Source: Micromonospora chaiyaphumensis
GTDB taxonomy: Bacteria > Actinomycetota > Actinomycetes > Mycobacteriales > Micromonosporaceae
Assembly: GCF_900091435.1 (NCBI RefSeq)
Contig: NZ_FMCS01000013.1
Coordinates: 62,001-126,000, forward strand
Direction: 5' to 3'
DNA: 64,000 nucleotides
Below the pieces are notes generated by a model. That model did not search any database and was not told the DNA's origin. It saw only the letters and a program-made list of their open reading frames with translations. This document shows, one piece after another, positions 1 through 64,000 of this stretch. The first letter of the stretch is position 1. Each line of letters starts with the position of its first letter. The position numbers and the translations under genes were made by a program.

Positions 1-3
1 TTT

Positions 4-24
4 CCGGGATCCCCGGGATCCCCC
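4..24. repeat. Tandem GGGATCCC palindrome at the window edge
   Basis: Two abutting copies of the palindrome GGGATCCC (period 9-10) lie just beyond the stop of the leftmost gene. They could fold as a weak terminator for the leftward operon or simply be repeat sequence. The window edge prevents a decision. Confidence 0.4.
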
Positions 25-37
25 TAAAGAAGCGCGG

Positions 38-832
38 TCAGAGCGTGCCCGGCTCGTGTCCCTGCACGTAGTGCCAGGCGCCGATCCCTCGCGGGTCGAA
101 CAGTGCCGCCGTCCGGCGCGGGTTCGCGAAGACGTCGGCATAGTCGAGATCGAGCCAGTAGGCGGCGCTCATCCCGTCGTCCAGGGCGGCGCGGAACTCC
201 TCCGGCAGCGGCCGCCCGTTCGCCCGGATGACGGCTGAGATCACCCCCGTTCGGCCCGCCCCCAGGGCCGGCACGCCGGCGACCGGGCCGTTGCGCCCGT
301 CCGAGCACCACAGCGTCCCCCGGATGCGCAGCGCGGGTCCCTCGCCGACGTTCTCCACCGGGACGAGGAACCGGTCCTTCGCGACGGCGAGGAACGCGTA
401 CGCGGGGGCGGGGGCGGAGGTCAGGGCGAAGCGCTCCTCGGCGGGCGGGTGCTGGGCGAGCATGCCACCGGAGTCCGGGAACGCCACCGACTGGTGGACC
501 GGCAGCAGGAGCGGGTACCGGCTCAGCACCAGGGACCGGCGGGTTTCGGTGAGTTGCCGGTCGGTCCGGGACAGCGCCTGCCGGGAGAGGTAGATCGCGG
601 CAAGCACGCCGATGGTGGAGGCGACGGCGGCGAACGAGCCGGCGACCGCGGCCGCCCGCTGGGCCTTCCACGTGAAGGCCACCACGACGGCGGTTCCGGC
701 GGCGCAGACCGCCAGCGTGCCGACGAGCGCCAGGCCGTACCGGCCGGCGAGAGCCAGCCCGTACCCGCCGGCGCCGCGCAGCCAGGTCCACGTCCGGCGC
801 GCCACACGAGCCGTAGGCGAAGGACGCGGCAC
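38..832 (-). CDS. Two-TM membrane protein, function unknown
   Basis: Not recognised. The 264-residue product has a short basic N-terminus, two hydrophobic segments (about residues 32-54 and 60-82), a charged helix (about 83-103, rich in R, T and Q) and a soluble C-terminal domain of about 155 residues, probably cytoplasmic. I chose the GTG start because AGGAG lies 5 bases before it; an ATG 39 bases upstream would overlap the NYN gene. It begins 8 bases after the NYN gene stops, so the two are almost certainly one transcript. Membrane partners of this shape accompany effectors in several prokaryotic conflict systems, but that role is inference. Confidence 0.8.
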   Translation of the reverse strand: MPRPSPTARVARRTWTWLRGAGGYGLALAGRYGLALVGTLAVCAAGTAVVVAFTWKAQRAAAVAGSFAAVASTIGVLAAIYLSRQALSRTDRQLTETRRSLVLSRYPLLLPVHQSVAFPDSGGMLAQHPPAEERFALTSAPAPAYAFLAVAKDRFLVPVENVGEGPALRIRGTLWCSDGRNGPVAGVPALGAGRTGVISAVIRANGRPLPEEFRAALDDGMSAAYWLDLDYADVFANPRRTAALFDPRGIGAWHYVQGHEPGTL

Positions 833-840
833 GAGGGCTC

Positions 841-2298
841 CTAGGCGAACGACGAGCCGGCGTCGCCCCATCGCGTCTGGGGGATGGTGACCTTCTCGCT
901 CCGCCAGGTGATGGCCCGGGACTGGGCCAGGACGCGCAGGACGCGGTGCCGGTCGCGCTGGTCGTACCCGAAGACCGGCTCGGCCCGCGTGCGGTCCTTC
1001 ACCGCCATGAACTCGAGGATCTCGCTCTCCGGGATCGGGCTGGGGGCCCGGCCGGCGAAGGCGCGGTAGAGCTCGTGATAGGCGTCCTCGATGGGGCGGG
1101 CGAACGGCGAGTTCGTGGCCAGCGCGTGGCGGGCGCCGGAGACCGCGACCGCGTCCACGACGCCGGCCGCGCTCGCGTACTTCAGGACCCGGTTGACCAG
1201 GCCGGCGCTGAACTTCTCCGGCCCCTGCCCGACGCCGCTGGCGCCGAGCAGGCCGGGAAGGCGGCGGAACGGGATGGTCCGGCTCTGGGTGCGGAAGCAC
1301 TCCATGGTCAGGCCGGCGTGCACCCGCCACAGCGGTTCCAGGTAGCCGAGCGCGAGGTCGTTCGCGGTCACCGCGTACGTGTCGTCGGCGCCCTTGCGGA
1401 CGAGCTGCACGCCGGTCAGCGCGTCGAGCGCGCGCAGCAGCCCGGAGCCGTTGTCCGCCTGGAGGGGACCGGTGCGCAGCTCCGTGACCGTGAGGCCCTT
1501 GGGTCGTGCGGCCAGCCGCCGGACCACGTAGTCGATGGCCAGGACGTCGGCGAACCGGCCGGAGCCGACGTCGACGTAGGTGCGGGTGGCGTTGCGGGGC
1601 AGGAACTGGTCCTTGGCCCGTACCGCCGCGTCGGTGCGGACGACCTTGCGGCCGAGCGACTCGATGAGCGCCCAGTACTGGCTCTCGTCCTCGTTCTCCA
1701 GGATGCCCCAGCGGGCCAGGGTCGCGGTGCGGTCGGCCTGTTCCCTGCCGCCCAGGATGATGCCCTGCCGTTGGAGTTCGAGCAGGCCGAGCAGCGCCCG
1801 GGAGGTCACCGGCGGCGGCTTCTTCAGGGTGTAGATGTCGTCGATGCAGATCGAGTCCAGCCCGGGCAGGTTGAGGATGCCGCGGAACTGGGAGGAGAGC
1901 CGGTCCTTGTCGCCGTAGACGACCGTCACCCGGCAGCCGTCGCGCAGCAGGCGCCGGATCAGCGGGATGAAGTCCTGGTCGCCGGTGACCAGGATGAACT
2001 GGCCGCAGCCCTGGTGGAGGTAGTCCATGGCCAGCACGGTCAGGTGGATGTCGGCCTGTTCCTTGGTGCTGCCCACCACCTCGTCGTCGATGAGGTGGTC
2101 CCTCATCGCCGTCGAGATGCTGCCGTCGAACTTCGCCGCCGCCATGTGCTTGTACTGCAGGTGGCCGCCGCACCGGGTCGTCGCGTCGCTCCAGAGGGCG
2201 TCGACGATGCCGCGCTCCACCACGTGGCCGCGGCCGATGATGGCGCCGGCCAGGTTGTCCCAGTCGACGAGCAGGACACCTTTGTTCCCGACGGCCAT
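841..2298 (-). CDS. NYN-domain (PIN-like) putative ribonuclease
   Basis: A predicted metal-dependent RNase of the NYN/LabA/DUF88 type. From the chosen ATG (485 aa) the N-terminal domain shows the expected acidic residues: VDWDN (D12, D14), QADIHL (D83) and TGDQDF (D107, D109), with the usual alternating strands up to about residue 155. The remaining 330 residues are unassigned, mixed alpha/beta and possibly winged-helix in part. An in-frame ORF extends 34 codons further upstream, but GGAGGAG sits 6 bases before the ATG used here. It is co-directional with the two-TM gene and divergent from a NERD-helicase/NACHT operon. NYN proteins act on RNA in general; the substrate here is unknown. Confidence 0.85.
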   Translation of the reverse strand: MAVGNKGVLLVDWDNLAGAIIGRGHVVERGIVDALWSDATTRCGGHLQYKHMAAAKFDGSISTAMRDHLIDDEVVGSTKEQADIHLTVLAMDYLHQGCGQFILVTGDQDFIPLIRRLLRDGCRVTVVYGDKDRLSSQFRGILNLPGLDSICIDDIYTLKKPPPVTSRALLGLLELQRQGIILGGREQADRTATLARWGILENEDESQYWALIESLGRKVVRTDAAVRAKDQFLPRNATRTYVDVGSGRFADVLAIDYVVRRLAARPKGLTVTELRTGPLQADNGSGLLRALDALTGVQLVRKGADDTYAVTANDLALGYLEPLWRVHAGLTMECFRTQSRTIPFRRLPGLLGASGVGQGPEKFSAGLVNRVLKYASAAGVVDAVAVSGARHALATNSPFARPIEDAYHELYRAFAGRAPSPIPESEILEFMAVKDRTRAEPVFGYDQRDRHRVLRVLAQSRAITWRSEKVTIPQTRWGDAGSSFA

Positions 2299-2572
2299 CT
2301 GCGGCTCCTCCGTGAGCTCATCGAGGCGCGATTGATTTCCGAATTCTGCCCCCGTGTCCCCAGGCTGCTTCTTCATCCGTTCGGCCACGATGTTCATCAC
2401 TTGTGCGAGGTCGTCAGGGGGCGTTCGGTTCGCTGTGCGTGACCTTCAGATGACCGATCGTCCATAGAAGACCGCAAGTCCGGCGGAGCGCGACAGGTCG
2501 CAAGCGAGCGGACAATGTGGATTCCTGCGGCGTCACCACAGCCGTCCAACGGCCCGTGTTGCGGAGGCGGAC
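2299..2572. promoter_or_regulatory. Divergent intergenic region between NYN and NERD-helicase genes
   Basis: These 274 bases hold no convincing gene and must carry promoters for both operons. It is locally less GC-rich (for example around 2330-2350 and 2450-2475). I see no strong palindrome, so whether the two operons are co-regulated is open. Confidence 0.5.
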
Positions 2573-4174
2573 TTGGCGCGCTTCTACCCGAAGAACCTGC
2601 GGGCGAATGCCACCCGCGGGGAGCGGATCGTCTTCGACAAGCTCCGGTCGCTCAACGACTCGTGGTTCGTGCTGCACAGCCTCGCGTACTTCGACCCCGG
2701 CCGGCCGCGGTGGCGGATGGGCGAGGCGGACTTCGTCCTGCTCCACCCCGGGCGCGGCCTGCTGATCATGGAGGTCAAGGACGGTTCCTACCGGGTCGCG
2801 GGCCGGCAGTGGTTCGCCCAGCGCCGCAGCGGGGACGTGCCGCTGAACGTCGACCCGTTCGACCAGGCCGTCCGGAACAAGTACGCCCTCGCCGGGTGGC
2901 TGCGCAGTGCCGCCGGCATCCGGCACGTGCCGGCCGGGCACTGCGTCGTGTTCGCCGACGGCCGGCCCTCGGGCAACCTCGGTCCGCACGCGCCGGACAC
3001 CATCGTCCTGACGGCCGCGGCCCTGGAGCACGCGCCGGTGGTCGTGGAACGCGTCATGGCCCACTGGGACCAGCACGGCTGGGCCAGCCAGGCGGACTTC
3101 GAGAAGGCCCTGGCGGAGCTCGCGCCGACCGCGGTGGTCGCCCGCACCCTCCGCTACGACGTCGATCTGGCCTCCGACGACCTCACCCGGCTGACCCAGC
3201 GCCAGATCCGCCTGACGAACCGCCAGCTCGAGGTGCTGGAGGGCACCTCCAGGAAGCGCGCCTCACTGGTCCTCGGCGCGGCCGGGACCGGCAAGACGGT
3301 GCTCGCCCAGGAGCGGGCGCGCGAGTTGGCCGCGCGCGGGCTGCGGGTCGCGGTGATCGGGCAGCAGCGCAACCTCCGCCTGGAGATCCGCCGCAGGCTA
3401 CGGGTGGAGGGCGTCAGCTCCGGCGACCCGGAGGACGTGCTGTGCGACCTGTACGGGGCGGATCGCCTGCGCGAGTACGAGGGCGAGCAGCTGTGGGTCA
3501 CCGTGCTGGCCCTGGCCGAGGCCTACGGCAAGCCGCTGGACTGCCTCATCGTCGACGAGGCGCAGAGCCACGACGAGGACCTCCTGGAGGCCCTGCGGGA
3601 ACTCGTCCGCCCCGACGGCTCGGTGGTGCTGTTCGCCGACCCGTACCAGCGGGACTCGTCGGGAACCTGGCGCCCCCGCCCCGACGGCTCGTTCAACGAG
3701 TTCTGGCTGACCGAGAACTGCCGCAACGTCCTGCCGATCGCGAAGCTCGTCGCGCGGATCTCGGGAGCCCACACGCCCGTCACCGGCCCGGCCGGGCGGT
3801 CGCCGCGCCTCAGCGGCGGCGCCGCGGACCTCGCCTCGGCGTGTGCGGACGCCGCCCTGGAGATCCTGAAGGACCTGCCGGCCTCCCAACTGGTGCTGCT
3901 GACGTCGACGCCCGCGAACCAGGCCGCGATCCGCCGGACCCTCGCCGACCGGGGCGTGCGGACGACCAGCGGGTTCCGTGGCGACGAACTGGCGGTCTGC
4001 ACGGTGCGGCAGTTCCACGGCTGCGAGGCGCCGGCCGTGGTCTACGCGGACGACGGCGAGGAGGACTGGACCACCAGCTACATCGCCGTCAGCCGCGCCT
4101 GCGCCTACCTGCACGTGGTGGGCCGGCGGGACCGGTGGGAGCCCTTTCGATTCCTGATGGAGGACGCGTCATGA
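2573..4174 (+). CDS. NERD nuclease-related domain fused to SF1 helicase
   Basis: A predicted DNA-processing enzyme (533 aa). Residues 10-125 form a NERD domain, a PD-(D/E)xK-like fold: D53 in GEADFVL and E67-V-K69 match the catalytic layout. Residues 210-533 are a UvrD/Rep-like ATPase: Q-motif near TNRQLEVLEG (215-224), Walker A GAAGTGKT (235-242), Walker B LIVDEAQ (325-331), ADPYQ (355-359), ENCRN (381-385) and motif VI SYIAVSRA (502-509). The start is TTG with GGAGG 6 bases upstream. It overlaps the NACHT gene by ATGA, so the two are translationally coupled. NERD-helicases recur in defence loci such as stand-alone nuclease-helicase systems; the role here is inferred. Confidence 0.88.
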   Translation: MARFYPKNLRANATRGERIVFDKLRSLNDSWFVLHSLAYFDPGRPRWRMGEADFVLLHPGRGLLIMEVKDGSYRVAGRQWFAQRRSGDVPLNVDPFDQAVRNKYALAGWLRSAAGIRHVPAGHCVVFADGRPSGNLGPHAPDTIVLTAAALEHAPVVVERVMAHWDQHGWASQADFEKALAELAPTAVVARTLRYDVDLASDDLTRLTQRQIRLTNRQLEVLEGTSRKRASLVLGAAGTGKTVLAQERARELAARGLRVAVIGQQRNLRLEIRRRLRVEGVSSGDPEDVLCDLYGADRLREYEGEQLWVTVLALAEAYGKPLDCLIVDEAQSHDEDLLEALRELVRPDGSVVLFADPYQRDSSGTWRPRPDGSFNEFWLTENCRNVLPIAKLVARISGAHTPVTGPAGRSPRLSGGAADLASACADAALEILKDLPASQLVLLTSTPANQAAIRRTLADRGVRTTSGFRGDELAVCTVRQFHGCEAPAVVYADDGEEDWTTSYIAVSRACAYLHVVGRRDRWEPFRFLMEDAS

Positions 4175-6561
4175 GCCTGTACGACGAGGCGGTCACTTTC
4201 CTGGAGTCGGAGGGCTGGTCGGTTCCCGGGGAACTGCGGGGCGAGGTCGTCCGGGCCAGGCGCGCGGCGTACGCGGACAACAGCGAGCACATGACGGTGT
4301 GGTGCCCCGCCGCACCGGACGCCGAGGAACTGCATCGCCGCGAGGCGACCCTCCTGCAACGCTTCGCCGAGGAGGCACGCACCCCGGGCGCGAAGTTCCT
4401 GCTGGTGGAGTCCACCCAGGGCCTGTCGACGGACTTCCGGCGGCTCGCAAAGCACGAGTACAACGTGGACATCCGCGTCCCGATCCAGTTCTTCGACGCC
4501 CGCTTCAAGTGGGACGACACGTCGGTGTCGGCCCTGGCGGGAACGGCCGCCCAGCAACTGCGCCGCGACGGCGAGCTGGCGGCGCGCCGGCGTACCCCGC
4601 AGCCCTTCGAGGCGGTGGGCACCGGGGTGGTGGGCAGCGACCTGCTCACCGACCTGGCCCGCCGGTTCGACAGCCCGGGCGCCTGGGACCGCCCGATCGT
4701 GCTGGTCACGGCGCCGGCGGGCTTCGGCAAGAGCGTCCTGTTCGAGTCGCTGTTCGAGACGCTGTACACGAACTTCCAGAAGGCGAAGAAGCAACTGCGG
4801 CGGGCCTACCGGCCGCTGCCGCTGCTGCCGGACTACGCGGCGCTGGCGAGCGCTCCCGCGCTGGGCCCCATGGTCGACGCGCTCCTGCAGACCGAGGTCG
4901 CGCGGCCGGTCAAGCAGCCGACGTTCCAGTGGATGCTCACGCGGGGCTTCGCGAGCTGGCTGCTCGACGGGCTGGACGAGGTCATCGCCCAGGACCCCGG
5001 CTTCTTCGAGTACATCCACGAGATCGTCGCCCGGCCGGACAACCCGACGACCCCGCGCATCCTGCTCTGCGTCCGGGACTCGCTGCTGAGTTCCAACCAG
5101 GCGCTGCGGGACTTCCTGGCGGTGGCCCACGAGTACGTCGAGGAGTTCCGCCTGCTGCCCTGGCGACCCGAGTCGATCAGGACCTTCGCGCGCATCCGCC
5201 TGCAGGACAAGGACCAGGAACTCCTCTCGATCCTCGACGCGAAGCCGCAGCTCATGAAGCTCTGCGGCACCCCCTACTACGCGGAGCTGCTGGCCGAGCG
5301 CGTCGCCGAGGGCAAGACCGACGGGATACCGGACGACTACTCGGAGATGGACCTGGTCTACGACGCCGTCGACGCGATCATGGACCGCGAGTACAAGAAG
5401 GAGCAGTTGCAGGAGAACGTCGTCTCCCGGCACGACCTGCTCGACGTCATCAGCCACGTGGCCGTCGCCGAGCTGGAGAACGACAACCGCGGCGTACCGA
5501 CCGACGAGATCGGCCAGCTGGCCGAGTTCGTGCTGCCCTCGGACCTGTCCGATCCCGAGCGCGAACGGTGCACCGACGCCATCTGCCGCCTGCCGGTCTT
5601 CCGCGCCGCCTCGGAGCGGCAGCGGGTGCGCTTCGCCCAGGACGTGATCTTCGAGCACCAGATCGGGATCCGCGCCGCCCAGTACTTCGCCGTCAACCCG
5701 GTGCGCTTCGCGCAACTGCTGGACTGCCGGCCCTTCCCGCCGGACTCCTTCGCCCTGCGGGTGCTCTGCGCCCGGATCCGGGAACTCGCCGCCGGCGAGG
5801 AACTGCTCACCCGGCTGGCCAGCGCGACCGCGACACCGACGGCCTTCCGCAACATCCTCCAGGTGCTCCTCGGGCTGCCCGACTGCGCCCGGCTGCTGAT
5901 CCACGCGCCGCTGGAACGCCAGGACCTGTCCGGGCTCACCTTCTCCGGCCTGCCGCTGGCCGGGGTCAGCTTCCGCGGGGCGAACCTGGAGTCGACCCGC
6001 TTCAACAGCTGCGTCATGACCGGTTGCGACCTGTCCGACGCCACGCTGCACGGCACCCGCTTCGACGCCTGCCTGCCCACCCTGGCCGAGGCCGACTTCG
6101 GGCACCTCACCGGCTTCGTGTCCGTGGAGATCGACTCCCGCACCGCCATCGAGGACGTCGCCGACTTCGTGAAGCTGCTGGGCACGGACGGGCGTCGGGA
6201 GCATCCCTTCGTCGGCCCGTGCCCCACCGCTCTGCAACTGCGGTTCCTGTTCCTGAAGTTCGTCCGGCCGGACGGTCACTACCGTCGCGACTCGCTCGAC
6301 GAGAAGGGCCTGCTGTCGGGGCGGCGCATCGTCGATCCGGCCTCCGTGCTCAACGGTGCGGTCCGGGCCGGCTTCCTCACCGCCATCCCGAAGCGCCGCC
6401 GCTACGAGCGCACCCACAGCCAGCTCTACGCCGACATGGTGGGGTTCGCCCAGAACCTGCGGGTGACCCCGGCCATCCGGTCGCTCCTGGAGGACACCTG
6501 CCGGGTGGAGGGCTGCTCGCACGTCGTCCAGGAGAACCTGACCTCGGCGACCTTCGACTGA
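4171..6561 (+). CDS. NACHT-type STAND NTPase with pentapeptide repeats
   Basis: A predicted signal-transducing NTPase (796 aa). Residues 1-140 are an unassigned N-terminal domain. The NACHT core follows: Walker A APAGFGKS (181-188), Walker B LLDGLDEV (264-271) of the DGLDE kind typical of NACHT, then ILLCVRDS (297-304). A helical region (about 330-575) precedes a short run of pentapeptide-like units (about 580-650, A/CxLSG-type), then a C-terminal domain of about 145 residues. GGAGG lies 7 bases before the ATG, inside the helicase gene. Bacterial NACHT proteins are known antiphage sensors. The effector would be the N-terminal domain or the coupled nuclease-helicase. No close family is recognised. 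Confidence 0.85.
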   Translation: MSLYDEAVTFLESEGWSVPGELRGEVVRARRAAYADNSEHMTVWCPAAPDAEELHRREATLLQRFAEEARTPGAKFLLVESTQGLSTDFRRLAKHEYNVDIRVPIQFFDARFKWDDTSVSALAGTAAQQLRRDGELAARRRTPQPFEAVGTGVVGSDLLTDLARRFDSPGAWDRPIVLVTAPAGFGKSVLFESLFETLYTNFQKAKKQLRRAYRPLPLLPDYAALASAPALGPMVDALLQTEVARPVKQPTFQWMLTRGFASWLLDGLDEVIAQDPGFFEYIHEIVARPDNPTTPRILLCVRDSLLSSNQALRDFLAVAHEYVEEFRLLPWRPESIRTFARIRLQDKDQELLSILDAKPQLMKLCGTPYYAELLAERVAEGKTDGIPDDYSEMDLVYDAVDAIMDREYKKEQLQENVVSRHDLLDVISHVAVAELENDNRGVPTDEIGQLAEFVLPSDLSDPERERCTDAICRLPVFRAASERQRVRFAQDVIFEHQIGIRAAQYFAVNPVRFAQLLDCRPFPPDSFALRVLCARIRELAAGEELLTRLASATATPTAFRNILQVLLGLPDCARLLIHAPLERQDLSGLTFSGLPLAGVSFRGANLESTRFNSCVMTGCDLSDATLHGTRFDACLPTLAEADFGHLTGFVSVEIDSRTAIEDVADFVKLLGTDGRREHPFVGPCPTALQLRFLFLKFVRPDGHYRRDSLDEKGLLSGRRIVDPASVLNGAVRAGFLTAIPKRRRYERTHSQLYADMVGFAQNLRVTPAIRSLLEDTCRVEGCSHVVQENLTSATFD

Positions 6562-6593
6562 GCGGCCGGCCGGCGGCCCCCGAACCGCACCGG

Positions 6594-7358
6594 CTACTTG
6601 CCGTGCGGGTCGGCGTCGTTGAGAGTCGCCACGACCTGGTCGTAGTCGCCGCGCGCCTCCCCGTACCGGAGGAACTTCACCCGCTCGACCTGGATCTCCT
6701 TCGCGTCCGGCTGCGCCTCGATCAGCCCGACGACCTCCGTGACGAACTCGTCGAGCGGCATGGCGAACTCGCTGGTCTCCTGCCCGGGCATCAGGGCGGT
6801 ACGCACCGACGGCGGTTCCAGCTCCACGACCTTCACCGACGTGCCGGCGAGCTGGAGCCGGAGCGACTCGCTGAGCATGTGGATCGCGGCCTTCGACGCG
6901 TTGTAGCTCGGGGTGACCTTGAGCGGCGTGAACGCCAGGCCCGAGGAGACCGTCATGATCGTGGCGTCCGGCTGCGCCTGGAGGTGCTCGACGAACGCCG
7001 CGATGAGGCGGATCGGGCCGAGCAGGTTGGTCGTCACGGTGGCCTCCGCCGTCGCGAGGAACGACTCGGGCCGGCGCCAGTCCTCGACGCGCATGATCCC
7101 GGCCATGGTCACCAGGACGTTGAGGTCGGGGTGCCGCGCCAGCACGTCCTTCGCGGCCGCGGTGATGCTCGCGGGATCCGCGGTGTCGATCTCCACGGTG
7201 TCGATGCCGGGGTGCTCGGCGGCGATCGTGTCGAGCAGGTCGGTACGCCGGCCGCCCACGATGACCGTGTTGCCCTTCGCCCGCAGGGCGAGGGCGAGGG
7301 CGAGGCCGATCCCGCTCGTGGCGCCGGGGATGAAGACGGTGTTTCCGGAGATGTTCAT
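6594..7358 (-). CDS. SDR-family oxidoreductase
   Basis: A short-chain dehydrogenase/reductase of 254 aa, the classical length. The Rossmann dinucleotide motif GATSGIG is near residue 12, and the catalytic S and YxxxK are visible in VSSGLAF and YNASK. The substrate is unknown. It faces an MmyB-like regulator across 99 bases. No Shine-Dalgarno precedes the ATG; instead CAGGCT lies 6 bases upstream, so it is probably leaderless. The SDR/regulator pair has a paralogous counterpart at 21.4-23.1 kb, suggesting a self-contained inducible detoxification or redox unit. Confidence 0.9.
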   Translation of the reverse strand: MNISGNTVFIPGATSGIGLALALALRAKGNTVIVGGRRTDLLDTIAAEHPGIDTVEIDTADPASITAAAKDVLARHPDLNVLVTMAGIMRVEDWRRPESFLATAEATVTTNLLGPIRLIAAFVEHLQAQPDATIMTVSSGLAFTPLKVTPSYNASKAAIHMLSESLRLQLAGTSVKVVELEPPSVRTALMPGQETSEFAMPLDEFVTEVVGLIEAQPDAKEIQVERVKFLRYGEARGDYDQVVATLNDADPHGK

Positions 7359-7408
7359 GCACCGAGCCTGGCCCGCCCGCCGCGGCGGATGAAGAGACCG
7401 GTTGTCGG

Positions 7409-7423
7409 GGGATCGGCAATCCC
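7409..7423. promoter_or_regulatory. Candidate operator, GGGAT-N5-ATCCC
   Basis: A small inverted repeat between the divergent SDR and MmyB-like genes, upstream of the regulator's -10 box. It could bind the regulator. The arms are only 5 bp, so the call is weak. Confidence 0.3.
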
Positions 7424-7445
7424 TGGTTGGCCCGGGCGGCGGGCG

Positions 7446-7451
7446 GATACT
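7446..7451 (+). promoter_or_regulatory. -10 box of leaderless promoter (GATACT)
   Basis: GATACT ends 6 bases before the ATG of the MmyB-like regulator and no Shine-Dalgarno is present, as expected if transcription starts at the A of the start codon. Confidence 0.5.
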
Positions 7452-7457
7452 GGGATC

Positions 7458-8312
7458 ATGGACCGCGCAGCCCTGGCCGACTTCCTCCGCCACCGCCGCG
7501 AGGCGCTGCAGCCCGCGGACGTCGGACTGGCCACCGGCGCCCGGCGCCGCGCGCCCGGGCTGCGGCGCGAGGAGGTGGCCGCCCTGGCCACCATGTCGAC
7601 CGACTACTACACCCGGCTGGAGCAGCAGCGCGGGCCGCAGCCGAGCCCGCAGCTGCTGGCGTCGCTCGCGCGGGCGCTGCGGCTGACCCGCGACGAGCGC
7701 GACTACCTGTTCCGGGTGGCGGGGCACAACGCCCCGGCGTCGGTGTCCACGGCCACGCACGTCGCCCCGGCGCTGCTGCGGGTCATGGACCGGCTGGCGG
7801 ACACCCCGGCGCTGATCCTGTCCAACCTCGGCGAGGTCCTCGTGCAGAACCGGATGGCCGAGGCCCTGTTCGGGGACCGGTCGGGCCACACGGGGCTGGC
7901 CCGCAGCGAGATCTACCGGTGGTTCACCGACCCCACTGAGCGGTCCCGGTACCCGGAGGAGGACCGGGACCGGCAGAGCCGCGCCCAGGTCGCCAACCTG
8001 CGCGCCGCGTACGGGTCGATGGGCCCGCAGTCGCGGGCCGGCGAGCTGGTGCGGGCGCTGCAGAAGATCAGCCCCGAGTTCGCCGAGCTGTGGGAGCGGC
8101 ACGAGGTCGCCCAGCGCTTCGCCGACCACAAGACGCTGATCCACCCCGAGCTCGGCCCGATCGAGCTGGACTGCCAGGTGCTGTTCACCGAGGACCAGTC
8201 CCAGGCCCTGCTCGTGCTCACCGCGCCGCCACGCAGCGAGGGGTACGAGAAGCTGCGGCTGCTCGCCGTGCTGGGCACCGAACGCTTCCCCGCCGACACG
8301 ACACCCCGCTGA
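7458..8312 (+). CDS. MmyB-like XRE-family transcriptional regulator
   Basis: A DNA-binding regulator of 284 aa. An N-terminal helix-turn-helix (about residues 8-80, with the RRRAPGLRREEVA signature and YYTRLEQ) is followed by the MmyB ligand-binding domain (about 105-270, PAS-like), which in the family is thought to bind a fatty acid or similar small hydrophobic ligand. It is divergent from an SDR gene that it probably controls. It lacks a ribosome binding site and carries a -10 box 6 bases before the ATG. Confidence 0.9.
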   Translation: MDRAALADFLRHRREALQPADVGLATGARRRAPGLRREEVAALATMSTDYYTRLEQQRGPQPSPQLLASLARALRLTRDERDYLFRVAGHNAPASVSTATHVAPALLRVMDRLADTPALILSNLGEVLVQNRMAEALFGDRSGHTGLARSEIYRWFTDPTERSRYPEEDRDRQSRAQVANLRAAYGSMGPQSRAGELVRALQKISPEFAELWERHEVAQRFADHKTLIHPELGPIELDCQVLFTEDQSQALLVLTAPPRSEGYEKLRLLAVLGTERFPADTTPR

Positions 8313-8472
8313 GCCCGCCGACACAAGCCGCCCACGTGAATCCGGCACAGGAGCGGTCATTCACGCCGCCGGGGATTCCCGGCTTTCCTGTCGACCTCCC
8401 GTCACGCACGGTGTTCATCTGATCCGTCTCGGTCGATAGCGTCGATGCACTGCCGTCGACGAAAGGCCGACG

Positions 8473-9183
8473 ATGAACGACAACCCGTACCCGTTCTCGC
8501 GCCGGCGGCTGCTCGCCGGCGCGGCGGCGGCCTCGGCGGTCACCGTGACCGGCGTGGCCGCCGCCCCGACCGCCGCCGCCGCGGCGACCCCCGTCCGCGC
8601 CACCACGCCGCTGGTCACCCGGGACCGGATCGCCACCGCGGCGCTGCGCGCACCCGACAACACCGCCGCGCCGGTCACCCTCCAGGCCGACTTCCACGCC
8701 CGGCTGGCCGCCTGGCTGGCCTTCTGGTCGGCGAACTCACCCCGCGCCTGGAGCGCCCCGGTCCAGGTGGTCGGGCGGGTCGCCCCGGGCGGCGACGCCC
8801 TCACCCTGCACGCGATCCGCTACCGGCGCGACGACGAGCTGCACGCCGGCTTCGCCGCGGCGCGGCGGGACGCGGGCCACCTGGCGACCGTGGCCAGCCT
8901 GCACCACCACTTCCCGAGCGTGCGCGTCCGGCCGAACGGCACGGTCCGGGTCGGCGACGGGCCCGCCGGGTTCACCGGCGCGCCGGGGCAGGTCGCCTTC
9001 GCGGTCGCCGCCTGCCGGGAGCTGTGGGGCGACCGCGCCGCCACCGCCGCCGGCTGGGCGGAGCACGCCGGCCGGGTGCTCGCCCGGGCCGGGCAGCCGA
9101 GCGACGCCGCCTCGCACGCCGGATGGGCGGCCTTCACCCGGATCAGCCTGCGCCGCGGGCTGGGCACCGAATCGTACGAGTGA
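8473..9183 (+). CDS. Tat-exported protein, function unknown
   Basis: Not recognised. The 236-residue product starts with a twin-arginine signal (SRRRLLAGAAAA, about residues 9-20, cleavage near the AAAAA run at about residue 37). The mature part has no clear catalytic motif; a His triplet (LHHHF) is notable. It heads a tight operon with an 86-residue protein 13 bases downstream and a cysteine-rich protein that overlaps the second gene by GTGA. A Tat signal usually means the protein folds, often with a cofactor, before export. Confidence 0.8.
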   Translation: MNDNPYPFSRRRLLAGAAAASAVTVTGVAAAPTAAAAATPVRATTPLVTRDRIATAALRAPDNTAAPVTLQADFHARLAAWLAFWSANSPRAWSAPVQVVGRVAPGGDALTLHAIRYRRDDELHAGFAAARRDAGHLATVASLHHHFPSVRVRPNGTVRVGDGPAGFTGAPGQVAFAVAACRELWGDRAATAAGWAEHAGRVLARAGQPSDAASHAGWAAFTRISLRRGLGTESYE

Positions 9184-9196
9184 CCGGAGGTACCAC

Positions 9197-9457
9197 ATGT
9201 CCCGCAACGAGTTCCGGTTCGTGGTCGACGGCGTCGACCTGACCCCCGAGCAGCAGACCCTCATCGCCGGCGAGATCCAGAAGGCCGGCCTGGCCGCCCT
9301 CGGCACCGCCAACGCCAAGCTGACCAACCCGCTCACCCTCGGCCACGGCAACCTCAAGCTGCGCCCCGAGTGGTACGGGCTCTGGGTGCTCGACGGCCCG
9401 TTCGCCCAGGACCTCGGCCAGAAGATCAACGACATCGGCTTCTGGATGCAGCGGTGA
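9197..9457 (+). CDS. Small 86-aa protein, function unknown
   Basis: Not recognised. A short acidic-to-neutral protein with an N-terminal strand/helix section (VVDGVDLTPEQQ, an amphipathic helix to about residue 36) and an aromatic C-terminus (WYGLWVLDGPF, then GFWMQR). GGAGG lies 7 bases before the ATG. The layout (conserved-looking front, variable-looking tail, flanked by an exported protein and a Cys-rich protein) recalls peptide precursors or carrier-type small proteins, but no core motif is evident. The stop codon overlaps the next gene's GTG. Confidence 0.75.
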   Translation: MSRNEFRFVVDGVDLTPEQQTLIAGEIQKAGLAALGTANAKLTNPLTLGHGNLKLRPEWYGLWVLDGPFAQDLGQKINDIGFWMQR

Positions 9458-9858
9458 CCGACGTCGCCGGACGTACCGGCCCGCCGGAGCGGATGTGTCC
9501 GAGCACGCCGGCGGCGAACGCCACCGTGTTCCTCGGCATGATCACTCCGGCGGGACGGGTCGCCTACGTCACGCCGGCCGTGCCGGCCGAGGTGGCTCTC
9601 GCCGCGGCCGGCGACTCCGGCGCCCCGGTCGAGTCCCGCTTCCGGCTGGCCGGCCCGTGCGTCACCTCGTCCTGCGGCTTCTGGACCGGTGAGCACTGCG
9701 GCCTGGGCGCGCGGATGGCCGCCTCCTACGCGGAGACCGCCGAGCCGGCCGAGGAGCAGTTGCCGAAGTGCGCGATCCGGCGTACCTGCCGGTGGTTCGC
9801 CGAGCAGGGCCCGGCGGCCTGCCCGGCCTGCTCGCACGTGGTCACCGACGCGCGCTGA
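9454..9858 (+). CDS. Eight-cysteine small protein, putative metal or Fe-S binding
   Basis: Not recognised. The 134-residue product has cysteines at about 15, 69, 74, 82, 106, 112, 123 and 126, the last six in a CxxxxxCRWF...CPAC arrangement, suggesting one or two metal or iron-sulfur sites. It starts at a GTG overlapping the stop of the 86-aa gene (GTGA), so it should be translationally coupled and made in proportion to it. It ends 3 bases from a convergent GYD-domain gene. Confidence 0.75.
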   Translation: MTDVAGRTGPPERMCPSTPAANATVFLGMITPAGRVAYVTPAVPAEVALAAAGDSGAPVESRFRLAGPCVTSSCGFWTGEHCGLGARMAASYAETAEPAEEQLPKCAIRRTCRWFAEQGPAACPACSHVVTDAR

Positions 9859-9861
9859 GGC

Positions 9862-10182
9862 TCAGTCGCCCGGCGGCGTGTAGTCGGTCGGCGTCCGGGT
9901 CGCCTCGTCGACCTCGGCCGGGGTCAGCAGCGGGGTGACCCGGGTCCGCAACCCGCGGGCCGCGCCGATGCGGATCGCCAGCGCGGCGGCGGTGCGGTGG
10001 TCGGGCAGGTCGCAGAGCACGTAGGTGTCGTCGTCGGCGAAGGCGAAGTGCATCGACAGCAACTGCCCGCCGGCGTCCTCGACCAGTTTCCGGACCACCT
10101 CGGCGCGTTTGGTGCCGCCGTCACGCGTCAGCCCGCCGATGCCGTCCGGGGTGTAGACGGAGCGCAGCAGGAAGGCGGGCAT
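9862..10182 (-). CDS. GYD-domain protein
   Basis: A 106-residue protein of the GYD-domain family (a small dimeric alpha/beta-barrel fold). The start MPAFLLRSVYTPDG and the central FAFADDDTYVLCDLPD are typical of the family; its biochemical role is not established. It follows a 73-codon gene on the same strand with only 2 bases between them. Confidence 0.8.
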   Translation of the reverse strand: MPAFLLRSVYTPDGIGGLTRDGGTKRAEVVRKLVEDAGGQLLSMHFAFADDDTYVLCDLPDHRTAAALAIRIGAARGLRTRVTPLLTPAEVDEATRTPTDYTPPGD

Positions 10183-10184
10183 TG

Positions 10185-10406
10185 TCAGCCGCCGCCCTGC
10201 CGCTGCACCCGCTGGGCGCCCTGCACCTTGGCCCGGCCCTGGTCCCGTTCCGAGCCTGCGGCGCCGGTGGCGGTGTGCAACTGGTGCCGCTTCCCGGTGC
10301 GTTCCATCTCGCCGCCCTGGCGGCCCGGCGCGCCGCTGCCCGGGTTTCGCCCCGCCCGCGCCGACTGGCCGCCCGGATCGTGCTTGTTCTGCTTGTGGCT
10401 ACCCAT
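10185..10406 (-). CDS. Small hydrophilic, disordered protein
   Basis: Not recognised. Seventy-three residues, rich in G, R, Q and N, with no hydrophobic core, so probably intrinsically disordered and basic. It is accepted as a gene because its stop is 2 bases from the ATG of the GYD-domain gene, it has an ATG start, and it faces a small membrane-protein gene across a 96-base divergent promoter region. Codon bias alone cannot prove it. Confidence 0.55.
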   Translation of the reverse strand: MGSHKQNKHDPGGQSARAGRNPGSGAPGRQGGEMERTGKRHQLHTATGAAGSERDQGRAKVQGAQRVQRQGGG

Positions 10407-10502
10407 GGGCCGCGGTTACCCGCTGCCTCCACCGCTAGTCCTGACCCTTGACCCGGGCTGCGCACACTGGGGGACAGGCAACTCACCTCCGGGGAGGCCG
10501 AC

Positions 10503-10706
10503 ATGCGCTGGCTCATCGTTCCCATCGTCGTACTCGTGGCCCTCGCGGCCCTGGCACTGTGGCGCCGCAGCCGCCGGACGGCGGCCGACGGGGACCGCCA
10601 GGTCCACGACCTCGCGGCGTCGGCCGAGGCCCGCCGCCGGCTGGACGACCACCGGAATCCCACGGACGGCAGCAACCTCCGCAGCAGCGGAGGCGGAGTC
10701 CTCTGA
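10503..10706 (+). CDS. Small single-span membrane protein
   Basis: A 67-residue protein with one N-terminal transmembrane helix (about residues 3-20) and a basic, then polar, cytoplasmic tail. GGGGAGG is 5 bases before the ATG. Function unknown. Divergent from the small disordered protein/GYD pair. Confidence 0.7.
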   Translation: MRWLIVPIVVLVALAALALWRRSRRTAADGDRQVHDLAASAEARRRLDDHRNPTDGSNLRSSGGGVL

Positions 10707-10892
10707 CCCCGGCCGCCGCGAGCGCCGCCGACAACCCCGGGCGGCGCCGCGGCAAGGGCCTCGAACCTCTCGGGTACGCGGGGAAGCGTGCCGCCACCCG
10801 TCGGGTCGCCGGTGGACAGCGAGTTGACGTGCTGCTGCGCCGACGCGCGGGTTCTCCCCGTTGTCGGACCGGTCGACTACCGTCGGGAAGTC

Positions 10893-13800
10893 ATGGAGCC
10901 GCGGTTCGGCGAGGCCATCATCGGGCGGGAGCACCCCGCGGCCCTGCTGCGCGCCGAAGTCGACCGGGTGACCACCAGCCACGGCGGTCTCGTCCTGGTC
11001 ACCGGCGAGCCTGGCATCGGCAAGACCACGCTGGTGAGCGCCGCCGCCGACGAGGCCCGGCGGCGCGGGGCGCTCGTGCTGGGCGCCGCCTGCTGGGACT
11101 CCGACAGCGCCCCCGGCTACTGGCCGTGGGTGCAGGTGCTGCGCCGCCTGGGCCGCTGGCCCGACGACTGGGCCCGGGCACAGGAGGCCGCCGGGCCGGG
11201 GCTCGCGGCGCTGCTCGGCGAGGGCACCGGCGCCGACCCGGCCGGTGACGAGCCGGGCGACGACGGCGGCCGGGCCGAGTTCGCCCTGCACGACGCCGTG
11301 ACCACCGCGCTCGTGGCCGTCGCCCAGCACCGCCCGGTCGTGGTCGTCCTCGACGACCTGCACTGGGCCGACCCGGCCTCGATGCGGCTGCTCCAGTTCG
11401 CCACCCAGCACACCTGGTTCGAACGGCTGCTGCTGGTCGGCACCTACCGCGACGCCGAGGTCGAGTCCGGCGAGCACCGGCTCCGGCCACTGCTGGCGCC
11501 GCTGACCGTCAAGGCCACCACCATCACCCTCACCGGCCTGACCCGCGACGAGGTGGCGGCGCTCATCCGCCGTACCGCCGGCCGGGAACCGGGGAGTGAC
11601 CTCGCCGACGAGGTCCACCGGCGCACCGGCGGCAACCCGTTCTTCGTCGAGCAGACCGCCCGGCTCTGGCACACCGACGGGCTGACCACCACCATCGCCC
11701 CCGGCGTCCGGGAGGCGGTGCGCCGCCGGCTCGACCAGCTGCCCGCCCCGGTGGTCGAGGCGCTCACCGTCGCCGCCGTGCTCGGGCGGGACTTCCACCG
11801 GCAGGTTCTCGCGGCGTGCGTGCCCGGCCCGGTCGCGCAGGTGGACCGGCTGCTCGACCGCGCGGCCACCGCCCGGCTCGTGCTGGCCCGGGGCGGCGGC
11901 CGGTTCGCCTTCGCCCACGACCTGGTCCGGGAGACCCTCTACGACGGGTTGGCCGACGCCGAGCGGCGGGCCCGGCACACCGCCGTGGTGCGCGCCGTCG
12001 AGCGGTCGGCGGCGCTCACCGAGCGGCTCATCCCGGCCGACCTGGCCCGGCACGCCTGGCTGGCCGGCGGCGACCTCGACGCGGCGCGCGCCGTCGAGCT
12101 GCTGGTCGCCGCCGCGCGGGACGCCGGCGGCCGGCTGGCCGTGGAGGAGTCCGTGCAGCACTTCCGCCGCGCGCTGGAGGTCGCCGAGGAGCCGGCCGGC
12201 CGGGTCAAGGTGATGCTCGAACTCGCCCAGCTGCTGCAGCACGTCGGCACGCAGGCCGAGGCCGAGCGCCTGCTCGTGGACGCCGCGGCGCTGGCCCGCA
12301 CGCTCGACGAGCCGGCCGTGCTGGCCCGCGTGGCGCTCACCGCCCACCGGCAGGACGCGCCCGCGCGCCGCCGCACCGGATCCGGTGAGCTGGTGCGCGA
12401 GGCGTACGCGCGGTTGATCGGTGAACCCGAGCCGGGCCGGGAGACCAGCGCCCTGGTCACCGACCTGATCACCGCCACCGAGACCCTCGCCCGGCGCGGC
12501 CGCGACGACGAGGCGCTCACCTTCAGCCTCTGGGCCCGGCACGACACCACCTGGGGGCTCGGCACCGCCGAGGACCGGGCGGTGATCACCGCCGAGATCC
12601 GGGAGGTGGCCCGCCGCACCGGCGACCGGGAGACCGAGCTGTGGGCCACCTCGCTGCGCTGGGTCGCGCTGCTGGAACTCGGCGATCCGCGCTACCACGA
12701 CGAGCTCACCGCCTTCGTGACCGGCTGCCGGCAGGGTGAGGTGGCCCGGCGGCGGATGGCGGCGGCCATCGACAGCGGCATCATCGCCGGCTTCCGCGGC
12801 GACTTCGCCGCCGCCGACGCGCACTTCGCCGAGATGGACGGCTACGGCGAGTGGGAGCAGTCCGACCACATGTTCATGGGCCCGCACCTGCGCTGGTGCC
12901 TGCTGCTGCTCCGGGGCCGCCACGCCGAGGCCCAGGCCCTTCTCGACGCGCCGGAGGCGGCCGGCCACCCCCAGCTGGAGCTGCTCCGGGCGATCACCGC
13001 CGCCGAGCGCGGCGACGCCGGGACCGCCCTGCGGCTCACCGGCGGCATCGAGGCGGCCGGTGAGACCTATGCGCGGCCGGTGTCGCCGTTGTGGCTGCGG
13101 CTGCGGGCACAGGCGGCGGCCGCCAGCGCCGATCCCCGCCGCTGCGCGGAGGCGCGGGCCGCGCTGGAGCCGCACCGGGGCCGGTGGATGGCCGCGTTCT
13201 TCGGCTGCGACATCTGCGGCCCCGTCGACCTCTGGCTGGCCGCCGTCGACGCCGCCGAGCAGCGCTGGGACGACGCGGTCGCCGGCTACGAATCCGCTCG
13301 CGACGCCGCCGACCGGATGGGCGCCCGGCCGTGGTCACTGCTGAGCCGGGCCGGGCTGGTGGCCGCCCTGACGGCACGCGGCCGGCCCGGCGACGCGGCC
13401 ACGGCCGCCCGGCTGCGCGCCGACACGGCGGCCGAGGCGCGGGCGCTCGGCATGACCCAGGTCCTGCACCGGCTCGGCGAGGAGGAGATGACGGCCACCG
13501 TCCCTGGTGGGCTCGCTGCGCCACCAGCGGGTGCGGGCCTCTCCGTCGCAGTGCCGGCACCAGCGGGAGGCGGTCACACCGTCGGGGCGCCGGCCGCCAG
13601 TTACGCCGTCGAGGTGTCGGCGACCGCTGGAACCGCCTACACCGCCGCCGGAGTCGGCCGGGCCCGCGCGCTGCCACCGGCGGGAGCGGCCCATGCGGCC
13701 GGTCCCGGCATCGGGGGCGGTGACCGGACGAGTGAGAGCCAGCCCGTCCAGCCGGAGTTCCGGCGGGACGGGGCCGTGTGGCGGCTCGCCTACCGCGGCA

Positions 13801-14321
13801 CGGTGGTGCACCTGCCCGATGCCAAGGGCCTGCACGACCTGCGCCTGCTGCTGAGCCGGCCCGGCGTCCACGTGCCCGCGGTCGAGCTGCTCGACCCCGC
13901 CGCCGGGCCGGAGCTGGTCGCCGCCCGGCGGCTCGGTGGCGACCCGGTCCTCGACGACGAGGCCAAGGCCCGCTACCGGCGCCACCTGCAACGGCTCGAC
14001 GACGAGATCGACCGGGCCGCGGCCCGCGGCGACGACCGGAAGGTGGCCGCCCTGGACGTCGAGCGCACCGCGTTGCTGGCCGAGTTGCGGGCCGCGGCCG
14101 GGCTGGCCGGGCGCACCCGACGGCTCGGCGACGAGGCCGAGCGGGCCCGCAAGGCGGTGACGGCCCGGATCCGTGACACGTTGCGCCGGCTGGACGATCG
14201 GCATCCGGCGCTCGCCGCGCATCTGCGGGCCGCCGTCTCCACCGGGAGCTTCTGCCGCTACCTGCCCGAGGAGCCCGTGCCCTGGCGCCTCTCCGAGCCC
14301 GGCGAGGCAGCTGGCCGCTGA
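10893..14321 (+). CDS. MalT-like STAND ATPase with TPR region, no LuxR domain
   Basis: A large signalling ATPase (1142 aa). Residues 5-330 hold the AAA module: Walker A GEPGIGKT (38-45), Walker B VVVVLDDLHWAD (149-160) and a downstream RTGGNPFF segment typical of the family. A long helical TPR-like region follows (about 340-860). A low-complexity A/G/P linker (about 870-945) leads to a C-terminal domain (about 955-1142) containing AYRGTVVHLPDAKGL, AKARYRRHL and ending TGSFCRYLP, a block I know from other actinobacterial ATPases of this type. There is no LuxR helix-turn-helix, so it is probably not itself a DNA-binding activator. Confidence 0.88.
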   Translation: MEPRFGEAIIGREHPAALLRAEVDRVTTSHGGLVLVTGEPGIGKTTLVSAAADEARRRGALVLGAACWDSDSAPGYWPWVQVLRRLGRWPDDWARAQEAAGPGLAALLGEGTGADPAGDEPGDDGGRAEFALHDAVTTALVAVAQHRPVVVVLDDLHWADPASMRLLQFATQHTWFERLLLVGTYRDAEVESGEHRLRPLLAPLTVKATTITLTGLTRDEVAALIRRTAGREPGSDLADEVHRRTGGNPFFVEQTARLWHTDGLTTTIAPGVREAVRRRLDQLPAPVVEALTVAAVLGRDFHRQVLAACVPGPVAQVDRLLDRAATARLVLARGGGRFAFAHDLVRETLYDGLADAERRARHTAVVRAVERSAALTERLIPADLARHAWLAGGDLDAARAVELLVAAARDAGGRLAVEESVQHFRRALEVAEEPAGRVKVMLELAQLLQHVGTQAEAERLLVDAAALARTLDEPAVLARVALTAHRQDAPARRRTGSGELVREAYARLIGEPEPGRETSALVTDLITATETLARRGRDDEALTFSLWARHDTTWGLGTAEDRAVITAEIREVARRTGDRETELWATSLRWVALLELGDPRYHDELTAFVTGCRQGEVARRRMAAAIDSGIIAGFRGDFAAADAHFAEMDGYGEWEQSDHMFMGPHLRWCLLLLRGRHAEAQALLDAPEAAGHPQLELLRAITAAERGDAGTALRLTGGIEAAGETYARPVSPLWLRLRAQAAAASADPRRCAEARAALEPHRGRWMAAFFGCDICGPVDLWLAAVDAAEQRWDDAVAGYESARDAADRMGARPWSLLSRAGLVAALTARGRPGDAATAARLRADTAAEARALGMTQVLHRLGEEEMTATVPGGLAAPPAGAGLSVAVPAPAGGGHTVGAPAASYAVEVSATAGTAYTAAGVGRARALPPAGAAHAAGPGIGGGDRTSESQPVQPEFRRDGAVWRLAYRGTVVHLPDAKGLHDLRLLLSRPGVHVPAVELLDPAAGPELVAARRLGGDPVLDDEAKARYRRHLQRLDDEIDRAAARGDDRKVAALDVERTALLAELRAAAGLAGRTRRLGDEAERARKAVTARIRDTLRRLDDRHPALAAHLRAAVSTGSFCRYLPEEPVPWRLSEPGEAAGR

Positions 14322-14354
14322 GCCCACGGCCGGCGATCGACGATGATCATCTAG

Positions 14355-14383
14355 CGGACCGGCCGGCCGCCACGACCGGTCCG
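14355..14383 (+). terminator. Hairpin after MalT-like ATPase gene
   Basis: Inverted repeat CGGACCGG / CCGGTCCG with a 13-base loop between the ATPase gene and the next gene. There is no U-tract, as is usual in high-GC actinomycetes. Confidence 0.4.
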
Positions 14384-14390
14384 AGGGGCA

Positions 14391-14396
14391 TATGCT
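14391..14396 (+). promoter_or_regulatory. -10 box of leaderless promoter (TATGCT)
   Basis: TATGCT ends 6 bases before the ATG at 14403, which has no Shine-Dalgarno. Confidence 0.5.
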
Positions 14397-14402
14397 GCCT
14401 CG

Positions 14403-15401
14403 ATGTTCCGGAACCTCTTCAGCCGGGGTCAGCGGCCGGTCGAGCCGGCCGTCGACCTGGACCGAGCCCTCGACGACCTGGAGCTGCGCGCCGCGCGGGA
14501 CAAGGCGTCCGCCGACTGGCGAGCCGCCCGCGACGTGATCGAGGCCGCCGGCTCCGACTGGGAGCGCCGCGCCCGCCGGGTCTCCGTCCTCAGCGACGCC
14601 GCCGCCGACGACACCTGGCTGGACGCCTGGCTGGTGTCCGCTCCCGACGACCCGACCGCCGCCGTCCTCCTCGCCGCTACGCTCGCGGAACGAGCGGGCC
14701 GGGCGCGAGGTTCAGCCCCGGCCAGCGAGACGACCCAGGAGCAGTTCCAGGGGTTCGCCGAGCTGTCGGCCCAGGCCGCGGCCGCCGGGCGCCGGGCCAT
14801 CGCCCTCGCGCCCCACGATCCCGTGCCGTGGATCGACGTGCTGTGGGCGATGTTCTCCGACGGCCGCTCGCGGCAGGCGGAGTTCCACGAGGCGTTCACC
14901 GAGGCGCGGCGCCGTGACCCGTTCAACTTCGGGGTCCACCTGGCGGCGGTGAGCTTCCTCTGCGAGAAGTGGTACGGCTCACACGAGGAGATGTTCGGCC
15001 TTGCCCGGGCCGCTGCGGCCGCCGCACCGCCCGGCACGGCGGCCACCCTGCTTCCCCTCTTCGCGCACTTCGAGTACGCGATGCGCGAGTTCAACTGGGG
15101 CACCCCCACCCCGGAAGGGGTGCTGGCCTGCCGCCGGTACTTCCAGCGCCCCGAGGTGCGGCAGGAGTACGACGCCTGCGCGGCGAAGTGGCGAGCGGCC
15201 GGCGCGCCCCGGCACGGCGACGCGATGGTGTGCCGCAACTGGCTCGCCCTCGCCTACTCGCTGTCCGACCGCCGGGACGAGGCGAAGGCCATGTTCGACG
15301 AGATCGGCCCCTACGCCACGAGCCCGGTGTGGGCGTACTTCTTCGGCGGCGTCAAGCACGGCTTCGTGCACAACTGGCGGTGGGCGAACGGCGTCCGGTA
15401 G
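14403..15401 (+). CDS. Cytosolic helical-repeat protein, function unknown
   Basis: No specific function recognised. The 332-residue product lacks signal or TM segments and has a predominantly helical, TPR-like composition with A-x-x-A patterns (about residues 80-320). Conserved-looking aromatic stretches include PVPWIDVLWAMFSDG, CEKWYGSHEEMFG and a C-terminal VWAYFFGGVKHGF. The helices suggest protein-protein interaction. It is probably a single-gene leaderless transcript, convergent with an ABC exporter. Confidence 0.8.
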   Translation: MFRNLFSRGQRPVEPAVDLDRALDDLELRAARDKASADWRAARDVIEAAGSDWERRARRVSVLSDAAADDTWLDAWLVSAPDDPTAAVLLAATLAERAGRARGSAPASETTQEQFQGFAELSAQAAAAGRRAIALAPHDPVPWIDVLWAMFSDGRSRQAEFHEAFTEARRRDPFNFGVHLAAVSFLCEKWYGSHEEMFGLARAAAAAAPPGTAATLLPLFAHFEYAMREFNWGTPTPEGVLACRRYFQRPEVRQEYDACAAKWRAAGAPRHGDAMVCRNWLALAYSLSDRRDEAKAMFDEIGPYATSPVWAYFFGGVKHGFVHNWRWANGVR

Positions 15402-15412
15402 AGGCCGGACGA

Positions 15413-15446
15413 CGACGGGGGCGTCGCAGCGGCGGCACCCCCGTCG
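15413..15446. terminator. Convergent hairpin
   Basis: CGACGGGGG / CCCCCGTCG, a 9-bp stem between converging genes; it can serve both strands. Confidence 0.5.
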
Positions 15447-15456
15447 CCCCGTCGGG

Positions 15457-16311
15457 TCAGCGGCGGTTGTAGCGGTACATGGTCAGGGTGCCGAAGACGA
15501 CCACGAACCCGGCGCTCCACAGCAGCAGCCACATGGTGTTCGTGGCGTCCGCCGACCCGGCCATGGCGGCGCGTACGGCCGCGACCAGGTGGGTGATGGG
15601 GTTGGCCTTCACGAACGCCTGGAGCCAGCCCGGCATGGTGGCCGGGTCGACGAAGACGTTGCTCAGGAACGTCAGCGGGAACAGCACCATCATGCTGACC
15701 CCCATCACCGACTTCTCGCTGCGCAGCACCAGGCCGAAGAACGTCCACACCCACGAGAACGCGAACGAGAAGATCACGAGCAGGCCGATGCCGGCGAGCA
15801 CGCCCACCGGTCCGCCGGCGGGACGGAACCCGAGCGCCAGCCCCACGCCGAGGATGACCACGGCGGCGAGCACGTAGCGCAGCACGTCGCCGAAGATCAT
15901 GCCGACCAGCGCGGCCGGCCGCCACACCGGCAGGGTGCGGATCCGGTCGAAGACGCCCTTCTCGATGTCGTTGTTCAGGCCGACACCGGTGTACATGGTG
16001 ATCATCACGACGCTGGTCACCATGATGCCGGGCAGGAAGAACTGCAGGTAGTCACGAGGGCTGTCGGCGAGGGCTCCGCCGAACAGGTACGTGAACATCA
16101 GCACCATGATGATCGGGAACGCGGTCACGTCGAACAGCTGCTCCGGCACGTGCTTGATCTTCAGCAGCGCCCGCCAGCCGAACGTCAGCGACGCGGACAG
16201 CGCCCCCGGCCTCGGTGGCCGCTCGCCCGGGGCGAGCACCGTCGCCAGCGCCTCGGCGGACGGCACGTAGACGGACGGCGGCCGCCCGGTCGTGGTCGCG
16301 GTGTCGCTCAT
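15457..16311 (-). CDS. DrrB-type ABC-2 transporter permease
   Basis: Membrane half of an exporter (284 aa) of the DrrB family. Six membrane segments are expected: near [75 protein letters not shown] and the C-terminal [13 protein letters not shown]. The [12 protein letters not shown] and NPITH motifs are characteristic. It overlaps the ATPase gene by ATGA. DrrAB systems export drugs or secondary metabolites; the substrate is unknown. Confidence 0.92.
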
Positions 16312-17321
16312 CGGGCCGCCTCCAGTTCGTCGTCCCGCTCGTCGGCCCCGACGGCGGGGTGGTCGGTCAGGGCCAGGAACACCTCGTCCAGGCTGGGCTG
16401 GCCGAGGGAGAAGTCGTCCACCACGATGCCGGCCCGGGCCAGCTCACCCAGGGCGCGCGCGGCCTGCTCGCCGGCCTCCAGGTCGGTGCCGTCCTCGCCG
16501 ACCCGGGCGGTGAGCGCCACCGGGTCGGCCTCCAACTGCACGGGAACGCCCAGCGCCGTCCGCAGCACCTGCTCGGCCCGGGTTCGCTCCCCGGCGTCAC
16601 GCAGTCGCACGTGGACGGTGCCGGAGCCGACCGACGACTTCAACTCGCCCGGGGTGCCCTCCGCGATCACCCGGCCGTGGTCGACCACCGCGATCCGGCC
16701 GGCGAGCTGGTCGGCCTCGTCCAGGTACTGCGTGGTCAGCAGCACCGTCGTGCCGTGCGCGACCACCGCCCGGATGATCTCCCACACCTGGTTGCGGCTG
16801 CGCGGGTCCAGCCCCGTCGTCGGCTCGTCCAGGAACAGCAGGTCCGGGGTGTTGAGGATGCTCGCCGCGATGTCGATGCGCCGCCGCATGCCGCCCGAGT
16901 ACTTCTTCACCTGCCGCCCGGCCGCCTCGGTCAGCCCGAACGCGGCGAGGAGCTGGTCGGCCCGCTGCCGGGCCGCCGGCCGGCCCAGGCCGAGCAACCG
17001 GCCCAGCAGGACCAGGTTCTCCGCCCCGGTCAGGTCCTCGTCGAGCGACGCGTACTGGCCGGTGAGGCTGACCCGGGCCCGCACGGCGTCCGCCTCGGCG
17101 ACCACGTCGTGGCCGAAGACGCGGGCCTGCCCGCCGTCCGGGCGCAGCAGCGTGGCCAGCACCCGTACCGCGGTGGTCTTGCCGGCGCCGTTCGGCCCGA
17201 GCAGGCCGTAGACGGTGCCGGCGGGGACCTGGAGGTCCAGGCCGTCGAGCGCGCGGGTCGAGCCGAACGACCGGACCAGGCCGTCGGCCTCGACGGCCAG
17301 GCCGGTGTTCCGGTTACTCAT
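16308..17321 (-). CDS. DrrA-type ABC transporter ATPase
   Basis: ATP-binding subunit of the exporter (337 aa). Walker [10 protein letters not shown] (about residues 41-49), Q-loop near TGQYASLD, signature YSGGMRRR, Walker [13 protein letters not shown] and a switch His region ([10 protein letters not shown]) are all present, followed by the DrrA C-terminal domain. The ATG used here has AGAGG 8 bases upstream; a GTG two codons earlier is possible. It is the first gene of the operon with its permease. Confidence 0.92.
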
Positions 17322-17348
17322 GATCACTACCTCTCTTCATCGGTGTCC

Positions 17349-17903
17349 TCAGGAGACGTACGGGCGCGCCGCGCGACCCTCGCGCAGCGCCAGGCCCCAC
17401 CAGCAGAGCTCGTCGAGGAGCACCCGGGCGTCCTGCCGCAGCTGCTCCTCGACCCGCCCCGTCGGCTCGCCGTCGAGCAGGTCGACGCCGACGGTGTCGC
17501 GCACGGTCGTCGCGTGCAGGGCGGTGAACACGGTGCGCAGCTGGTCGACCGCGTGCAGGCCGACCGACCGGCAGCCGTACGACACGAAGCCGACCGGCTT
17601 GGCCTGCCACTCGTCGTAGGCGTAGTCGATCGCCTGTTTCAACGACGCCGGGAAGCTGTGGTTGTACTCCGGGGTGACCACCACGAACGCCTCCGCGCGG
17701 TTCACCTCCCGGGCGAACGACCGCATCGCCGCCGTGGGCTCGGCCGGCAGGCTGGCCGGGAAGTCGTACCCCGCGAGGTCGAGCACGGTCACCGCCAGCC
17801 CGTCCCGGCGGCGTGCCTGCGCGACGAACCAGCGACCGATCCGGTCGCCGATCCGTCCCTCCCGGGTGCTGCCGATGATCACGGCGAGCCGCAACGGCGT
17901 CAT
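17349..17903 (-). CDS. NADPH-dependent FMN reductase
   Basis: A flavodoxin-fold reductase (184 aa). The phosphate-binding loop IIGSTREGR (about residues 9-17) and the flavin-contacting TPEYNHSFPASLK (about 79-91) are diagnostic of the NAD(P)H:FMN/quinone reductase family. It uses NAD(P)H to reduce FMN or quinones in the cytosol. A strong GGGAGGGG precedes the ATG. Its promoter region shares a perfect 27-base palindrome with the divergent GNAT gene. The DrrAB operon lies 27 bases downstream on the same strand order, so read-through is possible. Confidence 0.92.
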   Translation of the reverse strand: MTPLRLAVIIGSTREGRIGDRIGRWFVAQARRRDGLAVTVLDLAGYDFPASLPAEPTAAMRSFAREVNRAEAFVVVTPEYNHSFPASLKQAIDYAYDEWQAKPVGFVSYGCRSVGLHAVDQLRTVFTALHATTVRDTVGVDLLDGEPTGRVEEQLRQDARVLLDELCWWGLALREGRAARPYVS

Positions 17904-17957
17904 GCTCCCCTCCCGCTGGTGTGGGCCTCACCCCGCAGGCGCCAGAAGACGACCGGC

Positions 17958-17984
17958 GGCCCGCCAGATCGGATCTGGCGGGCC
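17958..17984. promoter_or_regulatory. Perfect 13-bp palindromic operator
   Basis: Two perfect 13-base arms (GGCCCGCCAGATC and its complement) around one central G, between the divergent FMN reductase and GNAT genes. Neither gene ends here, so it is not a terminator; a dimeric repressor (TetR/MarR/GntR type) binding both promoters is the likely reason. No such regulator is encoded next to it. Confidence 0.65.
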
Positions 17985-18032
17985 GGTGTCGGGGGCGGCT
18001 GCTTCAATCGGCGCCGGAGGAGAGGGGACGGC

Positions 18033-18539
18033 ATGACCGAGGTACGCCTCGCGCGGTGGAGCGCCGACGACCTGGCGCTGCTGCGGCAGCTCAACGCGCC
18101 GGAGGTGCGGGCGCACACCGGCGGCCCGGAGACCGACGAGCAGGTGCTCGCCCGGCACGAGCGCTACCTGCGCGGCCCCGGCCCGCGCAGCGGGCACATG
18201 TTCACCGTCGCGCTGCCCGACGGGACGAAGGTGGGCAGCGTCGGCTACTGGGCGCGGGAGTGGCGCGGCGAGCCGGTCTACGAGATGGGCTGGGCGGTGC
18301 TGCCGGCGTACCAGGGGCGAGGGCTGGCGAGCGCGGCGGTGCGCGCGCTGATCGCGGAGGCCACGGCGCACGGCGACCGGCGTTTCGCGCACGCCTACCC
18401 GTCGGTGGACCACCCGGCGTCGAACGCGGTGTGCCGCAAGGCCGGGTTCACGCTGCTCGGCGAGACGGAGTTCGAGTACCCGCCGGGGCACCTCATGCGG
18501 TCGAACGACTGGCGGATCGAGCTGACGAGAGAAGGGTGA
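18033..18539 (+). CDS. GNAT-family N-acetyltransferase
   Basis: A RimJ/RimL-like acetyltransferase (168 aa). Motif A, with the acetyl-CoA pyrophosphate loop, is YQGRGLASAAV (about residues 91-101), preceded by the beta-4 strand VYEMGWAVLP and followed by NAVCRKAGFTLLGE. The substrate may be a protein N-terminus or small amine. GGAGAGG is 6 bases upstream of the ATG. Divergent from the FMN reductase across the palindrome. Confidence 0.9.
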   Translation: MTEVRLARWSADDLALLRQLNAPEVRAHTGGPETDEQVLARHERYLRGPGPRSGHMFTVALPDGTKVGSVGYWAREWRGEPVYEMGWAVLPAYQGRGLASAAVRALIAEATAHGDRRFAHAYPSVDHPASNAVCRKAGFTLLGETEFEYPPGHLMRSNDWRIELTREG

Positions 18540-18717
18540 ATCGGGCACGACCGATATGCCTCTTCGCGCGGGGGGTGCGGCACCGCTGCCGGATGCCGGA
18601 TCGCGGACAGTGCGCGACGGACCGATCGCCCTACGCTTCCGGCGGCACATGACGCACGGGGGGTGTCTCGTCAGCTGCCACGCGGGTCCCCGTGCACTCA
18701 CCGGAGAGGGGATCCCT

Positions 18718-20262
18718 GTGTCCGTCGCACGTCGAAGTCTCGCCACGTTCACCGCCGCGGTTCTGGCCGCCGCGTTACCGGCCACCGCCGCCTCCGCCGC
18801 GCAGGAGCCGGACGCCGGGCTCCTGCGGCTCACCGTGACCCAGCCCGACGGCGCCGCCGCACGGGGCAGCGTCAACCTGGTGGCCACCGACGACAGCCAC
18901 TCCGAGTTCCTGCAACTCGACGAGTCCGGGCAGCTCAGCGTGGAGGTGCCGGCCAACGACTACAAGATTCTGATCACCCCGGCGTACGTCGACCCCGACC
19001 TGCCCGACGACGGGCTGCGACAGTGGGTGCACGGGAAGACGAGTTACGCCCGGGCCGAGGCGTTCCGCGTGACCGCGGGGGACACGACGGACGTCACCGA
19101 GCGGCTGCTCCCGCCGAGCCCGCTCACCGTGCGGGCCCGGGACGCGATCACCGGCGCGCCGATCAGCCGGGTCTGCGCGTACGCCGACGGCCGCGGCGGC
19201 AACTGCGACGACACCGAGCTGACCATTCCCCGGCTCGTCCCCGGCCCCCAGACGATCCGGGTCTACACCGAGGACGGCAACCACCTGGCCGCCGACGCGA
19301 CGGTGAACGTGACCGAGGGCGACACCGCCACCGCGGTCGTCGACCTGACACCCGCGGCCCACGTCGAGACGACGGTGGTCGACGCCGCCACCGGGGCGCC
19401 GGTCGCGGGAGCGTGCGCGACGGTCGCTCCGGCCGGCACCGGAGAACTGCCCAGCGTCGGCCCGCTGGCCTGCTCCGACGGCACCGGGCGCCTGCGGCTC
19501 GACAACGTCGGGGCCGGCTCCTGGAACCTCTTCGTCCGGCCGACCGGCGGCTCGCCGTACGGGGCGCAGTGGGTCGGCGCCACCGGTGGCACGGGCGACC
19601 CGGCCCGGGCCCGGAGGCTCAACCTCGCCGCCGGGCGGACCGTCACCGTCCCGCCGGTCCGCCTCGACCGGGCCGGGACCATCACCGGCACGGTGACCAG
19701 CGCCGCCACCGGTGCGCCGGTCACCTCGGGCGAGGTCTCGCTCGCCCACTCCTCGGGCCTGTCCTACCTCAGCTGGGGCACCTACCTGGACGGTCAGGGC
19801 ACCTACCGGATCGACTGGCTCGGCCCCTACCGCTGGCCGCTGCTGTTCACCACACCCGACCACGCCCTCCAGTGGTCGGGCGGGGTCCCGGTCCGGGGCC
19901 AGGCGAAGCCGGTCACCGTCCGGGCGGGCCAGAGCACCACCTACAGCCCGGCGCTGAAGCGCGGCACCCTGGTGACCGGCGGGCTCACGAACCCCGCGGG
20001 ACACCCGGTCAGCGCCGTGCTGACGTTCCACAACGCCGCCACCGGTGAGGTCGTCGGGTCGACGTGGGACTACGACGGCCGGTACGAGGCGCGGGTGCTC
20101 GGCCGGCAGACCGTCACCGTCGGCTGGCAGTGGGGCGGGTTCGCCGACTACGCGGGCTGGTACGACGGCGTCGCCGAGGCCTCCGACGCGAAGCCGGTCA
20201 CCGTCCCGTCCACCGGCACGCTGACGGTCGACATCGGGCTGCGCCCGTTTCCGGCGAGCTGA
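18718..20262 (+). CDS. Secreted carboxypeptidase-regulatory-like (Ig-fold) repeat protein
   Basis: A secreted structural or adhesin-type protein (514 aa). A Sec signal peptide (about residues 1-27, cleavage after ATAASA) is followed by several beta-sandwich modules with the D(A/S)ATGAPV signature of carboxypeptidase regulatory-like domains (for example around residues 140, 220 and 335). There is no catalytic motif. The start is GTG with GGAGAGG 5 bases upstream. A strong bidirectional hairpin ends the unit. Likely extracellular binding; partner unknown. Confidence 0.82.
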   Translation: MSVARRSLATFTAAVLAAALPATAASAAQEPDAGLLRLTVTQPDGAAARGSVNLVATDDSHSEFLQLDESGQLSVEVPANDYKILITPAYVDPDLPDDGLRQWVHGKTSYARAEAFRVTAGDTTDVTERLLPPSPLTVRARDAITGAPISRVCAYADGRGGNCDDTELTIPRLVPGPQTIRVYTEDGNHLAADATVNVTEGDTATAVVDLTPAAHVETTVVDAATGAPVAGACATVAPAGTGELPSVGPLACSDGTGRLRLDNVGAGSWNLFVRPTGGSPYGAQWVGATGGTGDPARARRLNLAAGRTVTVPPVRLDRAGTITGTVTSAATGAPVTSGEVSLAHSSGLSYLSWGTYLDGQGTYRIDWLGPYRWPLLFTTPDHALQWSGGVPVRGQAKPVTVRAGQSTTYSPALKRGTLVTGGLTNPAGHPVSAVLTFHNAATGEVVGSTWDYDGRYEARVLGRQTVTVGWQWGGFADYAGWYDGVAEASDAKPVTVPSTGTLTVDIGLRPFPAS

Positions 20263-20272
20263 GCAGGCGCAC

Positions 20273-20307
20273 CCCTGGTCGGGCGTGCGGGGCACGCCCG
20301 ACCAGGG
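20273..20307. terminator. Strong bidirectional terminator hairpin
   Basis: A perfect 16-bp stem (CCCTGGTCGGGCGTGC and complement) with a GGG loop, between converging genes. Confidence 0.85.
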
Positions 20308-20313
20308 CCGTCG

Positions 20314-21297
20314 TCAGCGGGCCGCGTCCAGCCGGACCCGCTGCTCCACGGTCAGCTCCAGCTCGACCGCCGCGAGGCTCTCCTCCAGCTGCGCCACGGA
20401 GGAGAAGCCGACCAGCGGGATCGCCGGCACGTCGCCGCCCAGCAACCAGGCCAGCACCACCTGGTTGACCGTCGCCCCGGTCTCGTCGGCGACCGCCCGC
20501 AGCGCCGCCAGCCGGGCCGGGGTGCTCGGCAGGGCGTACTCCTCGCCGAGGCGTTCCGGCTTCGCGTAGGCGCCCTTGAGCAGCGGCGAGTACGCCACCA
20601 GGGTGAGCTGCGGCTCGGCTCGCAGGTAGCTCGCCAGGTCGGGGCCGACCCAGCCGACGTCGCCGTCCGGGTCCAGGTCGCCCGGCAGGTCGAGCCGCCG
20701 GGGCAGGTAGCTGCGGTGGTACTGGAGCACCTCGTACCCGGGCAGGCCGGCCGACGCGGCGAGCGCCCGGGCCCGCTCGACCCGCCAGGCGCGGTGGTTG
20801 CTCGCGCCCAGCAGGCCGACGGTGCCCTCGGCGACCAGGTCCGCGAAGCCCTGGACCGTCTCCTCCAGCGGCACGGTGCGGTCCTCGATGTGCGCGTAGA
20901 GCAGGTCGAGCCGGTCCACGCCGAGCCGTTCCCGGCTGCGCTCGGCCGACTCGCGGATCACCTTGGCGGACAGGCCCTCGGCGTTGTCCACGTAGCTGGT
21001 GCCCGGGGCGAGCGGGCGGGCGCCGAGCTTCGTGGCGATGAACACCTCGCCCCCGATGCCGCGGCTGCGCCGCCAGCGGCCGAGCAGCTCCTCGCTCTCC
21101 CCGCCCTGGCCCCCGTTCTGCCAGAACGCGTAGTTGTCGGAGGTGTCGATGAAGGTGCCGCCGGCCTCGACGTACCGGTCGAGGATGGCGTACGAGGTGG
21201 CCTCGTCGGTGGCGGTGCCGAAGAGCATCGCGCCGAGGCTGAGCACGCTGACCTCGCGCCGGGTGGCCGGGTCGGTGCCGATGGTGCGGTATCGCAT
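20314..21297 (-). CDS. Aldo/keto reductase (YakC/PhnD-like class)
   Basis: A TIM-barrel NADPH oxidoreductase (327 aa). Tetrad residues are visible: D and Y in DTSDNYAF (about residues 53-60), K in ATKLGA, and H in LYAHIED. The cofactor-binding end has IPLVGFSSVAQLEESL. GGGGAGG lies 5 bases before the ATG chosen here; an in-frame ORF runs 20 codons further upstream without signals. Substrate unknown. It is followed upstream on the same strand by an independent SDR gene at 21362. Confidence 0.9.
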   Translation of the reverse strand: MRYRTIGTDPATRREVSVLSLGAMLFGTATDEATSYAILDRYVEAGGTFIDTSDNYAFWQNGGQGGESEELLGRWRRSRGIGGEVFIATKLGARPLAPGTSYVDNAEGLSAKVIRESAERSRERLGVDRLDLLYAHIEDRTVPLEETVQGFADLVAEGTVGLLGASNHRAWRVERARALAASAGLPGYEVLQYHRSYLPRRLDLPGDLDPDGDVGWVGPDLASYLRAEPQLTLVAYSPLLKGAYAKPERLGEEYALPSTPARLAALRAVADETGATVNQVVLAWLLGGDVPAIPLVGFSSVAQLEESLAAVELELTVEQRVRLDAAR

Positions 21298-21361
21298 GGT
21301 GTCCTCCCCGTCGGTGCGGTGCCACCACCCTCCACCTTCGAGTGCGCGCGAAGTCAAACTC

Positions 21362-22111
21362 TCACCAGGGCAGCACCCCGTAGCCGCCGCCGGCGTCCAT
21401 CTGGTAGCCCCAGAGCAGGCCGGTCGGCCCGTCCGCCGGCAGGGTGGCGAGGTGCACGCTCACCTCCGCCCCCTCCTCCGGGGTGCGGAACCCGCTGTGG
21501 TGGTTGAGGTCGGTGGCGCAGTAGCCGGGGTTCGCGGCGTTCACCTTGATCGGGGTGTCCCGCAGTTCCTTGGCGTACATGGCCGTGACCATGTTCAGCG
21601 CCGTCTTCGAGGACGGGTAGGGGATCGAGGTGAGCGCGAACAGGGCGCCCTCGGGGTCGGTCATCACCGCGATCGAGCCGACCTCGCTGGAGACGTTCAC
21701 GATCCGGGCGGCCGGCGCGCGGCGCAGCAGCGGCAGCAGCGCGTTGGTCACCGCGACCACGCCGAACACGTTCGTCTCGTACACCTCCCGCAGCGAGTCG
21801 AGCGTGGTCTCGCTGGGCAGCCCGGCGCCGTCGGCCCGGATGATGCCGGCGTTGTTGACCAGCACGTCCAGGTGGCCGTACTCCCGCTCGACCAGCCCGG
21901 CCACGGCGGCGACCGACGCCGCGTCGGTGACGTCCAGCGGCACGGAGCGGGCCTCGGCCCCCTCGGCGCGCAGCTTGTCCGCGGCGTCCCGGCCGCGCGC
22001 GGCGTCCCGCGCGCCGACCAGCACGGTCATCCCGCGCGCGCCGAGCTGCCGGGCCGTGGCCAGGCCGATTCCCTTGTTGGCCCCGGTGACCAGGGCGATC
22101 GTCGTCGTCAT
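21362..22111 (-). CDS. SDR-family oxidoreductase (carbonyl reductase-like)
   Basis: A short-chain dehydrogenase (249 aa). GANKGIG is the dinucleotide motif (about residues 10-16), NNAGI is present (about 84-88), and the catalytic S and YxxxK fall in NVSSEVGS and YPSSK. The GANKGIGLATARQL front matches carbonyl-reductase-type SDRs. It faces an MmyB-like regulator over 103 bases that contain a perfect palindrome. CAGCCT lies 7 bases from the ATG with no Shine-Dalgarno. Confidence 0.92.
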   Translation of the reverse strand: MTTTIALVTGANKGIGLATARQLGARGMTVLVGARDAARGRDAADKLRAEGAEARSVPLDVTDAASVAAVAGLVEREYGHLDVLVNNAGIIRADGAGLPSETTLDSLREVYETNVFGVVAVTNALLPLLRRAPAARIVNVSSEVGSIAVMTDPEGALFALTSIPYPSSKTALNMVTAMYAKELRDTPIKVNAANPGYCATDLNHHSGFRTPEEGAEVSVHLATLPADGPTGLLWGYQMDAGGGYGVLPW

Positions 22112-22161
22112 GCGGTCGAGGCTGCCGCCCGGCACGGGCCGGCGGGAGAGGCCCGCCGAAC

Positions 22162-22180
22162 CTGGTACCGGTGGTACCAG
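22162..22180. promoter_or_regulatory. Operator CTGGTACC-GGT-GGTACCAG
   Basis: A perfect 8-bp inverted repeat with a 3-base spacer, centred in the divergent region between the SDR and the MmyB-like regulator, about 35 bases from the regulator's ATG. It is the natural candidate for the regulator's binding site. Confidence 0.7.
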
Positions 22181-22214
22181 CCTGGACGGCCGGTGGTGCG
22201 GCAGGCTTGGGGAC

Positions 22215-23051
22215 ATGAGCACCTTGCGCCGCGCGGAACTGGCGAACTTCCTGCGCACCCGCCGCGCCCGGTTGCGCCCCGCCGAGGTCGGCCTCCCCGA
22301 GGGGGTACGCCGCCGCACGCCGGGCCTGCGCCGCCAGGAGGTCGCGCAGCTCGCCGGCATGGCCATCGACTACTACATCCGGCTGGAGCAGGGGCGCGGC
22401 CCGCACCCGTCCCGGCAGGTGCTCGCGGCGCTGGCCCGGGCGTTGCTGCTCAGCCGGGACGAGCGGGTGTACCTGTTCCAGGTCGCCGGGGACTGCCCAC
22501 CGGACGCGACCGGGCCGGGCCGGGAGGTGTCGCCGGGGACGCGGCACCTGCTCGACGCGATGTCGGAGACACCCGCGTACCTGGTCGACGCCGCCTACGA
22601 GATCCTGGCCTGGAACCGGCTGGCCGCCTGGTTCGTCGGCGACCTGTCGGCGGTGCCGCCCGGCGGGCGCAGCATGGTGCGCTGGATGTTCGGCGCGACG
22701 GTGCCCGAGTCGCACTGGGCCGACCCGGAGGTGCTGCGGTTCGCTCGCACCACCGTGGCCGACCTGCGGGCCGCGTACGGCCGCTACCCGGCCGACCCGG
22801 CGCTGGCCGCGCTGGTCACCGAACTGCTCGGGCTGTCCCCGCGGTTCGCCGCCCTCTGGGCCGAGCACGAGGTGGGGGAGCGGCGCCCGACCGTCAAGCG
22901 GGTCGCCCACCCGGAGCTGGGCCCGCTGGAGTTCGAGTGCCGGGTGCTGCACGTGCCGGAGACCGACCAGCGGTTGATCGTCTACGTCCCGGCGCCGGGG
23001 TCGCCGACGCAGGCCGCGTTCCGCCGGCTCGCGGAGCGGATCAGCTCCTGA
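22215..23051 (+). CDS. MmyB-like XRE-family transcriptional regulator
   Basis: 278 aa, same architecture as the regulator at 7458: helix-turn-helix (about residues 8-80, RRRTPGLRRQEVAQLAG and YYIRLEQGRG) and a C-terminal MmyB ligand domain ending near LIVYVPAPGS. No ribosome binding site; a weak -10 (CAGGCT) is close to the ATG. It probably represses or activates the divergent SDR through the palindrome between them. Confidence 0.92.
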   Translation: MSTLRRAELANFLRTRRARLRPAEVGLPEGVRRRTPGLRRQEVAQLAGMAIDYYIRLEQGRGPHPSRQVLAALARALLLSRDERVYLFQVAGDCPPDATGPGREVSPGTRHLLDAMSETPAYLVDAAYEILAWNRLAAWFVGDLSAVPPGGRSMVRWMFGATVPESHWADPEVLRFARTTVADLRAAYGRYPADPALAALVTELLGLSPRFAALWAEHEVGERRPTVKRVAHPELGPLEFECRVLHVPETDQRLIVYVPAPGSPTQAAFRRLAERISS

Positions 23052-23067
23052 GCCCCCGAGCGGGGGC
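23052..23067. terminator. Short convergent hairpin
   Basis: GCCCCCG / CGGGGGC with a 2-base centre, right after the regulator's stop and facing an aldo/keto reductase gene. Confidence 0.45.
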
Positions 23068-23099
23068 CGGTCAGCCCGGCACCCGGTCGGGATGGCGGT

Positions 23100-23954
23100 T
23101 CACTCGGGCAGGTAGTCGAAGGTGTCCGGGTTCGGGCCCTGCCGGCCGGCCTCGCCCTTGTCCAGGCCGTTGATCCGGTCCATGGCCGCGTCGTCCAGCG
23201 CGAAGTCGAAGATCTGGAAGTTCTCCTCGATCCGGCTCGGCGTGGTCGACTTCGGGAACACGATGTCGCCGCGCTGCACGTGCCAGCGCAGCACCACCTG
23301 GGCCGGGGTCCGCCCGACTTCCTCGGCGATGTCGACGACGGTCGGGTCGTCCAGCACCTTGCCCTGGGCGATCGGCGACCACGCCTCGGTGAGGATGTTG
23401 TGCGCCTTGCCGTAGGCGCGCACCTCCTCGTTGGCGAAGTACGGGTGCACCTCGATCTGGTTCACCGCCGGCGTGACCTCCGCCTCGGTGGCCAGCCGCT
23501 CCAGGTGGGCGACCTGGAAGTTGGAGACGCCGATCGACCTGACCCGGCCGTCGCGCTGGAGTTCCTCCAGCACCCGCCAGGTCGAGACGAAGTCGCCGTC
23601 GTAGCGGGTCGGCAGCGGCCAGTGGATGAGGAACAGGTCGAGGTAGTCGAACTTCAGTTCCGCGAGGGTCGACTCGAACGCCTTGCGGGCGTCGTCCGGG
23701 CGGTGGAAGGCGTTGCTCAGCTTGCTCGTGACGAAGACCTCGCCCCGGTCCAGGCCGGAGGTGCGCACGGCCTGGCCGACCTCGGCCTCGTTGCCGTACA
23801 TCTCGGCCGTGTCGATGTGCCGGTAGCCGATCTCAAGCGCCCTGCTGACGGCCTGTGCGGTGTCCTTCGGCTCGATCTGGAAGACCCCGAAGCCGAGCTG
23901 CGGGATGGTGTTGCCGTCGTTGAGCGAGATGTCGGGAACGCTGTTCGGGGCCAT
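23100..23954 (-). CDS. Aldo/keto reductase (2,5-diketo-gluconate reductase-like)
   Basis: AKR of 284 aa, the typical length. Tetrad: D and Y in DTAEMYGN (about residues 46-53), K in TSKLSN, H in IHWPLP. The NADPH tail PKSTTPSRIEENF (about 240-252) is canonical for the AKR5 group. A GAGG lies 5 bases before the ATG. Likely a broad carbonyl reductase. It is divergent from a secreted M15-like peptidase gene. Confidence 0.92.
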   Translation of the reverse strand: MAPNSVPDISLNDGNTIPQLGFGVFQIEPKDTAQAVSRALEIGYRHIDTAEMYGNEAEVGQAVRTSGLDRGEVFVTSKLSNAFHRPDDARKAFESTLAELKFDYLDLFLIHWPLPTRYDGDFVSTWRVLEELQRDGRVRSIGVSNFQVAHLERLATEAEVTPAVNQIEVHPYFANEEVRAYGKAHNILTEAWSPIAQGKVLDDPTVVDIAEEVGRTPAQVVLRWHVQRGDIVFPKSTTPSRIEENFQIFDFALDDAAMDRINGLDKGEAGRQGPNPDTFDYLPE

Positions 23955-24216
23955 GGGAGCCTCATCTCCGATCGTCCGAGTGCCCGGGAACGCTTCCACG
24001 CGCCGTGCCGGGCCTTGCCAACCGGGTTCTCTACCCGCTCGACCCGGCTCGTCACGGCCGCCACCGGGTGATCTGCGCCGCCACCATGCTCGCCCCCGTA
24101 GCAAGGTCTGGGACACACATCAATCGGAATCGATCCTGTGTGTCCCGGCCACGTATTCGCGGGCATCGATGGTTGATAGGAATCCTGCAACCTCGTCAGC
24201 ACGGGAACGGAGCATC

Positions 24217-24720
24217 ATGTCGTCCATCCGAACCGGTCTCCGTCGGCGCCTGCTCACCCTGCTCGCCGCCACCGCCGTCACCGTCGGCGCCGCCCTCGGC
24301 CTGAGCGCCCCAGCCTGGGCGATCAGCCACTCCAGCGCCACCTCGCAGCTCCGCGCCGCCGGCATCTCCTGGACATCCAGCGGCAACTGCAGCGACCGCT
24401 ACGTCGCCACCTGCACCTCCTTCGAGGGCATCCGCCAGGCCACCATCGACGGGATCATCACCTTCAAGCGCGCCAGCGGCTGCGCCGTCACCATCACGGC
24501 CGGCACCGAGGTCGGCCACACCAGCGGCACCTACAGCCACTGGAACGGCTACAAGGTCGACATCGCCCCGAGCACATGCATCCAGAACTACATCTCGGCC
24601 GCCTACACCTACGTCGGCTACATCTCCGGCTTCGGCTACCAGTACCGCGCGCCCTCCGGCAACCTCTACACCAAGGAGGGCAACCACTGGGACATCCTCT
24701 ACTACACCTGCGGCTGCTGA
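24217..24720 (+). CDS. Secreted M15-like peptidase
   Basis: A small exported protein (167 aa): basic signal peptide with an Ala-rich core (about residues 1-35, cleavage after APAWA). The mature domain contains SHWNGYKVD, matching the HxxxxxxD zinc motif (H108, D115), and a late NHWDI (H157) like the second His of M15 carboxypeptidases. Six cysteines in the mature part suggest disulfides. It may cut cell-wall peptides, but it is shorter than most family members. Its end overlaps the convergent LysR gene by 19 bases. Confidence 0.78.
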   Translation: MSSIRTGLRRRLLTLLAATAVTVGAALGLSAPAWAISHSSATSQLRAAGISWTSSGNCSDRYVATCTSFEGIRQATIDGIITFKRASGCAVTITAGTEVGHTSGTYSHWNGYKVDIAPSTCIQNYISAAYTYVGYISGFGYQYRAPSGNLYTKEGNHWDILYYTCGC

Positions 24721-25694
24721 TCCGGGCTCGTCCCGCCCTGGCCGGCCTCGAAGAGCACCGGCCAGGGCCGGGCGGCCGACGCGAGCGCCGCGGTCGCCGG
24801 CGGCGGCTCCGCGACGGCCAGCACCTCGGCCGCGAGCTGCCCGAACATCGGGGCCGCCGGATGCCCGGCCCGCGCCGGCCAGGCCGCCGAGGTTCGCTTC
24901 ACAAGCGGCGCGCCGACGAGCGGCCGCCAGGCCACCCGCGGCTCGCGGCGGGCCACCGCCTCCGGTTCCAGGGCGACCGCGCCACCGGCCAGCAGCAGCC
25001 CGAACAGGAACTCCGGGTTGCGGGCGGGCCGGACCCGGGCCGGCACGAAGCCGTGCCGGCGACAGACCGCCAGCAGGTGCCCGTGCCAGCCGGGCGCGGT
25101 GGCCGGCGGCGCGGTGATCAGATCCAGGCCGGCCAGGTCGGCCAGCGTCACCTCACGGGCCCGCGCCGCTGGAGCGGCCCGGGGCAGCAGCACACCGACC
25201 GGGGTGTCCACGGCCGGGCCGAAGCGCAGCCCGGCCTCCTCCACCGGATGGTGCAGCAGGCCCACGTCGAGCCGCCCCTCGGCCAGCATCCGCCGCTGCT
25301 CCGCGCTGGTCAGCTCGTGCAGGTCCAGGTCGAGCCCGGGCGCCCGGGCCGCGAGCCCGTCGAGCAGCGCGCGCAGCGTCACGGCCGGGGTCTCCGGGGG
25401 TACGCCGGCGCGCAGCACGCCGAGCGCGCCCCGGCGCACCTGGTCGACCAGGTTGCGCAGCCGGCGCTCCCCGGCGAGCAGCTCGTCGGCCTCGCCCAGC
25501 AGGAGCTGGCCGGCCGTGGTGAGCCGGACCTGCCGCTGCGACCGGTCGAAGAGGGTGGCGCCCAGCTCGCGCTCCAGCCGCTGGATCGACTGGCTCAGCG
25601 GCGGCTGCGCCATGCCCAGCGCCTCGGCGGCCCGCCCGAAGTGCAGCTCGCGGGCGACCACCACGAAGTGCCGCAGGTGTCGCAGCAGGTCCAC
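24702..25694 (-). CDS. LysR-family transcriptional regulator
   Basis: 330 aa: N-terminal winged helix (about residues 1-65, with FGRAAEALGMAQPPLSQSI) and a substrate-binding domain (about 95-300). It is divergent, 48 bases away, from a class A beta-lactamase-like gene, the geometry of AmpR/AmpC. The GTG used here has TAGGGT 7 bases upstream and no clear ribosome binding site; a GTG three codons earlier is possible. Confidence 0.92.
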   Translation of the reverse strand: MDLLRHLRHFVVVARELHFGRAAEALGMAQPPLSQSIQRLERELGATLFDRSQRQVRLTTAGQLLLGEADELLAGERRLRNLVDQVRRGALGVLRAGVPPETPAVTLRALLDGLAARAPGLDLDLHELTSAEQRRMLAEGRLDVGLLHHPVEEAGLRFGPAVDTPVGVLLPRAAPAARAREVTLADLAGLDLITAPPATAPGWHGHLLAVCRRHGFVPARVRPARNPEFLFGLLLAGGAVALEPEAVARREPRVAWRPLVGAPLVKRTSAAWPARAGHPAAPMFGQLAAEVLAVAEPPPATAALASAARPWPVLFEAGQGGTSPDQQPQV

Positions 25695-25701
25695 GACGGG
25701 C

Positions 25702-25736
25702 ACCCTACGCCCGCCCCGACCGCCGCTGGTTAGCGT
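25702..25736. promoter_or_regulatory. Divergent leaderless promoters of LysR and beta-lactamase-like genes
   Basis: On the minus strand TAGGGT (25702-25707) is 7 bases from the LysR GTG. On the plus strand TAGCGT (25731-25736) is 6 bases from the hydrolase GTG. Both starts lack a Shine-Dalgarno. LysR proteins normally bind T-N11-A sites in such gaps. Confidence 0.5.
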
Positions 25737-25742
25737 GTCGGG

Positions 25743-26624
25743 GTGAGCGGGGAGCGGATCGGGGAGATCTTCGAGCGGGCCGGGATCAGCGGCTGCGTGC
25801 ACGTCGAGGACGTCGACACGCCGGGGCGGGCGGTGGCGCTGCGGGCCGACGAGCAGGTGGTGATCGCCTCCGTGTTCAAGATCCTGCTGGCGCTGGAGTT
25901 CGCCCGGCAGGTCGTCGCCGGTCAGCTCGACCCGGTCGAGCGGGTGCTGGTCGGCGCCGCCGACCGGCTCGGCGGCTGGGGCGTCGCCGGCTGCGCCGAC
26001 GACGTCGAGGTGTCCCTGCGCGACCTGGCCTACTTCGCCATGTCGGTCAGCGACAACACGGCCGCCGACCTGCTGCTGCGCCGGGTAGGCCCGGACGTGC
26101 TGCCGATGCTCGCCGCCGAGCTGGACCTGCCGCGTACCCGGATCGTCGGCGGTCCCCGGCAGCTGGTCGAGACGATGCTCGCCGACGTGGGCGCCCGCAC
26201 GGAGGCCGACTTCGCCCGGATCTTCCCCACCCTGCCGCCGGAGCGGGTCCGGGCCATGCGGGTCTTCGACCCGGCGCACACCACGTCCAGCACGGCCCGG
26301 GAGATGACCCGGCTGCTCCGCCTGATCTGGCGGGACGAGGCGGGACCGCCGGCCGCGTGCGCCATGGTCCGCGAGCTGATGGCCCGGCAGCTCTTCTGGA
26401 CCCGGCTCGCCGCCGGCTTCCCGCCCGGCGTACGGGTCGCCGGGAAGACCGGCACCCTGCCCGGCCTGCACCTGGAGGCCGGGGTCGTCGAGTATCCCGA
26501 CGGCGGCCGGTACGCGGTGGCGGTGTTCGCCCGCACCGAGCGGCTGAGCACCCGCCGGATCGACGTGGACCTGGCCATGGGCGAGGCCGCCCGGACCGCC
26601 GTCGAGGCGTTGCGCACGGGTTGA
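25743..26624 (+). CDS. Class A beta-lactamase-like serine hydrolase, no signal peptide
   Basis: 293 aa with SVFK (S43, K46), SDN (103-105) and KTG (235-237), the three hallmarks of the penicillin-recognising fold. Two things are odd. There is no signal peptide although true beta-lactamases are exported, and the omega-loop ExxLN that supplies the deacylating Glu is not visible between SDN and the TTSS segment. It may therefore be an intracellular esterase/amidase or a slow binder rather than a resistance enzyme. Probably controlled by the divergent LysR gene. Confidence 0.85.
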   Translation: MSGERIGEIFERAGISGCVHVEDVDTPGRAVALRADEQVVIASVFKILLALEFARQVVAGQLDPVERVLVGAADRLGGWGVAGCADDVEVSLRDLAYFAMSVSDNTAADLLLRRVGPDVLPMLAAELDLPRTRIVGGPRQLVETMLADVGARTEADFARIFPTLPPERVRAMRVFDPAHTTSSTAREMTRLLRLIWRDEAGPPAACAMVRELMARQLFWTRLAAGFPPGVRVAGKTGTLPGLHLEAGVVEYPDGGRYAVAVFARTERLSTRRIDVDLAMGEAARTAVEALRTG

Positions 26625-26778
26625 TTTCCCGGCCGCCCCGGCCCGGCGGCAGGGCGGTGACCTGCGGTGATATCCGGGCGCGTATCGGTCGTGCCGCCGG
26701 ACGATCTTGGACACGGGCGGGCCGCCGATGGTGGGGTGGGCCCACCGATCAACCGGTCCCGCACGGGGAGGACGCTCC

Positions 26779-27762
26779 ATGTTCGACAAACGCTCCTACG
26801 ACCGCCGCCGTTTCCTGCGTGATGCCGCCGTCGGCACCGCCGCCGTGTCGACGGGTGGCCTGGTCGCCGGCGTGCCGGCCGCGCCGGCCCGGGCCGCCGC
26901 CGACCCCGTCCCCGCCGGCACCCGCCGCGGCGGCGCCGTCAGCTTCCGCTGGTGGGGCACGTCCGGCTGGCGGATCGACATCGGCGACCGCACGGTGCTG
27001 GTCGACCCGTACCTGAGCCGCTTCGACACCGGCCTGTTCCGGGGCGCGTTCGACGAGAACACCCCGCTGACGGTGCGGCCCACCGTGATCGACCCGCTGG
27101 TGGACCGGGCCGAGAACATCCTGGTCACGCACACCCACTGGGACCACTTCAACGACGTCCCCTACATCGCGGAGCGGACCGGCGCCCGGGTCGTCGGCAC
27201 CCTGACCGCGTACCACCTCGGGCTGGCCCAGGGGCTGCCGAGCGGGCAGCTCGCCCCGGTCAAGGGCGGCGAGGTGCTCGACTTCGGCGCGTACACGGTC
27301 GAGGTGATCAGCTCGCTGCACAGCCGCAACGGCGCCTGGTCGATGGCCTTCCCGGGGGTGCGGGTGAGCCGGCCGCCGAAGCCGGCGACGATCGCCGACC
27401 TGCCCGAGGGGGACACCCTGGCGTACCAGATCCGGGTCGACGGCGGGCCGTCGGTGTTCTTCATGGGGGCGAGCGACTTCGCCGAGCGCAACCTGGTCGG
27501 GCTGGCTCCCGACGTGGCGATGGTGGCCTCGGCCGCGACCACCGCCACGGCCGACTACGTGCCCCGGCTCATGGCCGCCCTCGATCACCCGAAGGTCGTG
27601 GTGCCGGTGCACTGGGACAACTTCGAGACCCCGCTGACGAACCCGCCGGCGGTGGCGCCGACCGACCGTAAGCGCCTCGACGACCTGATCGCCGCCGTGC
27701 GGAAGGCCTCGCCGCGCAGCCGCGTGCTGGTGCCGGAATACCACACGGCGTACCACTTCTGA
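26779..27762 (+). CDS. Tat-exported metallo-beta-lactamase-fold hydrolase
   Basis: 327 aa. A twin-arginine signal (DRRRFLRDAAVG, about residues 8-19) and Ala-rich cleavage region (to about 41) precede an MBL fold with THTHWDHF (HxHxDH, 118-123), a later ASDF in place of the usual Asp loop, and a late VHWDNF. The overall pattern is that of UlaG/Zn-dependent hydrolases, not classical beta-lactamases. GGGGAGG is 7 bases before the ATG. Substrate unknown. Confidence 0.88.
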   Translation: MFDKRSYDRRRFLRDAAVGTAAVSTGGLVAGVPAAPARAAADPVPAGTRRGGAVSFRWWGTSGWRIDIGDRTVLVDPYLSRFDTGLFRGAFDENTPLTVRPTVIDPLVDRAENILVTHTHWDHFNDVPYIAERTGARVVGTLTAYHLGLAQGLPSGQLAPVKGGEVLDFGAYTVEVISSLHSRNGAWSMAFPGVRVSRPPKPATIADLPEGDTLAYQIRVDGGPSVFFMGASDFAERNLVGLAPDVAMVASAATTATADYVPRLMAALDHPKVVVPVHWDNFETPLTNPPAVAPTDRKRLDDLIAAVRKASPRSRVLVPEYHTAYHF

Positions 27763-27772
27763 GCTCGCGCGC

Positions 27773-27808
27773 GCGGAGGGGCCGGGTCACGGGGGCCGGT
27801 CCCTCCGC
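27773..27808. terminator. Convergent hairpin
   Basis: A 13-base stem (GCGGAGGGGCCGG against CCGGTCCCTCCGC) with one mismatch, between converging genes. Confidence 0.65.
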
Positions 27809-28348
27809 TCAGCCGGCGGTCAGGTCGCGCAGGGCCAGCACCGACTTCCAGTTCCGGGTGGTCGCCACCACGCCCAGCTTCTTCTCCAGGTGGGCGTTGG
27901 TGAACTTCGTCCGCCCGTAGCCGCCGTCGGGGAAGTGCAGGTGGACCTCGCGGCCGTCGACCGCGAACTCCAGGTTCTCGCCGGCCGGCGCGGCCAGCTC
28001 CCGGACCCGGGCCGGGCTCGGCGCGGCAGCCAGGAAGGCCACCAGCACGCGGGTCGGGTCGTCCTGCTTGCCGGCGTACGGGCTGGCCGCCACGACCGCC
28101 GCGAGCTCGTCACCGCTGCGCACCAGCACGGGCACGCGCAGGTCCAGCTCGTCGGCGAGCTTGCGCGCGATGCCCTCGGCCAGGAGGTCGTCCTTCGTGG
28201 GCGGACTGCTGAAGACGACGTTGCCGCTCTGCAGGTAGGTCTTGACGTCCTCGTGCCCCAGGTCGCCGACGAGGCGGCGCAGGTCGGCCATGGCGAGCCG
28301 CGTGGTGCCGACGTTGACGCCCCGCAGCAGGGCGGCGTAGCGGGTCAT
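27809..28348 (-). CDS. DUF1697 family protein
   Basis: 179 aa. The N-terminal YAALLRGVNVG and YLQSGNVVF and the C-terminal NAHLEKKLGVVATTRNW are the signature of DUF1697, a widespread cytosolic family without an established activity. GAGGAGG precedes the ATG used here; an upstream in-frame start 8 codons earlier lacks one. Confidence 0.9.
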   Translation of the reverse strand: MTRYAALLRGVNVGTTRLAMADLRRLVGDLGHEDVKTYLQSGNVVFSSPPTKDDLLAEGIARKLADELDLRVPVLVRSGDELAAVVAASPYAGKQDDPTRVLVAFLAAAPSPARVRELAAPAGENLEFAVDGREVHLHFPDGGYGRTKFTNAHLEKKLGVVATTRNWKSVLALRDLTAG

Positions 28349-28687
28349 GGGGCCTCCTCGCGCCGGCGTCACTCGACCACCCAGCCTAGAACGGGCGCCG
28401 GCTCCGGACCCGAACGGTGGCCGGCTCCGGCCCGGTCGGTACGAGATGGACGGCCGGGCGGACGCCGGCCCCTCGGACGATCCGCCGGCCGGGGTTGCAC
28501 GTGCGGTCAGGTGACTCGCGGTCGTGACACATTTGTGACCTGGCTCGCCTCCCCGGCCACCGTCGCAAGTGGTTGCCTAAAGCAAATTCCCCTGGTCAGC
28601 CGCCGCCGCGGCGGCACGGCCGGGGGCATCTGCACACCCGACGGCGGTGGCCGGAGCTGATCACCGCCTCACGGCAGGAGGCACCAC
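28349..28687 (+). promoter_or_regulatory. 339-base intergenic region upstream of the metalloprotease
   Basis: No gene is supported here. It contains three GTGAC repeats (28511, 28524, 28535) spaced 11-13 bases, on one face of the helix or nearly so, followed by a relatively AT-rich stretch (28570-28590). These could be a binding array and promoter for the protease gene. Confidence 0.35.
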
Positions 28688-30817
28688 GTGCGAATGCGAC
28701 GACCGAGCCGGATCGCGGCCGCGGTGGCGGGCGTGACGGCGCTCGCCTTCACGGTCTCGGCCCCGGCCCAGGCCAACGACCACGAGAACCTTCCCGGTGA
28801 ACCGACCATCACGCTGCCGATCAACGACAGCGCGGCGGGCGGCACCTACAACCAGGACTTCACCCGGGTCTACGCCAACACCACGCCGGACGGCACCCCG
28901 GTCTACATCTACGTCCCGAAGGGCACCCCGCTCGACGGCAGCGCGCCGGCCGGCGTGGCCAGCCTCGACCCGCAGTTCGACCACAACCCGGGCGACGCGT
29001 TCACCCCCTGCGCCACCGCCACGGCGGCGCAGTTCGCCCTCACCCAGGCGCAGATCGACTACGTCGGCGACAAGCTCGCCGACCAGATCGTCGCCGTGGA
29101 CGAGGAGCACTTCGGGCCGATGGACGCGGCCGACCCGGACGAGCCGGCCAGCGACTCGCTGGTCATGGTGCTCTACAACATCCAGGACGACGCCTACTAC
29201 GACTGCGCCCAGACGTCGTACACGGCCGGCTACTTCGCGCCGGACTTCATCGACAGCAACGGCATGAACGTCATCGTCGTGGACGCCCTCGACTGGGCGA
29301 ACCGGGTCGGCCCGAACGACTCGCCGTGGCGCGACGCCAACCCGGCCAACGACCGCCCCGAGCTGTACGAGGGCACGGTCGCGCACGAGCTGCAGCACCT
29401 CCTGCACAACTACAGCGACCCGGGCGAGCTGTCCTGGGTCGACGAGGGCCTGGCCGACTTCGCCATCTTCCTCAACGGCCTGGACGCCGGGGGCTCGCAC
29501 CTGACCAACCACCAGGTCCTGTACGAGGAGACGTCGCTGACCCGGTGGGGCGGCACCCTCGCCAACTACGGTGCCTCGTTCACCTACTTCCAGTACCTGT
29601 GGGAGCAGGCCGGAGGCAACGGCGACGGCACCTGGACGCCGGACAAGCAGTACGACGGCAAGGCCGGTGACCTGCTCATCAAGACGATCTTCGAGGAGCA
29701 GGCGGACGGCATGACCGGCGTGCAGAACGCCATCGACGACTTCAACGCGGCGACCGGCGCCCACCTGCGCAGCGCGGCCGACCTGTTCCGCGACTGGTCG
29801 GTGGCGGTCTACCTGGACGACGAGGGCTCGCCGATCTACGACATCAAGGCGTTCAACTTCGGCGACCCCGCCGACACCTCCTGGACCATGGACATCGCCG
29901 ACGACGTCTTCTGGGCGGGCCGGGGCAGCTACCACGGCTCCACCCCGGAGGCCAAGTGGGCGCGGCTGAAGAACCGCCCCGACACCACCGCCGTGCCGTT
30001 CGGCATGTCGGTCGAGCGGTTCCGCAACCCCGGCCCGACGGTGTCGCTGGCCTTCGACGGCGACGACGAGACGGCGGTCCCGCCGCACACCGGCGCCACC
30101 CACTGGTACGCCGGGTACGAGAGCCAGAACGACAACATCCTCGACGTCACCACCTCCGGCGCGGTCACCTCGCTCGACTTCTGGAGCTGGTACTTCATCG
30201 AGGAGGGCTGGGACTACGGCTTCGTCGAGGCCCTGGTCAACGGCAGCTGGGTCACGGTGCCGGTGCGCACCGACGCCGGGCAGGTGGTCACCACCAACGA
30301 CGACCCGCACGGCAACAACGAGGAGGGCAACGGCCTGACCGGCACCTCCGGCGGCGAGTACTTCGTCGACGACCCGGTCTACCAGCACCTCACCGCCGAC
30401 CTGCCGGCCGGCACCACGGACGTGCGCTTCCGGTACTCCACCGACGCCGCGTACATGGACACCGGCTGGTTCGTGGACGACGTGAAGGTCAATGGCGCCG
30501 ACGCGAGCCTCACCTCGGCGGCGGGCAACTGGTTCGCCACCAACGGCGTCCAGGACAACAACTGGACGGTCCAGGTGGTCAGCCACTGCGACCTCACCCC
30601 GGGCGTCACCTCGCCGGGTGAGACCACCGACGGCGCGGGCAACTGGGTCTACCGGTCCACCGGCGACCAGTTCACCGCCGGCGGCCTGCGGACGAAGTGC
30701 GCCAACGGCAACCAGGACGACTTCGCCGTCCTGATCTCCAACCTGCCGACCGGTGACCTCACCTACCTGGACGCGGACTACAGCTTCCGGGTGAACAACA
30801 CGGGCAACGGCAAGTAG
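28688..30817 (+). CDS. Secreted HExxH zinc metalloprotease
   Basis: 709 aa. A signal peptide (about residues 1-29, after APAQA) and a pro-region lead to the zinc site AHELQHLLH (HELQH 233-237) with the third ligand probably in WVDEGLADF (E253), the layout of gluzincin-type hyicolysin/M30 or related proteases. The C-terminal half (about 440-640) resembles the beta-rich modules of immune inhibitor A (FDGDDE, WFVDDV). The GTG start has GGAGG 6 bases upstream. Likely an extracellular protein-degrading enzyme. Confidence 0.88.
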   Translation: MRMRRPSRIAAAVAGVTALAFTVSAPAQANDHENLPGEPTITLPINDSAAGGTYNQDFTRVYANTTPDGTPVYIYVPKGTPLDGSAPAGVASLDPQFDHNPGDAFTPCATATAAQFALTQAQIDYVGDKLADQIVAVDEEHFGPMDAADPDEPASDSLVMVLYNIQDDAYYDCAQTSYTAGYFAPDFIDSNGMNVIVVDALDWANRVGPNDSPWRDANPANDRPELYEGTVAHELQHLLHNYSDPGELSWVDEGLADFAIFLNGLDAGGSHLTNHQVLYEETSLTRWGGTLANYGASFTYFQYLWEQAGGNGDGTWTPDKQYDGKAGDLLIKTIFEEQADGMTGVQNAIDDFNAATGAHLRSAADLFRDWSVAVYLDDEGSPIYDIKAFNFGDPADTSWTMDIADDVFWAGRGSYHGSTPEAKWARLKNRPDTTAVPFGMSVERFRNPGPTVSLAFDGDDETAVPPHTGATHWYAGYESQNDNILDVTTSGAVTSLDFWSWYFIEEGWDYGFVEALVNGSWVTVPVRTDAGQVVTTNDDPHGNNEEGNGLTGTSGGEYFVDDPVYQHLTADLPAGTTDVRFRYSTDAAYMDTGWFVDDVKVNGADASLTSAAGNWFATNGVQDNNWTVQVVSHCDLTPGVTSPGETTDGAGNWVYRSTGDQFTAGGLRTKCANGNQDDFAVLISNLPTGDLTYLDADYSFRVNNTGNGK

Positions 30818-30831
30818 CTCGCCCACCCCGT

Positions 30832-30864
30832 TCGGGCCCGCGCCGCACCTCGGCGCGGGCCCGA
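30832..30864. terminator. Strong convergent hairpin
   Basis: A perfect 14-bp stem (TCGGGCCCGCGCCG and complement) with loop CACCT, between the protease gene and a convergent lipoprotein gene. Confidence 0.8.
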
Positions 30865-30901
30865 CGCCGTCCGGAGGGGCAGGCGGGCAGCGGTACCGCG
30901 G

Positions 30902-31399
30902 TCAGGAGTCCCGGTAGACCGGCAGGCCGAGGCTGCCGCGTACCTTGTCGGCCTGCGCACCGCCGTCGTGGGCGGCCGCGGCCCGGATCTCCCGCATCAG
31001 CGCCGCGGCGCTCCCGGCCCCGGCGGCGAGCTTCCAGTGCCGCAGGGCCACGTCGTTCTCCTTGAGCAGCGCGGCGAGGGGAGCCCGCGTCGCGGCCGGC
31101 CAGTCGGTGGCGCGGAGCTGCTCGGCGTGCGCGGCGCTGGTGGTGGCGACCGTGCCGGCCAACTTCCGGACCGTCTGCCACGGCCGGCGCGCCGCCAGCG
31201 CCTCCTCCAGTTCCTCCAGCGCGGTGTTGTACGGCGCCACGATGGCCAGGTAGCGGCCCTTCGCCTCCTTCACGGTCAGCGGGGCGGGCGCGGTCGGCGA
31301 CGGGGCCTCCCAGGCCGGCAGGACAGTCGTCCCGGTGTCGCCGCCGCCGCAGCCGGCGAGCAGCAGCACCAGGACCAGGGCGGCGGGCCAGCGGCGCAC
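30902..31399 (-). CDS. Lipoprotein, function unknown
   Basis: 165 aa with a lipobox (LLLAGC, Cys at about residue 17), so predicted to be lipid-anchored outside the membrane. The mature part is helical (about 45-150) with a repeated A/L heptad character, like helical-bundle domains. No activity can be assigned. GTG start with GGGAG 7 bases upstream. Confidence 0.82.
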   Translation of the reverse strand: MRRWPAALVLVLLLAGCGGGDTGTTVLPAWEAPSPTAPAPLTVKEAKGRYLAIVAPYNTALEELEEALAARRPWQTVRKLAGTVATTSAAHAEQLRATDWPAATRAPLAALLKENDVALRHWKLAAGAGSAAALMREIRAAAAHDGGAQADKVRGSLGLPVYRDS

Positions 31400-31477
31400 G
31401 GGAGGTCTCCCATCCGGTGGGGCAGCAGCGGGTCCCCGAGTCTAGGGGTGCCCCCGGGCGACCGTGCCGGCCGCCGA

Positions 31478-32041
31478 CTATTCGGCGACCGGGAGCACGA
31501 CCTCGTTACGGCGTAGGAACCAGGGCCGCCACGGGGGGTCGAAGCGCGCGTACCGGACGGCTCCGGTCGGGCGCAGCCCGGCGGCGGTGACCGCGCGGCC
31601 GAGCGCCGTGGCCCGGCGCTCGAACGTCCGCGCGGTCCACCGCCCGGAGAACCGCATCGCGGCCGCGAGCTGCGCGGGGATCTCCCGGGTGGTGACCAGC
31701 GGGTCCGTCGGCTCGGGCAGCGTGGCCGGGGTGAAGCCTGCCGGCATGACGAACCGCACGAGCCAGCTTCCCGGCCGGTCGCCCTCCTCCTGCAGTACGG
31801 GGGCCGTCATGGCGATCCGCTCCGAGCCGGCGAGCTGCGGCGTCGCCGGCGCGGCCACCGGGACCGCCCGGCGCGACCGGTTCGCCCCGGAGAGATACCG
31901 GGCCAGCGGCCGGAACGCCGCGCTGCCGGCGGACTCGAACGACCCCTCGGCGCGGACCTCGGCGACCAGGTGCGCGGGGTAGCGGCGCAGCTCGAAACCC
32001 GGGTGACGGGCCACCACCCGGTACGGCTGCCGCTCGGTCAT
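31478..32041 (-). CDS. SOUL-family haem-binding-like protein
   Basis: 187 aa matching the SOUL/HEBP family: ELRRYPAHLVAEV near the start, IAMTAPVLQ in the middle (the conserved MTAPV) and FTPATLPEPTDPLV. Family members bind haem or tetrapyrroles, usually in the cytosol. GGGGAGG precedes the ATG. Confidence 0.88.
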   Translation of the reverse strand: MTERQPYRVVARHPGFELRRYPAHLVAEVRAEGSFESAGSAAFRPLARYLSGANRSRRAVPVAAPATPQLAGSERIAMTAPVLQEEGDRPGSWLVRFVMPAGFTPATLPEPTDPLVTTREIPAQLAAAMRFSGRWTARTFERRATALGRAVTAAGLRPTGAVRYARFDPPWRPWFLRRNEVVLPVAE

Positions 32042-32080
32042 CGCGCGCCCTCCCCGCACTCGGTGGTCCCACCGCCGACG

Positions 32081-32800
32081 CTACCGCCGCGCGCCGTCCC
32101 GGTCCGGCGGACCGGGGACCAGCCGCCAGTACTGCCGCTTCCCCTCGTCCCGGACCACCACCCCGAGCCGGGCCAGCTCACCGCGCAGCTCGACCGCCTC
32201 GCCGCCCCGGTCGGCGTCGACGGCCCGCTGCCGCGCCCGCAGCAGCGCGTCCGCCCCGGCCGGCAGCCCCGGCAGGCCCTCGACCCACCGCCGGTACGCC
32301 GCCTCGTACGGGTCCCGGTCGACCCACGGCCAGCCCTGCCCGGTGAACGCGGCCCGCAGCCGTTCCGCGCCGAGGTCCGAGCGCTCCCGGGCCAGCTCAC
32401 CGCCGGCGGCGTCCAGCAGCACCAGCGCCTTCCCGTCGCGGAAGACCCCGGCGACCTCCGCCCGGGCGACGTCGCGGCCGTGACCGTCCCGGTGCAGCCG
32501 GACCGAGGTGCGCCCCACCGTCACGGTCAGCCGTTCCCGGGTGCCCAGGAACGCGAGCACCAGACCGGCCAGGGCCACCACGGCCGCGCCCACCGGGAAC
32601 GACCGCTCCGCCGGCCACCGGTCCAGCAGCGCGAACCAGCCCTGGAAGGGGAACCAGGGCAGGTCGGCCACCCAGCCGGACATGGCGGTCAGCCCCGCGC
32701 CCAGCCCCGCCCCGAGCAGCGGGAACCCCGCCCACATGACCACCAGCTCGCCGGCCCCGCCGCTGACCACGACGGCCTCGCCGGGCCCCCGCGCCGCCAC
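32081..32800 (-). CDS. YqeB-like membrane protein
   Basis: 239 aa with two N-terminal transmembrane segments (about residues 20-45 and 68-92), then a PH-like beta domain (LTVTVGRTSVRLHRDG...GVFRDGKALVLLDAAG) and a helical tail ending WRLVPGP. This is the YqeB arrangement; function unknown. Its GTG lies 2 bases after the stop of the upstream permease gene, so it is the third cistron of the ABC operon. Immunity or regulatory roles are conceivable. Confidence 0.8.
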   Translation of the reverse strand: MAARGPGEAVVVSGGAGELVVMWAGFPLLGAGLGAGLTAMSGWVADLPWFPFQGWFALLDRWPAERSFPVGAAVVALAGLVLAFLGTRERLTVTVGRTSVRLHRDGHGRDVARAEVAGVFRDGKALVLLDAAGGELARERSDLGAERLRAAFTGQGWPWVDRDPYEAAYRRWVEGLPGLPAGADALLRARQRAVDADRGGEAVELRGELARLGVVVRDEGKRQYWRLVPGPPDRDGARR

Positions 32801-32802
32801 GG

Positions 32803-33585
32803 TCAGGACACCTCCCGCCGCAGGGTACGGACCAGCCCGGCGACGAGCGGGACGAGCAGCCAGACGGCCAGCGACACCCCGAGCCGGCCCCACTGCCCGG
32901 CGGTCATGTCCGGGCCGAGCAGGGGTTCCATGGTGACCGAGGTGTCCAGCCACCGTGCCGGCTCGCGCAGCGCCCGGATCATCGCGGCGAGGACGCTCCA
33001 CACGGTCGGCAGCAGCAGGTAGGTGACGATCGCCAGCGGGGTGTTCAGCAGCAGCAGGCCGAAGCCCGCCCCCATCAGCACGTTCACCACCTGGAACACC
33101 GCCGCGTACGGCAGCAGGTGCCAGTCGAAGGTCCAGGTGCCCGCGCCACCGGTGGCCCCGGCGGCCAGCGTGCCGGCGGCCGCGACGGCCAGGCTGACCA
33201 GCACCGAGGCCAGCGCCGCGAGCACCACCGCGGCGAGCTTCGCGGTGACCACCCGCTCCCGGCGGGGCACCAGCGCGAAGGTGGTCAGCGCGGTGCGCTG
33301 CGACCACTCCCCGGTGATGGAGAGGATGCCGAGCACCGGCAGCAGCAACCCCACCGGGAACAGCGACGGGGTGAAGAAGGCGGTGAACGTCTGCGCCGCG
33401 TCCTGCAGCACGAAGACCTGCACCGTCACGATGACGGCCGCGACCAGCCCGATGGTGATCAGCAGCCAGCGGCCGGCCCGCGTGTCGGCGAGCTTGCGCA
33501 GCTCCACCCCGGTCAGCCGGGCCAGCGAGGGGCCGGTCGCCGCCGGGCGGCTCAGCGTGGGGGCGGGGGCGGTGACGGCGGTCAT
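32803..33585 (-). CDS. ABC-2 transporter permease
   Basis: 260 aa, six predicted membrane spans (for example WLLITIGLVAAVIVTVQVFV, LFPVGLLLPVLGIL, LAAVVLAALASVLVSLAVA, LGVSLAVWLLVPLVAG), with ITGEWSQRTALTTFALVPRR, a motif common in this permease family. It pairs with the ATPase gene it overlaps (ATGA). Probably exports a drug or peptide under control of the adjacent two-component system. Confidence 0.9.
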   Translation of the reverse strand: MTAVTAPAPTLSRPAATGPSLARLTGVELRKLADTRAGRWLLITIGLVAAVIVTVQVFVLQDAAQTFTAFFTPSLFPVGLLLPVLGILSITGEWSQRTALTTFALVPRRERVVTAKLAAVVLAALASVLVSLAVAAAGTLAAGATGGAGTWTFDWHLLPYAAVFQVVNVLMGAGFGLLLLNTPLAIVTYLLLPTVWSVLAAMIRALREPARWLDTSVTMEPLLGPDMTAGQWGRLGVSLAVWLLVPLVAGLVRTLRREVS

Positions 33586-34481
33586 CGGACGGCCTCCTTC
33601 GTGGACGCGCCGGCGGTGAGGGTGAGGAAGAGCTGTTCGAGGCCGCCGCTGCCGGCCGGGCGCAGCTCGGTGAGGACCAGCCCGGCGTCGGCCGCGGCCT
33701 GGCCGACCGCCTCCGGTTCGGCCCGGACCACGTAGCCGCCGTCGGTGCCGGCGCTCGCCGGCAGGCCGGCCCGGTCCAGCGTGAGCCGCAGGGTGTGCTG
33801 GTCCCGGGCGCGGACCAGGGTCCCGGCACCGGCCAGCAGCTCGTCCTTGCCGCCCTGGGCGACCACCCGGCCGCCGCCGATCACCACGAGCCGGTCGGCC
33901 ACCGCCTCCACCTCGCGCAGCAGGTGCGAGGAGAGCAGCACCGTGCCGCCCCGGTCGGCGAAGCCGCGCAGCACGCCGCGCATCCAGAAGATGCCCTCCG
34001 GGTCGAGGCCGTTGGCCGGCTCGTCCAGGATCAGCACCCGCGGGTCACCCAGCAGCGCCAGCGCCAGGCCGAGCCGCTGCCGCATGCCCAGGGAGTACGC
34101 GCCGACCCGCCGCCGCGCCGCCGTCTCGTTCAGCCCGACCAGGTCGAGCTTCGCGGCGACCTGCCCGCGCGCCACGCCCATGGTCCGGGCGGCCAGCGTC
34201 AGCGCCTCCCGACCGGTCCGGCCCGCGTGCTGCGCGGAGGCGTCGAGCAGGACGCCGATCTCCCGCCCCGGGTTGGGCAGCTCCCGGTAGGGCCGCCCGG
34301 CGACCGTGGCCCCACCCGCGGTGGGCGCCGTCATCCCGCAGATCATCCGCATGGTGGTGGACTTGCCGGCGCCGTTCGGGCCGAGGAACCCGGTCACCGT
34401 GCCCGGTTCGCAGCGGAACGAGACATCCTCGACGGCGGTGTGCGGGCCGTACCGCTTGGTGAGGTGGTCGACTTCGATCAT
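33582..34481 (-). CDS. ABC transporter ATPase
   Basis: 299 aa. Walker A GPNGAGKST (about residues 34-42), signature YSLGMRQRL, Walker B VLILDEPANGLD, and a switch region SSHLLREVE are intact. First gene of a three-gene operon. CAGGCT lies 7 bases before the ATG and there is no Shine-Dalgarno. It is divergent from a histidine kinase gene, the usual layout for a TCS-controlled exporter. Confidence 0.92.
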   Translation of the reverse strand: MIEVDHLTKRYGPHTAVEDVSFRCEPGTVTGFLGPNGAGKSTTMRMICGMTAPTAGGATVAGRPYRELPNPGREIGVLLDASAQHAGRTGREALTLAARTMGVARGQVAAKLDLVGLNETAARRRVGAYSLGMRQRLGLALALLGDPRVLILDEPANGLDPEGIFWMRGVLRGFADRGGTVLLSSHLLREVEAVADRLVVIGGGRVVAQGGKDELLAGAGTLVRARDQHTLRLTLDRAGLPASAGTDGGYVVRAEPEAVGQAAADAGLVLTELRPAGSGGLEQLFLTLTAGASTKEAVR

Positions 34482-34602
34482 GCCGTCGAGCCTGCCGGGG
34501 CCACCCGGTCGCCCGCTGCGGCCGGCGGTCGGGAGCTGCCGATACCTCGGTCTACCGGCAGGCGTCGACTTTGGTAGCTGGTCGGGCCCGGAACGGGCTT
34601 CC

Positions 34603-34608
34603 TAGCAT
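34603..34608 (+). promoter_or_regulatory. -10 box of leaderless promoter (TAGCAT)
   Basis: TAGCAT ends 6 bases before the kinase ATG; no ribosome binding site is present. Confidence 0.55.
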
Positions 34609-34614
34609 GGGTGG

Positions 34615-35850
34615 ATGAGCAGCGCCGTCGTACCCGATCACCCCTGGCTGCTGCCGGGCTCCCTGGTGCCCGCCGCCCGGGTCCGGCGCACGCCCCGGGA
34701 CTGGCTCGTCGACAGCCTGGCCTTCCTGTTCTCGGTGGCCTGGGTGCTGCTCGCCTACGGCGACTCGCTGCAGCCGAAGCCGGAGTTCGCGGTGAACCTC
34801 GGGCCGGCCTGGCTCAACCACCTGGACCTGGCCGTCGGGTTGCTGGCCAGCGCCGCGCTCTGGCTGCGCCGGCGCTGGCCGGTCGGGCTGGCCGTGGCCG
34901 CCGCGCCGCTGGCCCTCTTCTCCGTCACCTCCGGCATCGCCCTGTTGATCATCCTGTTCACGGTCGTGGTGCACCGGCGGCTGACGGTGGCCCTGGCGCT
35001 GGTCGGCTGGCACCTCGTGACGACCCCGCTCTACCTGGCCGTCCGCCCCGACCCGGTGCTGCCGTTCTGGGCCGCCGTGGCCTGGACCCTGCTCTTCATC
35101 GGCGGCACGGTGGCCTGGGCGCTGTTCGTCCGGGCCCGCCGCCAGCTCGTGCTGTCGCTGCGCGACCGGGCCGAGCGGGCCGAGGCCGAGCAGCAGCTCC
35201 GGCTGGACCAGGCCCGCCAGCTCGAACGCACCCGGATCGCCCGCGAGATGCACGACGTGCTCGCCCACCGGATCTCCCTGCTCAGCCTGCACGCCGGCGC
35301 CCTGGAGTTCCGTCCGGACGCGCCGCCGGCGGAGGTCGCCCGGGCGGCCGGGGTGATCCGGGCCAGCGCGCACGCCGCGCTGCAGGACCTGCGCGAGGTG
35401 ATCGGCGTGCTCCGCGCCGAGCCGGCCGCCGGGGCCACCCCGGAACGCCCGCAACCCACCCTCGGCGACGTGCCCGCCCTGGTCGCCGAGTCCCGGGCCG
35501 CCGGCGTACGGGTCGGCGTGGTGGACGAGGTCGCCGACCCGGCGGCGGTGCCGGCGGCGGTCGGGCGCAGCGCGTACCGGATCGTGCAGGAGGGGCTCAC
35601 CAACGCCCGCAAGCACGCGCCCGGCGCGCTGGTGACCGTCCGGCTGGCCGGCGGTCCCGGCGACGGCCTGGCCGTGGAGATCCGCAACCCGTGGCCGGTC
35701 GGCGAGGCCGGCTCGCCGATCCCGGGCACCGGGACCGGGCTGGTGGGGGTCGCGGAGCGCGTCACCCTGGCCGGCGGGCGGCTCGACCACGGGCGGGACG
35801 CCGACGGCGACTTCCGGCTCGTCGCCTGGCTGCCCTGGGCGCCCGCGTGA
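34615..35850 (+). CDS. DesK/NarX-type sensor histidine kinase
   Basis: 411 aa. Four to five transmembrane segments (about residues 32-48, 70-88, 90-118, 122-142, 150-172) with little extracellular sequence imply sensing within the membrane. HisKA_3 phosphoacceptor EMHDVLAHRISLL (H213) and an HATPase domain (QEGLTNARKHAPG, GTGLVGVAERV) follow. It overlaps its response regulator gene by GTGA. It probably controls the divergent ABC exporter. Confidence 0.93.
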   Translation: MSSAVVPDHPWLLPGSLVPAARVRRTPRDWLVDSLAFLFSVAWVLLAYGDSLQPKPEFAVNLGPAWLNHLDLAVGLLASAALWLRRRWPVGLAVAAAPLALFSVTSGIALLIILFTVVVHRRLTVALALVGWHLVTTPLYLAVRPDPVLPFWAAVAWTLLFIGGTVAWALFVRARRQLVLSLRDRAERAEAEQQLRLDQARQLERTRIAREMHDVLAHRISLLSLHAGALEFRPDAPPAEVARAAGVIRASAHAALQDLREVIGVLRAEPAAGATPERPQPTLGDVPALVAESRAAGVRVGVVDEVADPAAVPAAVGRSAYRIVQEGLTNARKHAPGALVTVRLAGGPGDGLAVEIRNPWPVGEAGSPIPGTGTGLVGVAERVTLAGGRLDHGRDADGDFRLVAWLPWAPA

Positions 35851-36524
35851 CCGCCGGGCCGCCCGTCCGGGTGCTGATCGTCGACGACGACCCGCTGGTC
35901 CGGGCCGCGCTGTCGATGATCCTCGGCGGGGCGCCGGACGTCCGGGTGGTCGGCGAGGCCACCGACGGCGCGGAGGTGCCCGCCGCGGTCACCGCGTACG
36001 CCCCGGACGTGGTGCTCATGGACATCCGGATGCCGCGGGTCGACGGGCTGGCCGCCACCGAGGCGCTGCGGGCCGCGCCGGACCCGCCCGAGGTGCTGGT
36101 GCTGACCACCTTCGACGCCGACGAGCAGGTGCTGCGGGCGCTGCGGGCCGGGGCGAGCGGCTTCCTGCTCAAGGACACCCCGCCCGCCGAGATCGTGGCG
36201 GCGGTGCGCCGGGTCGCGGCCGGCGAGGCGACCCTGTCCCCGGCGGTGACCCGCAAGCTCATCGCGCACGTGACCGCGCCGGCGCCGGCCCGGGAACCGG
36301 ACACGAGGCGGGCGCGGGCGCTGCGGCTGCTCGACGACCTGACCGGGCGGGAGCGGGAGGTCGCCGTCGCGCTGGGGCGGGGCCGGAGCAACGCGGAGAT
36401 CTCCGCGGAGCTGTTCATGAGCGTGGCGACCGTGAAGGCGTACGTCTCGCGCCTGCTCACGAAGCTCGACCTGAACAACCGCGTGCAGGTGGCGCTGCTC
36501 GTCCAGGACGCCGGGTTGGTCTGA
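35847..36524 (+). CDS. NarL/LuxR-type response regulator
   Basis: 225 aa. The receiver domain has the acidic pocket VDDD (about residues 12-15), phosphoacceptor D59 in VLMDIRMP and K in FLLKDTP. The C-terminal LuxR helix-turn-helix contains LTGREREVAVALGRG and SVATVKAYVSRLLTKL. The GTG start overlaps the kinase stop (GTGA), so the pair is translationally coupled. Confidence 0.94.
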   Translation: MTAGPPVRVLIVDDDPLVRAALSMILGGAPDVRVVGEATDGAEVPAAVTAYAPDVVLMDIRMPRVDGLAATEALRAAPDPPEVLVLTTFDADEQVLRALRAGASGFLLKDTPPAEIVAAVRRVAAGEATLSPAVTRKLIAHVTAPAPAREPDTRRARALRLLDDLTGREREVAVALGRGRSNAEISAELFMSVATVKAYVSRLLTKLDLNNRVQVALLVQDAGLV

Positions 36525-36628
36525 CCGCCGGGCGGGATTGAACTGCTGCCGGTGCGGGGCCGTACCAGTGGTCGAGGATGTGGTGCGGCCGGTCCGCCGC
36601 ACCGCTGCCGAGCTGCGGGAGGCCTGCC

Positions 36629-37081
36629 GTGCGAGTTGGTGAGCAGTCGACGGATCCCATCGATCAGATCCTGGGCGAGGTGCCGGTGCCGGCGCCGCTG
36701 ACCCCCGAGGATGTCCGCCTCGCGGTCCGGGCGGTGGTGGTGCACGCCGCCGAGGAGTGGCCCGCCGGACCGAAGTGCCGCAACGACGGCGCCTCGTACC
36801 CCTGCCGCCTGCACCGGTGGGGGCGGCGCGTGCTGGAGGCCCACGGCCTCAACGAGCGTCAGATCGACGCCCTGGTGCGGCACGGGAACCCGTTCGTGCA
36901 CGTGCCCTTCCCGTTCGTGCTGACCGGGCCGTCGGCCGGCCGGCCGGCGGCGGCCCCGTCCCCGCGCGGCCCGGCCGGCCGGGTCGCCGCACCTCCGGTG
37001 CGGCCCGCTCTCCGGCCCGGCGGTACCGGCCGGCCCGTGGCACCCCCCGCCACCCGGCCGCGCTGGCCCCGGGCGAGCTGA
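36629..37081 (+). CDS. Small CRND/PCRLHRWG protein, paralogue 1
   Basis: Not recognised by function. The 150-residue product has a conserved core (about residues 30-85): VRAVVVHA, CRND, PCRLHRWGRRVL and IDALVRHG, then a P/A/G/R-rich disordered tail. A second gene at 44227 encodes the same core without the tail. The two cysteines and the His suggest metal binding or a redox pair. GTG start with GGGAGG 6 bases upstream. Confidence 0.75.
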   Translation: MRVGEQSTDPIDQILGEVPVPAPLTPEDVRLAVRAVVVHAAEEWPAGPKCRNDGASYPCRLHRWGRRVLEAHGLNERQIDALVRHGNPFVHVPFPFVLTGPSAGRPAAAPSPRGPAGRVAAPPVRPALRPGGTGRPVAPPATRPRWPRAS

Positions 37082-37168
37082 CGACCGTTCAGCGCCCCCG
37101 GGGCTGCCGACGGCGGCCCGGCACAGGGAGCCCCCACCCCTGCTGCCGGGCCGCCCTCGATCATCGGT

Positions 37169-37945
37169 TCAGCTCACCCCGCAGTTCGGGGCGGACCAGG
37201 TGGTGGTGTTCGCCGACCGGTCCCGGTTGTTCTCCCGGCGGGAGTCGACGTGGACGTGGTCGCTGTGGCCCGGGTAACCGGGGCCGAAGATGCCGCTGAA
37301 GCCGTGGCTGCGGGCCGACTGAGCCACCTGGCACAGCGTCCTGCTGCGGGAGACCACGTCGGCCGCGGTGCCGTAGAGGTGCTGGCTGTCCGAGGCACCG
37401 CCGACCTGCTGGTTGCAGGCGATGCTGCGGAAGGCGCTGTTGACGTAGAGCGGCGTGTCGCCGAGGCTGCGCCGCAGCGCCTCCAGCTTCCACATGGTGC
37501 GCACGGCGTTCTCCCGGGTCGCGGTCGACGAGAGCGGGCCCCCGCTCCACCCGCCCTTGCCGCAGCCGTTGTCCAGTTCGGCATAGCTGAAGTGCTTCGG
37601 CGTGCAGTCGTTGTCCTGGAGTTCGTAGATCTTGGCGAAGGTCTGCGGGCCGGCGACGCCGTCGACGCTCAGCCCGTACGCGGACTGGAAGCGCCGGACC
37701 GCGGCCGCCGTCTCGGGCCCGTAGCTGCCGTCGACCCGGACGATGTCCCGGTAGGCGGCCCAGCCGGCCACACGGATCTGGAGTTGCCGGACGTCCTCCC
37801 CGGAGCGCCCCTGGTAGAGGTTCCGGTTCCAGGTGTAGCAGCCGTCGGCGTGAGCCGCCGGCGCGGCGACGACCGTGGCGATCGCGGCCCCGGGCAGGGC
37901 CAGCGCGAACGCGACGGCCGTCCGCTTGAGCATGTTGACGCGCAC
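37169..37945 (-). CDS. Secreted peptidoglycan-binding D-Ala-D-Ala carboxypeptidase (M15A)
   Basis: 258 aa. Signal peptide (about residues 1-34, after AAHA), a PG_binding_1 domain (about 46-105, DGSYGPETAAAVRRFQ) and an M15A catalytic domain (about 115-258) with QHLYGTAADV (HxxxxxxD: H189, D196) and DHVHVD (H230/H232), the zinc-site residues. It should trim stem peptides of the cell wall, like Streptomyces zinc D-Ala-D-Ala carboxypeptidase. GTG start with GGGAGG 6 bases upstream. Confidence 0.92.
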   Translation of the reverse strand: MRVNMLKRTAVAFALALPGAAIATVVAAPAAHADGCYTWNRNLYQGRSGEDVRQLQIRVAGWAAYRDIVRVDGSYGPETAAAVRRFQSAYGLSVDGVAGPQTFAKIYELQDNDCTPKHFSYAELDNGCGKGGWSGGPLSSTATRENAVRTMWKLEALRRSLGDTPLYVNSAFRSIACNQQVGGASDSQHLYGTAADVVSRSRTLCQVAQSARSHGFSGIFGPGYPGHSDHVHVDSRRENNRDRSANTTTWSAPNCGVS

Positions 37946-38235
37946 AGAATTCCTCCCGGTTAGAGAGTGATGTGGGGTTGGGACGGGACATCGACCGGGA
38001 AGTCCCGTACTCCCACCGTGACAGCACTCCGGGTGGTTCGTGGCGGATAACGGGAATTGCTCTCGCATTAGCGGACTGCTGGTATTAACGGTGAATTGGG
38101 GTGAATGTGAAACGCCCATTCCCGCCCGGAACCGCGCTCCGGTGACGGAATCCACCAGTCGGTGACACCGAGGGTGATGTCGCGTCGTCGCCCCGGCCCG
38201 GTAACGTCTGCCTGCGTAGGCGGGGGAGGTGGGCG

Positions 38236-38877
38236 TTGGCACGGGGTGGCGTCTTCTGCATCGAGGGCCAGTGGCACCGGGACCTCAACGAGCGCGGTTC
38301 CGTCCTGCCCACCCTCGAACTGCTCGAACGGCTGGGCCGGATCCGTTTCATCCACAAGGACGCCGCCACCCGCGACGAGCTCTTCTACTTCCTCGACCGC
38401 TGGCTGCTCAAGCAGTACGCCGACTACCGGGTCGGATTCTTCGCCATGCACGGCGAGCCGAGCCGGCTCTGCCTCACCGACTGGGACTCGGTCGAGCTGG
38501 CCGACGTCGCCGAGCGGATGGCCGGCCGCTGCGAGGGGCGCCGCCTCTACTTCGGCAGCTGCTCGGTGCTGCGCGCGTCCGACGCCGCGCTGCGTGACTT
38601 CCTCGACGTCACGGGCGCCGCGCTGGTCTGCGGCTTCACCCGCGAGGTGGACTGGGTCGAGTCCGCCGCCTTCGAGACCGTGCTCCTCGACGTGCTGGCC
38701 AACGGGCAGCGGCACAACGCCGCCGAGCTGCGGATGGGCTCGGCGCACTGGGCGCCGCTCGCCTCCTACCTCGGCTTCCGGGTGATCTACGCCAACGGCC
38801 GCGCCTGGCGAGCGAGCGCGCCACCGCGGGTGCCCGCGCAGGCCTCGCCGCGCCGGGCCGCCGGCCGTCCCCGCTGA
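38236..38877 (+). CDS. Small caspase/CHAT-like fold protein
   Basis: Function not established; 213 aa, cytosolic. The pattern FFAMHGEP (H72), then RLYFGSCSVLR (C109), then FLDVTGAALVCGFTREVDW and a following ESAAFE...LLDVL helix, fits the His-Cys dyad layout of caspase-fold peptidases including CHAT. The N-terminal GVFCIEGQW strand is also consistent with a Rossmann-like start. It stands alone with no fused effector or repeat domain. TTG start with GGGGGAGG 7 bases upstream. Confidence 0.7.
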   Translation: MARGGVFCIEGQWHRDLNERGSVLPTLELLERLGRIRFIHKDAATRDELFYFLDRWLLKQYADYRVGFFAMHGEPSRLCLTDWDSVELADVAERMAGRCEGRRLYFGSCSVLRASDAALRDFLDVTGAALVCGFTREVDWVESAAFETVLLDVLANGQRHNAAELRMGSAHWAPLASYLGFRVIYANGRAWRASAPPRVPAQASPRRAAGRPR

Positions 38878-38896
38878 GGCTGCCCGGCCCGCCTGG

Positions 38897-38902
38897 TAGA
38901 AC
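38897..38902 (+). promoter_or_regulatory. -10 box of leaderless promoter (TAGAAC)
   Basis: TAGAAC ends 6 bases before the ATG at 38909. Confidence 0.45.
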
Positions 38903-38908
38903 CGAGGC

Positions 38909-39373
38909 ATGGCACGCAGCATCGCGACCAACACCCGGGTCGACCGGGACGCCCTCGTCGAGTTCCTCCGCCCCCGGCACCGGGTCGTGCTCATGACGAC
39001 CCGCGCCGACGGCCGGCCCCAGTCCTCCCCGGTCTCCTGCGGGGTCGACGGCGAGGGACGGCTGGTGATCTCCACCTACCCCGAGCGGGCCAAGGTCACC
39101 AACATCCGCCGCGACCCCCGGGTCTCCGCGTGCGTGCTCTCCGACGACTGGAACGGGCCGTGGGTCCAGGTCGACGGCACCGCCGAGGTGCTCGACCTGC
39201 CGGAGGCGCTCGAACCGCTGGTCGACTACTTCCGCAGCATCTCCGGTGAGCACCCGGACTGGGACGAGTACCGCGAGGCGATGGTCAAGCAGGGCAAGTC
39301 GCTGATCCGGGTGACCATCGACGGCTGGGGGCCGATCGCCACCGGCGGCTTCCCCGCCCGGCTGGCCGACTGA
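38909..39373 (+). CDS. PPOX-class F420-dependent oxidoreductase
   Basis: 154 aa split-barrel flavoprotein of the pyridoxamine-phosphate-oxidase-like family. HRVVLMTTRADGRPQSSPV (about residues 24-42), ISTYPERAKVTNIRRDPRVS and the late SLIRVTIDGWGPI are typical of actinobacterial F420-binding members. It reduces or oxidises small organic substrates with F420H2; substrate unknown. Its stop is 2 bases from a convergent gene. Confidence 0.88.
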   Translation: MARSIATNTRVDRDALVEFLRPRHRVVLMTTRADGRPQSSPVSCGVDGEGRLVISTYPERAKVTNIRRDPRVSACVLSDDWNGPWVQVDGTAEVLDLPEALEPLVDYFRSISGEHPDWDEYREAMVKQGKSLIRVTIDGWGPIATGGFPARLAD

Positions 39374-39375
39374 CC

Positions 39376-40017
39376 TCAGTACGCGGCCGTGAAGCGGGCG
39401 TTGCCGAACCGCGGGTTCTCGATCTCGTCGACGATCGCCACGGCCAGGTCCTCGTAGGTGAGCACCGACCGGCCCTGCGCGTCGGTGACCGGATGGTCGG
39501 TGCCGGTCCGGTAGTGGCCGGTCCGCTCGCCCGGGTGGAACTCCAGCGGCGGCGGCGAGACGTACGTCCAGGTCACCCCGTCGGCCGAGGAGCGGTAGAT
39601 CTCCAGGGCGTCGGCCTGGCCCTCGGCCGAGTCCCGGTACTCCTCCGGGAAGTCCGGCTCGTCCAGGTACCGGGTGCCCTTCGGGGTCAGCAACGTCGCC
39701 CCGCCACCCACGTGGATCACCCGCGGCGGGTCGGGCAGGTCGCGCAGCGTGTCGACAACGGTCCGGGCCGCGTCGCGCCACAGGTCCCGCTCCCCGCCGC
39801 CGATGGCCACCACGAACACGTCGGCCTCCTCGGCCAGCTCCCGCACGCTGCGGGCCGAGGTCGCGTCACCGGTCACCGTGCGGACCCCGGGCGGCAGGTA
39901 GCTGGTCGCCTCCGGGCGGCGTACCGCCGCCGTGACCCGGTGCCCCCGCTCGACCGCCTCGGCGGCGATCCGCGAGCCCGCGGTGCCACCGGCGCCGAAC
40001 ACGACGATGTCGCTCAT
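39376..40017 (-). CDS. NAD(P)H-binding SDR-like (atypical) protein
   Basis: 213 aa of the NmrA/YwnB type: Rossmann motif VFGAGGTAGSRI (about residues 5-16), then AAVRRPE and VTGDAT, with no YxxxK catalytic motif. It probably binds NAD(P)H as a reductase or sensor. TAGCCT is 7 bases before the ATG and there is no Shine-Dalgarno, although GGGGAGC is adjacent. Confidence 0.88.
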   Translation of the reverse strand: MSDIVVFGAGGTAGSRIAAEAVERGHRVTAAVRRPEATSYLPPGVRTVTGDATSARSVRELAEEADVFVVAIGGGERDLWRDAARTVVDTLRDLPDPPRVIHVGGGATLLTPKGTRYLDEPDFPEEYRDSAEGQADALEIYRSSADGVTWTYVSPPPLEFHPGERTGHYRTGTDHPVTDAQGRSVLTYEDLAVAIVDEIENPRFGNARFTAAY

Positions 40018-40081
40018 GCTCCCCAGGCTAGGGAGCGGGCCGCCCGGCCGGTGCCGTTCCGACGAACCGGCCGGGCGTTGG

Positions 40082-40218
40082 GGCAGCGGGCAGCCCGACG
40101 GCGCCTGTCGACGGACCTGGCGCCGTTGAGGCAGCGGGCAGCCCGACGGCGCCTGTCGACGGACCTGGCGCCGTTGGGGCAGCGGGCAGCCCGACGGCGC
40201 CTGTCGACGGACCTGGCG
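40082..40218. repeat. Tandem 48-bp repeat, 2.9 copies
   Basis: Nearly identical units begin at 40082, 40130 and 40178 (first bases GGCAGCGGGCAGCCCGACGG), the third cut short at 40218, 3 bases from the stop codon of the serine hydrolase gene. Each unit contains a GTCGAC and a GGCGCC palindrome. The array lies in the 3' untranslated region of that gene and upstream of the SDR-like gene's start. Confidence 0.9.
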
Positions 40219-40221
40219 GTG

Positions 40222-41454
40222 TCAGTCGACCAGCGCCGAGTAGACGAGCTGGCGCAGCTGGGGGCGGAGCGGGTGGGTGCTCGACGGCATGAGCTGGGTG
40301 AAGAGCAGCGCCGTGACCTCCTCCACCGGGTCCACCCAGAACGCGGTGCTGGCCAGGCCACCCCAGTAGTACTCGCCCACGCTGCTCGGCACCCGGGACG
40401 GCACCGGGTCGAGCACGACGGCGAAGCCCAGCCCGAAGCCGACCCCGTCGAGGATGGTCTCGGCGAAGCCCTCCGGGGAGAACAAGCCCAGGTCCCGGTT
40501 GCCGGGCAGGTGGTTGCGGGTCATGAAGCGCACGGTGCGAGGGCCGAGCAGGCGGACGCCGTCCAGCTCGCCGCCGCGCAGCAGGAACTGGGTGAACCGG
40601 TGGTAGTCGGCGGCCGTGGAGACCAGCCCGCCGCCACCGGAGAGGCAGTCCGGCGCGCTGAGCGCGTAGCGGCCGAGCGCGTCGGCGCGGACCGCCTGGC
40701 CGGTGGCGGGGTGCGGCACGTAGAGCGCGGCGAGGCGCTTCGCGTCCGGCTCGTCGACCCACCAGCGGGTGTCGGTCATGCCCAGCGGCCGGAAGATCCG
40801 CTCCGCGAAGAACGCGTCCAGCGATTGCCCGGAGACCACCTCGACGAGCCGGCCCAGCACGTCGGTGGAGACCCCGTAGTTCCAGCTCGTGCCCGGCTGG
40901 AAGAGCAGCGGCAGGCGGGCCATCCCGCGGGTCGCCTCGGCCAGGTCCGCCCCGGCCGGCACACCCAGGTCGAAGCCCGCCGCCCGGTAGAGCCCGTCGA
41001 CCACGCTGACCTGGGCGAAGCCGTAGGTCAGGCCGGCGGTGTGGGTGAGCAGGTGCCAGACCCGGATCGGCTCGACGGCCGGCACCGTGAACGGCTTGAG
41101 CACCGAGCCCCGGTCGTAGACCCGCACGTCGGCGAACTCCGGCAGCCAGCGGCTGACCGGGTCGTTCAGTTCGAGCCGGCCCTCCTCCCACAGCATCATG
41201 GCGGCGACCGAGGTGATCGGCTTGGTCATCGAGTAGATGCGCCAGAGGGTGTCCGGCTCGACCGGCACGCCGGCCTCCCGGTCCCGCAGCCCGTACGTCG
41301 AGGAGTGGGCGATCTCGCCCCGGCGGGTCACCACGATCTGCCAGCCGGCGAGCCGGCCGTCGTCGACGTACCTGCCGAAGTGCTCGTCGATCCGCGCCAG
41401 CCGGGCGGGGTCGAAGCCGATACGGTCCGGGTCGGTGCTCACTGCGACGCTCAC
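40222..41454 (-). CDS. Class C beta-lactamase-family serine hydrolase
   Basis: 410 aa. SMTK (S75, K78) is the nucleophile motif, YGVS (in SWNYGVSTDVLG) supplies the second catalytic Tyr, and the late GGLAST stands where KTG occurs in the family (HxG/GGL variants are common in esterases). No signal peptide is visible, so an intracellular esterase or EstB-like enzyme is more likely than a beta-lactamase. Two GTG starts are possible (41454 and 41442). Divergent from a pentapeptide-repeat gene. Confidence 0.85.
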   Translation of the reverse strand: MSVAVSTDPDRIGFDPARLARIDEHFGRYVDDGRLAGWQIVVTRRGEIAHSSTYGLRDREAGVPVEPDTLWRIYSMTKPITSVAAMMLWEEGRLELNDPVSRWLPEFADVRVYDRGSVLKPFTVPAVEPIRVWHLLTHTAGLTYGFAQVSVVDGLYRAAGFDLGVPAGADLAEATRGMARLPLLFQPGTSWNYGVSTDVLGRLVEVVSGQSLDAFFAERIFRPLGMTDTRWWVDEPDAKRLAALYVPHPATGQAVRADALGRYALSAPDCLSGGGGLVSTAADYHRFTQFLLRGGELDGVRLLGPRTVRFMTRNHLPGNRDLGLFSPEGFAETILDGVGFGLGFAVVLDPVPSRVPSSVGEYYWGGLASTAFWVDPVEEVTALLFTQLMPSSTHPLRPQLRQLVYSALVD

Positions 41455-41489
41455 GAAGCCGAACCTACCGGCCGGTACGGCGAGCGGGA

Positions 41490-41513
41490 AGTGTCGGCCG
41501 GCGACACTAGTCT
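41490..41513. promoter_or_regulatory. Palindrome AGTGTCG-N5-CGACACT overlapping a leaderless -10 box
   Basis: A perfect 7-bp inverted repeat (41490-41508) runs directly into TAGTCT (41508-41513), which lies 7 bases before the ATG of the pentapeptide gene. A dimeric repressor bound here would block that promoter and possibly the divergent hydrolase promoter. Confidence 0.6.
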
Positions 41514-41520
41514 CGGCCGC

Positions 41521-42114
41521 ATGCCCGAAGCCGTCGAGGACGCCACCTACCGCCACCAGGACTGGTACGCCGAGGAGCTGGTCGACCGGCATTTCGTCCG
41601 GTGCGAGTTCTTCCACGTCGACCTCACCGAGGCGGTCAGCCAGGGCGCCACCTTCACCGAGTGCGTCTTCGGCAACGTGGCCTTCAACGCCTCCCGGCAC
41701 ACCGACTCGGCCTTCACCCGCTGCACCTTCAAGCGGTGCAACCTCTTCGAGGCCGAGTTCACCGGTTGCAAGCTGGTCGGCAGCAGCTTCGACCAGTGCG
41801 ACCTGCGCCCGCTGCGGGTCGACGGCGGCGACTGGTCCTTCGTCGCCCTGCCCGGCGCCGACCTGCGCGGCGTACGCATCACCGACGCGCGCCTGCGCGA
41901 GGTCGACCTGACCGGCGCCGACCTGACCGGCGCGGTGCTCACCGGCCTCGACCTCTCCGGCGCCCAGCTGCACGCCGCCAAGCTGATCCGGGCCGACCTG
42001 CGCGGCAGTGACCTGACCTCGCTCGATCCGACGGCGGTGGAGCGCGCCGGGGCGATCGTCGACGCCGAGCAGGCGGTCGTGCTCGCGCAGGCGCTGGGCT
42101 TCGAGGTCCGCTGA
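41521..42114 (+). CDS. Pentapeptide-repeat protein
   Basis: 197 aa with pentapeptide units (A/C-D/N-L/F-x-x) from about residue 20 to 175: for example VDLTEAVSQGATF, KRCNLFEAEFTGCKL, VDLTGADLTGAVLTGLDL. These form a right-handed quadrilateral beta-helix. Family members such as Qnr and MfpA protect DNA gyrase, but many have no known partner. It is longer than a minimal repeat and has no membrane or signal sequence. Probably leaderless. Confidence 0.9.
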   Translation: MPEAVEDATYRHQDWYAEELVDRHFVRCEFFHVDLTEAVSQGATFTECVFGNVAFNASRHTDSAFTRCTFKRCNLFEAEFTGCKLVGSSFDQCDLRPLRVDGGDWSFVALPGADLRGVRITDARLREVDLTGADLTGAVLTGLDLSGAQLHAAKLIRADLRGSDLTSLDPTAVERAGAIVDAEQAVVLAQALGFEVR

Positions 42115-42166
42115 CCCGCCCGGAAAGGCGCCGCGGGTTGTCAGGTTTTCCGGCCAGACTGGCCGC

Positions 42167-42616
42167 ATGACATGGTGGTCCGACCTGGTGACGTCCGAAC
42201 CCGACTTCGCGGCGCGGGTGCGCGCCCGCTTCGCCGTCCGCAAGCACGGCACGATGGCGACCCTGCGGCGGGACGGCTCGCCGCGGATCAGCGGCACGGA
42301 GTTCGACTTCGGCGACGACGGGCAACTCCGGCTGGGCAGCATGGCCGGCGCACTGAAAGCGCTCGACCTGCGCCGCGACCCGCGGGTGGCGCTGCACTGC
42401 CCGACCGAGGACGCCCCGGAGGACGACCCGACCGCCTGGCCCGGCGATGCGAAGATCTCCGGCCGGGCGCACGAGGAGCCGGCCGGCGAGGACGGCTCGC
42501 ACCGGTTCCGCATCGAGCTGACCGAGGTGGTGCTGACCCGGGTCGGCGACCCGCCGGACCACCTGGTGATCGAGAGCTGGCACCCGGACCGTGGCCTGCG
42601 GCGGCGGTCACGGTGA
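42167..42616 (+). CDS. Pyridoxamine 5'-phosphate oxidase-like split-barrel protein
   Basis: 149 aa. RKHGTMATLRRDGSPRISG (about residues 25-43), LGSMAGALKALDLRRDPRVALH and RFRIELTEVVLTRVG are typical of the PPOX-like family binding FMN or F420. Substrate unknown. It begins 52 bases after the pentapeptide gene, so could be co-transcribed, but they look functionally unrelated. Confidence 0.87.
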   Translation: MTWWSDLVTSEPDFAARVRARFAVRKHGTMATLRRDGSPRISGTEFDFGDDGQLRLGSMAGALKALDLRRDPRVALHCPTEDAPEDDPTAWPGDAKISGRAHEEPAGEDGSHRFRIELTEVVLTRVGDPPDHLVIESWHPDRGLRRRSR

Positions 42617-42726
42617 GTTGAGTCGCCGTCGCTACCGATTGGTAACGAAGTGGAAACTGCCCCCCGCCGACATATGGCGCACCGACGCCCATGATGGAAA
42701 CGTGAACCGGCGGCCGGAGCGCGGCG

Positions 42727-43620
42727 GTGAGCGGAGGTTCGGTGGGGCAGCAGGACCACGGTCGGGTCGGTGACCGGACGTCGTACCCGCACGGGCAGAC
42801 CCGGTCGGCGCTCCGCCGGCTCGCGCGGGCCCGGCAACGGCGGCGCTGGCTGCTGGAGGTGCTGGTCGCATTCGCCTGCCTGGCCGCGCTGGTGGCCTAC
42901 CTGGGCAGCGAGCGGCACGACACGCCCCGCGAGGAGAACGCCGTGCTGCCGGTCGCGCCGACCCGCCGCCCCGTGCTGCCGCCTCCGGGCGGCGCGCAGG
43001 CCGGTGCCGTCACGCCGGGGCTGAACCCCCGTCAGCATCCACCCTCGCCCAGCCCGTCGCCGTCCCGGCCGGCGGTGCCGCCGACGCTGACCGTGAGCCA
43101 GTCCGACGTGCCAACGCGCGTCGACCTCAGCGCGGTGGGCACCGTCGACTGGGTCCAGTGGGGACAGCTCGGCGCCCGGACGCCGGTGCGCAAGCGGCAC
43201 GGCTCCGGCGACATCCGCGACGAGGGCGGCCGGGGCGAGCGGCAGAGCTACCAGAACAACCCCGAGGAGTACGCCTGGCGCGACGGCGCCCCGACCGGGT
43301 CGGTGAGCGGCACGATGTCCGCGGTGTACACCTGCGACCGTGGCAGCGGCTTCACCCTGGCCGTGGCCGCCAACGGGCAGCTCCGCACCGTGCACCTCTA
43401 CGCCGGGCTGTGGATGGCCCGGGCCCGCCTCGACCTGCGGATCTCCGGCGGTGGGCCGGCCAGCACGCTTCGCCTGGAGGACCCGCACACCGTGCGGACC
43501 GCCGACTTCACCATCCGGTTCCGCGCCGCGCCGGGCGCGAAGCTGCTGATGAACTGGACGGTGGAGGAGTCGCTGGGGGACTGCGGCAACGTCAGCCTCC
43601 AGGCGGTGGCGCTGCGCTGA
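42727..43620 (+). CDS. Membrane-anchored extracellular beta-domain protein
   Basis: 297 aa. A basic cytoplasmic head (about residues 1-40), one transmembrane helix (about 42-61), a Pro/Ser-rich linker (about 75-118) and an extracellular domain (about 120-297) with strands such as DLSAVGTVDWVQWG and ARLDLRISGG ending in two cysteines. The domain resembles carbohydrate- or protein-binding jelly rolls, but no family is certain. GTG start. Confidence 0.75.
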   Translation: MSGGSVGQQDHGRVGDRTSYPHGQTRSALRRLARARQRRRWLLEVLVAFACLAALVAYLGSERHDTPREENAVLPVAPTRRPVLPPPGGAQAGAVTPGLNPRQHPPSPSPSPSRPAVPPTLTVSQSDVPTRVDLSAVGTVDWVQWGQLGARTPVRKRHGSGDIRDEGGRGERQSYQNNPEEYAWRDGAPTGSVSGTMSAVYTCDRGSGFTLAVAANGQLRTVHLYAGLWMARARLDLRISGGGPASTLRLEDPHTVRTADFTIRFRAAPGAKLLMNWTVEESLGDCGNVSLQAVALR

Positions 43621-43698
43621 CCGCCGATCGTCCGGCGCCCGGGGCCGGCCGGGAGTAGCGTGGGCCCGGCGGCCGACCGAGGATCCGGGAGGAACACC

Positions 43699-44136
43699 AT
43701 GACCACGAGCGAGCAGGTGCTGGACAGCCCCGAGGGTTGGGTCGCCGCGCACATCCGGCGATACGTGGAGACCGGTGGCGCGGAGGGCCACGAGTGGCGC
43801 CCCGGTGTCTTCACGCTGCTGCTGACCACCCGCGGCCGGCGCTCCGGCAAGCTGCGGCGCACCGCGCTGATCTACGGCCGGGACGGCGACGCCTATCTCG
43901 TGGTGGCCTCGCAGGGCGGCGCCCCGCAGCATCCCGCCTGGTACCTCAACCTGCTCGCCGACCCGGAGGCGCAGGTGCAGGTCGGCCCGGACACCTTCCC
44001 GGTCCGGGCGCGCACCGCGACGGCGGAGGAGAAGCCGCGGATGTGGCGGACCATGACGGCGGCCTGGCCGGCGTACGACGAGTACCAGACGAAGACCGAC
44101 CGGGAGATCCCGGTGGTGGTGCTGGAACGGGTCTGA
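43699..44136 (+). CDS. Ddn-type F420-dependent nitroreductase family protein
   Basis: 145 aa. LLLTTRGRRSGKLRRTALIY (about residues 36-55), YLVVASQGGAPQHPAWYLNL and TTFPVRARTA-like segments match the deazaflavin-dependent nitroreductase family, whose model is mycobacterial Ddn. It should use F420H2 to reduce quinones or nitro compounds. GGGAGGA is 6 bases before the ATG. Confidence 0.92.
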   Translation: MTTSEQVLDSPEGWVAAHIRRYVETGGAEGHEWRPGVFTLLLTTRGRRSGKLRRTALIYGRDGDAYLVVASQGGAPQHPAWYLNLLADPEAQVQVGPDTFPVRARTATAEEKPRMWRTMTAAWPAYDEYQTKTDREIPVVVLERV

Positions 44137-44226
44137 CGACCGGGACAGTTTGTCCGTCGCGGCCGTCGCGGGGGGTCGTAGGTTTCCGATGTTCCCGTCC
44201 GACCATCCGCTGTGGAGGCTCGACCG

Positions 44227-44538
44227 ATGAGCAGCAGTGCCCGCGTCGTCCGTTCCGTCCCGCCGTCCGACGGCGACGTGCTGCGGGAGATCCCGCTGCC
44301 GCCGTACGTGACCGGCGAGGACGCCCAGTTCGCGGTGCGGGCGGTGGTGGTGCACGCGCCACGGCGGTGGTCCGGCGGGACGATCTGCCGCAACGACGCG
44401 AGCCCGCACCCGTGCCGGCTGCACCGCTGGGGCCGGCGGGTGCTGGCGCTGCGTGGCCTGCCGCCGGCCGAGATCGACGCGCTCATCGAGCAGGGCGACC
44501 CCGCCGCCGAGCCGCGTCCACCCCGGCCCGGCGCCTGA
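44227..44538 (+). CDS. Small CRND/PCRLHRWG protein, paralogue 2
   Basis: 103 aa. Shares VRAVVVHAP, CRNDA, PCRLHRWGRRVLALRGL and IDALIEQG with the gene at 36629, in the same order and spacing, but lacks the disordered tail and has a different N-terminus. The GGAGG 8 bases before the ATG is also part of a possible upstream GTG, which I rejected. Function unknown. Confidence 0.75.
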   Translation: MSSSARVVRSVPPSDGDVLREIPLPPYVTGEDAQFAVRAVVVHAPRRWSGGTICRNDASPHPCRLHRWGRRVLALRGLPPAEIDALIEQGDPAAEPRPPRPGA

Positions 44539-44548
44539 ACCGGCCCGC

Positions 44549-44577
44549 GCCCCGCCCCCGGGCCACGGGGGCGGGGC
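44549..44577. terminator. Convergent hairpin
   Basis: A perfect 11-bp stem (GCCCCGCCCCC and complement) with a 7-base loop, between converging genes. Confidence 0.75.
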
Positions 44578-44586
44578 CACCGCAGC

Positions 44587-46170
44587 TCAGCAGACCGCCG
44601 GCTTCACCCAGGAACACTCCAGGCCCTCGGGCACCCGCGGCGACTCCGGCGCCGCCGGCACCGACAGGCGCGCCGTGGCCGTCGCCTTCTCGCTGTACGA
44701 GGCCAGCGCGATCGCGATCTGGTCCTCCAGTCCCTTGACCGACGAGGTCAGGTAGTTGTTGAGCACGACGGAGAAGGCCAGCACGTGCCCGTCGGCGTCG
44801 GTGGCGTAGCCGGAGAGGCTGGACGCCCCGGTCAGGCTTCCGGTCTTGGCGTGCACGTTGTTGGCCGCGGCGGTGCCGCCCATCCGGCTGCGCAGCGTGC
44901 CACCGACGAACCGCTCCGGGTTGCCGGCCACCGGCAGGGCCGCGTACCAGGTGTCGAACCAGGGTTCGGCGCGGACCGCCGCGAGCAGCGCGGCGAACTG
45001 GGCGGGCGGGATCATGTTGCGCCGGGAGAGCCCGGAACCGTCGCGCTGGCGCAGCGTGCCGGTGTCCATGCCGGAGTCGCCGACGTACTCGCTGATCGCC
45101 GACAGCCCGGCGGCCCAGGTGCCGGAGCCGGACAGCACCCGGCCCAGCTCCTTGGTGAGCACCTCGGCGTGGCCGTTGTTGGAGAGCTTGAGGAACGGCA
45201 CCATGAGCTCGGCCAGCGGCATCGAGTCGTGCCGGGCGACCGGCTTGGCGTCCTCGGGGGTGGCCTGGCCGAGCACGGTCCGGCCGAGGACCCGCACCCC
45301 GTGCCGGCGCAGGGCCGACCGGAAGACGTCGGCGGCGTACCCGGTCGGTTCCCAGACCGTCATCCAGTCGCTCTCCTCGGCCTGGCCGACCGCGATCTGG
45401 CCGGTGACCACGATGGTGTTGCCGCCGTGCTCGCGCTCGAAGGAGATCGTCGTCTCGCCGGTGGCGACCGTCTCGGCCCGGTTGTCGATCCGCAGCCAGC
45501 CGTTGGCCGGCGTCATGGTGACCTTCGGCCGCGCGCCGGCCTGTGCGCCCGGCGCCGCGTGCACGATGACCGTGCCGGCGTCGTAGTCGGTGTTCGGGGC
45601 GACGGTCAGCGCGGAGACCTGCGCCGCGTAGTAGTAGGACTCGTCGTCCCAGGTCCAGTCCGGGCCGAGCCGGGTGCGGTCGTAGCGGGTGTCGTCGGCG
45701 ACCAGGTTGCCGGTCACCACCCGTACGCCCGCGGCGGCCACGTCGGCGGCCAGCCGGTCGTAGTCCTCGGCCAGCATGGTCGGGTCGCCTCCGCCGCGCA
45801 GGTAGAGGTTGCCGGAGAGCAGCCCGGCCCGGCGTACGCCGTCGCCGGTCACATCCGTGGTGAAGCGGTGCCCGGGCCCGAGCAGTTCCATGGCCGCCGT
45901 CGAGGTGAGCAGCTTGGTGTTCGAGGCGGGGATCAGTCGCCGGTCCCCGTTGCGGTCGTAGAGGGTCTGCCCCGTGGTGGTGTCGACGACGACCACGCCC
46001 GCCTGCGCCCCGGCCAGCCGGGAGTCGGCGAGGATCGCGTCGATGGTCGCGTGCAGCCGGGTCTGCGCGGGGGTGGGCGCTTCGGCCGTGGCCGTGGGTG
46101 CGCCGGCGGTGGCCGCGGTGGCGACCAGCGCCAGCACCGCGAGCGCCCGGGGGAAGAGACGACGATGCAT
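44587..46170 (-). CDS. dacB: D-Ala-D-Ala carboxypeptidase/endopeptidase, PBP4 type (S13)
   Basis: 527 aa. Signal peptide (about residues 1-30), then the three penicillin-binding motifs: ASNTKLL (S83, K86), KLSNNGHAE (SxN), and HAKTGSL (KTG). The large insertion between the first two motifs is typical of S13 enzymes. It cleaves terminal D-Ala or crosslinks in the periplasm-like space. There is no Shine-Dalgarno; CAGCAT 6 bases before the ATG implies a leaderless transcript. A stronger ribosome site upstream opens a different frame and is rejected. Confidence 0.93.
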   Translation of the reverse strand: MHRRLFPRALAVLALVATAATAGAPTATAEAPTPAQTRLHATIDAILADSRLAGAQAGVVVVDTTTGQTLYDRNGDRRLIPASNTKLLTSTAAMELLGPGHRFTTDVTGDGVRRAGLLSGNLYLRGGGDPTMLAEDYDRLAADVAAAGVRVVTGNLVADDTRYDRTRLGPDWTWDDESYYYAAQVSALTVAPNTDYDAGTVIVHAAPGAQAGARPKVTMTPANGWLRIDNRAETVATGETTISFEREHGGNTIVVTGQIAVGQAEESDWMTVWEPTGYAADVFRSALRRHGVRVLGRTVLGQATPEDAKPVARHDSMPLAELMVPFLKLSNNGHAEVLTKELGRVLSGSGTWAAGLSAISEYVGDSGMDTGTLRQRDGSGLSRRNMIPPAQFAALLAAVRAEPWFDTWYAALPVAGNPERFVGGTLRSRMGGTAAANNVHAKTGSLTGASSLSGYATDADGHVLAFSVVLNNYLTSSVKGLEDQIAIALASYSEKATATARLSVPAAPESPRVPEGLECSWVKPAVC

Positions 46171-46476
46171 GTGTCGATGCTGCCATGAAGCTTTCCTCCG
46201 GAGAAGACTCCACAGCGAAAGTTATTGACAGAACCCGGTGGATTACCCGCTCGGCGGCGGAACAAACATTCCCGTCGCCGCCCCCGCCGGTCCGGTGTCG
46301 ACTGACCCGGCTCTATTTGACGGATGCCCGGGCAGGGGGCACCGTAGGCCGTGAGGGGCGTTCGACCTGCCCTGGTTTGCACGGCGAAGCCTGATTCGCC
46401 TTCCCGGGGTCCCGACCGGCCGCGTGGGCCGCATCGACCCGCCCGCGATTCCCGAACCAGCCAGAGGAGTTCCGCC
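46171..46476. promoter_or_regulatory. 306-base divergent region between dacB and the HesB-like gene
   Basis: No gene is supported. It should hold both promoters: on the minus strand CAGCAT is next to the dacB start; on the plus strand TTGACG (around 46317) may be a -35 element for the HesB-like gene. No palindrome stands out. Confidence 0.4.
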
Positions 46477-46758
46477 ATGCTGACCATGACCGACAACGCC
46501 GTCCTGGTGATCCGCGATCTCGCCAACCAGCAGGACGTCGCCGAGGCGGGTGGCCTGCGCATCGCCGCCGACACCGACGCCGGCTCGCTCTCGATCGAGC
46601 TGGTCGAGCAGCCGACCCAGGGCGACCAGGTGATCGACGACCAGGGTGCCCGCATCTTCCTCGACGCCGACGCCGCCGAGCTGCTCAACGACACCTCGGT
46701 GGACGCCACCGTCGACGACGAGGGCATCGTGCAGTTCGGGTTCACCGAGAAGGAGTGA
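46477..46758 (+). CDS. HesB/IscA-like protein lacking all cysteines
   Basis: 93 aa. The overall layout (LRIAADTDAGSLSIELVEQP, DQGARIFLDADAAELLNDTSVD, then QFGFTEKE) resembles A-type Fe-S carriers and the related 'adhesin' family, but the protein has no cysteine at all, so it cannot be a normal cluster carrier. AGAGGAG lies 7 bases before the ATG. Confidence 0.8.
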   Translation: MLTMTDNAVLVIRDLANQQDVAEAGGLRIAADTDAGSLSIELVEQPTQGDQVIDDQGARIFLDADAAELLNDTSVDATVDDEGIVQFGFTEKE

Positions 46759-46759
46759 C

Positions 46760-47863
46760 TCACCCGGCGCGGCGGGTCTCACCACCGCGCTGCGGCCGGC
46801 CGGCGCGCCCCCGCTCGGGGACGTCCTGGTCGGCCCGCCACGGCCCGCCGCGCTGCTCCCGCTCCGGCCGGAGCAGCGTGGCCAGCACGTGTGCCAGGTG
46901 GTGCGACGTGCTCCAGGCGATCCAGTTCGCCGGCGAGCCGGCGCCCGCGCCGCGCCGTGCCCGGCGGACGATCTCGTGGTCGCCCCAGGAGAAGCTGGCG
47001 CCCGCGGCCGGCCAGTGCGGGGCCGCGACGAGCGTGCGGCACAGGTCGGCGAAGCGGTCGTCGCCGCGGCCGCCCCGGCGTGACCACCGGTAGACCCACC
47101 ACCCCCCGCTCGTGGTGTAGCGCAGGGTCGGCAGCCGGTCGCCGGGCCCGTCCGTTCCGGGCACCGGGCAGCTCACGCCGTAGTCGCCGTAGCCGACGCC
47201 GAGGTCGGCCAGGCGCTGCCCGAGCTGCCAGTCGAAACGGTCCAGGCGCGCCGGCTCGTCCGTGGGAAGCCGGCTCAGCGTCGGCGGCATCCCGCCGGCC
47301 GCCACCGTCACCGAGCGCCAGGCGTGCCGCCGGGCCCACTCGGCCAGCCGCCGGACCCTGGGCTCGGCCAGCCGCACGTCGGCCGGGCAGCACACGTCTC
47401 CCGCGTCGATGAGCAGGTCGCACTGCTCCGGTACCAGCCGGGCGAGCCGCCAGATCCGTTCCACGGCCGCGGTGGTCGCATCCGGGCCGGCCCGGTCCTG
47501 CGCGGTCCGCAGGCGGACAACCGCCCGCCGCCCGTACTCCCGGGCGGCCGCGCCGTGCGCCACCAACCGCCGGTCGCCCTCCGCGAGCCCGATCACCGGC
47601 ACCAGCGGTACGCCCCAGCGGACCAGTTCGCTCGCCGCCGACTCGGGCAGCACCGACACGTCGACGGCGGGGAGGAGACCGGCCGGCAGCCGGCCGATCA
47701 GGTCCACAGTGCACGGATCCACCGCGTGGACGTCGATGACCGGGGCGAGCAGCGGAGCGGTGGCCTCGTCGAGATGGGCCAGCGCCTCCAGCTCACCTCG
47801 GCGACCGGCCAGTACAGGGCGGTAGACCGGTTCCGCCGCCCGACCCCCGTGGGCGGGCACCAT
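46760..47863 (-). CDS. Beta family protein
   Basis: 367 aa cytosolic protein of the T4 beta-type family: YRPVLAGRRGELEALAHL at the front, then PLLAPVIDVH, VDLIGRLPAGLLPAVDVSVL and, late, ARLDRFDWQLG. The biochemical function is not established; related proteins come from phages and bacterial accessory regions. A TACATT box 5 bases before the ATG and absence of a ribosome site suggest a leaderless mRNA. It ends 1 base from the convergent HesB-like gene. Confidence 0.78.
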   Translation of the reverse strand: MVPAHGGRAAEPVYRPVLAGRRGELEALAHLDEATAPLLAPVIDVHAVDPCTVDLIGRLPAGLLPAVDVSVLPESAASELVRWGVPLVPVIGLAEGDRRLVAHGAAAREYGRRAVVRLRTAQDRAGPDATTAAVERIWRLARLVPEQCDLLIDAGDVCCPADVRLAEPRVRRLAEWARRHAWRSVTVAAGGMPPTLSRLPTDEPARLDRFDWQLGQRLADLGVGYGDYGVSCPVPGTDGPGDRLPTLRYTTSGGWWVYRWSRRGGRGDDRFADLCRTLVAAPHWPAAGASFSWGDHEIVRRARRGAGAGSPANWIAWSTSHHLAHVLATLLRPEREQRGGPWRADQDVPERGRAGRPQRGGETRRAG

Positions 47864-47954
47864 ACTTCAATGTAGCGACCCGATCGCGTTCCGCCACAGG
47901 CTTTCCGGACCTCGTCAGCCGTCCATCCGTCCTGGTGACAGCCGGGCGCACGGT

Positions 47955-47984
47955 CGGGTCCGGGCGGCATCCCGCCCGGACCCG
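47955..47984 (-). terminator. Hairpin terminator of the PepSY operon
   Basis: A perfect 13-bp stem (CGGGTCCGGGCGG and complement) with loop CATC, 11 bases past the PepSY gene stop. Confidence 0.75.
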
Positions 47985-47995
47985 TGCACCGGCAC

Positions 47996-48562
47996 TCAGT
48001 CGTCGTCGCCGGACCGGTCCCCGCCGTGGTCGTCGTACCGGTCGTCGCCGCCGTGGTCGTCGTACCGGTCGTGGGTGCGGCCCCCGTCGTCCGTGCGGCG
48101 GGCGCCGTCCTCCGCCCGCCACTCGACCTCGAGCACGGCGCCGTCGCCCCGGTCGACCTTGACCTCGTACGTGGCGCCGGCGCGGGCCACCTTGACGCTC
48201 CACACCGGACGCTCGTGCTCGGTCTCCGCCTCGATCTCCACGATCCGGCCGCCGCCGAGGCGGGCCAGCGCGACCCGGCCGGCCCGCTGCGCGTCCACGG
48301 TGCCACTCTCCGGCGCACCGCGGCTGGGCGTCGTGCCGGCGGTCGGGGAGTCGTCCGCTGCGGGGCTGTCGTCGACCGTCCCGGGGTTGTCGTCGGCGGT
48401 TCCGGGATCGTCGTCGGCCGGGCCGGTGACGTCGGTCGTGACCGCGACCGGCGCGCTGGCCGGTCCCGGCCCGTCCGCCGCCGTCGCGCCGATCGCCGCG
48501 CCGGCGACCGCGAGCGCCGCGGCCCCGCCGATCGCCGCCAGGACCAGGGAAGTTCGTCGCAT
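47996..48562 (-). CDS. Exported PepSY-domain protein
   Basis: 188 aa. An N-terminal signal or anchor helix (about residues 5-30), an acidic D/P/T-rich spacer (about 45-85), a PepSY fold (about 93-155, RVALARLGGGRIVEIEAE...VWSVKV) and a C-terminal acidic tail with two copies of DRYDDHGGD, which may bind divalent metal. It is the last gene of a kinase/regulator operon, suggesting it senses or buffers the signal, possibly metal or protease activity. Start chosen by GGAGAGG 8 bases upstream. Confidence 0.82.
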   Translation of the reverse strand: MRRTSLVLAAIGGAAALAVAGAAIGATAADGPGPASAPVAVTTDVTGPADDDPGTADDNPGTVDDSPAADDSPTAGTTPSRGAPESGTVDAQRAGRVALARLGGGRIVEIEAETEHERPVWSVKVARAGATYEVKVDRGDGAVLEVEWRAEDGARRTDDGGRTHDRYDDHGGDDRYDDHGGDRSGDDD

Positions 48563-48619
48563 CGTCTCCACCTCTCCTCGTTGTGGATCGAGGATCGGTC
48601 CGCGGCGGCTAGCGGCGCG

Positions 48620-49906
48620 CTACCCGAGGTCTAAGGCCCGGTTAAGGCCGAGCCGGAGCGTCACCACCGCACCGCCGCCGGGTCCACGGCCCAGCTCCAG
48701 CCGGCCGCCGCCGGCCCGGGCGGCCCGGTCGGCGATGTCCAGGCCCAGCCCGGTCGATCCGGCCCCGCTGGCCCCCCGCCGGACCGACCCGGCCGGCAGG
48801 CCCGGGCCGGCGTCCGCCACGGTCAGCGCCACCTGCCCGGCGTCCGGCGCGAGCCGGACCGTGAAGGGAGTGCCGTCCGGTGTGTGCGCGAAGACGTTGC
48901 CCAGCAGCGCGTCCACGGCGGCGGCCAGCTCGTCGCCGGTCACGCGCACCGGCAACGGTCCGGGCGCGAGGTCGAGCGTCACCCTCCGCCCGGTGTCCTC
49001 GGCGAGCACCGACCAGAACGCCACCCGGTCGGCGACCACCGCCGCGGCGTCGCAACCGCCGCCCTCGGCCGCCGTACTGCGCCAGCGCGCCTGCCGGATC
49101 ACGCCGGTCACCGCCCGTTCCAGTCCGTCCACGGCGGTGGTCAGCCGCGCCGCGTCGTCCGGGTCGCGCAGCGACTCGGCCTCCAGCCGCAGCGCGGTCA
49201 GCGGCGTGCGCAGCCGGTGCGACAGGTCGGCCACCTGCTCGCGCTCCTCGCGCAGCAGCACCTGGATCCGCTCGGCCAGGTGGTTGAGCGCGCCCGCGAC
49301 CTCCCGCAGCTCGGGCGGCCCGGCCGGCACGACCCGGGCGTCCAGCTCGGCGTTGGCGAGCCGGTGGGAGACCGCGCCGAGGTCCGCGATGGGCCGGACC
49401 AGGGTGCCGGCCAGCCGGTCGGCGACGGCCAGCCCGACCAGCACGAGGAGCAGGCCGAGCAGCGTCAGCACGAGCCAGGCCCGCGTCACCCCGGCGGTCA
49501 GCTCCGCCCGGGGGACGACGGTGCGGATCACCGCCGTTCCCTCCGGCCGGCCCTGCACCGCGATGACCACCTCCCGGCCGGCGGCGGACTCGACGGTCAG
49601 GCTCTGCCCGCGCGCGGCGAGGTCCACGGCCGGGGTACGCGCCACCCGCGCGCCCAGCACGCTGCCGTCCGGCAGGAACACGGTCACCTCGCGGCGCGAG
49701 CCGGCGGCGAGCTGGTCGACGGTCAGCCGGACCGTGTCCGGATCGGCCGTGCCGACCAGCGGCACCAGGCTCTGGGCGTCGGCGGCGGCCCGGACGGTCG
49801 CCCGGTCCGCGGCGACGGTGCGCACCAGCACGGCCAGCGGCACCAGGAACGCGACCATCACGAGCACCCCGACGGCGGCGACCAGCAACGCCAGCCGGCC
49901 CCTCAC
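48620..49906 (-). CDS. HAMP-containing sensor histidine kinase
   Basis: 428 aa. TM1 (about residues 7-30), extracellular domain (about 31-140), TM2 (about 143-165), HAMP (about 166-215), HisKA LSHRLRTPLTAL (H230) and HATPase (GNVFAHTPDG, DAGPGLP, GLGLDIADRAAR). Standard OmpR-type kinase. The GTG start overlaps the regulator gene stop (GTGA). The signal is likely at the cell envelope. Confidence 0.93.
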   Translation of the reverse strand: MRGRLALLVAAVGVLVMVAFLVPLAVLVRTVAADRATVRAAADAQSLVPLVGTADPDTVRLTVDQLAAGSRREVTVFLPDGSVLGARVARTPAVDLAARGQSLTVESAAGREVVIAVQGRPEGTAVIRTVVPRAELTAGVTRAWLVLTLLGLLLVLVGLAVADRLAGTLVRPIADLGAVSHRLANAELDARVVPAGPPELREVAGALNHLAERIQVLLREEREQVADLSHRLRTPLTALRLEAESLRDPDDAARLTTAVDGLERAVTGVIRQARWRSTAAEGGGCDAAAVVADRVAFWSVLAEDTGRRVTLDLAPGPLPVRVTGDELAAAVDALLGNVFAHTPDGTPFTVRLAPDAGQVALTVADAGPGLPAGSVRRGASGAGSTGLGLDIADRAARAGGGRLELGRGPGGGAVVTLRLGLNRALDLG

Positions 49907-50595
49907 GGGTTGCTCCCCGGCACGTCCAGCCGCACCCCGACACCCCGGACGGTGTGCAGGTAACGCGGCTCCTGGGCGCTCTCGCCGAGCTTGCGGCGCA
50001 GCCAGGACAGGTGCACGTCGACGGTCTTGTCCGCCCCGCCGTACGGGATCCGCCAGACCTCGGTGAGCAGCTCGCGTTTGGTGACCACCTGTCCGGGCCG
50101 GCCGGCGAGGTGGTGCAGCAGGTCGAACTCGCGGGGAGTCAGCTCGACCGGTGCACCGTCCAGCGTGACCTGCCGGGACCGCGGGTCGATCCGCAGCCCA
50201 CCGACCACGAGCACCGGATCCGTCGCGGGATCGGCGGCCGAGCGGCGCAGCACCGCCCGCGCCCGGGCGTCGAGCTGGGCCGCCGTGAACGGCTTCACCA
50301 GGTAGTCGTCGGCGCCGGCGTCGAGCATCCGGACGATCTCGCCCTCGTCGTCACGGGCGGTCGCCACGATGACCGGCACCGTGCTGACCGCGCGCAGCAT
50401 CCTCAGCAGCTCGCCGCCGTCCAGATCGGGCAGCCCCAGGTCGAGGACGACGAGATCGGGCCGGTCGTCCAGCGCGTCGCGCAGCCCGTCCAGGGCGGTC
50501 GAGGCCGCGGCGACCGCGTGCCCGCGCTCCCGCAGGGCCCGGAGCAGCGGGGTACGGATGGTCAGGTCGTCCTCGATGAGCAGCAGCCGGGCCAC
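49903..50595 (-). CDS. OmpR/PhoB-type response regulator
   Basis: 230 aa. Receiver with IEDD (about 7-10), phosphoacceptor D52 in VVLDLGLP and K in VKPFTA; C-terminal winged helix (LTPREFDLLHHLAG, TVDVHLSWLRRKLGE, VRGVGVRLD). Leaderless: TAGCCT (50603-50608 on the minus strand) is 7 bases from the GTG. An upstream in-frame start is possible but lacks signals. Confidence 0.94.
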   Translation of the reverse strand: MARLLLIEDDLTIRTPLLRALRERGHAVAAASTALDGLRDALDDRPDLVVLDLGLPDLDGGELLRMLRAVSTVPVIVATARDDEGEIVRMLDAGADDYLVKPFTAAQLDARARAVLRRSAADPATDPVLVVGGLRIDPRSRQVTLDGAPVELTPREFDLLHHLAGRPGQVVTKRELLTEVWRIPYGGADKTVDVHLSWLRRKLGESAQEPRYLHTVRGVGVRLDVPGSNP

Positions 50596-50602
50596 GGTTG
50601 GC

Positions 50603-50608
50603 AGGCTA
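50603..50608 (-). promoter_or_regulatory. -10 box of leaderless promoter (TAGCCT)
   Basis: On the minus strand TAGCCT ends 7 bases before the GTG of the OmpR-type regulator. No ribosome binding site is present. Confidence 0.5.
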
Positions 50609-50698
50609 GTCCCTCCCACCGCCCGGACCCGCCCTCGTTAACCCGGCCTTAGCGTTCCCCGGAGCTCGGCACAACCCGGGATCGGGGAGACTCGGGGC

Positions 50699-51172
50699 AT
50701 GGGCCGTCGTCCGCTGCTCGCCGCCGCCGGGTGGCTGGCCACCACCGCCGCCGCCACCCTCGTGGGGCTGGCCGCGATCCAACTGGTCGGCTCGGGCATC
50801 ACCGGCACCCCCGGGGGCGTACGCGACCCGGGGGAGGTGGCCCGCGCACTCGCCTCGCCCACGCCGGCGGCCACCTCGCCGGGCGCGAGCCCCACGGCGG
50901 GCGCGACCCCGCCGGCCACCACGGCGAGCCTGCCGCCGGCAGCGAGCGGAGCCGAACGCACCTTCCGGACGGCCGGCGGGACGGCCATCGTCGAGTGCGG
51001 GCCGGACGGGGTGCGCCTGGTCTCCTGGTCCCCGGCGCCGGGCTACCGGGTGAAGGAGTACGACCGGGGGCCGGACGAGCACGTCGAGATCCGCTTCGTC
51101 GGGGCCGAGGGGGAGCACGAGCTGCGCGTGCGGTGCCGTGGCTCGGAGCCGGTCGCCACCCCGCACGACTGA
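50699..51172 (+). CDS. Single-span or exported protein with P/A/T-rich linker
   Basis: 157 aa. A hydrophobic N-terminus (about residues 5-30, signal or anchor), a P/A/T/S-rich spacer (about 50-82), and a small beta domain (about 85-150) holding a Cys pair (VECGPDG, RVRCRGS). It is divergent from the OmpR-type two-component operon, so could be part of its regulon. Function unknown. GAGACT 6 bases before the ATG suggests a leaderless mRNA. Confidence 0.72.
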   Translation: MGRRPLLAAAGWLATTAAATLVGLAAIQLVGSGITGTPGGVRDPGEVARALASPTPAATSPGASPTAGATPPATTASLPPAASGAERTFRTAGGTAIVECGPDGVRLVSWSPAPGYRVKEYDRGPDEHVEIRFVGAEGEHELRVRCRGSEPVATPHD

Positions 51173-51278
51173 CGTCTTTCCCCAACGCGGTCTTCGTCGA
51201 TACGCCGCGAGCGGCCACGCCGACCGCCCGTTCCACCGGGCCGTTCTCGCCCGACCCCACGACGCTCGCCTCCTGTGG

Positions 51279-51284
51279 CAGCAT
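51279..51284 (+). promoter_or_regulatory. -10 box of leaderless promoter (CAGCAT)
   Basis: CAGCAT ends 6 bases before the GTG at 51291. Confidence 0.35.
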
Positions 51285-51290
51285 CGCGCG

Positions 51291-51872
51291 GTGCGTCCCC
51301 ACCGCCTGTTCGTCGCGGCCGCGATCCTGCTGGCCCTCGCCCATCTGGTCGGGCGCTGGTACGCCCAGCCGCTGCTCCCGGCCGCGCAGGCCCTCGCCTG
51401 GTGCGCCCTGGCCGGAGCCGCCCTGACGGCGCCCGACCTGCCCCCGCGCGCCCGGTACGGGCTGGCCGTGGCCGGCCTCGCCGTCGCCGTGGCGGCCCGG
51501 CCCGGGCAGAACGACCGGAAGTTCCTCTGGGTCGGGGAGCCGCCGATCGAGCCGGCGTGGACGGGGGACCGGTTGCTGTGGGCCGTGGTCGGGGTCGGGC
51601 TCGCGCTGGCCGTGGCCGCCCTGCCGGGGCGGGCGCCGGACCGGCGCCGCACGGCGGCCGCCGTGGTGCTGGGCGGGCTGGCCGTGCTGCTCGCCGTGAC
51701 CCGTGACTCCGTCACCCTCCTGCCCCCGTACGTGCTGCCGCCCGAGGCGGCCGTCGTGCTGCCGCCGTACCTCGTGCTGGGATTCCTCGCCGCGGCGCTG
51801 GTGCTCGCCGGCTGCCGGTGGGCGGATGGGGTGCGCAGACGAGCGCACGGCGCCGCCCGACCTGGGTCGTAA
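51291..51872 (+). CDS. Multi-span membrane protein, function unknown
   Basis: 193 aa with about five hydrophobic segments (roughly residues 5-22, 31-48, 54-72, 96-113, 122-140 and 155-175). A short soluble loop (NDRKFLWVGEPPIEPAW) lies between the third and fourth. No family recognised. GTG start chosen for the -10 box next to it. Confidence 0.65.
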   Translation: MRPHRLFVAAAILLALAHLVGRWYAQPLLPAAQALAWCALAGAALTAPDLPPRARYGLAVAGLAVAVAARPGQNDRKFLWVGEPPIEPAWTGDRLLWAVVGVGLALAVAALPGRAPDRRRTAAAVVLGGLAVLLAVTRDSVTLLPPYVLPPEAAVVLPPYLVLGFLAAALVLAGCRWADGVRRRAHGAARPGS

Positions 51873-52074
51873 CGTCGCCGCGCTCTGGCCGTCTCCCACC
51901 ACCGCAGCCGTACGGCGGTACGAAAGCGGGGACCTGGCTCGACCGGCCCAGCGTGCACCGGTCTTGTGAGCAGCAGATGCCCGTCCAGAGGGGATCCAAA
52001 CCCGGCGCGGGTGGGGAATTCCACCATTTGCGAGTCCCGGCGTGAGCGGCGCGGGGACCGGGTATGAGCGGGCC

Positions 52075-52467
52075 ATGGAGCATTTCACGATCGCGACCGT
52101 CGCCGAGAAGAGTCCCGACTTCCGCCGCGTGCTCTGGACCGGGCAGCACACCCAGCTGGTGATCATGACGATCCCGCCGGGCGGGGAGATCGGCGAGGAG
52201 GTCCACGAGGGCATCGACCAGATCCTGACCTTCGTCAGCGGGACCGGTGAGGCGCGGGTGGCCGGCGAGAAGAAGGAGGTCGTGGCGGGCGACCTGGTGG
52301 TCGTGCCGGCCGGCACGAAGCACAACTTCGTCAACACGGGCCCCAACCCGCTCGTGCTGTACACCGTGTACGGCCCGCCGGAGCACGCCGACGGGGCGGT
52401 GCACCGCACCAAGGAGGAGGCCGACGCGGCCGAGGAGGCCGGCGAGGACGAGCCGCCCACCTCCTGA
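52075..52467 (+). CDS. Cupin-domain protein
   Basis: 130 aa single cupin barrel. Motif 1 is GGEIGEEVHEGIDQILTFVSG (divergent, with E and H as metal ligands) and motif 2 is VVVPAGTKHNFVNTG with the conserved GTxHxxxN. Such proteins bind a divalent metal and may be isomerases, dioxygenases or sensors. The acidic tail is E/A/D-rich. ATG start; an upstream in-frame GTG is possible. Confidence 0.85.
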   Translation: MEHFTIATVAEKSPDFRRVLWTGQHTQLVIMTIPPGGEIGEEVHEGIDQILTFVSGTGEARVAGEKKEVVAGDLVVVPAGTKHNFVNTGPNPLVLYTVYGPPEHADGAVHRTKEEADAAEEAGEDEPPTS

Positions 52468-52495
52468 CCTGCAACATTCCTGCACATCCCAAGCA

Positions 52496-52525
52496 TTGAC
52501 GCTGATCTCTGCACGGGCCTAGCCT
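52496..52525 (+). promoter_or_regulatory. Sigma-70-type promoter upstream of pectate lyase
   Basis: TTGACG (52496-52501), an 18-base spacer, then TAGCCT (52520-52525). Together with the palindrome just downstream this forms a plausible regulated promoter for the gene at 52684. Confidence 0.6.
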
Positions 52526-52535
52526 GGGTGGCACG

Positions 52536-52549
52536 GGAAAGCCCTTTCC
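52536..52549. promoter_or_regulatory. Candidate operator GGAAAG-CC-CTTTCC
   Basis: A perfect 6-bp inverted repeat about 11 bases downstream of the -10 box, where a repressor would block initiation of the pectate lyase gene. Confidence 0.5.
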
Positions 52550-52683
52550 TGGGCTCCACTTCCCCGCCACCCCGCTACCGGAGACCGGGCCTCCGGCGGG
52601 GCGCACCGACCGTCGCGACCGTGGCCAGGCGTCCGCCCTCCGGCCGTGGCGGTCCACCACCACGTGCCTCAAGGAGGACAACC

Positions 52684-54051
52684 GTGCAGACCTCACGTGC
52701 CCGGCTCCGACGCCCGCTGCTGCTCGCGGCGGGCGCCGGAGCCACCGTGGCGGCCCTCGCCGCCGGGACGGTGACGTCGGCCTTCGCCGCCACCGTCTTC
52801 TCCGACACCTTCTCCGACGGCGACGCCGCCGGCTGGTCCAAGTCCGGCGGGACCTGGGCGGTCGCCGACGGGGCGTTCAGCCAGTCCAGCACCGCCAGCG
52901 AGCTGGCCCGCCAGTTCGCCGGCCAGACCTCCTGGACCGACTACCAGGTGCAGGCCCGGGTACGCCCGACCGGCTTCGGCTCCTCCAGCGCCCTGGTCGG
53001 GCTCGCCGCCCGGGCCAGCAGCAGCACCAAGATGTACCGGCTGGCCCTGCTCGGCTCCGGCCGGGCCGAACTCCAGGCGGTCAACGGCAGCCAGATCACG
53101 TCGCTCGGCTCGGCGACGGTCGGCGCGGCCACCGGCACCTGGTACACCCTGCGGATCGAGGCCAGCGGCAGCACCATCCGCGGCTACGTCAACGGCACCC
53201 AGATCGGTGGCGGCAGCAACAGCCTCGTGGGCGCCGGCCGGATCGGCCTGGTGACCGCGTACGCCGCCGGCAGCTTCGACGACGTCTCCGTCGACTCCTC
53301 GGTCAGCACCCCGACCACGCCGCCGACCAGCACCCCGCCCGGCTCGGCCACCCCGACCCCCACCGGCACCACGCCGCCGCCGGCCTCGTGGCCGACGCCC
53401 ACCGCCAGCGTCAAGGTGGACGCCACCATCCCGGTCTCCGGCACCTTCGACGGCGGGATGCGGCGCTACTACGGCATCGGCGACGGCGGGCAGAGCGAGA
53501 GCCAGGACCCGATGTTCGAGCTGGCCGCCGGAGCCACCCTGCGCAACGTGATCATCGGTGCGCCGGCCGGCGACGGCGTGCACTGCGAGGGCGACTGCAC
53601 GCTGCTCAACGTCTGGTGGGAGGACGTCGGCGAGGACGCGGCCACCTTCCGCGGCGGCACCACCTACACCGTCGACGGCGGCGGCGCCCGGTCGGCCAGC
53701 GACAAGGTGTTCCAGCACAACGGCCCGGGCACCGTCCACATCCGCAACTTCCGGGTGGAGAGCTCCGGCAAGCTCTACCGGGCCTGCGGCAACTGCTCCA
53801 CCTCCTACCAGCGCCACGTGGTCATGGACAACGTCACGGCCACCGGAACGAAGGTGCTGGCCGGCATCAACACCAACTGGGGCGACACCGCCCGGTTCAG
53901 TCGGATCACCATCCTCAACGACCCCAACCGGTCCACCCGGATCTGCGTGAAGTACCAGGGCGTGCCGAAGGGCAGCGAACCGAAGGAGATCGGCGCGGGC
54001 GCCGACGGGGTGAACTGCCTCTACTCCGCATCGGACATCACCTACCGCTAG
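52684..54051 (+). CDS. Secreted pectate lyase (PL3) with N-terminal jelly-roll module
   Basis: 455 aa. Signal peptide (about residues 1-36, after SAFA), a LamG/DUF1080-like jelly roll (about 38-205, DTFSDGDAAGWSKSGG), a T/P-rich linker (about 209-238) and a PL3 pectate lyase domain (about 240-455), with YYGIGDGGQSESQDPMFE, GAPAGDGVHCEGDCTLLNVW, WWEDVGEDA and VKYQG. It cleaves polygalacturonate with calcium. GTG start with AAGGAGG 6 bases upstream. Preceded by a promoter and palindrome. Confidence 0.93.
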   Translation: MQTSRARLRRPLLLAAGAGATVAALAAGTVTSAFAATVFSDTFSDGDAAGWSKSGGTWAVADGAFSQSSTASELARQFAGQTSWTDYQVQARVRPTGFGSSSALVGLAARASSSTKMYRLALLGSGRAELQAVNGSQITSLGSATVGAATGTWYTLRIEASGSTIRGYVNGTQIGGGSNSLVGAGRIGLVTAYAAGSFDDVSVDSSVSTPTTPPTSTPPGSATPTPTGTTPPPASWPTPTASVKVDATIPVSGTFDGGMRRYYGIGDGGQSESQDPMFELAAGATLRNVIIGAPAGDGVHCEGDCTLLNVWWEDVGEDAATFRGGTTYTVDGGGARSASDKVFQHNGPGTVHIRNFRVESSGKLYRACGNCSTSYQRHVVMDNVTATGTKVLAGINTNWGDTARFSRITILNDPNRSTRICVKYQGVPKGSEPKEIGAGADGVNCLYSASDITYR

Positions 54052-54061
54052 GGCGCTCCGG

Positions 54062-54089
54062 CGCGGGCCCCCGGCTCCGGGGGCCCGCG
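54062..54089. terminator. Strong convergent hairpin
   Basis: A perfect 13-bp stem (CGCGGGCCCCCGG and complement) with a minimal loop, between converging genes. Confidence 0.7.
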
Positions 54090-55277
54090 TCAGACCGTCG
54101 GCAGGCCCGAGACGTCCACCGTCTCCGGGTACTTGATGCCCGCGCCGGTGTTCAACACCACCACCCGCTCGCCGGGGCGGATCCAGCCGCCGGCCCGCAG
54201 CTGCCGGGCGGCGGTCAGACAGGCCGCCCCCTCGGGGCAGAGCAGCAGCCCCTCCCGGGCGGCGAAGTCGCGCAGGTCGGCGAGGATCTCCGCGTCGTCA
54301 ACGGCGATCGCGGTGCCGCTGCTCTCGCGCAGCGCGGTCAGGATCAGCTCGTCGCCGAGCGGGGCGGGCACGGTGATGCCGAACGCCACGGTGTGCGCGT
54401 CCTCCCACGGGGTGGCCCGCGGCTCGCCGGCCGCGAACGCCCGAACGATCGGCGCGCAGCCGGTGGACTGCACGGCGACCAGGCGCGGCAGCCGGTCCTC
54501 CACCCAGCCCAGCTCGCGCAGCTCGTGCAGCGCCTTGTGGATGCCGATGAGCCCGACCCCGCCGCCGGTCGGATAGATGATCACGTCGGGCACCTGCCAG
54601 CCGAGCTGCTCGACGATCTCGTACCCCATGGTCTTCTTGCCCTCCAGGCGGTACGGCTCCCGCAGCGTGCCGGCGTCGAAGACCCGCCCGCCCGACTCGG
54701 CGATCAGCCCGGCCACCCACCGGCCGGCGTCGCTGATGAGGCCGTCCACCAGCCGCAGGTCGGCCCCCGCGGCGACGCACTCCCGCCGGCAGATGGTCGG
54801 CGCGGACAGCGGCATGGCGATGGTCGCGCCCATCCCGGCCCGGGCCGCGTACGTCGCCCAGGCCGCACCGGCGTTGCCGTTGGTCGGCATGGCGATCCGC
54901 TCGACACCCAGCTCCCGCGCCCGGCTCACCCCGACCGCCGCGCCCCGGGCCTTGAACGACCCGGTCGGGGTCAGCCCCTCGTCCTTCACGATCAGGTCCG
55001 GGATCCCGATCTCGTGCCCGTACGCCGGCGCGCGCAGCAGCGGCGTCCAGCCCTCGCCCAGCGTGGTCACGAAGCGGGGATCCGCCACCGGCAGCAGCTC
55101 CCGGTAGCGCCACAGGTCGGCGGGGCGGAGCCCGAACTGCTCGGGGGTGACCGCCGCGGCCACCGCGGCCAGGTCGTAGCGGGCCAGCAGCGGCGAGCCG
55201 CACCCGCACAGGTTCTGCAACTTGTCGGCCGGATGCCGCTCGCCGCAGCGCGGGCACTCGAGGTGCGTCAGGTGCAC
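54090..55277 (-). CDS. thrC: Threonine synthase
   Basis: 395 aa fold-type II PLP enzyme converting O-phosphohomoserine to threonine. A zinc-finger-like front (C8, C11, C24, C26), the PLP lysine in GSFKARGA (K109), TNGNAGAAWATYAARAG and the phosphate loop YPTGGGVGLIG are all present. GAGGAG lies 4 bases before the GTG, overlapping the stop region of the upstream LigD-like gene, so the two are co-transcribed. It may be a second, non-operon thrC, since no hom/thrB is nearby. Confidence 0.85.
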   Translation of the reverse strand: MHLTHLECPRCGERHPADKLQNLCGCGSPLLARYDLAAVAAAVTPEQFGLRPADLWRYRELLPVADPRFVTTLGEGWTPLLRAPAYGHEIGIPDLIVKDEGLTPTGSFKARGAAVGVSRARELGVERIAMPTNGNAGAAWATYAARAGMGATIAMPLSAPTICRRECVAAGADLRLVDGLISDAGRWVAGLIAESGGRVFDAGTLREPYRLEGKKTMGYEIVEQLGWQVPDVIIYPTGGGVGLIGIHKALHELRELGWVEDRLPRLVAVQSTGCAPIVRAFAAGEPRATPWEDAHTVAFGITVPAPLGDELILTALRESSGTAIAVDDAEILADLRDFAAREGLLLCPEGAACLTAARQLRAGGWIRPGERVVVLNTGAGIKYPETVDVSGLPTV

Positions 55278-55285
55278 GGTGCTCC

Positions 55286-56320
55286 TCAGCTCGGGTCGAG
55301 GCTCAGCCAGTGCCGGCTGCGCCGACCCGGCTCGTAGGGGGAGTCCAGGCGCTTGGCCACCACCCCCGGGAGCCCCTGTTCGCGGGCGGTCCGCAGGGCG
55401 TCCGCGCCGACCCCCGGGAACCACGGCGGAGTCTGCCAGTGCGGGCCGGTCAGCGCCAGACCGTCGAGCAGCTCCCGGCGCTGCGCGTACGGCACGTCGA
55501 GGCTGGTCACCCCCTCCAGCCAGAGCAGGTCGACGGCGAGGAACTGGCCGTCCCGCTTCGTCGGCGGCTTGACCCGCCCGCCCGGGTCGATCCGCACCAG
55601 CACGCCGTCCAGCACCGTCTCGACCGGCGCCAGTTCCTCGGCCATCGCCCGCAGCCACGGGTACGCCCCGCTGATGTCCTCGTCCGAGGCGTCGAGCAGC
55701 CGCAGCCGGCCGCCGGAGACGTACGCCATGGCCCGCACCCCGTCCCAGCGCAGCTCGTACCCCCAGGCGGCCGCGTCCTTCGGCAGCCCCTTGCCGGAGG
55801 TGGTGTGCATCGGGCGGACCAGGTCGGGCATGGGCGTCCAGCCCTCCGGCGCCGGGTCGGTGCGGCGGACCATCCAGTCCCGGCCCCGGCCCCCGGTGGC
55901 GAAGAGCACGTACCGCCCCTTCGTTCGCCGGCCGTCCAGGACCACGATCACCTCGTCGTCGCGCCACTTCTCCAGGCGGTAGGTGCCGGTGTCGTGGACG
56001 GTCATCCGCCCGCCGCCGTACTCGCCGGCCGGGATCTCGCCGTGGAAGGTGAGGTACTCCATCGGGTGGTCCTCGGTGTGCACGGCCAGGTGGTTGCGAC
56101 CCGGGTCGCGGGGCAGCCCGCGCGGGACCGCCCAGGAGGCCAGCACGCCGTCGTGCTCCAGGCGCAGGTCCCAGTGCAGGCTGCGGGCGTGGTGCTGCTG
56201 GATCACGAACCGGGGCTTGCGCCGCGCGGCCCGCTTCCGCTCCGGGGTCTCCTCCGGCACCGGCTCCGGGGTACGCGCCGCGTCCCGTTTCCGCCGGTAC
56301 TCCTCCAGCCGGTCAGCCAC
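55286..56320 (-). CDS. LigD-like phosphoesterase with degenerate ligase domain
   Basis: 344 aa. The N-terminal LigD 3'-phosphoesterase domain (about residues 35-165) is intact: HHARSLHWDLRLEHDG and GEIPAGEYGGG. The following ATP-dependent ligase nucleotidyltransferase domain (about 170-340) is degenerate: motif I Lys is Arg (ELRWDG, R191), motif III Glu is lost (LDGVLV), motif IV EG is PG (PGVVAKR), the motif V Lys is lost (HWLSLDPS), and no OB-fold follows. Ligation is therefore unlikely. No Ku gene is in the window. Start is a GTG. Co-transcribed with threonine synthase. Confidence 0.82.
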   Translation of the reverse strand: MADRLEEYRRKRDAARTPEPVPEETPERKRAARRKPRFVIQQHHARSLHWDLRLEHDGVLASWAVPRGLPRDPGRNHLAVHTEDHPMEYLTFHGEIPAGEYGGGRMTVHDTGTYRLEKWRDDEVIVVLDGRRTKGRYVLFATGGRGRDWMVRRTDPAPEGWTPMPDLVRPMHTTSGKGLPKDAAAWGYELRWDGVRAMAYVSGGRLRLLDASDEDISGAYPWLRAMAEELAPVETVLDGVLVRIDPGGRVKPPTKRDGQFLAVDLLWLEGVTSLDVPYAQRRELLDGLALTGPHWQTPPWFPGVGADALRTAREQGLPGVVAKRLDSPYEPGRRSRHWLSLDPS

Positions 56321-56425
56321 TCCCGCATTCTCCGGCAGGTCCGGCCCGATCGCCCGGTTCCCGCCTCTTCCGTCCCGTTCGGCCGCCGCTCGGCGGGTCG
56401 CCGGCATGGCGGCGGCGATCACGGG

Positions 56426-56431
56426 TAGAAG
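56426..56431 (+). promoter_or_regulatory. -10 box of leaderless promoter (TAGAAG)
   Basis: TAGAAG ends 7 bases before the ATG at 56439, which has no ribosome binding site. Confidence 0.4.
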
Positions 56432-56438
56432 CGTCGGT

Positions 56439-57221
56439 ATGGACCTCGACCAGCCCACCGTCCCCCTGACCGGCGACGTCCGGATGCCACTGCTCGGCTT
56501 CGGCACCTGGCAGGCCACCGGCAACGCCGGGTACGACGCCGTGCTCGCCGCCCTCGACGCCGGCTACCGGCACATCGACACGGCCACGATGTACGGCAAC
56601 GAGAAGGAGGTCGGCCGGGCGATCGCGGAGAGCGGGCTGCGCCGCGAGGACCTCTTCATCACCACGAAGCTGCCGCCGGACCGGGTGGGCCGGGAACGGG
56701 AGACCATCGAGGCGAGCCTGGCCGCCCTGGGCACCGAGTACGTCGACCTGTGGCTGATCCACTGGCCGCCGTCCTCGCCCGCCGACAGCATTCCCGTCTG
56801 GCGCGAGATGCTCGCCGCCCGGGACGAGAACCTGGCCCGGACCGTCGGGGTGAGCAACTACAGCATCAGCCAGATCGACGAGCTCATCCAGGCCACCGAG
56901 GAGACCCCGGCGGTCAACCAGATCCGCTGGAGCCCGTCCCTGTACGACCGGCAGGTGCACGCCGCCCACCGGGACCGCGGGGTGGTGCTGGAGGGCTACA
57001 GCCCCTTCAAGACCAGCGACCTCGCCGACCCGGTGCTGGTCCGGATCGCCCAGGCGCACGACGTCTCGCCGGCCCAGGTGGTGCTGCGCTGGCACATCGA
57101 CCACGAGATCGTGGTCATCCCGAAGTCGGTCACCCCGGACCGGATCCGGGCCAACGCCGACGTGTTCGGCTTCTCGCTCACCGCCGAGGAGATGCGCGAC
57201 ATCGACGCGCTGGGCCACTGA
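56439..57221 (+). CDS. Aldo/keto reductase (AKR5-like)
   Basis: 260 aa. Tetrad D and Y in DTATMYGN, K in TTKLPP, H in IHWPPS, and the NADPH tail PKSVTPDRIRANAD are all present. Close in style to the AKR at 23100, including the catalytic spacing, but clearly separate. Divergent from the LigD-like gene. Probably leaderless. Confidence 0.92.
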   Translation: MDLDQPTVPLTGDVRMPLLGFGTWQATGNAGYDAVLAALDAGYRHIDTATMYGNEKEVGRAIAESGLRREDLFITTKLPPDRVGRERETIEASLAALGTEYVDLWLIHWPPSSPADSIPVWREMLAARDENLARTVGVSNYSISQIDELIQATEETPAVNQIRWSPSLYDRQVHAAHRDRGVVLEGYSPFKTSDLADPVLVRIAQAHDVSPAQVVLRWHIDHEIVVIPKSVTPDRIRANADVFGFSLTAEEMRDIDALGH

Positions 57222-57224
57222 GGC

Positions 57225-57252
57225 GGGGCGCGGCCCGTGCGGACCGCGCCCC
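57225..57252. terminator. Convergent hairpin
   Basis: GGGGCGCGG / CCGCGCCCC, a 9-bp stem with a 10-base loop, between converging genes. Confidence 0.65.
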
Positions 57253-57267
57253 GGGATCAGGTGGGCG

Positions 57268-58407
57268 TCAGGCCCGGGTGCAGGTGCTGCCGTTGAGGGT
57301 GAAGCTGCTGCGCGTGGAGAACCCGCCGCTCAGCGTCGCCTGGTAGCCGAAGCTGGTCGAGGCTCCCGGTGCCAGCGTGCCGTTGTAGCTGAGGTTCCGC
57401 GCGGTCACCGCGGACCCGCTCTGCGTCACGGTGGCGTTCCACGAGCCGGTGATGGTCTGCCCCGAGGGCAGGTTGTAGTTCAAGGTCCAGCCGTTGACGG
57501 TGCTGGAGCCGGTGTTGGTGATCGTCACGTCGGCGGTGAAGCCGTTGTTCCAGACGTTGGTGGCGTACCGCACCGAGCAGGCGGCGTTGCCGGGCGGCGG
57601 GGTGTTCGGCGGCGGGGTGGTGGTCGGCGGCGTGGTCGGCGTGCCGCCGCCCGTGTTGACGCTCTGCGAGAACGAGTTGACCGCCAGGCCGACACCGCCC
57701 TGCCACGGTTCGAAGCCGGCCTGGATGCTGGTCAGGTACCAGTCGCTGGTGATCGCGCCGCGGTTCTTCGTGTCGTTGATGAACGCCATGGCGTCGAAGC
57801 TCAGGCTGGGGATCGCCGACGGCGCCACGTACGAGATGACGTTGTTCGAGCCGTTGCTGCCCCGCCAGACCTCCCAGGTCCGGCCGGCGACGCTCGCGGT
57901 GCCGACCACGGAGCCGATCGGCTGGATGGGCCCCTGCCGGTTGAACCAGATCATGATCTCCATCTGGCTCACCCCGTCCTTCTTCGGCGTGGGGTCGAGC
58001 CAGATGTCGTAGGCGGCGTCGTAGACCGCGCCGCTGACGTAGGTGTAGCTGATGCTGCTGGGCGCGCTGCTGATGTTCTTCACCTGGATCGGCAGGTTGG
58101 TGCCGGGCGAGCAGTTCGTGTAGTGGCAGCCCACGAAGATCGACGGATAGGAGACCGGCGCGCCGCTGGTGTTCCCCACGCCGTCCTGCCGGGTGATGGC
58201 GAAGCCGGTCGAGGTCACGTTGATGCACTGCTGCGCGCTGGTGCCCCAGCGGTTGTTCTGCACGACGTACTTCCCGCCGATGGTGGTCGACCCGTACTGC
58301 TCGCAGATCTGGGTGTCGGCGGACGCGGTGCCGCCGAGCGTGACGGCGACGATCGAGCCGGCGGCCAGCAGGCCGGCCACCGCGAGGGCCCTCAGTGGAC
58401 GCTTCAT
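57268..58407 (-). CDS. Secreted endoglucanase GH12 with CBM2
   Basis: 379 aa. Signal peptide (about residues 1-30, cleavage after ASA). The GH12 domain (about 32-252) has the nucleophile E150 in MEIMIWF and the acid/base E233 in GFEPWQ. A T/P linker (about 255-273) leads to a CBM2 cellulose-binding module (about 275-379, CSVRY...WNNGFTADVTITNTG and a second Cys near the end). It hydrolyses beta-1,4-glucan outside the cell. A CebR-like box lies 31 bases upstream of the ATG. Confidence 0.95.
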   Translation of the reverse strand: MKRPLRALAVAGLLAAGSIVAVTLGGTASADTQICEQYGSTTIGGKYVVQNNRWGTSAQQCINVTSTGFAITRQDGVGNTSGAPVSYPSIFVGCHYTNCSPGTNLPIQVKNISSAPSSISYTYVSGAVYDAAYDIWLDPTPKKDGVSQMEIMIWFNRQGPIQPIGSVVGTASVAGRTWEVWRGSNGSNNVISYVAPSAIPSLSFDAMAFINDTKNRGAITSDWYLTSIQAGFEPWQGGVGLAVNSFSQSVNTGGGTPTTPPTTTPPPNTPPPGNAACSVRYATNVWNNGFTADVTITNTGSSTVNGWTLNYNLPSGQTITGSWNATVTQSGSAVTARNLSYNGTLAPGASTSFGYQATLSGGFSTRSSFTLNGSTCTRA

Positions 58408-58437
58408 GATGCTCCGATTCGTGGGGGTGGGTGGGTC

Positions 58438-58451
58438 CGGGAGCGCTCCCA
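58438..58451. promoter_or_regulatory. CebR/CelR-type operator CGGGAGCGCTCCCA
   Basis: Matches the Streptomyces CebR box TGGGAGCGCTCCCA at 13 of 14 positions and has a perfect 12-base palindromic core. It sits just upstream of the GH12 gene, as cellulase genes repressed by CebR do (relieved by cellobiose). No cebR gene is in the window. Confidence 0.85.
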
Positions 58452-58727
58452 CATCTAGACCAACACATTTACATGTCTGAAACTGTCGCGCAACCGCACC
58501 GACCACATCGATAGTTCCGGCCACGGTGCGTGAACGTCCGGTGGCTGTCTGCGGCGGCGGCCGGCGCCCGGGTCCCCCGGTCGGGGCGGGATTCCCGCCG
58601 GTGGGAGGGCTCCCGGTCGTCGACCGGGCGTCCATGCCAGGGCCGAAGGGCACTTCCACTGGTTGGTTGCGGCGAGTAATGTCTTGCCTCCAACGCGTTC
58701 CGAACCCCTCCGGAGGCGTACCCCACG
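58452..58727 (+). promoter_or_regulatory. Intergenic region, promoter side of FAD monooxygenase
   Basis: Together with 58408-58451 it forms a 320-base gap without a gene. It includes an AT-richer stretch around 58665-58690 (TTGGTTGCGG ... TAATGTCTTG) that may be the promoter for the monooxygenase gene at 58728. Confidence 0.35.
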
Positions 58728-59834
58728 ATGGGTGGTTCCCCCCTGCGCATCCTCGTCGTCGGCGCAGGCATCGCCGGTCTCGCCGTGGCCCGAGCGCTGC
58801 GCCTCGCGGGATTCCGCCCCGACGTGACCGAGAGGCTGCCGCCGACCGAGCGCGCCGACATCGGCCTCTACCTCCCGGGCAACGCGGCCCGCGCGCTGCG
58901 CCGGCTCGACCTCGACGGCCCGGTACGCCCTCTCGGCGAGGTCATCCACCGGCAGCGCTTCCTGGACGCCACCGGCGCGCCGCTCTGCGAGGTCGACCTC
59001 GACGCGCTGTGGGCCGGGGTGGGGGAGTGCCGCGCCCTGCCCCGCGCCGAGCTGCACCGGGTGCTGCTCACCGGTGCCGGCGGCGCCGTCCGGCACGGGG
59101 CCGAGGTCAGCACCGTCGAGCCGCTGCCCGGCGGTGTCGCGGTCGGCTTCACCGACGGCACCAGCGGCGAGTACGACCTGGTCATCGGCGCCGACGGGCC
59201 CCGCTCGGCGGTGCGCACCCTGGCCGCGCTCGGCGGCCCGCCCCGCCCCGCCGGCCAGGTGGTCTACCGCAGCGTGGTGCGCGGCGGCCCCCGGGTGGCC
59301 GACTGGACCGCCCTGCTCGGCCAGCGCGCCGGCTTCCTGGTGGTGCCGCTCGGAGCCGGCCGGCTGCACTGCTACGCCGACGAGGCCGGCACCAGCCTGC
59401 CGGCCGACCCACTCGCCCGGCTGCACGAGCTCTTCGGCGACTACGGCGGCCCGGTGCCCGAGGTGCTCGCCGCCCTGGAGACGGTGGACGTCGAGCTCAC
59501 CACGGAGGTCGAGCTCGGGCGCTGGTTCCACGGCCGGGTGCTGCTCGTCGGTGACGCGGCCCACGCCACCGCGCCGACGCTCTCCCAGGGCGCCGCCATG
59601 GCGCTGGAGGACGCCGTCGTGCTCGCCGAGTCGCTGAAGGCGGCGGGCAGCGTCGAGGCGGCGCTGCTCGCGTACGAGAGCCGCCGCCGCCCGCGTACCC
59701 GCTGGGTGCGGGACCGGACCCGGGACCGCAACCGCACCCGCGACGTGCCGCCGGCGCTGCGCGACCCGTTGCTGCGCGGACGCGGCGGGCGGATCTTCCA
59801 GGAGCACTACCGGCTCCTGACCGGCCCGCTCTGA
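58728..59834 (+). CDS. FAD-dependent monooxygenase (PHBH-type)
   Basis: 368 aa. FAD-binding [15 protein letters not shown] (about residues 10-24), the DG motif [11 protein letters not shown], and the GD motif [19 protein letters not shown] are canonical for aromatic hydroxylases/kynurenine-type enzymes. Substrate unknown. GGAGG is 11 bases before the ATG. Followed by ctaD with a 127-base gap. Confidence 0.9.
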
Positions 59835-59961
59835 GGGGCGGAAGATCGTAGCCGCCCACCCCACGCGGCGGGGCCCACTACCGGGGACTATCCTCCTTGC
59901 GGATGACGGCTGCGCAGATGAACAGCGCGCCAGCGGGACAACCCAGAACCGGAGGCCACTC

Positions 59962-61719
59962 GTGACCACCGTCGCACCCAAGCCGGTCGTGACCCGGCCC
60001 TGGCCGGTCCGCGAGCCGGTCAAGGGGTCGGCCCTCGCGCGGCTGCTGCGCACCACGGACGCGAAGCAGATCGGGATCATGTACATGGTCACCGCGTTCG
60101 CGTTCTTCATGATCGGTGGCCTGATGGCCCTGATCATGCGCGCCGAGCTGGCGCGACCGGGGCTGCAGTTCCTGTCGCCCGAGCAGTACAACCAGCTCTT
60201 CACCATGCACGGCACGATCATGCTGCTGTTCTTCGCGACGCCGATCGTGTTCGCCTTCGCGAACTACGTGGTGCCGCTGCAGATCGGCGCGCCCGACGTG
60301 TCGTTCCCCCGCCTGAACGCCTTCGCCTACTGGCTGTACCTGTTCGGCGGCACCATGGCCACCGCGGGCTTCATCGCCCCGGGCGGCGCGGCCGACTTCG
60401 GCTGGACGGCGTACACGCCGCTGAGCACCGCCGAGCACGCGCCGGGCGTCGGCGCGAACATGTGGGTGGTCGGCCTGGCCATCTCCGGTCTGGGCACCAT
60501 CCTCGGCGCGGTCAACCTGATCACCACGATCCTGACCCTGCGCGCGCCCGGCATGACCATGTTCCGGATGCCGATCTTCACCTGGAACATGCTGGTCACC
60601 AGCCTGCTGGCCATCCTGGTCTTCCCGCTGTTGGCCGCCGCGCTCTTCGCGCTCGCCGCGGACCGCCTGATCGGCGCCCACGTGTACGACCCCGCCACCG
60701 GCGGCCCGATGCTCTGGCAGCACCTGTTCTGGTTCTTCGGGCACCCCGAGGTCTACATCATCGCGCTGCCGTTCTTCGGCATCATCACCGAGATCATCCC
60801 GGTCTTCTCCCGGAAGCCGATCTTCGGTTACAAGGGCCTGGTCGCCGCGACCATCGCCATCGCCGCCCTGTCGATGAGCGTCTGGGCGCACCACATGTTC
60901 GCCACCGGCCAGGTGCTGCTGCCGTTCTTCAGCTTCCTGAGCTACCTGATCGCCGTGCCGACCGGCATGAAGTTCTTCAACTGGATCGGCACCATGTGGC
61001 GGGGCCAGATCACCTTCGAGACGCCGATGCTCTTCGCGGTCGGCTTCCTGGTGACCTTCCTCTTCGGTGGCCTCACCGGTGTGCTGCTGGCCAGCCCGCC
61101 GCTGGACTTCCACCTGCACGACTCGTACTTCGTGGTGGCGCACTTCCACTACGTGCTCTTCGGCACCATCGTGTTCGCCGTGTTCGGCGGCATCTACTTC
61201 TGGTTCCCGAAGATGTTCGGCCGGATGCTCGACGAGCGGCTCGGCAAGATCCACTTCTGGCTGACGATGATCGGCTTCCACACCACCTTCCTGGTGCAGC
61301 ACTGGCTCGGCGCCGAGGGCATGCCCCGCCGGTACGCCGACTACCTGCCCGGTGACGGCTTCACCTTCCTGAACACGCTGTCCACGATCGGCGCGTTCAT
61401 CACCGGCATCTCGACCCTGCCGTTCATCTGGAACTGCTGGAAGTCGTACAAGACCGGTCCGGTGGTCGAGGTCGACGACCCGTGGGGTCACGGCAACTCG
61501 CTCGAGTGGGCCACCAGCTCGCCGCCGCCCCTGCGGAACTTCGACCGGATGCCGCGGATCCGCTCCGAGCGGCCGGCGTTCGACCTCAAGTTCCCGGAGC
61601 TGGCCGCCGGCCAGACCCTGGCCGGCCCGCCCGAGGGTGGCGCCAAGCCGCTCACCAGCGAGTCCGACGGTGGCGCCAGCTACCAGGAGGACACCGAGGG
61701 CCGGCTCGAGAAGAGCTGA
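59962..61719 (+). CDS. ctaD: Cytochrome c oxidase subunit I (aa3-type)
   Basis: 585 aa, twelve membrane spans. Haem and copper ligands are present: [18 protein letters not shown] (His-Tyr crosslink pair), AHHMFATG, and HFHYVLFG. The K-channel region [15 protein letters not shown] is intact. The long hydrophilic C-terminus is typical of actinobacteria. It is the terminal oxidase catalytic subunit in the membrane. The other cta genes are not adjacent, so it is either a separate locus or a paralogue. GTG start with GGAGG 6 bases upstream. Confidence 0.96.
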
Positions 61720-61738
61720 CCCAGCCCGAACCAACGAC

Positions 61739-61770
61739 GGGCGCCGCACCCCACCCGGGGTGCGGCGCCC
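61739..61770 (+). terminator. Strong terminator after ctaD
   Basis: A perfect 14-bp stem (GGGCGCCGCACCCC and complement) with a 4-base loop. Confidence 0.85.
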
Positions 61771-61826
61771 GCCGCATTTCCCGCAGGCCCCTAGGCCGCG
61801 CCCTCCCCAGGCCCCGCCCCGGTCGC

Positions 61827-61886
61827 GTTGATCAAGAAGTTTGCGTCAGGAACCGCCGCGTTCTTGACGCAAACCTCTTGGTCAAC
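61827..61886. repeat. 60-bp hairpin repeat, copy 1
   Basis: Two 22-base arms (61827-61848 and 61865-61886; left begins GTTGATCAAGAAGTTTGCGT) pair with 2 mismatches across a 16-base loop. The arms match those of copy 2 almost exactly while the loop differs. Located in the gap between ctaD and the convergent MFS gene. Confidence 0.88.
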
Positions 61887-61990
61887 CCATGCGTGAGCTG
61901 TCGAGCACCAGGCCGGGGAGGTGGCGCTCTCCCAGCGCTGCCGAACACCCCCACCTCGCCGAGCTGGCGCACGCCCCCTCGCCCCGCGGC

Positions 61991-62050
61991 GTTGATCAAG
62001 AGGTTTGCGTCAAGGGTCGGCCCGGATCTGACGCAAACCTCTTGGTCAAC
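61991..62050. repeat. 60-bp hairpin repeat, copy 2
   Basis: Arms 61991-62012 (GTTGATCAAGAGGTTTGCGT...) and 62029-62050 pair with 1 mismatch across a 16-base loop unlike that of copy 1. Same orientation, length and loop size as copy 1. It ends 33 bases from the MFS gene stop. Confidence 0.88.
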
Positions 62051-62083
62051 CCTGTGGGGAGCGGGGTCAGGGGGCAGTGTGGG

Positions 62084-63301
62084 TCAGGGAGCTGTGGGGG
62101 TCAGCTCGGGTTCCGTGGTCGGTAGCGGGGCTCGGTCGCGGCGGTGGCGGAGCTCGATCGGGAGGACCGCCAGGGCGACCAGCACGCCGATCGCGCCGGT
62201 GACCGCGAACCCCCAGGCCGGCGCCGAGGCGTCGATCACCGCGCCGGCCAGCGGCGCCCCCAGCGCGATGCCGACCGTGACCGCCGAGCCGTGCAGGCCC
62301 ATGGCCTCGCCGCGCACGCCGGCCGGGGCCAGCCGGCTCACCGCGTCCGAGGTCGAGGCGATGGAGGGCGCGCAGAGGGCGCCGGCCGGGATGAGCGCCA
62401 GGCAGAGCAGCCACCAGTGCGCGCCGCCCAGCCCGACCGGGATGGTGGTCACGCTCAGCGCCGCCACGAGGGCCAGCGGGGAGAGCGAGCGGGTGACCGC
62501 CCCGTACGCGAAGCCGCCCACCAGCGAGGCGACCGCCCACATGGCCAGGACGGCGCCGGTCCAGCCGACCTCGCCGCCCTCGCGCAGCACGGCGACCACG
62601 GCGACGTCGGTGCCGCCGAGCACCAGGGTGGCGGCCAGGCTGACCGCCAGCACGGCGAGCAGCCGGGGGGTGAGCCACTCCCGGCGGGGCACCTTGCGGG
62701 CCGGGCCGGCCGGCTCGTCGGCGGCGCGGGTGGGCGGGTCGAGCAGCCAGAAGCAGATGCCGGAGGCGACGATCCCGGCGCCGACCGCCCACATGGTGAG
62801 CCGGGGCGACACGGCGGCGGCCATGGCCACGGCCAGCGCGGGGCCGACCATGAACGACAGCTCCACCGACATCGAGTCGAGGGCGTACGCGGGGCGGCGC
62901 CGCTCGGCCGGCACCAGCGCGGCGACCGACTGGCGGACCACCGAGAAGACCGGCAGCGCGAACAGGCCGGCCAGGAACGCGGTGGGCAGCAGCACGGGGT
63001 ACGACAGCGTCGGCGCGCTGGCCCAGAAGACGCCCTCGGCGAGCGTGGTGAGCAGCAGCACCGGGCGCAGCCCGCGCCGGTCGACCAGCCGGCCGAGCAG
63101 CGGGGAGCCGAGCGCGGCGCCGACGGTGGAGGCGGCGCCTACGAGCCCCGCCGCGCCGTAGCCGCGACCGAGGTCGAGCACGACGTGGAAGGTGAGCGTC
63201 ACGCCGGTCGCGGTGAGCGGGATGCGCGCCAGCACCGAGATCAGCAGCAACGACCGGAGACCGGGCAGGGCGAGCGCCTCCCGGTAAGGCTTCAAGTTCA
63301 C
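62084..63301 (-). CDS. MFS transporter
   Basis: 405 aa, twelve predicted membrane helices. Between helices 2 and 3 LLGRLVDRRGLRPVLL matches the MFS signature (G-x-x-x-D-R-x-G-R). DHA1-like drug exporters of this length are common. Substrate unknown. GTG start with GGAGG 11 bases upstream. The C-terminus is polar and short. Confidence 0.9.
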   Translation of the reverse strand: MNLKPYREALALPGLRSLLLISVLARIPLTATGVTLTFHVVLDLGRGYGAAGLVGAASTVGAALGSPLLGRLVDRRGLRPVLLLTTLAEGVFWASAPTLSYPVLLPTAFLAGLFALPVFSVVRQSVAALVPAERRRPAYALDSMSVELSFMVGPALAVAMAAAVSPRLTMWAVGAGIVASGICFWLLDPPTRAADEPAGPARKVPRREWLTPRLLAVLAVSLAATLVLGGTDVAVVAVLREGGEVGWTGAVLAMWAVASLVGGFAYGAVTRSLSPLALVAALSVTTIPVGLGGAHWWLLCLALIPAGALCAPSIASTSDAVSRLAPAGVRGEAMGLHGSAVTVGIALGAPLAGAVIDASAPAWGFAVTGAIGVLVALAVLPIELRHRRDRAPLPTTEPELTPTAP

Positions 63302-63365
63302 GACGGTCCGTACCTCCGGCCGACATCCTCGACCGGGGGTACGACAGCCGCAACCAATTACCTGC

Positions 63366-63947
63366 TCAAGCGGCCCTGATCACAGGTTCGCCGACCATGG
63401 TCACCCCGGCGCCGTCGAAGGCCCGCAGCGCCACGTCCAGCGTGTCGGGCGCCACGGCCGCGGTCAGGTCGAGCAGCACGGTGGTCCGGAAGCCCTCCCG
63501 GGCGGCGTCCAGCGCGGTGGCCCTGACGCAGTGGTCGGTGGCGATGCCGACCACGTCGACCCGGTCGACGTCGTGCCGGCGCAGCCAGTCGGCCAGGCAC
63601 TCGCCGTCCTCGGCATGCCCCTCGAAACCGGAGTACGCGGCCGCGTGCTCGCCCTTGTGGAAGATCGCCTCGACCCGGCCGGTCGCCAGCTCGGGATGGA
63701 ATTCGGAGCCGGCCGTGCCCACCACGCAGTGCCGGGGCCAGGAGTCGACGTAGTCCGGCGGGTCGCCGAAGTGCGCACCCGGGTCGACGTGGTAGTCCTT
63801 CGTCGCGACCACGTGGTCCCAGCGCTCCGGCTCCGCGTCGAGCAGCCGGGAGATGCCGGCGGCGACCCCCGCCCCGCCGGTCACGGCCAGCGAGCCGCCC
63901 TCGCAGAAGTCGTTCTGCACGTCCACGATGATCAAGGCGTTGGCCAT
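63366..63947 (-). CDS. pncA: Nicotinamidase
   Basis: 193 aa, converting nicotinamide to nicotinate in NAD salvage. The catalytic triad is D9 (VDVQNDF), K98 (FHKGEH) and C140 (TDHCVRAT); D51, H53 and H59 (KDYHVDPGAHF) bind the metal. GAGAGG lies 9 bases before the ATG. It is 13 bases downstream of another gene on the same strand, so it is the distal cistron of an operon. Confidence 0.95.
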   Translation of the reverse strand: MANALIIVDVQNDFCEGGSLAVTGGAGVAAGISRLLDAEPERWDHVVATKDYHVDPGAHFGDPPDYVDSWPRHCVVGTAGSEFHPELATGRVEAIFHKGEHAAAYSGFEGHAEDGECLADWLRRHDVDRVDVVGIATDHCVRATALDAAREGFRTTVLLDLTAAVAPDTLDVALRAFDGAGVTMVGEPVIRAA

Positions 63948-63960
63948 CGGATCGGTCCTC

Positions 63961-64000
63961 TCAGCTCGCGGGTACGACGGTCACCGGAACGGCCGGGTCC
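63961..64000 (-). CDS. Truncated 3' end of upstream gene
   Basis: Only the last 12 codons (ending DPAVPVTVVPAS) are inside the window. Nicotinate phosphoribosyltransferase often precedes pncA, which makes it a guess worth testing, but the sequence here is too short to identify. Confidence 0.4.
   Translation of the reverse strand, partial: DPAVPVTVVPAS

Follow-up and report, generated by a model that had tools for sequence, protein, structure and literature searches.

Two hairpins between ctaD and a convergent transporter gene of Micromonospora chaiyaphumensis belong to a dispersed family of short palindromes, present in most genomes of the genus, which the sequences suggest is best read as a REP-like gene-end family without a REP-associated tyrosine transposase (RAYT). 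Its arms are far better conserved than its loops, its copies lie mostly at gene 3' ends, and the flanking DNA changes from C-rich to G-rich at the hairpin itself. We propose, giving it an even chance, that the hairpins are gene-end boundary elements that are recognised as DNA sequence and would act on transcripts arriving from both sides.

The window pair and the extent of the family

The window, by which we mean the whole stretch of 64,000 nucleotides that was analysed, carries ctaD (COX1) on the forward strand and the gene of a major facilitator superfamily (MFS) transporter on the reverse strand, and both hairpins lie in the gap between these convergent genes (Table 1). The initial annotation of this DNA had placed two 60-bp hairpins there in the same orientation, and both the pair and its setting were recovered as described. 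The copies are direct repeats, 164 nt apart from start to start and 80% identical over 71 nt. At up to 3 mismatches the arm pattern matches the window 4 times, whereas 100 shuffles gave 0.00 matches on average, and the RNA folds of the hairpins reach -36.5 to -41 kcal/mol (z -8.8 to -9.9). The 22-base arms and 16-base loops of the initial annotation can be drawn for the two window copies; the arm shared across the family measures 21 nt, with a loop of 18-19 nt. In copy 1, about half of which is A+T, the stem reaches 27 nt through chance pairing of the outer 6+6 nt of the loop.

Table 1 Features of the ctaD/MFS region of the window
Feature	Position	Strand	Remarks
Cytochrome c oxidase subunit I (ctaD)	59962..61719	+	PF00115; copy 1 begins 107 nt past the stop
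GC-rich hairpin behind ctaD, 18-nt arms	61735..61774	+	Separate from family A; probably the ctaD intrinsic terminator
Copy 1 left flank, C-rich	61767..61826	+	GC skew -0.36 over 60 nt
Hairpin copy 1, family A (60 bp)	61827..61886		Arms 61827-61847 and 61866-61886
Copy 1 variable loop, 18 nt	61848..61865		Outer 6+6 nt pair by chance
Hairpin copy 2, family A (60 bp)	61991..62050		Arms 61991-62011 and 62030-62050
Copy 2 variable loop, 18 nt	62012..62029		
Copy 2 right flank, G-rich	62051..62110	+	GC skew +0.55 over 60 nt; reaches into the MFS gene end
MFS transporter	62084..63301	-	PF07690; stop 33 nt beyond copy 2

A separate terminator behind ctaD had also been postulated, and a GC-rich hairpin with 18-nt arms is indeed found there. 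Because a hairpin with the same GGGCGCCG core is present in 19 of the 23 relatives whose ctaD region was scanned, this hairpin is likely to be the true ctaD terminator. A terminator scan of the window region found none (0). An Rfam search of the hairpins yielded, up to an E of 1, 8 matches under the gathering score and none above it; these, mostly to microRNA families, were taken as chance.

Across the M. chaiyaphumensis genome (6.74 Mb, 22 contigs), the arm pattern at up to 3 mismatches matches 43 times forward and 39 times in reverse, and a reversed control pattern 0 times. Sixty-five of these matches fall within 33 copies of the hairpin, here called type A, two of which are the window pair, and 17 fall within a sister type B, with arm GTTGATCATGARGTTRGCGGC; one further type A arm carries 4 mismatches. 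Type A copies are 60 nt long in 30 of 33 cases and 61 nt in the other 3. Every type A arm of the M. chaiyaphumensis list belongs to a pair, and 57 loci of two genomes yielded 121 paired arms and 0 solitary ones. Neighbouring hairpin pairs within 250 nt were met in 5 cases.

Of 151 genus genomes, 124 contain the type A arm (at most 1 mismatch), each with between 1 and 121 matches. The hairpin is thus neither limited to the window pair nor missing from relatives, the outcome that in the initial annotation would have spoken against its reading. The exact combined A/B pattern occurs, in a family-wide sample, in 35 of 38 genus genomes and in 3 of 162 others. At least 112 stretches of named genomes contain the exact hairpin, and among the matches listed (80 loci) all are from Micromonospora, a Verrucosispora and a Micromonosporaceae. 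Arm strings and topic were also searched in the open-access literature, outside which most subscription papers and preprints lie, and no description of such Micromonospora repeats was found there.

Arm conservation, gene-end placement and exchange of hairpin types

Divergence was compared at 20 orthologous pairs of copies between M. chaiyaphumensis and the relative G022, of which 16 are supported by both flanks and 4 by one flank only; for 13 of the 33 M. chaiyaphumensis copies the G022 set contained no ortholog. Differences affect 34 of 840 arm positions (4%), 112 of 362 loop positions (31%) and 230 of 600 positions of the 15+15-nt flanks in an ungapped comparison (38%); since copies were found by their arms at loose thresholds, this comparison favours conserved arms, and drift at the loop rate would mostly be missed. 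Nine of the 34 arm differences are at position 12, a free A/G position, and 6 at position 11. The earlier proposal that the hairpin is under selection is thus well supported by the difference between arm and loop divergence at orthologous sites. The loops, which had been called unrelated, are so in the two window copies, but those of orthologous copies are recognisably related, and in 30 M. chaiyaphumensis copies the loops show weak base preferences only, at their ends.

Within the 30 of 33 copies that are of length 60, the two loop halves do not covary (65 pairs within copies vs 64.5 when shuffled), giving no sign of a structured loop. At position 12, A or G is chosen independently in each arm, and in the transcript sense of 71 tandem copies 20 G.U and 17 A.C cells were counted (p 0.74). 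Because the loops do not covary and A.C is as common as G.U, the arms look conserved as sequence. RNA pairing alone does not appear to explain this conservation, which would be better explained by sequence recognition, probably as DNA.

Placement relative to genes was taken from our own simple codon-based gene caller, whose starts may be wrong. Among the 113 type A copies with usable context (M. chaiyaphumensis and relatives mixed, orthologs included and copies not independent, as also in the other pooled counts on pairing, gene ends, flanks and codon positions given here), 57 are convergent, 51 tandem and 5 divergent, 17 of 130 copies having been set aside (15 at a locus edge, 2 inside a called gene). 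The corresponding figures for the 33 copies of M. chaiyaphumensis alone are 13 convergent, 14 tandem and 4 divergent, with 1 inside a gene and 1 at an edge. For 108 of 119 A and B copies the closest gene boundary is a 3' end, a count that convergent copies cannot fail, and this placement behind genes fits the REP-like character that had been suggested for the hairpins. Tandem A and B copies are nearer to the 3' than to the 5' gene end in 48 of 54 cases, the median distance being 23 nt on the 3'-end side and 146 nt on the side of the following start. Of 165 three-prime-facing arm ends, 20 supply the stop codon themselves, through the TGA of the arm (GT-TGA); the commonest single arm-to-gene-end distance is -5, in 18 copies, and no other distance is seen in more than 5. 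The 3' flank is G-rich in 80 oriented copies, and no U-tract follows the stem.

These features bear on whether the hairpins are ordinary intrinsic terminators, in which the RNA stem alone would matter and the common sequence would reflect recent spread by copying. We consider this rather unlikely. Recent copying would not give 4% divergence in arms and 31% in loops, and A.C is as common as G.U in the sense strand, yet a single mismatch among 21 pairs weakens the stem only a little, and an intrinsic terminator would suit both the 3'-end placement and the very stable fold. Streptomyces terminators, according to the excerpts of PMC12207403, likewise have weak U-tracts and long stable hairpins, and relatives have other hairpins at orthologous 3' ends; the skew flip described below, however, is missing from most other hairpins of these genomes. 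A plain RNA terminator would in our estimate fit the placement, but neither the arm conservation nor the skew. The hairpins share with Streptomyces and other actinobacterial intrinsic terminators (PMC12207403, excerpts) a stable stem behind genes with a weak or absent U-tract and differ from them in an arm sequence that is conserved across copies and species.

Hairpin types are exchanged at orthologous gene ends. In one case the hairpin behind a gene is of type B in M. chaiyaphumensis and of type A in M. trifolii (L115) and M. phaseoli (L135), a site picked from 415 syntenic pairs whose loci were partly chosen by hairpin. At the convergent junction L060, where matched flanks are 88-95% identical among relatives, M. 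chaiyaphumensis has type A, G142 type C, G134 type D, G096 a B-like hairpin plus type E, and G022 none of these types. Junction L036 carries type A in M. chaiyaphumensis, G096 and G134, and no A hairpin in G142 and G022. For the ctaD/MFS gap, 29 relatives were compared (best matches, not all spanning the gap): both hairpins are present in G022, G134, G096 and G064, the last with more changed arms than the other three, 5 relatives have a single, partial or B-like hairpin, and 20 have no arm at up to 5 mismatches. Several of these arm-less relatives have quite different long palindromes in the gap.

Other palindromes were noted along the way. Long near-perfect ones without skew flip lie in the ctaD/MFS gap of relatives at L074 1242-1299, L089 1966-2055 and L082 1066-1125, and palindromes of this gap have sequence around GCGGTATACCTC, and GATATGACTGTCA. 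At the L060 junction and at L256-L261, the arms of the hairpin types share an outer ATC core (mostly GATC), followed by A/T-rich bases and a G. Type D hairpins are 67-68 nt long, with an arm around GATCTTGCACTTT, and occur at L110, L116, L128 (two), L139, L146, L175, L181, L198 and L257. Another dispersed type consists of 47-nt palindromes around GATCTTGGACAGTT (L043 1098-1144 and 1342-1388; L050 1040-1086), which in the M. chaiyaphumensis genome lie far from called genes and near contig ends, with little skew flip.

GC skew in the flanks and in neighbouring genes

A switch from C- to G-skew lies exactly at the hairpin. Over 20 non-coding nt, C makes up about 60% of the 5' side and G about 56-57% of the 3' side; gaps without hairpins come much closer to parity. 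Of 96 A and B copies with at least 20 non-coding nt on each side, 89 show the expected sign on both flanks, as do, in M. chaiyaphumensis alone, 29 of 32 type A (the count omits 1 of the 33) and 14 of 16 type B copies. The mean skew step over 60 nt is 0.848 (137 copies), against -0.003 at positions shifted by 400-900 nt (sd 0.015, largest 0.042). In the window, copy 2 has the full flip (-0.39/+0.55) and copy 1 the left side only (-0.36/+0.02). Most other hairpins of these genomes, unlike family A, lack the flip, though there are exceptions, among them L110:2516-2561 at -0.57/+0.40. Type D has it in 8 of the 9 copies with both flanks usable, type E hardly (4 of 7, with small values). An extension of the stem through complementarity of the flanks was considered and dropped, as the excess was too small (9.03 vs 8.66 +/- 0.22 with re-paired flanks).

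In tandem gaps the downstream flank of type A is G-rich in 68 of 68 copies and the upstream flank C-rich in 41 of 42. The skew profile, which fades over about 150 nt, is alike in 77 convergent, 71 tandem and 10 divergent copies, the divergent set being a weak one that includes two orthologous pairs, shows both signs in 9 of 10 copies, and has only two copies with both starts within about 105 nt, unseen genes being possible in the others. Because the downstream skew is equal in tandem gaps and divergent copies show it too, transcription does not look like its sole cause.

Neighbouring genes carry the skew as well. Among 205 genes from several species whose ends lie at most 60 nt from an A or B hairpin, third-position composition at a distance of 30-60 nt is 71.5% C, 18.2% G, 8.7% A and 1.0% T, and at 300-600 nt it is 52.1% C, 43.5% G, 1.8% A and 2.7% T. 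The GC3 skew of these genes, -0.56 to -0.59 in the nearest 60 nt, weakens to -0.26 at 120-180 nt and to -0.09 at 300-600 nt; it stays at about -0.1 throughout in 394 control genes from an unselected stretch of M. chaiyaphumensis DNA. The control DNA, 400 kb of the M. chaiyaphumensis genome chosen regardless of hairpins, contained no A or B hairpin in our survey. First and second codon positions are shifted also, to -0.43 nearest the hairpin. On the outward strand, the third-position change reads as C replaced by G and T.

Between orthologs, the ratio of A/G to C/T differences is 3.0 with and 0.34 without a hairpin at 60-120 nt, and 1.5 and 0.93, respectively, at 0-60 nt, the no-hairpin class being mostly the ctaD/MFS set (740 of 1132 pairs). 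Third-position ortholog divergence showed no clear rise near hairpins, and hypermutation as a simple rate increase was rejected on this ground. When orthologous genes with and without an A or B hairpin were compared, C3 skew was stronger with the hairpin in 10 of 12 groups; third-position C/G is.658/.283 with the hairpin,.604/.333 without and.53-.54/.42-.43 far away, a small difference in groups some of which share a junction and some of whose 'absent' members have other hairpin types. The intermediate skew without an A or B hairpin fits past occupancy, other hairpin types, or a pre-existing skew that hairpins prefer. Since the presence/absence difference is small, some groups share a junction and some 'absent' members carry other types, such a preference may play a part.

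The symmetry of this footprint is best fitted, among the readings weighed here, by a DNA-processing site, at which the palindrome would be a centre of cruciform cleavage, fork stalling or local repair synthesis and gene 3' ends would mark tolerated sites. The skew is antisymmetric and independent of gene orientation, it is found in coding third positions, where G of the incoming strand is replaced by both C and A, and the ortholog substitution spectrum at 60-120 nt is changed; yet overall divergence at third positions shows no clear increase close to hairpins, gene groups without A or B hairpins keep part of the skew, and we know of no enzyme for such processing. On balance we regard a DNA-processing centre as unlikely, its good fit to the symmetric skew notwithstanding. 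We also suggest, tentatively, that the palindromes may be centres of local strand-specific cytosine mutation, in which the outward 5'->3' strand would lose C to T and G for about 100-180 nt on either side and third codon positions would be reshaped.

Likeness to known repeats and a possible gene-end boundary

Like REP, BIME and REPIN elements, the hairpins are dispersed short intergenic palindromes near 3' ends, and their termini supply stop codons. The excerpts of PMC3733652 describe REPs as intergenic, mostly in convergent and unidirectional gaps near 3' ends, with GTAG REPs providing TAG stops and lying within 20 bp of 3' ends, with dimers whose spacers vary and which can fold as one hairpin, and with a GTAG or CGTC tag at one end, outside the base pairing. 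In the excerpted text of PMC2817692 REPs are said to aid Rho-dependent termination, and in that of PMC12306157 those at most 15 nt from a stop codon are reported to affect translation.

Unlike REPs and REPINs, the Micromonospora arms are always paired and were not seen in long arrays, no RAYT lies beside the repeats examined, and there is neither an unpaired GTAG or CGTC tag nor a fixed outer-flank tetranucleotide; the CGTC with which type A arms end faces the loop and is part of the paired stem, and type B arms do not end in it. The GC-skew flip sets them apart as well, as 16 E. coli REP clusters, located with what we take to be the REP consensus, showed none. Paired DNA uptake sequences, which act as terminators, are inverted pairs of a dispersed motif behind genes, and uptake sequences also occur singly. 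The Micromonospora hairpins resemble the paired form in being inverted pairs of a dispersed motif behind genes and differ from uptake sequences in that no solitary arm was found.

A selfish element of the REP/REPIN type, mobilised by a RAYT (a Y1 tyrosine transposase), would have the observed inverted pair, variable middle and dispersed copies, and would supply stop codons as reported for GTAG REPs in the excerpts of PMC3733652. The hairpin-rich genomes G009 and G011 do have a gene with PF01797, the domain that RAYTs carry (PMC2817692, excerpts). Yet PF01797 was found in 10 of 31 genomes searched and in none of the hairpin-rich G003, G007, G008 and G012, of which G008 and G012 are one-contig genomes, and five PF01797 loci (the M. 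chaiyaphumensis remnant and those of G014, G006, G002 and G011, G011 being represented by the only locus inspected from it and G009) have no A or B arm in the stretch inspected. The search for a REP-associated tyrosine transposase, a check that the initial annotation had suggested, thus did not bear out such a partner. Because RAYTs are described, in the excerpts of PMC2817692, as always flanked by their REPs, while these four hairpin-rich genomes gave no PF01797 match and these five PF01797 loci lack arms, movement by a RAYT is disfavoured, and we judge it improbable. The remnant in M. chaiyaphumensis (G000:C12:400782-401081) is of a Y1 transposase (PF01797) with one internal TAG, and no A or B arm lies in the 6 kb inspected at this locus.

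Dispersal, near-fixed length and terminal inverted repeats would also be expected of a miniature inverted-repeat transposable element (MITE), with two such repeats, of a DDE transposase. This we hold to be highly improbable: no target-site duplication was seen, exact end repeats of 2-8 nt being at or below chance in the 76 copies with both flanks non-coding, the loops share weak base preferences only, and the 3'-end placement is strong.

From dispersal, placement, arm conservation, type exchange and the skew flip, all seen in the sequences themselves, we infer a boundary or terminator action. Of these features, the type exchange and the skew flip, like the overlap with stop codons, go beyond the initial annotation. 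Family A hairpins would occupy gene 3' ends as a two-way boundary, which would most likely stop or trim transcripts arriving from either side. The arms would be read as DNA sequence and not only as an RNA stem, either by a candidate protein bound to the palindrome or through an extruded cruciform, and the family would have spread by means other than a RAYT still encoded in these genomes. An attractive part of this boundary reading is Rho and its rut sites, as the RNA nearing the hairpin would be C-rich and G-poor. Against a boundary role stand the missing U-tract and the fact that ctaD already has its own GC-rich hairpin; a purely transcriptional role, moreover, does not predict an equal flip in tandem and convergent gaps, nor the 10 divergent copies.

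Were the boundary reading true, an antibiotic-producing genus would use sequence-specific gene-end palindromes, apparently without a RAYT, and gene-end elements would be exchanged between types at fixed slots. If instead the palindromes were centres of mutation, a short bacterial palindrome would be regularly opened or cut and repaired (for example with AP-site bypass), leaving, at slots with hairpins of changing type, the kind of trace that a miniature replication origin or cytosine-deaminase hypermutation would leave. The skew flip, for which no precedent was seen in the open-access literature searched, is the more general point: it is a quantitative footprint, with a mean step of 0.85 against 0.00 at shifted positions, and it raises the question of the fate of DNA at short palindromes in high-GC bacteria.
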